A DNA stretch of 27,836 nucleotides from a virus, in IMG/VR virus record IMGVR_UViG_3300009285_007606, positions 1 through 27,836 of that record; one strand, given 5' to 3'. Positions within the stretch are counted from its first letter, which is position 1. Each line of letters opens with the position of its first letter. Positions 1 to 27,836 of this stretch are shown in pieces. The position numbers and the translations under genes were made by a program. The notes beneath the pieces were generated by a model. It saw only the letters and a list, made by a program, of their open reading frames with translations. It was not told where the DNA came from and did no database searches.

Positions 1-2
1 GG

Positions 3-350
3 TATCTAAAACCACTAGATTTTATTCATTTCGGTATTTACGTAGTACTGCTAGTGTTATCAATAATTGGAGAGAATGTAGTTTTTAGCGTACTGATATC
101 TATGACAGTTGCGCACTATTTCCCGCTCATATATTTACTACGAAAGCATGGGTATCTGAAATCATCTGATGACTTTGGTTATTTCTCAACTCCAAAGGGT
201 AACAGTTTTATAAATGCTATCATATTTATGCCGCTGGACGATTTTCTTAGACTTATGAAGGCGGACAGGATAGTTGTTAACCTAGTGCGGGTTCTTCTCT
301 CGGCTCTGGTTCTCTTGTCGACAGCTCTATTATATCGTTCTCTCCGTTGA
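3..350 (+). CDS. Membrane protein, 5' end outside window
   Basis: The frame is open to the left edge (first full codon at 3) and ends in TGA at 348-350, so this is the C-terminal 115 residues of a longer protein. A GTG at 54 could be an internal start but has no clear ribosome site. Two hydrophobic stretches are visible: a long one near the window edge (about residues 8-45) and one near the C-terminus (LLSALVLLSTALLY). A soluble stretch lies between them. I do not recognise the family. It is the only left-hand gene on the plus strand and converges on the late operon; its last 74 nt overlap the 3' end of the holin-like gene in antisense. It is probably the last gene of the rightward arm if the genome is circular. 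Confidence 0.5.
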   Translation, partial: YLKPLDFIHFGIYVVLLVLSIIGENVVFSVLISMTVAHYFPLIYLLRKHGYLKSSDDFGYFSTPKGNSFINAIIFMPLDDFLRLMKADRIVVNLVRVLLSALVLLSTALLYRSLR

Positions 351-567
351 GCATCATTGATGCCTTCTTAAGCTCTGTTCTTTTAAGGATATAGGTCACA
401 AGTGTAATCAAGGCCAACGCACCCATTATGATATCCTTTAGCATCCCCTCAAAATCACTGGTCCTTCCTGGGTCAATCACACCAGTCAAAACCAGTAAGG
501 ATATTACACCAGGAAGCACGGTAGCAAACCAGAATTCCGATGACAGAAAGCCGCTTTTTGGATTCAT
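277..567 (-). CDS. Holin-like two-helix membrane protein
   Basis: A 96-residue protein that probably makes the membrane lesion releasing the endolysin. It starts MNPKSGFLSSEFW, an N-terminus typical of small phage holins. It has two hydrophobic segments (about residues 13-32 and 45-61) joined by a short polar loop, then a charged tail rich in Glu, Arg and Pro. Size and topology fit a class II type holin. Its ATG overlaps the amidase stop codon by one base (TAATG), so translation is probably coupled. Seen: two helices, charged tail, position next to the lysin. Inferred: the pore-forming role. The 3' end overlaps the convergent plus-strand gene by 74 nt. Confidence 0.75.
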   Translation of the reverse strand: MNPKSGFLSSEFWFATVLPGVISLLVLTGVIDPGRTSDFEGMLKDIIMGALALITLVTYILKRTELKKASMMLNGENDIIELSTREPEPREEPALG

Positions 568-1808
568 TATTCCCCTTTAAGTGCCACTAACTGTGCCTCA
601 AGCTCTGCAATTTTAGCAGCCTTGTCGTCCTCAACATTCTTAACTTGTTCCGGTGCTTCGGGCGAGGGTTCGGGAGCAACTTCTGGCTCAACTGCATTTA
701 CTGGGGTGTCTTCAACCGGCACTACAGGCGCCACAGACTCCGCACTGTTTAAAGCCTCTCTGGCTCTTTCGATCATCTCACGATGCTTTTCAGCAACCTC
801 TGCCAATTCAATATCTCTTGCGGTTTCCAACTTTCCTAACTCTGTCTTTAATGCTTCTATATCAGCCATGTTTTTTTTTATCTCCTCCGAATTTGTTACA
901 GTGTTCTCTTCCAAAGAGCTAACAGGACTAGGATAATCTTGAGGACTGGGCTTGTCAATAGTCGCGCCACTCCAAACGTAGTTACCAAACTCTGAAACCC
1001 ACCACCAATAATTATCATTAACCGTCTCGCCTCTAACAAATCCCTTAACCCTGAACTGTCTGCCCGCTGCTACAGTTTTGCTGCCTGATAAGTTAGTCTG
1101 CACCATCTTGTAGAACGGATAAGCCCAGTAGGACTTTTTTACATACCTTCTAGTTGGCTCAGACCTGACATACACGCCATCACTTTGGGGATCAACCGTA
1201 ACCGTCTTCAAAGGATCAATAGGATAAAATCTTTTATCCCCTGATAGAGTTGTTTCACCCCCTTCCTTGAAAGTTCCATATCTCATTTGTTTATCAACGT
1301 CATTCACAAACTTGTCATGATCCCATTGACCAACAGGATCGGACCTATTTAATGGGTCGGTTTCTTTGTGCATAATAACAACACCCCTATTCGGTGAAAT
1401 ACCATGTCTTTTGCAAATATCGGCTACTAGAACAACTGATGCTTCGTATTGAGGTGCTGGGTAATCGTGATCCTTGTTTTTTTTATCTTCCATCTCAACA
1501 CCAATCGAAATTAGGTTAGGGTTTATTCCCCAATTATCCTGCAACAGGGTCGGTGCCTTTTCCTTTTCAACTGTCACAACGCCAGCATGCCAAGCTGTAT
1601 CTTCTTCCTGTACACACATGGAAACCTCGCCATTCACATCAATGAGATAATGAGCCGACACCTTAGCAGTAGGATTTCTAAACCAAGCTATAGAACCTTT
1701 ATATGTTCCCCACATAGAGTGTAGAATGATACCCTTTATCGGATAGCCAAAGCGGGTCTTCCAATGGTTAATGGTAGTGATGTTTTGTTTGATTTCCTGA
1801 GGCGACAT
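567..1808 (-). CDS. Endolysin, Amidase_2 N-acetylmuramoyl-L-alanine amidase
   Basis: A 413-residue lysin that would cut the bond between muramic acid and the stem peptide at the end of infection. Residues 20-175 form an Amidase_2/PGRP domain. Probable zinc ligands are H30 (in GIILHSMWG), H147 (VIMHKETDP) and D157 (RSDPVG), with WHAG at 73-76 and SAHYLID at 51-57. Residues about 200-295 are beta-rich with YVRSEP and a Trp-rich end (YWWWVSEFG), consistent with an SH3-like wall-binding domain. A coiled coil (about 305-350), a Pro/Glu/Ala-rich linker (356-392) and a short final helix follow; such a tail is unusual for endolysins. No signal peptide is seen, so it needs a holin. The start has AAGGA 5-6 nt upstream, one base after the previous stop. 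Confidence 0.95.
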   Translation of the reverse strand: MSPQEIKQNITTINHWKTRFGYPIKGIILHSMWGTYKGSIAWFRNPTAKVSAHYLIDVNGEVSMCVQEEDTAWHAGVVTVEKEKAPTLLQDNWGINPNLISIGVEMEDKKNKDHDYPAPQYEASVVLVADICKRHGISPNRGVVIMHKETDPLNRSDPVGQWDHDKFVNDVDKQMRYGTFKEGGETTLSGDKRFYPIDPLKTVTVDPQSDGVYVRSEPTRRYVKKSYWAYPFYKMVQTNLSGSKTVAAGRQFRVKGFVRGETVNDNYWWWVSEFGNYVWSGATIDKPSPQDYPSPVSSLEENTVTNSEEIKKNMADIEALKTELGKLETARDIELAEVAEKHREMIERAREALNSAESVAPVVPVEDTPVNAVEPEVAPEPSPEAPEQVKNVEDDKAAKIAELEAQLVALKGE

Positions 1809-1809
1809 T

Positions 1810-2085
1810 TTATCCTTGAATAATTGTACCAGATTTTAGCCTTGCCTTCAGATCGTGTGAATGACGGAGCATTTTATCTAAACTATCGTGCAATTCCAAC
1901 CTATGTCCAACATACCACTTTCTAATTACCTTTATAAGCAAAACCACAAAAAAGGTTAGAAGCCTTGCTATGTTCTTGGCCTCTTTGTTTGAAGGGTAAA
2001 TCAAAACCTTGACTATGTAGCTAACAATAGGTATGAGCAGTATACCAACAACATCCTCACCCACATGTGGCAGACTATCTATCAT
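1810..2085 (-). CDS. Small membrane protein of the lysis cassette
   Basis: A 91-residue protein with one or two hydrophobic segments (about residues 11-29 and 42-55, LLTFFVVLLIKVI) and a basic, helical C-terminus rich in His, Lys and Arg. I do not recognise the family. Its place directly before the endolysin, and a second holin-like gene after it, suggest a second holin, an antiholin or a spanin-like accessory. The ATG overlaps the TGA of the preceding small gene (ATGA) and GGAG lies just ahead, so translation is probably coupled. The function is inferred only from topology and neighbours. Confidence 0.7.
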   Translation of the reverse strand: MIDSLPHVGEDVVGILLIPIVSYIVKVLIYPSNKEAKNIARLLTFFVVLLIKVIRKWYVGHRLELHDSLDKMLRHSHDLKARLKSGTIIQG

Positions 2086-2270
2086 AACTCCATTCTATCA
2101 CGTCTATCACGCCCAAAAGGACAACTGCTTGTATATGAATTTATTTTTTTGCTTTTTCTTTTGACGGGCCGATCCAACCCGAATCTTTCTAACCATGTTT
2201 TACACCCCTTACTAACCGGAATCAAAAACACTATCGTTGCAAGAAACAATAGAGCATAGAATGTACCCAT
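2082..2270 (-). CDS. Small one-helix membrane protein, start uncertain
   Basis: A 62-residue frame with an N-terminal hydrophobic helix (YALLFLATIVFLIPV) and a strongly basic tail (KRKSKK, GRDRRDR). It fits a small type I membrane protein of the lysis region, but no family is recognised. The predicted ATG directly abuts the TACAAT box of a near-perfect promoter, so the transcript should begin a few bases inside the frame. Either translation begins at a later TTG or GTG in the helix, or an upstream transcript is used. No ribosome site precedes the ATG. It ends ATGA-coupled to the next membrane-protein gene. Confidence 0.5.
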   Translation of the reverse strand: MGTFYALLFLATIVFLIPVSKGCKTWLERFGLDRPVKRKSKKINSYTSSCPFGRDRRDRMEL

Positions 2271-2299
2271 ATTGTAGATAATAGCAGAGGCGCTGTCAA
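2271..2299 (-). promoter_or_regulatory. Lysis-cassette promoter, sigma70 type
   Basis: On the minus strand TTGACA (2299-2294) and TACAAT (2276-2271) are separated by exactly 17 nt. This is the best promoter match on the late strand. Transcription should start near 2264 and run into the two membrane proteins, endolysin and holin. The 149-nt gap behind it (2271-2419) otherwise shows only a 44-codon hydrophobic plus-strand frame (2326-2460) and a 33-codon minus-strand frame, neither convincing. Confidence 0.65.
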
Positions 2300-2419
2300 A
2301 GTGCTAAAATAAGGTTGTGTTGATAATGTTAGTGCTGCTGCTAGTAGTGATCTTCTTGTCAGAGATAGTATATGTGATTGCTGTAGCGGTAAGTGCTGTT
2401 TGCATTATAGTAATGAGTA

Positions 2420-4381
2420 TTATCGCCCTACTGCGGCCGCCAAGATTGCCTGGAGTTTAGCTGGAATGTTTGCCTGACCTGCTTGAAAGATTTTCTGGGC
2501 TGCTAACGATTGAACCTTCGGCATCACTGCCTCAGACACCCCTCCTATTACCGGCCCCACTACTGGAACAGCTAAGACTTTCTTCCCAAGCTTCGAGAAT
2601 GGAGTCTGGGCAGCATTTTCAGTTAAATCAATCATCCTTCCCCATCTAACAAACGGGGCTTGTATGGATCGCAAATCCCTAACAGATTTGGTCTCCAGAA
2701 ACTGGTTTGCAAGCCTTGGCGAAATCTTCCTTATTTGGTCTATAACCTCTGGTGTTTTAAGACCTTGTACAATGTTTTTTGCTGTGGTTGCACTGTCTAT
2801 GGCTATATTTAACTCATCCGCAGCAGCACCATATATTTTGGAGATTTGTTGCGCCTCTAGGTTAGGATTGAACTTGTTATATCCAGCAATAGAGAATTGA
2901 GTCTCTAATTTCTCAAGCTCCCTAGCAGCAGTTATGGCATCATCGGCACTCACTGTGAACGGCTTTGTACCCTGCTTTCCTATTATTGCGCCTATGGTGT
3001 TCTTGATTACCTGTAGGTCCTTAATTACCCCAGAACGGCTGCCTAAACTTTCTACAGAGCTAAATACCTTCTCTATAGACACCTCTCCGGCCTCACCGAT
3101 CGCCGAACGTACCAGTTTACTCAATATGCCGTTTTGACCAGTTATACTCTCAACTATTGCCTTTGAGGATTGTAGGTCAACAGCACCAAAGCCATGCTTT
3201 ATAATTTCGGCCGACGTCTCAAGGGGCTTGACTCTCTCGGCTATTTTCGACGGTACTGTAAACTGCTGCTTAAACACCCTAGCAGCCAAACCTTCGGCGC
3301 TCAATGGTATCTTTCCAGCAGTAGCAGATGCAATAACCTTGGCTTCTGGTACGATAGATGTTATAGCTTGTGCCTCCTTTGCCACACTCTCAGCCTTCAG
3401 CACCTTACTAATGGATGAGATTCTAGCTCCTGTAGCAGTAGTTGCTATCTTGGCGGGTTTGAGGAACGGTAATACCTCAAGTGTTGTACTGACAGGCTTT
3501 TCTATAAATTGCCCCAGCGGATCATTAGCCAGTTGCGCATAAGGCTCGATTAGTGCCTTTCCAGTCTGCGCTACTCCACCTACAACAGCCGCGCCAACAT
3601 CCCCAGGAGATAACTTACCTCTAAATAGTTGGTTTAAGACCTCTGGAACTGCCCCAGCCTGTTTAGCGACTTCCCCAGCAAATTTTGGCAGTCCAGCAAC
3701 AGACTGTGCTAAACCAGTAATATCAGACAGTGTGTTTTGAACAATGTTTTTACCTTTTTCTGACTTCTTGCCAAGAGAAACCTCGGACGGATCAAAACCA
3801 GATAGTCTGGCTACTGTCTCTTTCAAGCTGTCGATAAACGCTTCCTTAGCACTCTGTGGCCCTAAAGGATTAAGATTAACGATTTGCTTTTGATAAAACT
3901 CCCTATCCTTATCACTTAATCTGCCATTTTCAACAAGCTTGGCTAGAAACTGACCTGCTAGGGCCTTCTTTGTTTCAAACTGTTGAAGTTTGGAGTTTAA
4001 CCCAATCTTTGAGGGTAAGATATTCGATATAGTAATTCCCTTTGCATCCTTTTTTAGATCGTCCAAAACATTTGCTAACCCCTCAATCTGACTTTTAGCT
4101 AACTTGGTTTTGGTATCCGGTTCAAGTCGCTTTTCCTCAGCTAGTTGTAAATCATAAACATCTTTTACTTTCTCATATTCTTTAGGAGCTAGATTTAACC
4201 TAGCCTTTGTAACATCCTCAAGAGTGAGCTTTTTATAGCTGGCAGATGGGGTCGGTGTCGGTGCTGAAGACGGGGCCGGCACCGTAGCATCCACGCGCTC
4301 AAAAACATTAGGATCGAACTGACTCTCGTCATTTAATGTTCCTGTTTGACCTGTAGCTTTTACCCTAACTCTTAATGCCAT
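2420..4381 (-). CDS. Large helical virion protein, probable ejection protein
   Basis: A 653-residue protein. The N-terminus is short and beta-like, then a Pro/Ser/Ala/Thr linker (about residues 34-48, PAPSSAPTPTP), then a long, mostly helical body rich in Ala, Lys, Glu and Ile with small-residue patches such as PVVGPVIGGV near the C-terminus. No enzymatic motif is seen. Helix-rich proteins of this size between the fibre genes and the lysis cassette are typical of internal virion or DNA-ejection proteins in short-tailed phages; this role is inferred from position. The start lies four bases after the previous stop with no strong ribosome site, so translation is probably coupled. Confidence 0.8.
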   Translation of the reverse strand: MALRVRVKATGQTGTLNDESQFDPNVFERVDATVPAPSSAPTPTPSASYKKLTLEDVTKARLNLAPKEYEKVKDVYDLQLAEEKRLEPDTKTKLAKSQIEGLANVLDDLKKDAKGITISNILPSKIGLNSKLQQFETKKALAGQFLAKLVENGRLSDKDREFYQKQIVNLNPLGPQSAKEAFIDSLKETVARLSGFDPSEVSLGKKSEKGKNIVQNTLSDITGLAQSVAGLPKFAGEVAKQAGAVPEVLNQLFRGKLSPGDVGAAVVGGVAQTGKALIEPYAQLANDPLGQFIEKPVSTTLEVLPFLKPAKIATTATGARISSISKVLKAESVAKEAQAITSIVPEAKVIASATAGKIPLSAEGLAARVFKQQFTVPSKIAERVKPLETSAEIIKHGFGAVDLQSSKAIVESITGQNGILSKLVRSAIGEAGEVSIEKVFSSVESLGSRSGVIKDLQVIKNTIGAIIGKQGTKPFTVSADDAITAARELEKLETQFSIAGYNKFNPNLEAQQISKIYGAAADELNIAIDSATTAKNIVQGLKTPEVIDQIRKISPRLANQFLETKSVRDLRSIQAPFVRWGRMIDLTENAAQTPFSKLGKKVLAVPVVGPVIGGVSEAVMPKVQSLAAQKIFQAGQANIPAKLQAILAAAVGR

Positions 4382-4385
4382 CTGC

Positions 4386-5306
4386 TTAATCTGGAGTGAA
4401 TGAACTCGGCAACTTTATACCCGATAATATATCTTCTGCGGTAAGCCCTACACCAGAACCCCTAGCAGCAATTTGCGACAGTAAATTCTGAATTGTAGCC
4501 GCCGACTCTGGCTTGGTCGTTTCCTCGAAAACACGCCTTGTTAGGTCACCTGTGGCCTGTTGTAGCCCAAGCGTCTTGTTAAACTGATCAACCGCATTTT
4601 GAATCTCCTGCTGTCTCAAACCAAATGTCTGTCCAAACTGCTGTGCCTGCTGTTGCTGACCTAGTAAACTAAGTGCTGAGCTTAACGCGGTTTGTTCGCC
4701 ACCGGCCTGTAATTGAGCTATAGCATTTTGTACGTTTCTAATGGCCTCCGTTTCCTGTAAGGGAAGGCCGGTTATCAAATTTTGAAGGTTTCTCAGACCG
4801 GCCTCTTGTTCAAACCCAACATCCGCCGTTAAACCACCAAACCTCTCTGCTATAGGTTGAACGGCCTTGCTTAACGTTTGTTCATAAAGACCAGATGAGG
4901 GTAGTATTCCCCGTCTGCCAAGCTCCTGGCTTTGCGCCAGTTCTTCTCTACTTATAGCTTGCTGTTCACTACCTTTAATTTGACTTAATAGTTGTTGATA
5001 ACGCTGTTGCAGTGGTGCTTTCTCGGCCTCAAGCTGCTGTCTTTGAACATCAAATCTTTGCTGAATCTCAGGAACTGAGGATTGAAACGACTGCACAGCT
5101 GGCTGAAGGGATTGCCTAACCAGTGCTTGCGTTCTTGCGACAACATCCTCGAAACCACCAGTAGAGGCGGTAGATGGTGTGGAGGAGGCGGTGGATTTGG
5201 ACTCCCCCTGCTGACTGACAAGTTTAGCCAGTTTTTTAGAGGTCGACTCTGTTTTGCCCTGCGCTCTTAATGCTGCTATTTGTGCTGACACCGAGTTATC
5301 CGCCAT
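4386..5306 (-). CDS. Gln-rich helical virion protein
   Basis: A 306-residue protein, very rich in Gln, Leu, Ala and Glu. A low-complexity Ser/Thr stretch lies at about residues 35-50, followed by long amphipathic helices (about 60-130 and 185-260) with runs such as LLGQQQQAQQFGQ. The motif ELGRRGILPSSGLYEQ at about 130 lies between helices. No catalytic site is visible. It probably acts as a coiled-coil structural or ejection protein together with the next gene, which starts four bases after its stop. Its start overlaps the fibre gene by 11 nt and is preceded by GAGGAAAG. The family is not recognised with certainty. Confidence 0.8.
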   Translation of the reverse strand: MADNSVSAQIAALRAQGKTESTSKKLAKLVSQQGESKSTASSTPSTASTGGFEDVVARTQALVRQSLQPAVQSFQSSVPEIQQRFDVQRQQLEAEKAPLQQRYQQLLSQIKGSEQQAISREELAQSQELGRRGILPSSGLYEQTLSKAVQPIAERFGGLTADVGFEQEAGLRNLQNLITGLPLQETEAIRNVQNAIAQLQAGGEQTALSSALSLLGQQQQAQQFGQTFGLRQQEIQNAVDQFNKTLGLQQATGDLTRRVFEETTKPESAATIQNLLSQIAARGSGVGLTAEDILSGIKLPSSFTPD

Positions 5307-6837
5307 TTGTTAGTAAATCTTTCCTCAGGGGCCGTGCCTCGTCATACCGTTTAGGTCGCGGCACTAAAGACTCATCGTCTATATCAATATATACGCCATT
5401 GCGTAACTTTTCAACAACTGCATCCAGTTTTTCGATGGCAACCTGTTTATCCGGGTGCCCTTCGTCAACCTCTCTATCCACCAACACATAAACAGGCTCC
5501 ATCCTCTCTTCCAAAATAAACCTCCCTGATTCCCCCATTAACGGATCATAATTTGGATTTGGCACATTCCTACGCATTACCGCAACCTTTTCTAGTTTTC
5601 TCTCCGTAACAACTTTTTTAGCAGCATTCCAATTATCCTTGATGCCTTCGACTTTTTTTATCAAAACAGAGTAGTCTGGTCTTGCGGGCCTATATGCCTG
5701 CGCCCAGAAATTGTCGTTTTGTTCAAATTGCTCTTGGGTCATCTTCTCAAACCTAACCCCCCCCTTGCCTTTTCTTCTGCCCCAAACCTGATAAGTGTCG
5801 TCGTCACATTTTATGTACTTGTATGGCCCAGCGGTGACCTCAGCAAATAGGGGATCAAGTTCGCCTTTCTTCTCCACAAAGTCCATAAACCACATCTCCG
5901 GGGACTCAATGCAGTATAACGCCCTATAACCATCAGACGTAGGCATAATAGCCGTTTTGTTAGCATTCATAGTCAATGTTTGATAACCGGTGCTATTCCA
6001 AAACCTATAAACATTGGCGGCGTTGTTCCTAAAATACATCGCCCCACCGTCACTGTCATAATCAGAGATTATGAAAATGTCGTTATCAGCGGTGATGTTA
6101 GTGTCGCTATCTGCGAAAACGTTCACGTTCTGTGTAGACGTCATACCAATATCGTTATTTGCACCACCGGAGAACAGAAGTAGATCAGCATCACCAAGCA
6201 CCGCCAACCCCTTACCATCGCCGCTAGGTATGTAAAAATAGTCTTTAGCCGAGATAGTTGTGTAACCAAGAAACCCGTAGCTACTTGTTGTGGCATCATT
6301 TGACCTAAGCCTGAAAACCGCCGCACTTGTGCCGTAACCGTAAAACCCATCATTTTTCACCTCATATAAAGTAGTGCCGCCAGAGTTGTAAGAATGAAAT
6401 CCGCTGCTATCAATTTTTATCAGTTCCTGTGTACCACTTGTACCATAGTAGTGATGCCCTAAATTATCACCTTGTACTATGGTAGTGCCGGCGGCATTAT
6501 TTATCTGTAACAAGCCATTACCATTCGATGTGCCTCCCAACACCAACGTGCCACCACTAGCCCTATTAAAACTCATCGTGCCGGATGTGATATTCGAGGC
6601 GTTAAGGTTTGTGACACTTATAGTTGACGCGTTTATTGTGCCTGCAGTGATCTTATTGGCACTAAAAGTGCCTAACTTAGAGTCAATCACAGCGCTGCCG
6701 TTTATAAAGGCTGTTCTTATCACATCTCGGTCATTCAACGAATCAAACTCGTAAGCACTCACGCCCCCGGCAGTGCTAACCGGCGCTGCTATAGGCTGCA
6801 GGAATTCATTTAGTCCTAGGTTACTATAATCTGTCAT
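5296..6837 (-). CDS. Tail fibre protein
   Basis: A 513-residue fibre. Residues about 50-95 carry a repeat-like beta pattern (KITAGTINASTISVTNLNA, NITSGT) common in trimeric phage fibre shafts. Residues 95-310 are Gly/Ser/Thr/Asn/Tyr-rich beta structure with repeated YG and GFxxY motifs. The C-terminal third changes character: it is charged and helical, beginning ALYCIESPEMWFMDF, with VWGRRKGKGGVRFEKM, and may be a trimerisation or receptor-tip domain. It probably binds the host surface. The start sits just after the previous stop, with AGGTAG five bases upstream. No peptidase S74 signature is obvious. Confidence 0.82.
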   Translation of the reverse strand: MTDYSNLGLNEFLQPIAAPVSTAGGVSAYEFDSLNDRDVIRTAFINGSAVIDSKLGTFSANKITAGTINASTISVTNLNASNITSGTMSFNRASGGTLVLGGTSNGNGLLQINNAAGTTIVQGDNLGHHYYGTSGTQELIKIDSSGFHSYNSGGTTLYEVKNDGFYGYGTSAAVFRLRSNDATTSSYGFLGYTTISAKDYFYIPSGDGKGLAVLGDADLLLFSGGANNDIGMTSTQNVNVFADSDTNITADNDIFIISDYDSDGGAMYFRNNAANVYRFWNSTGYQTLTMNANKTAIMPTSDGYRALYCIESPEMWFMDFVEKKGELDPLFAEVTAGPYKYIKCDDDTYQVWGRRKGKGGVRFEKMTQEQFEQNDNFWAQAYRPARPDYSVLIKKVEGIKDNWNAAKKVVTERKLEKVAVMRRNVPNPNYDPLMGESGRFILEERMEPVYVLVDREVDEGHPDKQVAIEKLDAVVEKLRNGVYIDIDDESLVPRPKRYDEARPLRKDLLTNGG

Positions 6838-6840
6838 ATA

Positions 6841-8247
6841 CTACCTATAGGGTATGGGGTCAGCATCGACCGACATACCATAAAACGTAAACGGCGCGTC
6901 CTTACTTTCCTCGTATATCTTAACAAACAGGAGTCGTCCCCTTGAGCTTTCAGGAAAAGAGATGTCCATAACACCGTTAGCAGACGCACCAAGCTCTTGC
7001 CATGTCTGAAACTCCTTTTGGTATGTGTCACCAATAGCAACCTGTACCTTAGCTTGGCAACCGGGATTGAAAAACGCCCAAAACTTATTCCACTTCTTTT
7101 CTACCTCTGGTGCTCCAAGATGTACCACGAGTTCCATTTGGGCCTCGATCGCGCTCCCAGCATCAGATAGGGCTGTGCCAGATAACTGATAGCATTGCCC
7201 ACCACTAGCACCAAATATAAGCTGTGCGACTCCATTGGTATCAACAAAGGAGTGAAAGGCGGTTGGAAAGTGGGCAAACTCATAATTTAGAAACTCGTTT
7301 TTCTGGTAGCTATACTTGATTATGGCATTATCTATTCTTCTACCCGCAAAATCATCCGTTACCGTTCCAGCCGCCACGTAATAGTCATACCTGTGAACAA
7401 CACCCGGCGCTGTACCGAAAGTCGCCCCAGCAATACCAGAGCCAGCATTATTGTATATTTGTCTCTCAATGGCATTAGATAAGAGTTGAGGTTTGCTACC
7501 ACCATACCCAAATATCCCAAGTCTGTTAAGCCAGAAGTGATAGCCTTCTGCCTCATCAACAGAATATGGGCTTGAGGGGCCAAGTTTAGTTGATACGTCA
7601 ACAAGATTGTAACCATCCCACCTGTGCATTATTCCGCTATTCTTGCTTGTGACTATTCTATCGTTTATATTATTGACCATATTTATCTTGCCCGCGCCAG
7701 GTATAGCAAGAGAACTTGAGTCGACAGCAGTATCCCAGTTCGACGCAGTACCTGTTGTTGAATAAAAAAGTGTAGAGCTTGTACCTCCCGCAAAGATTCT
7801 GTTTTGGAACTGCGCGAAAAACTCTGCTACGGGGGCTAGGGTAGTATTAGTAAAGGAGGTACCGTTAGTGGTGTGTCTTGTTGAACCAACCCCGTCGCCA
7901 CATATCAAGGTGTTATCAAGCACAGAGTGTCCAACATGTGCCCCAGCCGATATAGTACCGCCGCCTGATAATGTCCACGCCCCAGTACCTTGCAATGAGT
8001 GGTATAACGACGAGCCACTGGCACGATACAGGAACTCTGTAGTGCCATCATTTTTTGTCCATGAGAACAGGGTTGTGGGAGTGGAGCCATCGGCAGTACC
8101 GAGAAACGAGATGTATCCGTGGCGCTTAGTTTTGGCCCCATACGGATTTGAATCAACATTCAAGGCATAAATTAACTCCCCATCCTTCTGATCGAGAGGA
8201 TTAAGAAAGGTATTTAAGCCACCTATATTCAAAACTGGTTTAAGCAT
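6841..8247 (-). CDS. Tail nozzle or hub-like structural protein
   Basis: A 468-residue protein, almost entirely beta-rich, with repeated motifs that look like propeller blades (GTADGSTPTTLFSW, STLFYSTTGTASNWDT, NDRIVTSKNSGIMHRWDGYN). It begins MLKPVLNIGGLNTF, and QKDGELIYALNV follows near residue 20, features I associate with short-tail nozzle proteins. It lies four bases downstream of the adaptor gene, the usual adaptor-then-nozzle order. It probably closes the short tail and carries the fibres. The assignment is from gene order and fold pattern, not from a conserved active site. It ends in TAG. Confidence 0.75.
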   Translation of the reverse strand: MLKPVLNIGGLNTFLNPLDQKDGELIYALNVDSNPYGAKTKRHGYISFLGTADGSTPTTLFSWTKNDGTTEFLYRASGSSLYHSLQGTGAWTLSGGGTISAGAHVGHSVLDNTLICGDGVGSTRHTTNGTSFTNTTLAPVAEFFAQFQNRIFAGGTSSTLFYSTTGTASNWDTAVDSSSLAIPGAGKINMVNNINDRIVTSKNSGIMHRWDGYNLVDVSTKLGPSSPYSVDEAEGYHFWLNRLGIFGYGGSKPQLLSNAIERQIYNNAGSGIAGATFGTAPGVVHRYDYYVAAGTVTDDFAGRRIDNAIIKYSYQKNEFLNYEFAHFPTAFHSFVDTNGVAQLIFGASGGQCYQLSGTALSDAGSAIEAQMELVVHLGAPEVEKKWNKFWAFFNPGCQAKVQVAIGDTYQKEFQTWQELGASANGVMDISFPESSRGRLLFVKIYEESKDAPFTFYGMSVDADPIPYR

Positions 8248-8250
8248 CTT

Positions 8251-9393
8251 TTAGAAGAACTCGAAATTATCGTCAGCGTCAATTCCCTCAACCAATCTGA
8301 TGTATGTTGGCCCCGTCTTTGACCTCGACGCCACCTCCGACTCGAATCTTTTTAACTCCGCCTCTGCAAAGCCTATGAACCTATCGGCCAATGTGTCCTT
8401 GCTATCAAAGTAATACGCCTGACCCAGAGCGTAATCAATAAAAGACTTTGTGTAGGAACGCATGCTTTGAGGTATTTCATCAGCGTCATCATCAAGAGTT
8501 GGCGGTCTATTGTAATACCAAATTCGGGCTGTTCCGGCGCCTCCTGCCGGCAACTTACCAAATACATTGTCACCTAGCATATAAAAATATGGATGTGTCT
8601 CGTTAAAACTCTCATCGGGCAAAAAGTCCACAACATGCTTTTTTGTTGCTGTGTAGTAGTCACTGCCGTTTGTTGTAAACCATATCCTCCTTATCTCCTT
8701 GAAGTCGCCCTCATTTACAGTGCCAAGACCCGCAGTTCCGTGCGCCACATCAACCGTACCAAGCAAATAGTCCTCATTGACCTTTATTGCAGTATTGGTC
8801 ATCTTTTCCAGCCATTCGTTAATCCAATCATCAACCACTTCGTCACTTTTGATAAAGTTGGTGGAGAAGAGCTTTCTTTTGATTCGCTCTCTCATTTTGG
8901 CAAGCGAATAAAACGAGAATCCAGATGGTGTTAACCAATCAGAATCGTCACTTTCTGTATTTAGTACCGAATTATAGAAAGAGGCCTTGTACGCATAGGT
9001 ACTGGAACCACCTGTATCGTCAAAAATGGTAATAGTACCATCGGGCGTGATAGTTATAGTGCCGCCCGTCATGGCTGTAGCTGTACCTGCTGTACCCGAT
9101 GTAGAACGTTTGAAAATTACCTGATTGTACTTTGTGGCATAAACTGGTGTGTCAGTCGGGTGGTCATAGGTAAGTCCCGCCGTTAGGTTTACGGTGCCGG
9201 ATGCGGGTGCGGCTGTACCTGCCAGCTTAATCTCGGAACGCTCCTGCCCAATACCGCCTATTTGAACCGCCCAACTAGCCGAAAAGCCGTTTATATTCTT
9301 TACTGTTAATGATGTGCCACCAGATGCGTGGGAGGAGTTTAGATAAGTTACGGGAGCGTCCTCGTGAAGTGTATTTCTAACGGGAATTATCAT
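8251..9393 (-). CDS. Head-tail adaptor with N-terminal beta domain
   Basis: A 380-residue protein. Residues 1-165 form a beta-rich domain (SLTVKNINGFSASWAVQIGG). Residues from about 168 form the helical adaptor core, with LAKMRERIKRKLFS, VVDDWINEWLEKM, a GxxxGKLP-like loop (LGDNVFGKLPAGG), IWYYNRPPTLDDDADEIP and a last long helix. This arrangement is typical of podovirus adaptor or neck proteins that sit under the portal. The core is usual; the large N-terminal beta extension is an addition. The start has GAGG seven bases upstream and an extended -10 box eight bases upstream. The nozzle-like protein follows after three bases. Confidence 0.82.
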   Translation of the reverse strand: MIIPVRNTLHEDAPVTYLNSSHASGGTSLTVKNINGFSASWAVQIGGIGQERSEIKLAGTAAPASGTVNLTAGLTYDHPTDTPVYATKYNQVIFKRSTSGTAGTATAMTGGTITITPDGTITIFDDTGGSSTYAYKASFYNSVLNTESDDSDWLTPSGFSFYSLAKMRERIKRKLFSTNFIKSDEVVDDWINEWLEKMTNTAIKVNEDYLLGTVDVAHGTAGLGTVNEGDFKEIRRIWFTTNGSDYYTATKKHVVDFLPDESFNETHPYFYMLGDNVFGKLPAGGAGTARIWYYNRPPTLDDDADEIPQSMRSYTKSFIDYALGQAYYFDSKDTLADRFIGFAEAELKRFESEVASRSKTGPTYIRLVEGIDADDNFEFF

Positions 9394-9401
9394 ACATCCT
9401 C

Positions 9402-9410
9402 ATTATAGCA
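9402..9410 (-). promoter_or_regulatory. Extended -10 box before the adaptor gene
   Basis: TGCTATAAT on the minus strand ends eight bases before the ATG at 9393. No good -35 is present. Transcripts from it would have a leader of at most two or three bases, although a GAGG ribosome site also lies between box and start, which would serve longer transcripts. Confidence 0.35.
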
Positions 9411-9424
9411 ATTTAATACATTCA

Positions 9425-11869
9425 TTAAAGCACCTGCGTAAATTTAGGCTTACTAGAGACTATCTTGCTCATCTTTGGCACGTCCTTATCAATTCTAACA
9501 AACTGAGGGACAACATTGGTGGCAGTTATATAAGGTTGAGCAAGTACCGACAGTACCTCGGTAATACCAACGCTATCGGACACACCCACCAACATCAGCA
9601 CAAGCACACTAAATGACTCGATTATTACAACCGAATCGGATACCGACACCAAAAGATCGGGCGGCATCACCACCACGCTAACAGTTTCCGATACTATAAC
9701 CGTCTCTCTCCAATATCGGGGTAGGTCACTAATACTAACACCGTCGGATACATTAACTTGAGAGCTTATTTCAACGTTCAGGTTTTCGCTCACCGCGACT
9801 GTGTCCGATACACCGGGACCAAAGGTTATTGTAGTATTAACATTTTCCGAAACCAATATACTATCGGACAAGGTTGTGCTTGTTGCTATGTCCAGCACAA
9901 CGTTCTCGCTTATGACCACCGTATCGGAAATATCAGGATTTGCCCCGCCCTGAATTACAACGTTTTCGCTTACAGCTACTGTGTCGGAAACATTAATAAA
10001 AGTTATGCTTTCTACCGCAACAACCTCACTCACTGCCGCTGAATCAGAGGTGTTGATAAGAGTAACAAGAGCAACGTTGGGGCTTTCGCCTACAACCACG
10101 CTATCTGTTACATTGACTTCGGTTATTATCTCCAACGAGATGTTTTCACTAACAGATATTACTTCAGAGACGCTGGGGTTTGCACCACCTTGAATAGTTA
10201 TATTCTCCGAAACCGAGACAGCATCCGAAATGTTAACGTCGGCTTCAAAGTAAACCTTCAGGGACTCGGAAACCGCAGGTAAATCTGATACACTTACAAG
10301 ATTTACAGCCAATAAGGATATGGACTCTGACACCGCTGCGGTATCTGAAACATTGACATTTGGTGTGGATAACGCATGTACAACAACGAGCTTCGGGTCC
10401 GCGGTAGCATCTGCTGTTTCTGCAAAGGCATAGGCGGGAGTATAGGTATCGCCAGTTGGTGCTGACGAACTTATATCCTTTGAGGTCCTAAGGGCATATT
10501 TAGTAATACCTGTTTTGCTAACCGTTGTTAGATCACTAACGGTCATGTTTTGATAGACCCCGTTAGAACCTAGACTAGAAAAGGCGACGGACGCTAAGGA
10601 TGTTGTACCAACGCTGCCATAGTCCCCAGTGCCTATTGCTGTATTCGATACGGGTGTTCCCAAAACTAAATTCAACGTATCTGAATCCACGTTAGATGGG
10701 GCGTTTATGGCCCAAACGCTAAACGTGGCAGCACTGACATCGGAACCAGAACCTATACTAGAGGTATCAAATAGATAGAAGTGCCGATCTATATAATATG
10801 TACCGCCATTAAGACCGTGCCAGATTCTAGCCGACGCCGCCGAATCTCCAGCAGACGTTGGCGTATCGTGGGCGGTAGAGTACGTAGCACTACTACCACG
10901 AGTGGTACCATCAACCGTTGTAGATTCTGGATCAGCGTCTGGATAGAAAGTGCTTGTTGTGTCTGTATAAACAGGAAGTACTGCATCGCTAAAGAACGCC
11001 ACCGGTACGATCTTTACAAGCTCATATAAATCATCCGAAATAACCTTGACTTTTACATCAATGCTTCTTACCTTCCGCTCTTCGCTAGAATCCCAAATCT
11101 TGAAATCCTTAAATGCGGAACCTCGCCTGCCAACAGCCCCACTCGACCTAACAGACAGTGCCTTTATTTGTTGCAATTGTGTACTTTTATCCCAAATCCT
11201 CTTTTCTAGTTGCTTAAATCTGAATAGGTCTTTGTAGTACTGTTTTATATCCTTTTCGTTCTGGATGGCAGCAATACGCTCATCGTTTAATTGCTTGATG
11301 ATGGGACTTATGTATTTATCATGAGCTTCAATAGTGGACCCTTCGGGGTGAGAGATTTCAAATGGTATCTCGACATTAACATCTATCTTTTTGTTAAACC
11401 TAACTAGCTTTGCAAGCCTTGGAGCGCGCCCATAGTCCAACCAATAGATAAGATCAGCGTTAAACTTGGGGTAAGCGTTCTCATACAGAACACACTCAAC
11501 ACTCACTCCCTTTAATGGAAGATTTGTTATTACACCAGAAACATGCTCAGCTGTTTTGGCGCGAATTATAGTGTCGAATGGCGCATCATCAATGTTTTTC
11601 TTCTCGAAAATGTCGTATCTAACAGTAGATGTGAATGTAGCCGCCTCATCAGCAAATTTCGGCAACTTAACGCTAAACGGCCCCCTATCGGCTACAAAGT
11701 GTTCCCCGTTGTCAGCTAGAGACAAATCAATATTGTCCCAGTCGCCATTCTCTTTTAGATAATGGAGCCACTTACCATGAATTTCGGTCTGATTTTGGCC
11801 ATCGGACAGCTTATATGTCTTGCCATTAAAACTTCTAAGCTCGGTTAGTTCGAAGAGTTTATCTGCCAT
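9425..11869 (-). CDS. Large tail protein with 20-residue repeats
   Basis: An 814-residue protein. Residues 1-190 form an N-terminal beta domain, 195-236 a coiled coil, and about 300-500 a beta-sandwich-like domain (FYLFDTSSIGSGSDV at 365-379, GITKYAL, ADPKLVVVH). This domain recurs in the next upstream protein. Residues 504-778 hold about fourteen units of a 20-residue repeat with core VSDxxxVSENxxx, and the last 36 residues are basic and capping. It is probably an elongated fibre or adhesin-like virion protein. The repeats are Ser/Asp/Val-rich and could carry sugar or bind ions, but no ligand is evident. The start follows the previous stop directly (TTAAATG). The family is not recognised. 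Confidence 0.85.
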   Translation of the reverse strand: MADKLFELTELRSFNGKTYKLSDGQNQTEIHGKWLHYLKENGDWDNIDLSLADNGEHFVADRGPFSVKLPKFADEAATFTSTVRYDIFEKKNIDDAPFDTIIRAKTAEHVSGVITNLPLKGVSVECVLYENAYPKFNADLIYWLDYGRAPRLAKLVRFNKKIDVNVEIPFEISHPEGSTIEAHDKYISPIIKQLNDERIAAIQNEKDIKQYYKDLFRFKQLEKRIWDKSTQLQQIKALSVRSSGAVGRRGSAFKDFKIWDSSEERKVRSIDVKVKVISDDLYELVKIVPVAFFSDAVLPVYTDTTSTFYPDADPESTTVDGTTRGSSATYSTAHDTPTSAGDSAASARIWHGLNGGTYYIDRHFYLFDTSSIGSGSDVSAATFSVWAINAPSNVDSDTLNLVLGTPVSNTAIGTGDYGSVGTTSLASVAFSSLGSNGVYQNMTVSDLTTVSKTGITKYALRTSKDISSSAPTGDTYTPAYAFAETADATADPKLVVVHALSTPNVNVSDTAAVSESISLLAVNLVSVSDLPAVSESLKVYFEADVNISDAVSVSENITIQGGANPSVSEVISVSENISLEIITEVNVTDSVVVGESPNVALVTLINTSDSAAVSEVVAVESITFINVSDTVAVSENVVIQGGANPDISDTVVISENVVLDIATSTTLSDSILVSENVNTTITFGPGVSDTVAVSENLNVEISSQVNVSDGVSISDLPRYWRETVIVSETVSVVVMPPDLLVSVSDSVVIIESFSVLVLMLVGVSDSVGITEVLSVLAQPYITATNVVPQFVRIDKDVPKMSKIVSSKPKFTQVL
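9536..10360 (-). repeat. Tandem 60-nt repeats coding 20-residue units
   Basis: About fourteen in-frame units with a 60-nt period. Typical units read VNVSDTVAVSENVVIQG and PDISDTVVISENVVLDI. Two units share the exact insert IQGGANP before S/D-[VI]-S, pointing to internal duplication. Unit length is almost constant; one unit near the C-terminal end (WRETVIVSETVSVVVM) is altered. Confidence 0.85.
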
Positions 11870-12856
11870 TTAACTGATTTTTACCCCCTGCGTCCAATTA
11901 TTAAGGTCAGTACTATCAAGAGAAACGTTTATTGGGGGTAGGTATGTGACGGTAATCTTCGGATCGGTAGCGGTACCCGCGGTATCCGCCGCAATAAACG
12001 TAACATTCTCATTTTGACCAACACCCCCAGTTGGCGGATTGTTGTCAAAATCTCTTTTGAGCATCAAACCGAATTTACTGATACCAGTAACGTTGATATT
12101 AGCCCTGCCCGCAGCATTAGCAGTAATATCGTTATACGTAGTACCGCTTGTATTTATGGCTGAAACTGCCACGGAACCAAAGCCCGTTGTTCCAAAGTTA
12201 GCCAGAGCATAATCGGCATTTACAAGATCATTATTACTAGCAGGAGAGGCGGACGCCCACATAACAGAATCGGTAAAAGTGTCAGTTGTAGAACTTGAAC
12301 AAAAACTAAACATCAAAGTACCAACCGCCGCACCAGCACCTACGCTGGAGGTGTCAAATAGCGCCATAGCCCGCCATAGGTTGTCAAATGTACCTGCACC
12401 GGTTGTGCTCATAAACAGTCTGAAAGTGGTTAATGTGTCTGTGTGATCAGTGCCGCTCCCACCCCTAATAGCTGTAAATGTGGTACCCGCCAATTCCACT
12501 TGTTTCAGATCACCATCAACGGTAGTCCCGCCAGTTGATGCGTCAGGAAACTGTGTAAAACTGTCAAAACCTACATTCCAAGCTGGCTTGAGGGTGTTGG
12601 CAAAACTCGTGTCCCACGAGTGAAATAGCTCCCACAATGGTTTCAGCCCGTGATACAAACGTTTCGAATACTTGTTATGTGTTCTAACCTCTGTTGTGAG
12701 AGCTTTACCATCATAATCAAAAGTAATGGCGTTAGGCGATATGCAAACTATTCTATTTTGTGCCTCAACACCAAAGAATTTCCTACCAAATACGGTATTG
12801 GCAAAAAAGAGAATTAACCTCTGATGTTTTTCAAACCACTGTTTATCAAAAACCAT
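11870..12856 (-). CDS. Virion protein sharing a domain with its neighbour
   Basis: A 328-residue protein from the ATG at 12856; a TTG two codons earlier is the alternative. The N-terminal 80 residues are basic and aromatic (KQWFEKHQRLILFFANTVFG). Residues about 100-310 form a beta domain with LFDTSSVGAGAAV at 168-180, ISKFGLMLKRDF, NNPPTGG and TDPKITVTYLP. This pattern matches the middle domain of the downstream 814-residue protein, so the two are paralogous in part. It is probably a tail or fibre component. No ribosome site is obvious, and a strong hairpin lies just upstream. Confidence 0.78.
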   Translation of the reverse strand: MVFDKQWFEKHQRLILFFANTVFGRKFFGVEAQNRIVCISPNAITFDYDGKALTTEVRTHNKYSKRLYHGLKPLWELFHSWDTSFANTLKPAWNVGFDSFTQFPDASTGGTTVDGDLKQVELAGTTFTAIRGGSGTDHTDTLTTFRLFMSTTGAGTFDNLWRAMALFDTSSVGAGAAVGTLMFSFCSSSTTDTFTDSVMWASASPASNNDLVNADYALANFGTTGFGSVAVSAINTSGTTYNDITANAAGRANINVTGISKFGLMLKRDFDNNPPTGGVGQNENVTFIAADTAGTATDPKITVTYLPPINVSLDSTDLNNWTQGVKIS

Positions 12857-12866
12857 AAACAAACGA

Positions 12867-12897
12867 AATCGCTAGGCCGAAAACTAGCCTAGCGATT
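12867..12897 (-). terminator. 11-bp perfect hairpin overlapping a stop codon
   Basis: AATCGCTAGGC and GCCTAGCGATT pair perfectly around a 9-nt loop. On the minus strand the stem contains the TAG of the 74-residue gene and is followed by a broken T-rich run (TTTCGTTTGTTT). It may be a weak terminator or an mRNA-stability or processing hairpin between two virion genes. Confidence 0.4.
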
Positions 12898-13108
12898 CCT
12901 CCGCGCTAACTTCTTCTCTAACGTGAATCCCAAGAGCGGGAGGAGCGTTTGGCATTTGTCTTACAAGCAGAATTTCAAGTTGTTTCGTGCTTTCCTCATA
13001 GGGGTTATCAAGCCATTTCTTTATCGCCTCTCCAATAAGAAATGTGGCATCATCAACTGAATCCACAACGTTAACTGTATCCATAACGTGAATCTTCAAC
13101 GGCTGCAT
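12884..13108 (-). CDS. Small acidic protein of unknown function
   Basis: A 74-residue protein with Asp/Glu and Val rich ends and a helical centre (FLIGEAIKKWLDNPYEE). I do not recognise it. There is no membrane segment and no Cys. It lies between the sugar-modification cassette and the tail genes. The ATG is exactly six bases after an extended -10 box, so the mRNA may start at the A of the ATG (leaderless); no ribosome site precedes it. The stop codon lies inside a perfect hairpin. Confidence 0.65.
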   Translation of the reverse strand: MQPLKIHVMDTVNVVDSVDDATFLIGEAIKKWLDNPYEESTKQLEILLVRQMPNAPPALGIHVREEVSAEESLG

Positions 13109-13114
13109 AAGAAA

Positions 13115-13123
13115 ATTATATCA
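13115..13123 (-). promoter_or_regulatory. Extended -10 box TGATATAAT, leaderless geometry
   Basis: TATAAT at 13120-13115 is preceded by TGA at 13123-13121, and these three bases are also the stop codon of the glycosyltransferase gene. The predicted start, seven bases downstream, falls on the A of the ATG at 13108. No -35 box is needed for this class. It would drive the tail module separately from the modification cassette. Confidence 0.55.
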
Positions 13124-13999
13124 CTTACTGCTCTTTAATATCTCATCTGGCGGATAGATTCTGCCGTTTGGGTCTATGTGCTTACAGAAAATCTTTGTAT
13201 CCACTAGGAATGGGTACTTTTTATGTTCGAACTCCTTCCAACCAGATTTCTTGAAAAAACCACCTTTAATTATCCTCGTACACCACTCAAGATCGGTAGT
13301 GCCTGCTAAAGTGTTGAATTGATTGGTGTTTGGATCAAACCATGTTTTGGCAGGGTTTTCAAAGACTCTTCTAGTCTTAATACCATTGACCACATATTCC
13401 TCAGATTCTTTCCACATAGCCCTCAACAACCCGCCGTGGACCAAAAGACAGCCGGTTGGCACTCCGTCGCACCAAACCTCATCCCCAAACTTCCAGTTCC
13501 AGTAAACGGATGTGCCTCTGCCCCTAAAAACCAGCGGCTCTGATGGTTCAGACCTACTAAAATACAGGCCGGACACAACGGGTACTTTCTCCTCACGCAT
13601 ATACTTATTGAATCTGACAAAAGTGTCGGGAGCAAGTACATTATCATGTTCAACCAGAATTAACCACTCATAGTCCTTTTCGACAACCTCTTTAACTATA
13701 AGGTTTTGAGCATCGGGAACAATAAAACGAAGAGGGGCAAAACTGTTCATAAACTGGATCATTTGAACCTGCGACCAGTTCATGGGAATAATTTGTCCCC
13801 ATCGCGCTGTTGCCCACTCCATACGAATAACACCGGTACTTGGTGTGGCTACAAGCACCCTATTTGTATAGCCCGGATCGTTTGAATCAACGATTATTTG
13901 TCTATACGGTCTGACAGGAGTCTTTTTACCCACCTTTTCGGGCGCACCAAATACCGTCCTTTTAGCCTTGGTTTCTTTTTTAGCTCTTGTAGCCTTCAT
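13121..13999 (-). CDS. GT-A fold glycosyltransferase
   Basis: A 292-residue enzyme, probably transferring a sugar from a nucleotide donor. After a basic N-terminus (KATRAKKETKAKR) the fold begins near residue 46 (NRVLVATPSTG). LILVEHDNV at 113-121 holds the DxD-like metal site (D119). GVPTGCLLVH at 179-188 and TTDLEWCTRI at 234-243 are acceptor-side and catalytic motifs seen in phage and GT2-like transferases, and CKHID at 272-276 may give a metal-binding His. GGAGGT before the ATG is a strong ribosome site. It overlaps the upstream methyltransferase by 20 nt. The acceptor is unknown; virion proteins or host surface glycans are both possible. Confidence 0.82.
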   Translation of the reverse strand: MKATRAKKETKAKRTVFGAPEKVGKKTPVRPYRQIIVDSNDPGYTNRVLVATPSTGVIRMEWATARWGQIIPMNWSQVQMIQFMNSFAPLRFIVPDAQNLIVKEVVEKDYEWLILVEHDNVLAPDTFVRFNKYMREEKVPVVSGLYFSRSEPSEPLVFRGRGTSVYWNWKFGDEVWCDGVPTGCLLVHGGLLRAMWKESEEYVVNGIKTRRVFENPAKTWFDPNTNQFNTLAGTTDLEWCTRIIKGGFFKKSGWKEFEHKKYPFLVDTKIFCKHIDPNGRIYPPDEILKSSK

Positions 14000-14525
14000 A
14001 TTTAACCTCCATTGCTCTTTTAACTAAAACCACCTCCATATTACCCGTTGACTGATAAGCGTTGAGCTTTATCCTCCACGGTTTAGGTTTGTAAATATGC
14101 CATAGCATCGAACTATCCTCTGGATCGAAGTATCTCCACGTATTCTCATTGCAAGGATTGACGTGCGTAGGGTCTTGAAAGTACCCAATAGAACCGGCAT
14201 AGGGAGTTATTATTGCAAACTCACACTCAGGCTTCATAATGCGCCATATCTCATCCATGAATCGCATAAAAACACCTTTGTGGGGATTTATATGTTCGAC
14301 AACATGAGAACAAACTGCAACAACGACACACTCATCGGGTAGGGGATAAGGAAATACCTCTAAATCATGTACTATATTGACACCCTCAATAGGACGTATA
14401 TCAATCCCAACAAAACCGTCCTGTTTGTTAGCACCACAACCGATATCAAGCATCACGCCAGACTTCTCTTTTATTAACTTTTCAGTTTTTGGAGATACCT
14501 CAGGCATAGTGTATTTCAAACCCAA
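13980..14525 (-). CDS. Class I SAM-dependent methyltransferase
   Basis: A 181-residue protein with motif I MLDIGCGANK (25-34), the ribose-binding acidic residue in GIDIRP (about 42) and the post-motif HVVEHI (74-79), as in Methyltransf_11-type enzymes. It ends before the usual last strands, so it is compact. SAM-dependent methylation of a sugar or peptide is expected because it overlaps a glycosyltransferase gene by 20 nt. The listed start is TTG with AAGG very close upstream; an ATG at 14507 would remove six residues and leave the fold intact. It shares no obvious specificity motif with DNA methyltransferases (no DPPY or NPPY). Confidence 0.85.
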   Translation of the reverse strand: MGLKYTMPEVSPKTEKLIKEKSGVMLDIGCGANKQDGFVGIDIRPIEGVNIVHDLEVFPYPLPDECVVVAVCSHVVEHINPHKGVFMRFMDEIWRIMKPECEFAIITPYAGSIGYFQDPTHVNPCNENTWRYFDPEDSSMLWHIYKPKPWRIKLNAYQSTGNMEVVLVKRAMEVKYEGYKS

Positions 14526-14528
14526 ACC

Positions 14529-14999
14529 TTAGGAGAAGATTATATCGTAAGTTACATTAACATTTTGGTTTGTAGCCACAGCACTTGAGGCGTAAGTGTT
14601 ACCAGCAAACAGCGTACCAACTGCAGCCTCTGATGTATTAAACAATCCTACATTTGAGATGTTTTTAGTGGCTGTAACAAACGAGGCCGAACTATTAAAC
14701 GTAGCGGTGAGTCTTAGAGTTTTGCTACCAGATGATGTAGCTGCGGTCACGGCCGCTCGTACTGATTGTTCACCCGCAAGGGCTGTATCGCCCGCTGCTG
14801 GCGCGCCACCCGTCCCGATTGCTGCATAAGTAATCTGCTTTGAGCCGGCAATGGCCCCTAATGTGGAAACTAAATACTGGTTAAATCCTAGATTGACAAC
14901 CTGGTTCTGGTACCACCCAGAATCTCCCACAAGCGAACCAGTCAGCCCATCAACAATTTTCAACCTATACGAACCTTTTACTTTTATCCCGGTTCTCAT
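14529..14999 (-). CDS. Small phage tail-type structural protein
   Basis: A 156-residue beta-rich protein. YAAIGTGGAPAAGDTALAGE at about residues 59-78 is a signature I know from many phage tail or fibre-associated proteins, and the remainder is Thr/Ser/Ala/Asn rich (LRLTATFNSSASF, NISNVGLFN). It is most likely a virion surface component. It sits inside the modification cassette, so it is a possible target of the neighbouring transferases; that is inference. The start is seven bases after a TGGTAATAT box and has no ribosome site. Confidence 0.8.
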   Translation of the reverse strand: MRTGIKVKGSYRLKIVDGLTGSLVGDSGWYQNQVVNLGFNQYLVSTLGAIAGSKQITYAAIGTGGAPAAGDTALAGEQSVRAAVTAATSSGSKTLRLTATFNSSASFVTATKNISNVGLFNTSEAAVGTLFAGNTYASSAVATNQNVNVTYDIIFS

Positions 15000-15006
15000 A
15001 ATAGAT

Positions 15007-15015
15007 ATATTACCA
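15007..15015 (-). promoter_or_regulatory. Possible extended -10 box
   Basis: TGGTAATAT on the minus strand ends seven bases before the ATG at 14999. It has the TGn extension but only four of six consensus bases in the hexamer, and no -35. It is listed because its spacing matches the other start-proximal boxes. Confidence 0.3.
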
Positions 15016-15020
15016 CAAAT

Positions 15021-15308
15021 TTATTCATACACAACTACAAAATCCGTGGTACCTCCAGTAACTATTGTAAGGCCATTTTTAACTCTAGCACCCACCCAGT
15101 AGGTATTGGGCGCTGTCCCAGCCACAGCATTACTTATTTCAAACATAAGATTTGCCGCCGAACTACCCGCATTTTGATCATAAAAAGTAGCTGTGCCAGT
15201 CTTTGATACAGTCATAACAACCTTATCGAAATATCCTTTACGGGTGATTAGACTTGTGGTACCAGCAGCCGTTCCACTTATTCGTTGCCAAACCGTTTCT
15301 CCAACCAT
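15021..15308 (-). CDS. Small beta-rich virion-like protein
   Basis: A 95-residue protein with alternating beta pattern (FDKVVMTVSKTGTATFYD, YWVGARVKNGLTIVTGG) and many Gly, Thr and Ala. There are no Cys, membrane segments or catalytic motifs. It resembles small decoration or tail-associated proteins but no family is recognised. It lies between the GT4 gene and the other small structural gene. A TTGACA-type promoter overlaps the 3' end of the GT4 gene and ends eight bases before its ATG, so the transcript would have almost no leader. Confidence 0.72.
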   Translation of the reverse strand: MVGETVWQRISGTAAGTTSLITRKGYFDKVVMTVSKTGTATFYDQNAGSSAANLMFEISNAVAGTAPNTYWVGARVKNGLTIVTGGTTDFVVVYE

Positions 15309-15316
15309 ACAACCAA

Positions 15317-15346
15317 ATCATACAGAAATGCTTATGGACGTGTCAA
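15317..15346 (-). promoter_or_regulatory. Promoter TTGACA-18-TATGAT
   Basis: The -35 TTGACA lies at 15346-15341 and overlaps the stop region of the glycosyltransferase gene. TATGAT lies at 15322-15317. Start is expected near 15310, about two bases ahead of the ATG at 15308, giving a near-leaderless mRNA for the small virion-like protein and perhaps the second half of the cassette. Confidence 0.55.
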
Positions 15347-16521
15347 CTACTATCATTAACTTCTTTTTCCAGCATATTCAAAAACGGCATCCATTTTGTA
15401 TTCCAGACAAGCTCGAAATCGAAGTTATCAACCACAAACTTTCTAGCCTCTCTGCCCATCTCCTCCCGTTCCCCAGTGCTCATTCCATACATTTTATCCA
15501 TTAATTCGTACAAATGTTGTGTATCGGGTACAGCCACATAAGAGCTGAGGGGGGTGTATCTTTTATCCGCTACTCTTATCTTAAAACCCGTCTTTCCATC
15601 AATTACCAAGTCTCGCATAGCCGTAAAATCAGTAGCAATTACAGGAACCTCGCATGCCTGAGCTTCGACAAACGGCACTCCAAAGCCTTCGTTGGTTGAT
15701 GGCAAAACAAATGTGTCCATTGCGCTATAAACCTTCGCCATATCGTGGGGTTGGATATGATACCTATGATCGTAATCTCGCACGGCAAATAGGGCATCGG
15801 CAATATCAAGACTTTTAGCATACTGCTCTATAGGAAACCCTCCCTCCTGACTCAACGGAGTGTGAAAATATATCCCCGTATCGGGGTGCTTTCCATGAAC
15901 CTTCGCGAATGCATCTAGTAAATACTGAAATCCCTTACGCGGCGGGTTATCCTTATTTGCCCCCACTATCCCATATAAAAAGATGTCGTTTGGGATACTT
16001 AGCTGCTTTCTTATCTCGGCCTTGTCACACTTTTTATATATGTCGGTCTGGACCGTGTGCGGTATATACGTGGAGTGCATACCAATACGTTTTAGTTCCC
16101 TATAACCAAACGGGGAGTAGGTGACAATCCGATAAGCCATCCTGAGTCTCTCCTGGATTGCCGGCGGTATGGGTTCGTGATCAATGGGTATAATCGGTAC
16201 CCAACGCCTACCCTCGGCATCAAGCCTCTTAAAGGTATCAATGTTTAGTGTCCATATATCCTGTAGTGTAAAGGTGACGTCGGAGTTAAAGTGCTTACCA
16301 TGGGTGAGCATAGCATCATCGCCCCAAATACTACCCATTCTGGGGTAAAACATTATTCCATCAAGATTGATTAAACCACCCTCAAGGCCGTGAAAAGATA
16401 CACAAGCTGTTGGAAACCCTGCCTTAACCATCGCAGGCAAGAACTGACGGGCTTGTTGAGCATAACCAGAGTTTGCCCAGGGCGCGTTTGTGTTAACCAG
16501 TATTCTAAGCTTTCTTTCCAT
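15343..16521 (-). CDS. GT4 family GT-B glycosyltransferase
   Basis: A 392-residue retaining-type glycosyltransferase. The N-terminal Rossmann half begins LRILVNTNAPWANSGYA with the acceptor-loop pattern seen in GT4 enzymes. GANKDNPPRKG at 188-198 is the donor phosphate-binding region (K196). NEGFGVPFVEAQACEVPV at 277-294 is the EX7E motif (E278 and E286). The length is normal for the family. It would transfer a nucleotide-activated hexose in the host cytoplasm. Its start overlaps the GT8-like gene by 17 nt, so the two are translated together. Donor and acceptor cannot be told from sequence. Confidence 0.92.
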   Translation of the reverse strand: MERKLRILVNTNAPWANSGYAQQARQFLPAMVKAGFPTACVSFHGLEGGLINLDGIMFYPRMGSIWGDDAMLTHGKHFNSDVTFTLQDIWTLNIDTFKRLDAEGRRWVPIIPIDHEPIPPAIQERLRMAYRIVTYSPFGYRELKRIGMHSTYIPHTVQTDIYKKCDKAEIRKQLSIPNDIFLYGIVGANKDNPPRKGFQYLLDAFAKVHGKHPDTGIYFHTPLSQEGGFPIEQYAKSLDIADALFAVRDYDHRYHIQPHDMAKVYSAMDTFVLPSTNEGFGVPFVEAQACEVPVIATDFTAMRDLVIDGKTGFKIRVADKRYTPLSSYVAVPDTQHLYELMDKMYGMSTGEREEMGREARKFVVDNFDFELVWNTKWMPFLNMLEKEVNDSS

Positions 16522-17296
16522 TATCAGATGTCAGCCACTCAACGTGACGTATCATTTCCTCATTAAACCAAATACGCGGACTTTTTGAATCATACCCACC
16601 GCCAGCGTAGTGCCATACCTTAATTTTTAACCCCTTATCTGGATAGTTGTCTTCGCCAACAGGAAGAATAACCTCACCATTTACAACCTTCATGTGGACA
16701 CCTTCCCCTTTAGCCACCAACCCATGCCAGCAGTAATAGTTACTAATGGGGTCATAATCATCAAAACACTTAACATTATAGCTACCAAAGTGACACAAAA
16801 TGTTTAATATTCCCTGTTCGGCCATCGGCATCCCGTTAAAAAGCCCAGACAAGCACAATTTGTGCCAATGATTCACAAAACCCTTGTTTCTCATGGCAAC
16901 AAAACCGTTGTTATAGTACCTATTAGCAGGTATGGATAGGAGAGTGATAAAACCAAACTTCGGGGGATCAACTCTATTGATATTTAGCACCACACCGATA
17001 TCGTAATCGTAAAGACTGACACACTCCCAAAGATAGGATAGGTCGCCCATAATATATTGGTCGGCATCCAGTTTTAGAACAAAATCATATCCCTCATCCA
17101 TAAATCTTTTAGCAAGGATGGGGGTAGCCCTATAGAAAAAAGACTTATCATTGGCTATATAACCTTCCAACTCCTCCCCAGTCAGTACATAAAGCGGCAG
17201 ATCGTCTTCACTATGGAACTTTCGTAGTGAGTTCTCCATCTGTTTGGCATAAAAGAGATTATTCTTATCAGCTATAGTGAAGGCTATCTTCCTCAT
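16505..17296 (-). CDS. GT8-like glycosyltransferase
   Basis: A 263-residue GT-A enzyme. FVLKLDADQYIMGDL at 72-86 contains the DxD metal site (D77, D79). YYNNGFVAM at 127-135 and AEQGILN at 159-165 match acceptor and donor motifs of GT8 and related sugar transferases, and VWHYAGGG at 227-234 gives the C-terminal metal-binding His. It probably adds a sugar from a UDP donor. It overlaps the FkbM gene by four bases (ATGA) and the GT4 gene by 17 nt, forming a tightly coupled trio. It could also be described as a general hexosyltransferase; the GT8 label is by motif. Confidence 0.85.
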   Translation of the reverse strand: MRKIAFTIADKNNLFYAKQMENSLRKFHSEDDLPLYVLTGEELEGYIANDKSFFYRATPILAKRFMDEGYDFVLKLDADQYIMGDLSYLWECVSLYDYDIGVVLNINRVDPPKFGFITLLSIPANRYYNNGFVAMRNKGFVNHWHKLCLSGLFNGMPMAEQGILNILCHFGSYNVKCFDDYDPISNYYCWHGLVAKGEGVHMKVVNGEVILPVGEDNYPDKGLKIKVWHYAGGGYDSKSPRIWFNEEMIRHVEWLTSDNGKKA

Positions 17297-17955
17297 GTTC
17301 TTACCGCGCCTATTAACTTTGCACTTGAGGGAATAATCCTAGTCTTAAAACCATAATCATGTAGGGTAGTTATTAGTTGCGTTGGACTTCTGGCAGACCA
17401 GTCATGATATTCAACAACCATAGCATCAATCTTATCCGCCACCTTCTCAAACCCCTCCCCACCTATTACATCTACCTCCGCTCCCTCTATGTCCAGCTTC
17501 AAAAAATGAACGTGATCAATGCTGTATTGAGTAAATAGTGTGTCCATTCTAGTGGCGGTTACGTTTTCTATTCCGAGTTTAGGGTCACCCACAACTTTAC
17601 TCAAAGAAAACATTGTAGTGTTAGCATTATGATGCAGTTGCATCTTCTTATCCTCGTAAAAGATGGCCTTCTCAACAACAGTTACCTTATCCTCCATATC
17701 GTTAAAAGATAACATTTGCTTAAAGACCTTTAGATGCTGTTGTGACGGCTCGATGGCATATATCTTTTTGGCAAACGGATATACGTAAAAAGTAAAAAGA
17801 CCGACGTTGGCGCCAATATCAACGATCGTCAAATCACTGCGCCCATCCAGATACATGGCATATATTTTATCGATATATATTTCCTTTAATATATCTGGTA
17901 TAAAACTACTCTTGAAGTCTTCAAAGAATATTCCCTGCATAACAGAATGCCCCAT
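17293..17955 (-). CDS. FkbM-type methyltransferase
   Basis: A 220-residue SAM-dependent O-methyltransferase. TIVDIGANVGLFTFY (43-57) is motif I, the acidic ribose ligand is E69 in AIEPS, HFLKLDIEGAEVDVI (150-164) is the FkbM hallmark, and VVEYHDW (180-186) follows. Family members methylate hydroxyls on sugars and secondary metabolites. With two glycosyltransferases directly downstream it probably caps or decorates a glycan. It is the first gene after a strong promoter, and its leader folds around the start codon; codons 2-5 form one arm of a 12-bp stem. An ATG at codon 6 would give a start just past that stem. Confidence 0.9.
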   Translation of the reverse strand: MGHSVMQGIFFEDFKSSFIPDILKEIYIDKIYAMYLDGRSDLTIVDIGANVGLFTFYVYPFAKKIYAIEPSQQHLKVFKQMLSFNDMEDKVTVVEKAIFYEDKKMQLHHNANTTMFSLSKVVGDPKLGIENVTATRMDTLFTQYSIDHVHFLKLDIEGAEVDVIGGEGFEKVADKIDAMVVEYHDWSARSPTQLITTLHDYGFKTRIIPSSAKLIGAVRT

Positions 17956-17996
17956 CCGATCCCTGAGGAGATCAAACGGGGCATTCTGTCCTCAGG
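17942..17996 (-). promoter_or_regulatory. Leader RNA with two exclusive hairpins at the FkbM start
   Basis: A perfect 12-bp inverted repeat (ACAGAATGCCCC at 17942-17953, GGGGCATTCTGT at 17978-17989) encloses the ribosome site AGGG and the ATG. A second perfect 8-bp pairing joins CCTGAGGA at 17962-17969 with TCCTCAGG at 17989-17996. It uses the loop of the first hairpin and would hide the ribosome site. The second pairing needs bases flanking the first with no linker, so the two should be alternatives. An inner GATC/GATC pair extends the first stem. Confidence 0.55.
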
Positions 17997-18015
17997 AACA
18001 GAACAGTTAACGAAC

Positions 18016-18044
18016 ATTATAACAACCCTCTTAGATTATGACAA
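18016..18044 (-). promoter_or_regulatory. Promoter TTGTCA-17-TATAAT for the modification cassette
   Basis: TTGTCA at 18044-18039 and TATAAT at 18021-18016 on the minus strand with a 17-nt spacer. Start is expected near 18009, giving a leader of about 54 nt that contains the switch-like hairpins. This makes the FkbM-GT8-GT4 cluster a separate transcription unit from the head genes. Confidence 0.7.
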
Positions 18045-18051
18045 CCCTATC

Positions 18052-18091
18052 CTGTTAGCTTCGTGAGGGAAAACTAACAGAATATTCTGTT
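18052..18091. repeat. Nested inverted repeats upstream of the cassette promoter
   Basis: AACAGAATATTCTGTT at 18076-18091 is a perfect 16-bp palindrome. CTGTTAG (18052-18058) and CTAACAG (18074-18080) form another stem that overlaps it. The half-site ACAGAAT recurs in both arms of the FkbM leader hairpin. It could be a repressor or activator operator, or the terminator of the upstream head gene (T-run on the plus side only). Confidence 0.45.
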
Positions 18092-18138
18092 TTTAGCAGA
18101 CACGTCCTCAAAAGCCCGATACTCCCACTCACACTTCT

Positions 18139-18795
18139 TTATCCGACGTTGGCATCATTTTCTGAGGTATATGTTGATAATACGTCAACAATATAGATAT
18201 CCGTGGCTGCAACAATTGCAGTGCCTCTTATAGCGTGCTGCGCCGTATCAACATAGGCCGCTATTGTCCCACCATTGATATCGGTTTGAGTGCCGTTATT
18301 TATCCACGTAATGCGTTTCACGTCACCTGTGGCCTTAATCTTAACTGGCAACCCGAACCACGCTCTCGTAGCAGCGGCCGTGCCTTTGGCATAACCCAAA
18401 ACAGCCGTAGATGTGTTATCTCCACCTGCTGGGTAGTAAGTACCGCTACTAAAGCTATCAAATATCTTAGTACCAGCAACCGTACCTCCGGCTGCTGCAG
18501 TAGCAATGGTTATGGTTTCAGTCACAGACCTGTTGAACTGATCATTGCCGTTTATGATAGTGGTACCGCCTGTTGTTCCACCAGTAACCGAGAATAAAAC
18601 GGTTCTGGGATAGTCCAATATAGTGTTTACTGCCGTCCATGCTACATTGACTGTCCCAGCTGCTGCCGTACCAAGTGTGCTTGCTCCAATAGAGGGATAG
18701 GTGACAACGTACCGCTGTCTCATGTCCACCTCGTCGGGAGTTACCTTGTTACCGCTAAACCTTACGTCGGCGTGATGTTTCTTTAATCCTGGCAT
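18139..18795 (-). CDS. Beta-rich head or decoration-type protein
   Basis: A 218-residue protein. The first 30 residues are basic and polar (KKHHADVRFSGNKVTPDEVD), and the rest is Gly/Thr/Ala/Ile-rich beta structure (TIINGNDQFNRSVTETITIA, GGTIAAYVDTAQHAI). No Cys or catalytic motif is present. It sits two genes after the capsid gene, where decoration, head-completion or spike proteins are usual. The family is not recognised. A strong ribosome site (GGGGGTGA) lies ten bases before the ATG. The gene is followed by the 183-nt region with the cassette promoter. Confidence 0.75.
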   Translation of the reverse strand: MPGLKKHHADVRFSGNKVTPDEVDMRQRYVVTYPSIGASTLGTAAAGTVNVAWTAVNTILDYPRTVLFSVTGGTTGGTTIINGNDQFNRSVTETITIATAAAGGTVAGTKIFDSFSSGTYYPAGGDNTSTAVLGYAKGTAAATRAWFGLPVKIKATGDVKRITWINNGTQTDINGGTIAAYVDTAQHAIRGTAIVAATDIYIVDVLSTYTSENDANVG

Positions 18796-18797
18796 TC

Positions 18798-19166
18798 TTA
18801 ATATTCACCCCCTTCCATTAACAAGAATCTCTTACTTTTGTTATTGGCTTCAATTAATTTCTTGATAATCTTTCTACCTTGTAAGTAAGCTAAAAACCTT
18901 CGACCAAAATACTTCTCGGCAGGAGCCGCGCCTCCTCTTTCCAAATACATAATGTAAGAAGCCGCTGCCTCCGTACGCTCTGCCAGCTTGTCCCTATACT
19001 CCTTACGCTTCTTTAGTGCCAGCTTATCATTTTCCCTTATCGTCTTTTCGATCACGTAGCGGTTATGTTCGGGACTAAACCCAGGGTCGCCCTTTTCAAC
19101 GAAGAACATCTCATAATCCCTCTTCTGATTTTCAGTTAGATTCGCCATGATTATTAGCCGGGGCAT
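18798..19166 (-). CDS. Small basic helical protein after the capsid gene
   Basis: A 122-residue frame, largely helical and charged (ENDKLALKKRKEYRDKLAERTEAAASY; KYFGRRFLAYLQGRK). I do not recognise it; a head-completion or minor head role is possible from position only. The listed ATG lies inside the acceptor stem of a tRNA-like element. The second ATG at 19148 (MANLTENQKRDYE) is the more likely start and would free that element. Neither has a good ribosome site. It is separated by two bases from the next gene. Confidence 0.7.
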   Translation of the reverse strand: MPRLIIMANLTENQKRDYEMFFVEKGDPGFSPEHNRYVIEKTIRENDKLALKKRKEYRDKLAERTEAAASYIMYLERGGAAPAEKYFGRRFLAYLQGRKIIKKLIEANNKSKRFLLMEGGEY

Positions 19167-19225
19167 TAGGAGTTGAACCTAACTTTAAGCGCAACCAGTT
19201 ACTAGTATCCAGTACCCGCACCCCG
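19158..19225 (-). ncRNA. tRNA-like element without an anticodon arm
   Basis: Minus strand: a 7-bp acceptor (CGGGGTG with TGCCCCG, two G-U pairs), exactly two linker bases, a D-arm-like hairpin (GGTA-CTGGA-TACT at 19216-19204), then 21 bases that form no standard anticodon stem, then a perfect T arm (TTAGG-TTCAACT-CCTAA at 19182-19166) matching TTCRANY. Total 68 nt. It could be a decayed phage tRNA, a tRNA-mimicking processing or 3'-end signal, or chance. It directly follows a long hairpin (19231-19240 with 19262-19271). Confidence 0.25.
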
Positions 19226-19230
19226 TTAAT

Positions 19231-19271
19231 GGTTGATTTGGTATCTGCTAGAGTACAGCGTCAAACCAACC
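19231..19271 (-). other. Long hairpin after the capsid gene
   Basis: GGTTGATTTG (19231-19240) pairs with CAAACCAACC (19262-19271). The single mismatch is A-C on the plus strand but a G-U wobble on the minus strand, pointing to function as minus-strand RNA. An inner hairpin (GTATCT with AGA-g-TAC) continues it. It lies 15 nt or more after the capsid stop. It may stabilise or end capsid mRNA, although no T-run follows. Confidence 0.45.
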
Positions 19272-19286
19272 AAAACCCGCTGTTGT

Positions 19287-20546
19287 TTAGGCTGTCTTTT
19301 GAGTCAGCCTGCCGTTAGCAGCCGGCGCAAGACACAACATGTTCACAAACCAAACCATTGTGGCTTGATATGTGATTGCATCTTTTCTTCGGACCAGAGG
19401 ACCAGATGGGTCTTCAAGCCAACCCATATCACTCACCTGTGCTACTGTGAGCGAATCAAGGTTGATTATCATAACCTCACCATCCGGTGTATCGTAATCC
19501 AAGAAAACACCAACTTTACCAGCACCTGCCGCAAACTCAAGACCAGTCCAGCCACCCAAAAGTTGGGTCTCGTTAACAGTTCTCCTCATCGAAACTAGCA
19601 AATCACCATATCTCTTGTAGAGAGTCTTGTTAACAAAGATAGCGTAACGGTCCCCGGCTCGCGCATTCTTTTTAGCAGCGAGATACTGTGACTCCATAGC
19701 ACTTACAGAAAGTGCCTCAGAGGCTGTACCAAGCTGCGGTGTCCAGCCAGTCGTGCTTCTTGCAACACCAGCATACTGCGTAGTACCAGTAGTCGAGGAT
19801 AGGGCTGCTCGCAACCCTTGAATCTCAGACGTACCAGCACCTTCTCCACTTCCGTCCATTCGGTAAACAGAGTCATCAGCAACGATAGCTGGCGATCCTG
19901 TCATCACTACCGTTCCTAAGGTTCCGTCAGAACTTACGGTAACTGACGTGACAGTACCCAGATCAGCACCTGCAGTACCTATCCCCAAAACATAATCAGG
20001 AAAGATATACTCGGTAGCTGCCAAATCGTTATTGACACCACCATACCAGTCGACCGACCTTCCATCATCCAAAGACGAGTTGGGCCATTTCACCGACATA
20101 GTACCTGCGCCAACAGAGCCGGATACCTGAGCCAAGATTCCAACACCATCACTAAACAACTGTCTGTTTACGTCTTTACCGAAGTCAGAGGACAATGTTT
20201 CAGCCTGCCAGGTCAGTTGGTTTTCCACTGCACCTTTGGCGGTTTTGGTTGCATCCAGGACCAATTTCGAAATATCGAAGGTTCCCGTTAGGATTTTAAC
20301 CGCTACAGACGCTTGACCAATACTAGACTTTCCTGAAACAAGGCTGTTACCATCATCCGCTAGGTTAGCAACACCACCGTGTCGGGAGGTTCTAATAGGT
20401 GCGTAGAAGTTATCGTTCATAAACGTAACCCCACTATTCCTTTTGACTTGATCAAGTAGAATTGTCTGCTTGTTAAAGTTGTCCTGAATAAAAGGCATTA
20501 TCACCTTTTGAAGTGCATTCGTGACATTCGTTAATTGTATAGCCAT
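19287..20546 (-). CDS. Major capsid protein
   Basis: A 419-residue protein, the usual size for an HK97-fold capsid subunit. It opens with a helical N-arm (LQKVIMPFIQDNFNKQTILLDQV), then FYAPIRTSRHGGVANL, a strand-rich P-domain-like middle (GTVTSVTVSSDGTLGTVVMT), SAMESQYLAAKKNARAGDRYAIFVN with a long helix, and a C-terminal ...DAITYQATMVWFVNM strand pattern typical of capsid ends. It forms the icosahedral shell. It follows the scaffold gene and has a strong ribosome site (GGGGGTGA) ten bases before the ATG. An ATG between site and start opens only a two-codon frame. Confidence 0.9.
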   Translation of the reverse strand: MAIQLTNVTNALQKVIMPFIQDNFNKQTILLDQVKRNSGVTFMNDNFYAPIRTSRHGGVANLADDGNSLVSGKSSIGQASVAVKILTGTFDISKLVLDATKTAKGAVENQLTWQAETLSSDFGKDVNRQLFSDGVGILAQVSGSVGAGTMSVKWPNSSLDDGRSVDWYGGVNNDLAATEYIFPDYVLGIGTAGADLGTVTSVTVSSDGTLGTVVMTGSPAIVADDSVYRMDGSGEGAGTSEIQGLRAALSSTTGTTQYAGVARSTTGWTPQLGTASEALSVSAMESQYLAAKKNARAGDRYAIFVNKTLYKRYGDLLVSMRRTVNETQLLGGWTGLEFAAGAGKVGVFLDYDTPDGEVMIINLDSLTVAQVSDMGWLEDPSGPLVRRKDAITYQATMVWFVNMLCLAPAANGRLTQKTA

Positions 20547-20578
20547 TAATTCATTTCACCCCCTCTCACCATAAAAAC

Positions 20579-21286
20579 TCACTCATTCAACGCTTCAGAT
20601 ACAAGCTGATGGATATTGTCCTTTGTTATTTTTACCTCTGCCGGCTGCTTAACCCCCGGCATTGTCTCCATCGTTGCCATACCGGGCTTCTTGGCCTTAG
20701 TTAGTTGTTGCTCCTTCCACTTTAGTAATTCCCCCTCAAACTTTAGGCTATAGGCAGCTTTTGGACTCTTTACGCCTGTATCCCTCATATACTCTAGGAT
20801 GTCCTCAGCTACAAAGGCAGGACGACCATCCGAACCGTCGACCTCACCTTGAAGTCCCATTACATCATCGAGTAGTTTCTCAGCAGCCCGTTCCTGCACA
20901 TAGAAATCCCGATAGTGCTTTCCTAAGACCTCCTTGAAGTCATCCACACTCACCAGCCCAAGCTTCTTGGCTGCGTCCCTAGCCTCCTTTATTGCCTGTT
21001 CCTCGTTCTCCGGCAGTTTAGTTCTTTGCTCTGCCTGAGCTTTAAGTGCTTCTAATTCCTCTCGAACGCTTTTGAGTTCCTGCCTCGAACGGGTAAACTC
21101 CGGGTAGAGATTACCTATCTTTGTGTTCTGACTGGTCTCCACCTCTTTCGCTATTTGCCCAAGTCCGACAAGAGACTCTAACTCCTGCGAAGAATACTCT
21201 TTACCACCGACAGAAACCTTTTCAGGCTCACCGCCCAAAGCTGCGCCTGTCTCATTAGATATGCTTTTAATTGTTTCATCCGTCAT
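20579..21286 (-). CDS. Capsid scaffolding protein
   Basis: A 235-residue, highly charged, mostly helical protein directly before the capsid gene, the classic scaffold position. Residues 60-95 predict a coiled coil (RQELKSVREELEALKAQAEQ), the middle is acidic and helical (EEQAIKEARDAAKKLG), and a basic C-terminal part (KEQQLTKAKKPG) ends in a short helix (DNIHQLVSEALNE), which in scaffolds often contacts the capsid subunit. No protease motif is seen. GGAGGTGATT, a full anti-Shine-Dalgarno complement, lies 11 bases upstream of the ATG, with AAAGGA closer. Confidence 0.85.
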   Translation of the reverse strand: MTDETIKSISNETGAALGGEPEKVSVGGKEYSSQELESLVGLGQIAKEVETSQNTKIGNLYPEFTRSRQELKSVREELEALKAQAEQRTKLPENEEQAIKEARDAAKKLGLVSVDDFKEVLGKHYRDFYVQERAAEKLLDDVMGLQGEVDGSDGRPAFVAEDILEYMRDTGVKSPKAAYSLKFEGELLKWKEQQLTKAKKPGMATMETMPGVKQPAEVKITKDNIHQLVSEALNE

Positions 21287-21342
21287 TTTCCTTTAATCAC
21301 CTCCAGACATTTCCTAAAAAAACACTAGGATTGTTCTGCAAC

Positions 21343-21367
21343 AAAAAAGCACGCCTTTTAAGCGTGC
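21343..21367 (-). terminator. Terminator-like hairpin between portal and scaffold
   Basis: On the minus strand GCACGC, a 7-nt loop and GCGTGC are followed by TTTTTTG. A second hairpin (GCGGGGT...ACCCGC, 21384-21402) lies just upstream. Both lie downstream of the 21411-21438 promoter and upstream of the scaffold gene, so readthrough or antitermination must occur if that promoter serves the capsid genes. Confidence 0.6.
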
Positions 21368-21410
21368 CTTCTCTACACCTACGGCGGGTATTTTCACCCC
21401 GCGATACTAT

Positions 21411-21438
21411 CTTATAGATACAAAGGGGTCTCTGTCAA
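21411..21438 (-). promoter_or_regulatory. Promoter TTGACA-16-TATAAG before scaffold and capsid
   Basis: TTGACA at 21438-21433 and TATAAG at 21416-21411 on the minus strand, spacer 16 nt. It begins just after the stop of the 44-residue gene. Start is expected near 21404, at the base of a 6-bp hairpin. It would raise scaffold and capsid expression over terminase and portal. Confidence 0.6.
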
Positions 21439-21441
21439 TTA

Positions 21442-21576
21442 TCAACGCTTTTTCTTGCCCGCCCTTAGTATATTCAAAGCTATAGCTACTGCCTGATTTT
21501 GAGGCTTACCCTCGTGCATTAGTTTCCTTATCTTCTCCGATACAAGATGTTTTTCTTTCTTATCCATTTCGAGCAT
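21442..21576 (-). CDS. Small 44-residue protein with QAVAIAL motif
   Basis: A 44-residue gene too short for many ORF lists. The ribosome site GGGGGGAGG overlaps the portal stop and lies 10 bases before the ATG. The protein is basic and helical: MLEMDKKEKHLVSEKIRKL, then HEGKPQNQAVAIALNILRAG and a KKKR end. The pattern KIxKLxxEGKPxxQAVAIAL is one I know from small phage and bacterial proteins (DUF6496-like), where it is common near head genes. The role is unknown. Reading frame, strong ribosome site and position between portal and scaffold all support it as real. Confidence 0.8.
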   Translation of the reverse strand: MLEMDKKEKHLVSEKIRKLMHEGKPQNQAVAIALNILRAGKKKR

Positions 21577-21583
21577 TGTCGTC

Positions 21584-23518
21584 TTACCTCCCCCCTTCAA
21601 TACCCCCACCCCCCATCATATCCTTCATTGCCTCCATCATTCCGACCTTTGTTGTATCTATGCCTCTCTGATTTCCTTGCTGCCCAACCATACCCGCATC
21701 TTTTAGAACCTCAAGGAGCGCGATCTTCATCTGAGTTATTTGCTGACCAGTTAAGACGATGCCGGGCGTGCCTGTTTTGATAGCATCCATAAATTCTGCC
21801 GTATCGCCAAACTCAAATATCTCAAGCAACTTCTCAATAGCGATCTGGACAGCCTCTGGCGTTAGATATCCCTCTGCGGCAACACCCCGCATAAACTCGG
21901 TTATTTGTTGCATTGCTAGTCTCTTACCTTCAGATGTAAACCCAAGGCCCGTCTCTACCTGAATGTCGATCTGATAATCCTTTTTGATGGTAACAGCGTT
22001 TGGAATATCCACCTTTGCCGCTTTTCTAGCTTCGATACCACGTTGTCCTATAATATCAAAATAGGTTGGCTCGCCCTTCTCCAAGTACACAACCGTCTGA
22101 GGTGAGATAAAGTGGTCGGCGGCAATATCAATCATCTTCTCAGCGATAGTTTTTGTAGTTTGTTTTAGTTGATCGGCCGATATTTTAAGGTTGGCAAACT
22201 CCGTGGCCTTTAAGGATTCGATAGCGACGCCGGATTTTACACCTTCGGGCAAAACATTTAGTGCTGCTGTTGAGGCCCCCTGCTCTTCTATATTCTTTTC
22301 GAGAAGCTGAATAAAGTTAAACAAGAAGGGCGGAACGCTTGCCATATTACCCTGAACGGGCGGCACGGTCTCGTATTCCAAGACCTGACCACCAGGTACA
22401 TTAGTGATAACAAAGTTCTCGCCCTTTCGTTTCATCCAAGTACCTGTCACCATTGTGTTCGCGTATCGCTCAACCCTAGACATCACCATGTCAAGAGACT
22501 TGTTGGCTGGAATAAATCTCTCTATAAGCGGTGTTTGATAGATCGGCCCTGGCTCAAATCTGAAGTCCACAAAAGGGTAGTCGGGTAGATCGATGTAAGT
22601 ATCCCTTAGCCATATTCCCCCGGCCGAAAAGACGTGCCGTAAAACCATGTCACCTTTTTTTCTACTCTCAAGAACACCGGGCGCTTTTTCCCTTATAGTC
22701 TCAAAGTTCTTATCGTCAATATATTCCTTGATAAACGCTTCTTTGAGAATAAGGGTGGCACTCCTATCAGCCTCGCCCGCACTTTTGCCATACCTCGATC
22801 TCATATAGGCTTCCTTTACCTCACTAGAGGCATACTTATTATCGGGATGAATTTGAGCCTTTTGTTTTTCATCAAAGAGTTCGTTTGCTTTTATCGTAGA
22901 AATAAGGTGAGGGGCAGCCTTAACAATGAAAGGAAGGTCGGACAGGGCCGTATACTCGCCCATTAGGTATATATCAAAAGCATCAAAGACTTTAGTTCTA
23001 ATCTTTTCCTCCACCGCATCGGGCCATACCTGAAGAAAGGAGACACCATGTTTGGCCGCAAGAATAACCATGTAAATGACCTTTTGTTTTAATTCTTGCT
23101 TCCGCCATTCTTCAAGTATCCAGTGTCCCACCTTCTTTGCTGTATCCTTTGAAAGTTGGAGGGATTTCGTGAACTCATCCTCCATGGCAAAGTTTTCTTT
23201 GATAACCTGTTCTGGATAGACCACAGGTGTGTATTCTGGAGCTACCAAAAGGTTGGCGACGCCCCGAATCTGCCTACTCGCTTTTGGTATAGCTCTTATT
23301 GGCAGACTTCCAGATTGACTCTCGGTCAAATCAACAATCTTACCTGTGGAACTAGATGTGTATCTAAAGTGATGTCCATCGTCAAAGAAGTTGTTATCAT
23401 ACCATTTCTTTTCAAAGTTCCTCCTAGCCGAGGCGGCCATAGAAACCATTTCATCCACCGCCTGGCCTATACCGCCCGTCGGTATAAACCCATTGAAAAA
23501 GTTAAGATTATCAGCCAT
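21584..23518 (-). CDS. Portal protein
   Basis: A 644-residue protein, large for a portal and in the range of podovirus portals. It forms the dodecameric ring at the packaging vertex. Visible are an N-terminal helix region (EMVSMAASARRNFEKKWYD), the wing and clip region with YPFVDFRFEPGPIY near residue 300, the MVMSRVERYANTMVTGTW helix, GASTAALNVLPEGVKSG near residue 410 and a helical crown (QMKIALLEVLKDAGM) ending in a Gly-rich tail. Gene order (terminase, portal, scaffold, capsid) supports the call. The start has AGGAGGAGAGGAG immediately upstream, one base after the previous stop. Confidence 0.88.
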   Translation of the reverse strand: MADNLNFFNGFIPTGGIGQAVDEMVSMAASARRNFEKKWYDNNFFDDGHHFRYTSSSTGKIVDLTESQSGSLPIRAIPKASRQIRGVANLLVAPEYTPVVYPEQVIKENFAMEDEFTKSLQLSKDTAKKVGHWILEEWRKQELKQKVIYMVILAAKHGVSFLQVWPDAVEEKIRTKVFDAFDIYLMGEYTALSDLPFIVKAAPHLISTIKANELFDEKQKAQIHPDNKYASSEVKEAYMRSRYGKSAGEADRSATLILKEAFIKEYIDDKNFETIREKAPGVLESRKKGDMVLRHVFSAGGIWLRDTYIDLPDYPFVDFRFEPGPIYQTPLIERFIPANKSLDMVMSRVERYANTMVTGTWMKRKGENFVITNVPGGQVLEYETVPPVQGNMASVPPFLFNFIQLLEKNIEEQGASTAALNVLPEGVKSGVAIESLKATEFANLKISADQLKQTTKTIAEKMIDIAADHFISPQTVVYLEKGEPTYFDIIGQRGIEARKAAKVDIPNAVTIKKDYQIDIQVETGLGFTSEGKRLAMQQITEFMRGVAAEGYLTPEAVQIAIEKLLEIFEFGDTAEFMDAIKTGTPGIVLTGQQITQMKIALLEVLKDAGMVGQQGNQRGIDTTKVGMMEAMKDMMGGGGIEGGR

Positions 23519-23519
23519 C

Positions 23520-23816
23520 CTACTCCTCTCCTCCTAACCCTAGTTCTCTGCTAATTGCCTTCTTGAACAATTCATCGGAAACATTTTCAGACGGTACAAA
23601 CTCATTTTCGGGAACAGTGCTTGTAGTACTCCCCTTGTTTCGTTCTAATACCTCGCTGTGATCAAATTCTGGTAGATTTCTAGCCATAAAAGCCTTTAGA
23701 AACTCTTTATCCTTTTTGTGGTTAGCCTTAATCATCCAGACATGAACTATTAAAATGCTCCCAAAAGCCGACAACATTATGAAATTGGAGGCTATCAATA
23801 TACTCTCAACCGTCAT
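23520..23816 (-). CDS. Small N-anchored membrane protein
   Basis: A 98-residue protein from the ATG at 23816, which overlaps the previous stop (TAATG); a TTG at 23843 is the alternative. Residues 3-28 form one transmembrane helix (ILIASNFIMLSAFGSILIVHVW), followed by a basic juxtamembrane segment (KANHKKDKEF) and a soluble acidic tail. I do not recognise it. A membrane-anchored protein between terminase and portal is unusual; docking of capsid assembly to the membrane or an exclusion role are guesses. Confidence 0.75.
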   Translation of the reverse strand: MTVESILIASNFIMLSAFGSILIVHVWMIKANHKKDKEFLKAFMARNLPEFDHSEVLERNKGSTTSTVPENEFVPSENVSDELFKKAISRELGLGGEE

Positions 23817-24298
23817 TAGACTATCTCGTCCTTTACTTCCCAATACCTATCAAAGGGATTTGGGAGCATAAATTCAGTAATCGCATAAAACCTAACGTCG
23901 GGGTGGTCAAAAAACTCATATTTACCGTGAATTATGTCAATCTTGACCGGCACGCCGTTGCTAAGAAAATGAATAGTGTCTTGTGAAACGGTTGGGTTGT
24001 AGACTAAACTTTTGAAGATGCTCAAACAAGCTTTGGTGAGGTATCTTTCCTGTACACCAATATGCACAAATTCCTCGCTAAAGCTGGGCAGTTCGTGACT
24101 CATTACCTGTCTGGCTGTGTTGCCCAGCAATACAAAGGTTATCATTGAACGCTCCAATACATCCTGCGCGTACATTAGCGCATCGTGGAGTTGTTGATGA
24201 GTAAACTTTAGTTCCAAAACCGAGTTGTCGATGGTACTAACCTTTTCGGCCGGTATGTCAATAAAGATTTGGTTGGTTTCAGACTGCTTCATAATCAT
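23816..24298 (-). CDS. Nucleotidyltransferase-like protein
   Basis: A 160-residue protein with the strand-helix pattern of small nucleotidyltransferase-fold proteins: FVLLGNTARQVM at 55-66 (the LG motif), VHIGVQERYLT at 78-88, VPVKIDIIHGKYEFF at 116-130 and a conserved-looking end FMLPNPFDRYW (143-153). The classic paired-Asp GSxxxxxD motif is not clear, so it may be inactive or act on an unusual substrate. It overlaps the large terminase by 20 nt and the membrane-protein gene by three bases. Possible roles are nucleotidylation of a host factor or a packaging accessory; neither is shown. Confidence 0.7.
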   Translation of the reverse strand: MIMKQSETNQIFIDIPAEKVSTIDNSVLELKFTHQQLHDALMYAQDVLERSMITFVLLGNTARQVMSHELPSFSEEFVHIGVQERYLTKACLSIFKSLVYNPTVSQDTIHFLSNGVPVKIDIIHGKYEFFDHPDVRFYAITEFMLPNPFDRYWEVKDEIV

Positions 24299-25625
24299 TC
24301 TCTGACCCTGACAGATCGTATCCTTTGAGCTGGCGCAGGTATTCCTGTCTTAACGGCGATGGCTTCTGCGCCACTACAAACTTGGGCACTTCTCTCAATT
24401 CCCATACGGCAAGCGCATGCGCCATAACTACATCGTCATTATAACCCTCTCTGGCATTATATCGTATTTTTCCCGTTAAAGTAATCTCATAACTATAGTT
24501 ATCGAACTCCAGCAGGGTTTCTGGTGTGCTTATCATCGAGAACTTTCTTTGCTCAATCCATATTGATAGTTTCTCAACTAACTCCCTCTTTGTGATTTCG
24601 GTTATCTTAAAGGGTAAAACAGGAACATTATCTCTTATTAGGTCGTCAGCTATAGGATCACCAACTCCTGTAGCATCAACCACAACTAAAGCGTTGTTAT
24701 AGTATTTTGATATTGCCCTGATCTTCTTTTTAACAAACGGCCACTCAATAGTATTAAACCTATCTTGATATACCTGCTGATTGGTTTTCCTATCATAAAC
24801 TACTAGGACCGTGTAATCCTGCACTTTCGCCAAATCCGCACCGACCACATAGATATGGTCTAATAACGGCTTTTGGGGTGTGGCGGTAATTATATCGCGA
24901 ACACCTCTGAAAATGGCTCCCTCGCCCTCCAAAAACTCGCATTCGTATTCCTGATTATAGAAAGCCAGCGAGTGCGCGGTACGCCTAGAATTTTCTAATT
25001 GTTGTGCGGCCAGAACACCAGATTGTGACGCTTTTAGAAGCCACGCTCCCCACTCTGTCTCATTACCAGCATTAGCTAAGTTATACAGATCATATAGCTT
25101 TTGCCTACCTTTTGGAGTACCCAGAAACCAGGCCCAACCCCCATTAGCTCTAACTATAGGTTCAAGCGTTGGCCACACCTCTGTTTTCATCTCATCGTAC
25201 TCATCAAGTACAAAACCGAGTGGCCCAGCACCTCGCAACCTGGCAGGGTTGTCTGCGCCTTTAAGCTGAAGGTACGCGCCGTTTTTGAAATACACCACAA
25301 GCTCCGCCTCATTCCTCTTAGCAACTAGTTCCTCAGGGATGATGGAGAAAAGCATTTGTGGATCGCGCCAGACTGCATCTTTCGCTTCTGAATATGTAGG
25401 AAAAACATGCCAATAAGGGCCGGGGCGAATATGCGCCTGCTTAACAAGCTCATTTATCGCTGTTGTTGTCTTTCTCGCCCTCCTGTGCCATATCAACACC
25501 TTGAATCTCTTCGAACTTCGGAACAACACCTCCTGTTGCCACAGGTGCATCCCCTGTGGATTTGGGAACACTATTGGGGAGGAATCCAATTCCAGCGAGG
25601 ATTTGTAGCTTAATTGGCTGCCCAC
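24279..25625 (-). CDS. terL: Terminase large subunit
   Basis: A 448-residue packaging ATPase and nuclease. WHRRARKTT at 46-54 is the Walker A region; the usual Gly before Lys is Arg here (R51). Walker B is LGFVLDEYDEM (136-146, D141 E142) and coupling motif WAWFLGTPKG follows (164-173). The RNase H-like nuclease shows D264 (VGADLAK), D317 (VVVDATG) and D397/D398 (YNDDVVMAHAL). The GTG at 25625 is supported by GGAGGTGA nine bases upstream, which makes it overlap the small subunit by 176 nt. An ATG at 25550 has no ribosome site. The N-terminal QEVLFRSSKRFKVLIW is terminase-like, so part of the overlap must be dual-coding. Confidence 0.93.
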   Translation of the reverse strand: MGSQLSYKSSLELDSSPIVFPNPQGMHLWQQEVLFRSSKRFKVLIWHRRARKTTTAINELVKQAHIRPGPYWHVFPTYSEAKDAVWRDPQMLFSIIPEELVAKRNEAELVVYFKNGAYLQLKGADNPARLRGAGPLGFVLDEYDEMKTEVWPTLEPIVRANGGWAWFLGTPKGRQKLYDLYNLANAGNETEWGAWLLKASQSGVLAAQQLENSRRTAHSLAFYNQEYECEFLEGEGAIFRGVRDIITATPQKPLLDHIYVVGADLAKVQDYTVLVVYDRKTNQQVYQDRFNTIEWPFVKKKIRAISKYYNNALVVVDATGVGDPIADDLIRDNVPVLPFKITEITKRELVEKLSIWIEQRKFSMISTPETLLEFDNYSYEITLTGKIRYNAREGYNDDVVMAHALAVWELREVPKFVVAQKPSPLRQEYLRQLKGYDLSGSENDYEAV

Positions 25626-26001
25626 CTTTACCCGTCACCTCCAATCTATTAATCACCGGTATTTTATCCTTTACCTCCAGGGCTGTCCTGACATACTTAT
25701 GTCTTGAGGAATAGTCGGGTGATTTAATAACGTCATTACCCCTAATAAGATACCTATACGCGCTGGTTCCATCCTCCAGTAACTCCGCAAGCTTCTCGTC
25801 GGTAAGCCCAGCATCGTCGAGTAATTGACTCATAGTCTTTTGAATCTTTGCAGTTCTAAGTAATTTTGAGGCGGAGGACGCGGCCGCAGATCGAATGTTA
25901 ACGGCTGGATAGGCTTTCAAATACGCCTCGGTTGCATTTCCCGTTTTCAAATATTCATCAACAAAGAGTCTTTGTGAGGGTTTTAGTGGGTCTTTTTCCA
26001 T
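25450..26001 (-). CDS. terS: Terminase small subunit
   Basis: A 183-residue protein resembling Terminase_2: LKPSQRLFVDEYLKTGNATE, then AYLKAYPA and a helix-turn-helix-like segment (SAAASSASKLLRTAKIQKTM) for packaging-site recognition, a central oligomerisation helix (DEKLAELLEDG) and a low-complexity acidic end. The ATG at 26001 is preferred; a GTG two codons earlier is the alternative. No ribosome site is seen, and a TGATATAGT box ends eight bases before the ATG, so the mRNA may be leaderless. The final 58 codons overlap the large-subunit gene in another frame. Confidence 0.88.
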   Translation of the reverse strand: MEKDPLKPSQRLFVDEYLKTGNATEAYLKAYPAVNIRSAAASSASKLLRTAKIQKTMSQLLDDAGLTDEKLAELLEDGTSAYRYLIRGNDVIKSPDYSSRHKYVRTALEVKDKIPVINRLEVTGKGGQPIKLQILAGIGFLPNSVPKSTGDAPVATGGVVPKFEEIQGVDMAQEGEKDNNSDK

Positions 26002-26009
26002 TACCACAG

Positions 26010-26018
26010 ACTATATCA
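26010..26018 (-). promoter_or_regulatory. Extended -10 box TGATATAGT before terS
   Basis: TATAGT at 26015-26010 preceded by TGA. The box ends eight bases before the ATG at 26001, so transcription would begin within a base or two of the start codon. A poor -35 (TTTATA) lies 17 bases upstream. Confidence 0.5.
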
Positions 26019-26163
26019 CACTACGGTTAACCTATAAAACGAGTACAGCCGTTACTCTTCAGACGAGGCAGGCAAGGGCGCTGCCCATTACCGTGTTTAG
26101 GGGATGTGATCATACCAAGTTCCCATCCGCACTAAAAACCTATACCTTGCCCGCCACATTAGA

Positions 26164-26172
26164 ATTATATCA
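26164..26172 (-). promoter_or_regulatory. Extended -10 box TGATATAAT, terminase leader
   Basis: TATAAT at 26169-26164 with TGA ahead; no -35. Start is expected near 26157, giving a leader of about 155 nt before terS. An ATG lies four bases after the box and opens 20 codons. Confidence 0.5.
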
Positions 26173-26183
26173 CCAAAACAGGC

Positions 26184-26216
26184 TGGGCGGCCATACCTAA
26201 AAAGGGGGGCCGCCCA
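26184..26216 (-). other. 9-bp GC-rich hairpin
   Basis: TGGGCGGCC (26184-26192) and GGCCGCCCA (26208-26216) pair perfectly around 15 nt. On the minus strand it is followed by GCCTGTTTTGG, so it might end a transcript weakly; it lies just upstream of the 26164 promoter. Confidence 0.45.
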
Positions 26217-26302
26217 TCACTGCCTCTGGATTAGGTTCGTGAAAATACCAACCCAAACCGAGGACATTCTAACATGGAATAATAAGTGGACGATATTTCT
26301 GT

Positions 26303-26340
26303 AGTGATTTAAGTGATTTTTTAGTGAGTTATTTGTGAAG
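26303..26340. repeat. Iteron-like AGTGATTT direct repeats
   Basis: AGTGATTT at 26303-26310 and 26312-26319, AGTGAGTT at 26323-26330 and TGTGAAG at 26334-26340, spaced 9-11 bases in an AT-rich tract. Helically phased direct repeats of this kind bind replication initiators or terminases; here the role is inferred only. Confidence 0.4.
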
Positions 26341-26406
26341 AGACATTAAGCGCATCGGAGTTTATAACCAACGTTCTTTTTGGTAATAATCATTGCTTCA
26401 ATGTCT
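26341..26406 (-). other. Long bulged hairpin
   Basis: AGACATTAAGC (26341-26351) pairs with GCTT-c-AATGTCT (26395-26406), 11 bp with one bulge. Inside, TTAT-a-ACCAA (26362-26371) pairs with TTGGT-a-ATAA (26380-26389). A 50-codon frame (26346-26498) crosses it but lacks a ribosome site. Confidence 0.45.
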
Positions 26407-26417
26407 TTAATGGAAAC

Positions 26418-26449
26418 AAAAAAGGTCAAAAACCCGAAAGCCCTTGACC
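26418..26449 (-). terminator. Rho-independent terminator, minus strand
   Basis: On the minus strand GGTCAA, a 14-nt loop and TTGACC are followed by TTTTTTG. It lies 65 nt beyond a stronger terminator and separates the structured-RNA region from the terminase leader. Confidence 0.55.
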
Positions 26450-26514
26450 AATTTTGCGAGACCTTGTATTGTGGTCTACATAAACAACAACACTTCATAT
26501 AATACCGCAATTAA

Positions 26515-26550
26515 AAAAGAACCGCAAGCCAAAAGGCAAGCGGTTCTTTT
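26515..26550 (-). terminator. Strong bidirectional rho-independent terminator
   Basis: AAAAGAACCGC-aa-GCC pairs with GGC-aa-GCGGTTCTTTT around an AAAA loop, 14 bp in all. T-runs flank it on both strands, so it can stop transcription either way. It ends the candidate structured RNA on the minus strand. Confidence 0.85.
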
Positions 26551-26658
26551 TCCTTGTGGTTTATCTTTTCTTTCCCTTGCCCGACCGGAGTTCAAATTGT
26601 GGGGGTCGGTTCACAGAAAAGCCCACAAGCTACACTCGCTTTACAACCCGAATGTAGT

Positions 26659-26697
26659 AAAAAGGAACGGGGCACTCACGTACACCAAGTCCGTTCC
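26659..26697 (-). terminator. Promoter-proximal terminator-like hairpin
   Basis: Minus strand GGAACGG, 20-nt loop, CCGTTCC, then TTTTT. It lies only about 10 nt after the start expected from the 26708-26737 promoter, so it could attenuate that promoter or be a stem of the larger RNA. Confidence 0.45.
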
Positions 26698-26698
26698 C

Positions 26699-26737
26699 CT
26701 CTGCTAGATTATAGCAGAGCTGAAGGGGGTACTGCAA
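26699..26737 (-). promoter_or_regulatory. Promoter TTGCAG-18-TATAAT with palindromic operator
   Basis: TTGCAG at 26737-26732 and TATAAT at 26713-26708 on the minus strand. An 8-bp perfect inverted repeat, CTCTGCTA and TAGCAGAG with a 5-bp centre (26699-26719), is centred on the -10 box, the layout of a repressor operator. Confidence 0.5.
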
Positions 26738-27015
26738 CGATTCGGAGATAAAACCGGAAAAAGTCGCCAAGAATTAAAGTACATGGATACGGAGTACTAG
26801 CCTTCTTTGTCCCCGAATAACTATTTAGCGGAACGAATTGAAGTTTTAAGCTACTCGTCGAGTACTCTGAACGGTCGTGATCCAAAAGGATTATGTTTTT
26901 AGAGCGGGTGCGGTGTCCGGAAAACCTTGTTGAAAGGGGTTCTTTGTCATGGACCTGCCCATACCGCACCCGCCTCTGGAAACACGCGCAAACACACACG
27001 TGTCCCATCGAAACC

Positions 27016-27024
27016 ATTATATCA
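27016..27024 (-). promoter_or_regulatory. Extended -10 box TGATATAAT
   Basis: TATAAT at 27021-27016; its TGA is the stop codon of the zinc-ribbon gene, as at 13121. Start is expected near 27009, at the first hairpin of the candidate RNA. An ATG lies seven bases after the box. Confidence 0.55.
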
Positions 27025-27162
27025 CTCCCTCCTCTTTCTGCACACAGGTACTCGCATATCCCACCCACAACTAGGACACCTGTAAAAACGTGTGGGGTGG
27101 ATGTGCACCATACATCTTGGGCAGTTCTTGGTTGGCTTTCTTCCTTTTTTGCCGGCGGCCAT
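27022..27162 (-). CDS. 46-residue zinc-ribbon protein
   Basis: A small gene missed by length cut-offs. The protein is basic, MAAGKKGRKPTKNC..., with two CxxC knuckles: C14-C17 (NCPRCM) and C29-C32 (RCPSCGWDM), 11 residues apart, giving a four-Cys zinc ribbon, and a basic tail ending CRKRRE. Proteins of this shape bind nucleic acid or RNA polymerase; a transcription regulator of the late genes is possible but unproven. GGAAAGGA lies nine bases upstream of the ATG, and an extended -10 box sits at 27212. The TGA is shared with the next promoter. Confidence 0.8.
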   Translation of the reverse strand: MAAGKKGRKPTKNCPRCMVHIHPTRFYRCPSCGWDMRVPVCRKRRE

Positions 27163-27191
27163 GCTATATGTCCTTTCCCGTGCCGTTATTT

Positions 27192-27220
27192 TTGTTGCTC
27201 AACAAGGTGGAAGTATATCA
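27192..27220 (-). promoter_or_regulatory. Extended -10 box TGATATACT with palindrome at start
   Basis: TATACT at 27217-27212 preceded by TGA. TTGTTG-ct-CAACAA (27192-27205), a perfect palindrome, covers the expected start near 27205 and could be an operator or a 5' hairpin for the zinc-ribbon mRNA. Confidence 0.45.
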
Positions 27221-27231
27221 CGGCCACCGCC

Positions 27232-27387
27232 TCACGGGGTTAGTGAACTCTGCTGTAGATACTTTTCATAAGGCGATAGCGTATGCTCAAGTTTGTAATT
27301 TCGCAAGATAATGAAAATATAAATCACCGCCGCAATTCCCAGCATTGTTACTAGAATTTTCACGGCGGCAAGTATTTTTCGCGTCAT
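27232..27387 (-). CDS. 51-residue single-helix membrane protein
   Basis: A small gene not in long-ORF lists. The protein starts MTRKILAAVKILVTMLG, one transmembrane helix spanning about residues 5-28, followed by a polar tail (RNYKLEHTLSPYEKYLQQ). I do not recognise the family. The ATG lies exactly six bases after a TGATATTAT box, so the mRNA is probably leaderless; no ribosome site precedes it. It is the first leftward gene from the divergent control region, so it may be expressed early or constitutively. A role in superinfection exclusion is possible, from size and topology only. Confidence 0.7.
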   Translation of the reverse strand: MTRKILAAVKILVTMLGIAAVIYIFIILRNYKLEHTLSPYEKYLQQSSLTP

Positions 27388-27393
27388 GTCAAC

Positions 27394-27402
27394 ATAATAT
27401 CA
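27394..27402 (-). promoter_or_regulatory. Extended -10 box TGATATTAT, leaderless geometry
   Basis: TATTAT at 27399-27394 with TGA ahead, six bases before the ATG at 27387; predicted start on the A of the ATG. It is divergent from the plus-strand promoter 38 bp away. Confidence 0.5.
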
Positions 27403-27439
27403 TAACAACTACAGCACGTACACACAGACGGTGGGGGTA

Positions 27440-27468
27440 TTGACAACACACATCGCGCGGTGTACACT
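27440..27468 (+). promoter_or_regulatory. Rightward promoter TTGACA-17-TACACT
   Basis: Consensus TTGACA at 27440-27445 and TACACT at 27463-27468 with 17-nt spacing. Start is expected near 27475, about 22 nt before the first plus-strand gene. It is probably the early promoter, read by host sigma70-type polymerase. Confidence 0.75.
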
Positions 27469-27496
27469 GGTTATGGTTGGAAGGTGGTGATGGCAA

Positions 27497-27727
27497 ATGC
27501 CTGAGGGTTTGCAAAAACTAATAACTAGCTACGAATATAGCTTGCTCTTTCCGGGATTATACTGGGACAGAGTGGATGCAAAAAAAGTTGGTGACATATT
27601 AACATGGCAGGAAGAGTATAACGACAACACCTATTCTTTGAGAGATTTATTCAAGATGGGCGGGAGACAAGTATCGGAGTTGTGGAGTAGTATGGCTCGC
27701 ACAATAAACGATCCATCCGTATTATAG
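27497..27727 (+). CDS. Early protein of unknown function
   Basis: A 76-residue soluble protein, first gene of the rightward unit. It is rich in Tyr, Trp, Leu and Asp (YEYSLLFPGLYWDRVDAKKV, GDILTWQEEYNDNTYSL) with a basic helical C-terminal half (KMGGRQVSELWSSMARTI) that might bind DNA. I do not recognise it. GGAAGGTGGTG lies 7-8 bases upstream. Between that site and the start, an ATG opens a four-codon frame (27490-27504) that overlaps the real start, possibly to tune initiation. Confidence 0.75.
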   Translation: MPEGLQKLITSYEYSLLFPGLYWDRVDAKKVGDILTWQEEYNDNTYSLRDLFKMGGRQVSELWSSMARTINDPSVL

Positions 27728-27795
27728 TTAACTTTAGTTTCTGGACAGGAAAAGCACTCATGAATCACAGGCCAAGCGCCGGAGGAGGTGAGACC

Positions 27796-27836
27796 ATGAC
27801 CAACATTCGTTTCTTCGACGAGCCGAGAGGCACGCC
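27796..27836 (+). CDS. Start of second rightward gene, truncated by window edge
   Basis: The ATG at 27796 follows GGAGGAGGTGA with ideal spacing, and 13 codons are visible (MTNIRFFDEPRGT) before the window ends. An in-frame ATG at 27760 lacks a ribosome site. It is too short to assign. It lies 68 bases after the previous stop and is probably co-transcribed from the 27440 promoter. Confidence 0.7.
   Translation, partial: MTNIRFFDEPRGT

Follow-up and report, generated by a model that had tools for sequence, protein, structure and literature searches.

The minus strand between positions 27009 and 26511 of a 27.8-kb linear IMG/VR virus record, which was analyzed over its whole length and is called the window here, likely represents a noncoding transcription unit in the orientation of the late genes, since a promoter and a terminator are present and a coding signal is absent. 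Our leading reading, to which we give slightly less than an even chance, is that this unit is predicted to be transcribed into a functional stand-alone RNA specific to the phage lineage. A first-pass annotation of the same DNA had gone further and suggested a large ornate RNA class comparable to GOLLD and ROOL. We found no Rfam match, no tRNA neighbors, little global structure apart from the terminator and no homolog; a new ornate class is little supported, and evidence that the RNA forms a class is at present nil. What stands of that interpretation is a probably transcribed, noncoding unit.

Genome Context and Promoter Motif

The record derives from a tailed phage whose late genes are all found on the minus strand. 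They encode the terminase small and large subunits (TerS and TerL), the portal, the major head protein, an SU10-type adaptor, tail proteins and an amidase. Two glycosyltransferases and one methyltransferase are located among the structural genes (15343-17955, minus). The candidate RNA (26511-27009) lies upstream of the TerS gene (25450-26001, minus; Pfam Terminase_2, 8e-12), in a nearly gene-free block at ~26010-27480. The block contains two minus-strand ORFs and no others, one for a 51-aa membrane protein (27387-27232) and one for a 46-aa zinc-ribbon protein (27022-27162). The zinc-ribbon ORF was assigned from its sequence and from weak Pfam zinc-ribbon matches below cut-off. It is directly upstream of the predicted RNA, and its stop codon overlaps the promoter. 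A plus-strand gene starts at 27497, behind a sigma-70-like promoter.

The window contains the extended -10 promoter TGATATAAT in three exact copies, each on the minus strand and one of them at 27024-27016. A looser form of the motif, TGNTA[TG][ACT][AG]T, ends 6-8 nt ahead of the ATG at 6 of the 28 gene starts, compared with 0.085 expected from shuffled upstream sequences. The gene starts that combine TGNTATNNT, a 6-8-nt spacing and an ATG are those at 2085, 2270, 9393, 13108, 26001 and 27387 (minus). Given this spacing, transcription would begin on the ATG or directly beside it, and these genes thus apparently are leaderless. Because the same motif recurs at these gene starts, the copy at 27024-27016, already proposed as a promoter in the first-pass annotation, is a credible phage promoter, from which transcription is predicted to begin at ~27009-27008. 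Among related phage records (see below), it is mainly G004 that has several similar motif-ATG pairs ahead of long frames.

TerS has a promoter motif of its own (TGATATAGT), located 8 nt before its ATG. Farther upstream, in the segment 26008-26173 (minus), there is a second exact GTGATATAAT, with the copy at 26172-26164. Between it and the TerS promoter lies a strong, long stem (GGCGGGCAAGG / CCTTGCCTGCC; -46 kcal/mol when folded), and this stem region is possibly another structured leader. A likeness between the candidate RNA and the 26166-26008 leader was considered and rejected (local alignment, p = 0.15).

Terminators and Coding Potential

At the end of the unit, the terminator that had been proposed is indeed present. 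This intrinsic terminator, T1 (26552-26513, minus), consists of 13 bp, a 2 × 2 internal loop and then 3 bp. The T1 hairpin has a U-tract on both strands and dominates the fold signal of the whole region. A second terminator, T2 (26424-26449, minus), has 11 bp with T6. Together with a TATTAT box and two hairpins, T2 makes up a segment between the RNA and TerS (26418-26505, minus), which is a possible ~80-nt transcription unit. Inside the candidate RNA, folding places a GUGA-tetraloop hairpin, followed by U5, at 26658-26698 (minus); it could act as an internal terminator, giving an RNA of ~350 nt.

An ATG at 27008 opens a frame of 99 codons, a length with a probability of about 0.012 in shuffles, and the ATG is found 7 nt behind the -10, as at other gene starts of this phage. 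One could thus propose a leaderless mRNA for a 99-residue protein. The codon usage of the frame is, however, -0.21 per codon, compared with +0.13 ± 0.05 for phage genes and -0.18 ± 0.10 for wrong frames, and its period-3 power is 0.18, where the 5th percentile of the genes is 1.5. We found no protein family match and, in the 15 related records that share the head protein, no tblastn match. In addition, a 12-bp hairpin sits at the start codon. Judged by codon usage, 3-base periodicity and family search, the 99 codons do not form a protein gene, in agreement with the first-pass annotation. We rejected the leaderless protein, which we regard as very improbable, because its codon usage and 3-base periodicity are like those of noncoding DNA.

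Predicted RNA Structure

The predicted noncoding transcript (26511-27009, minus; about 495 nt), as bounded by promoter and terminator, has a fold z score of -4.45 over the whole region, and the plus strand has one of -4.83, most of which comes from the terminator. Without the terminator, the minus strand gives z -1.5 and -1.9 in two runs, marginally better than shuffles, and the plus strand gives z -2.7 and -2.5, as stable as the minus strand or more so. A z of -1.5 is attained by 14% of coding windows of the same length. There are 5 strong hairpins, compared with 3.9 ± 1.2 in shuffles.

Local structure is found in two islands, each with a better score than all, or almost all, of its shuffles (p ≤ 0.0033). 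The island at 26895-27009 (z -3.1) contains a 12-bp hairpin directly after the predicted start (26979-27006, minus) and a long stem (26901-26977, minus), in which 11 perfect bp, with a bulge, enclose a ~48-nt loop. The long stem corresponds to an inverted repeat (I7) with 100% identity over 11 nt; for 26900-26978, z is -3.1 on the minus strand and -4.8 on the plus strand. The island at 26630-26722 (z -4.3) folds into three hairpins in series, namely a 9-bp hairpin (26630-26657, minus), the GUGA-tetraloop hairpin described above and an 8-bp perfect palindrome, CTCTGCTA-TAATC-TAGCAGAG (26699-26719, minus). The palindrome has a second TGCTATAAT at its center and may be a hairpin or, alternatively, an operator over a possible internal promoter.

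About ten successive hairpins had been counted over most of the strand. We find support for about six plus the terminator, contained in the two islands and a possible pseudoknot, and the 173 nt between the islands (26723-26895, minus) show no structure signal (z +0.14). The H-type pseudoknot that had been suggested at 26581-26628 (minus) can be drawn with stems of 7 and 6 bp, but its score is attained by 2.3% of shuffles, and 26556-26629 without the pseudoknot has no energy signal (z -0.15). The 9-bp hairpin does contain the G-U pair on the minus strand from which the transcribed strand had been deduced. A single pair nevertheless fails as general strand evidence, because G-U pairs are equally frequent on both strands (18 on the minus, 18 on the plus) and the plus strand folds at least as well. 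Promoter and terminator are the better guide to the transcribed strand.

Comparison with Known RNA Classes

We compared the region with all 4227 Rfam families, which we take to include HEARO, using cmscan. No family reached its gathering score in the window, and GOLLD, ROOL, OLE and HEARO gave no match up to E = 5 in 25900-27836. The best permissive match, to IsrM (E 0.01), was rejected, as its 19.2 bits fall far short of the cut-off of 376. In 238 kb of related phage sequence, again no Rfam family was found at gathering score. Because no Rfam family matches, the region, as far as covariance models can tell, is not a recognizable GOLLD, ROOL, OLE or HEARO member.

The candidate resembles GOLLD and ROOL in being phage-encoded and noncoding and in having a possible pseudoknot; it differs from both by its 173 nt without structure signal and by having no homologs in our searches. 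ROOL RNAs are somewhat longer than the candidate with its about 500 nt. The extensive secondary structure and multiple pseudoknots that characterize ROOL are not seen here, where the global z without the terminator is as weak as given above and one possible pseudoknot is present. GOLLD, ROOL and OLE are included in the Rfam library; GOLLD and ROOL frequently have tRNA islands nearby, and many GOLLD RNAs are longer than 800 nt (PMC12286853). Length and tRNA proximity are usual features of GOLLD and not strict criteria, but the candidate differs in both, with about 495 nt and 0 tRNA genes in the window, as well as in the missing covariance-model match.

Omega RNAs (HEARO, IS605-type) also come to mind, as the possible pseudoknot has a small zinc-ribbon ORF next to it, and this 46-aa ORF matches the TnpB zinc domain below threshold. 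In contrast to omega RNA loci, there is no Rfam match here, the ORF is self-contained, and the window has no further match to the TnpB zinc domain. We rejected a TnpB/omega-RNA origin, because its sole support is this sub-threshold match to a generic zinc ribbon.

Most bacterial small RNAs are shorter than our ~495-nt candidate. A phage-type promoter, an intrinsic terminator at the end and no protein, as expected for a phage noncoding RNA gene, are all found. In the same features, the region is similar to phage-encoded small regulatory RNAs, which, as far as they are outlined in a review, are a loose functional kind (PMC12197685).

Search for Related Sequences

TerL, portal and MCP searches yielded 18 other virus records, of which 15 have a related head protein; L003 has a common TerL and portal, and L004 and L005 have a more distant TerL. 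Using blastn, we found only short chance words shared between the region and these 18 records. The 15 head-protein records gave no match to the region in tblastx or tblastn, and a single-sequence covariance model built from 26556-26722 found nothing in the head-protein records, one near-duplicate left aside. By blastn, neither GenBank phages nor PLSDB plasmids matched the region. We also scanned IMG/VR and GTDB genomes for exact patterns, a weak method for finding homologs, with patterns taken from the pseudoknot, the long stem, the loop of the 9-bp hairpin and the tetraloop hairpin; the scans returned isolated matches with no extended similarity. The best of these (27 nt, 92%; record L092) surrounds the 17-mer by which that record had been selected. 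We found no relatives of the zinc-ribbon ORF, and none of the MCP in genomes. An RNA, if there is one, is specific to this phage lineage as judged by these searches.

At this place before the terminase, the relatives carry sugar-nucleotide epimerases, aminotransferases, transketolase/thiamine-diphosphate enzymes or short unknown genes. The pre-terminase position is an accessory slot that varies among relatives. Enzyme genes just upstream of the terminase are found in L083 (474-2572), L069 (18634-20000), L070 (204-2460) and L072 (13533-14827); they comprise an epimerase, DegT and class I aminotransferases and a split transketolase or thiamine-diphosphate enzyme, which suggests surface-sugar synthesis.

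Discussion

If the candidate is a stand-alone RNA, transcription would start at ~27009, driven by an extended -10 promoter of the phage, and would end at the intrinsic terminator upstream of the terminase genes, yielding about 495 nt, or alternatively at the internal U5 hairpin, yielding about 350 nt. Compact hairpin domains might then protect the RNA ends and leave a middle of ~170 nt open. Such an RNA could act in trans, with the open middle or the loops base-pairing with, or binding to, a host or phage target at a late stage. An exact copy of a motif enriched at the phage's own gene starts, a terminator, a 99-codon frame that is noncoding and has no family match, and local domains at z -3.1 and -4.3 all argue for a stand-alone RNA. 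Against it stand the absence of a homolog in the 18 related records, the weak global z without the terminator, a plus strand that is equally or more stable, and the possibility that the terminator merely closes the upstream zinc-ribbon operon. It seems improbable to us that the region founds a new class of ~500-nt phage RNAs, with two compact end domains, a pseudoknot, an open middle and a late-stage role beside the packaging genes, and with close homologs that would lie outside the collections searched here.

We weighed the stand-alone RNA against three further explanations. The region could be a leader or attenuator of the late operon, where transcription, starting at 27009 or, farther upstream, at the genes for the small membrane and zinc-ribbon proteins, would pass through a structured leader and stop at T1 and T2 in tandem; read-through into the terminase and structural genes would depend on a phage factor or on the leader RNA. 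Lambda Q and the HK022 put sites allow read-through past terminators into late genes, and the lambdoid late leaders (lambda pR' with Q; HK022 put) likewise consist of a structured leader and then terminators before the late genes. The common strand, the position just upstream of TerS and TerL, the two consecutive intrinsic terminators that separate the promoter from the late genes and the hairpins at the transcript 5' end are consistent with such an arrangement. However, no Q-like or other antitermination factor was identified, relatives carry genes in this position, and TerS differs from the lambdoid case in having its own promoter motif. With this motif and another exact copy at 26172-26164, read-through would not be needed. 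We consider a late leader unlikely. Of about equal weight, and unlikely as well, is an ordinary spacer, where a promoter and a terminator would lie in an accessory, gene-poor slot, and the other hairpins would be products of chance or decay with no RNA function. A strong hairpin count in the shuffle range, a pseudoknot at p about 0.02, the small whole-molecule z and the variability of the slot among relatives point in this direction, but two islands that exceed shuffles, an 11-bp perfect inverted repeat and an exact promoter motif that is improbable by chance do not.

Control at the DNA level is a further explanation, in which the palindromes (TACTCGTCGAGTA at 26852-26864 and CTCTGCTATAATCTAGCAGAG over a second -10) would be operators, or the block would be a recognition site for the small terminase in packaging. 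The palindromes exist, the block adjoins the terminase genes, and both strands fold equally well, as would be expected of DNA palindromes. The 13-mer palindrome is not repeated, save for one match with two mismatches inside the terminase gene, however, and no iterated sites were found; we regard a DNA site as improbable. A stand-alone, lineage-specific RNA remains our preferred, if tentative, reading.

If the region is transcribed, it would add one more orphan RNA to those of phages, from a little-known phage group, and would be a candidate for a role at the late stage. The promoter rule, TGNTATNNT followed after 6-8 nt by ATG, is the more reusable result, as it predicts transcription starts, apparently leaderless ones, in this phage.
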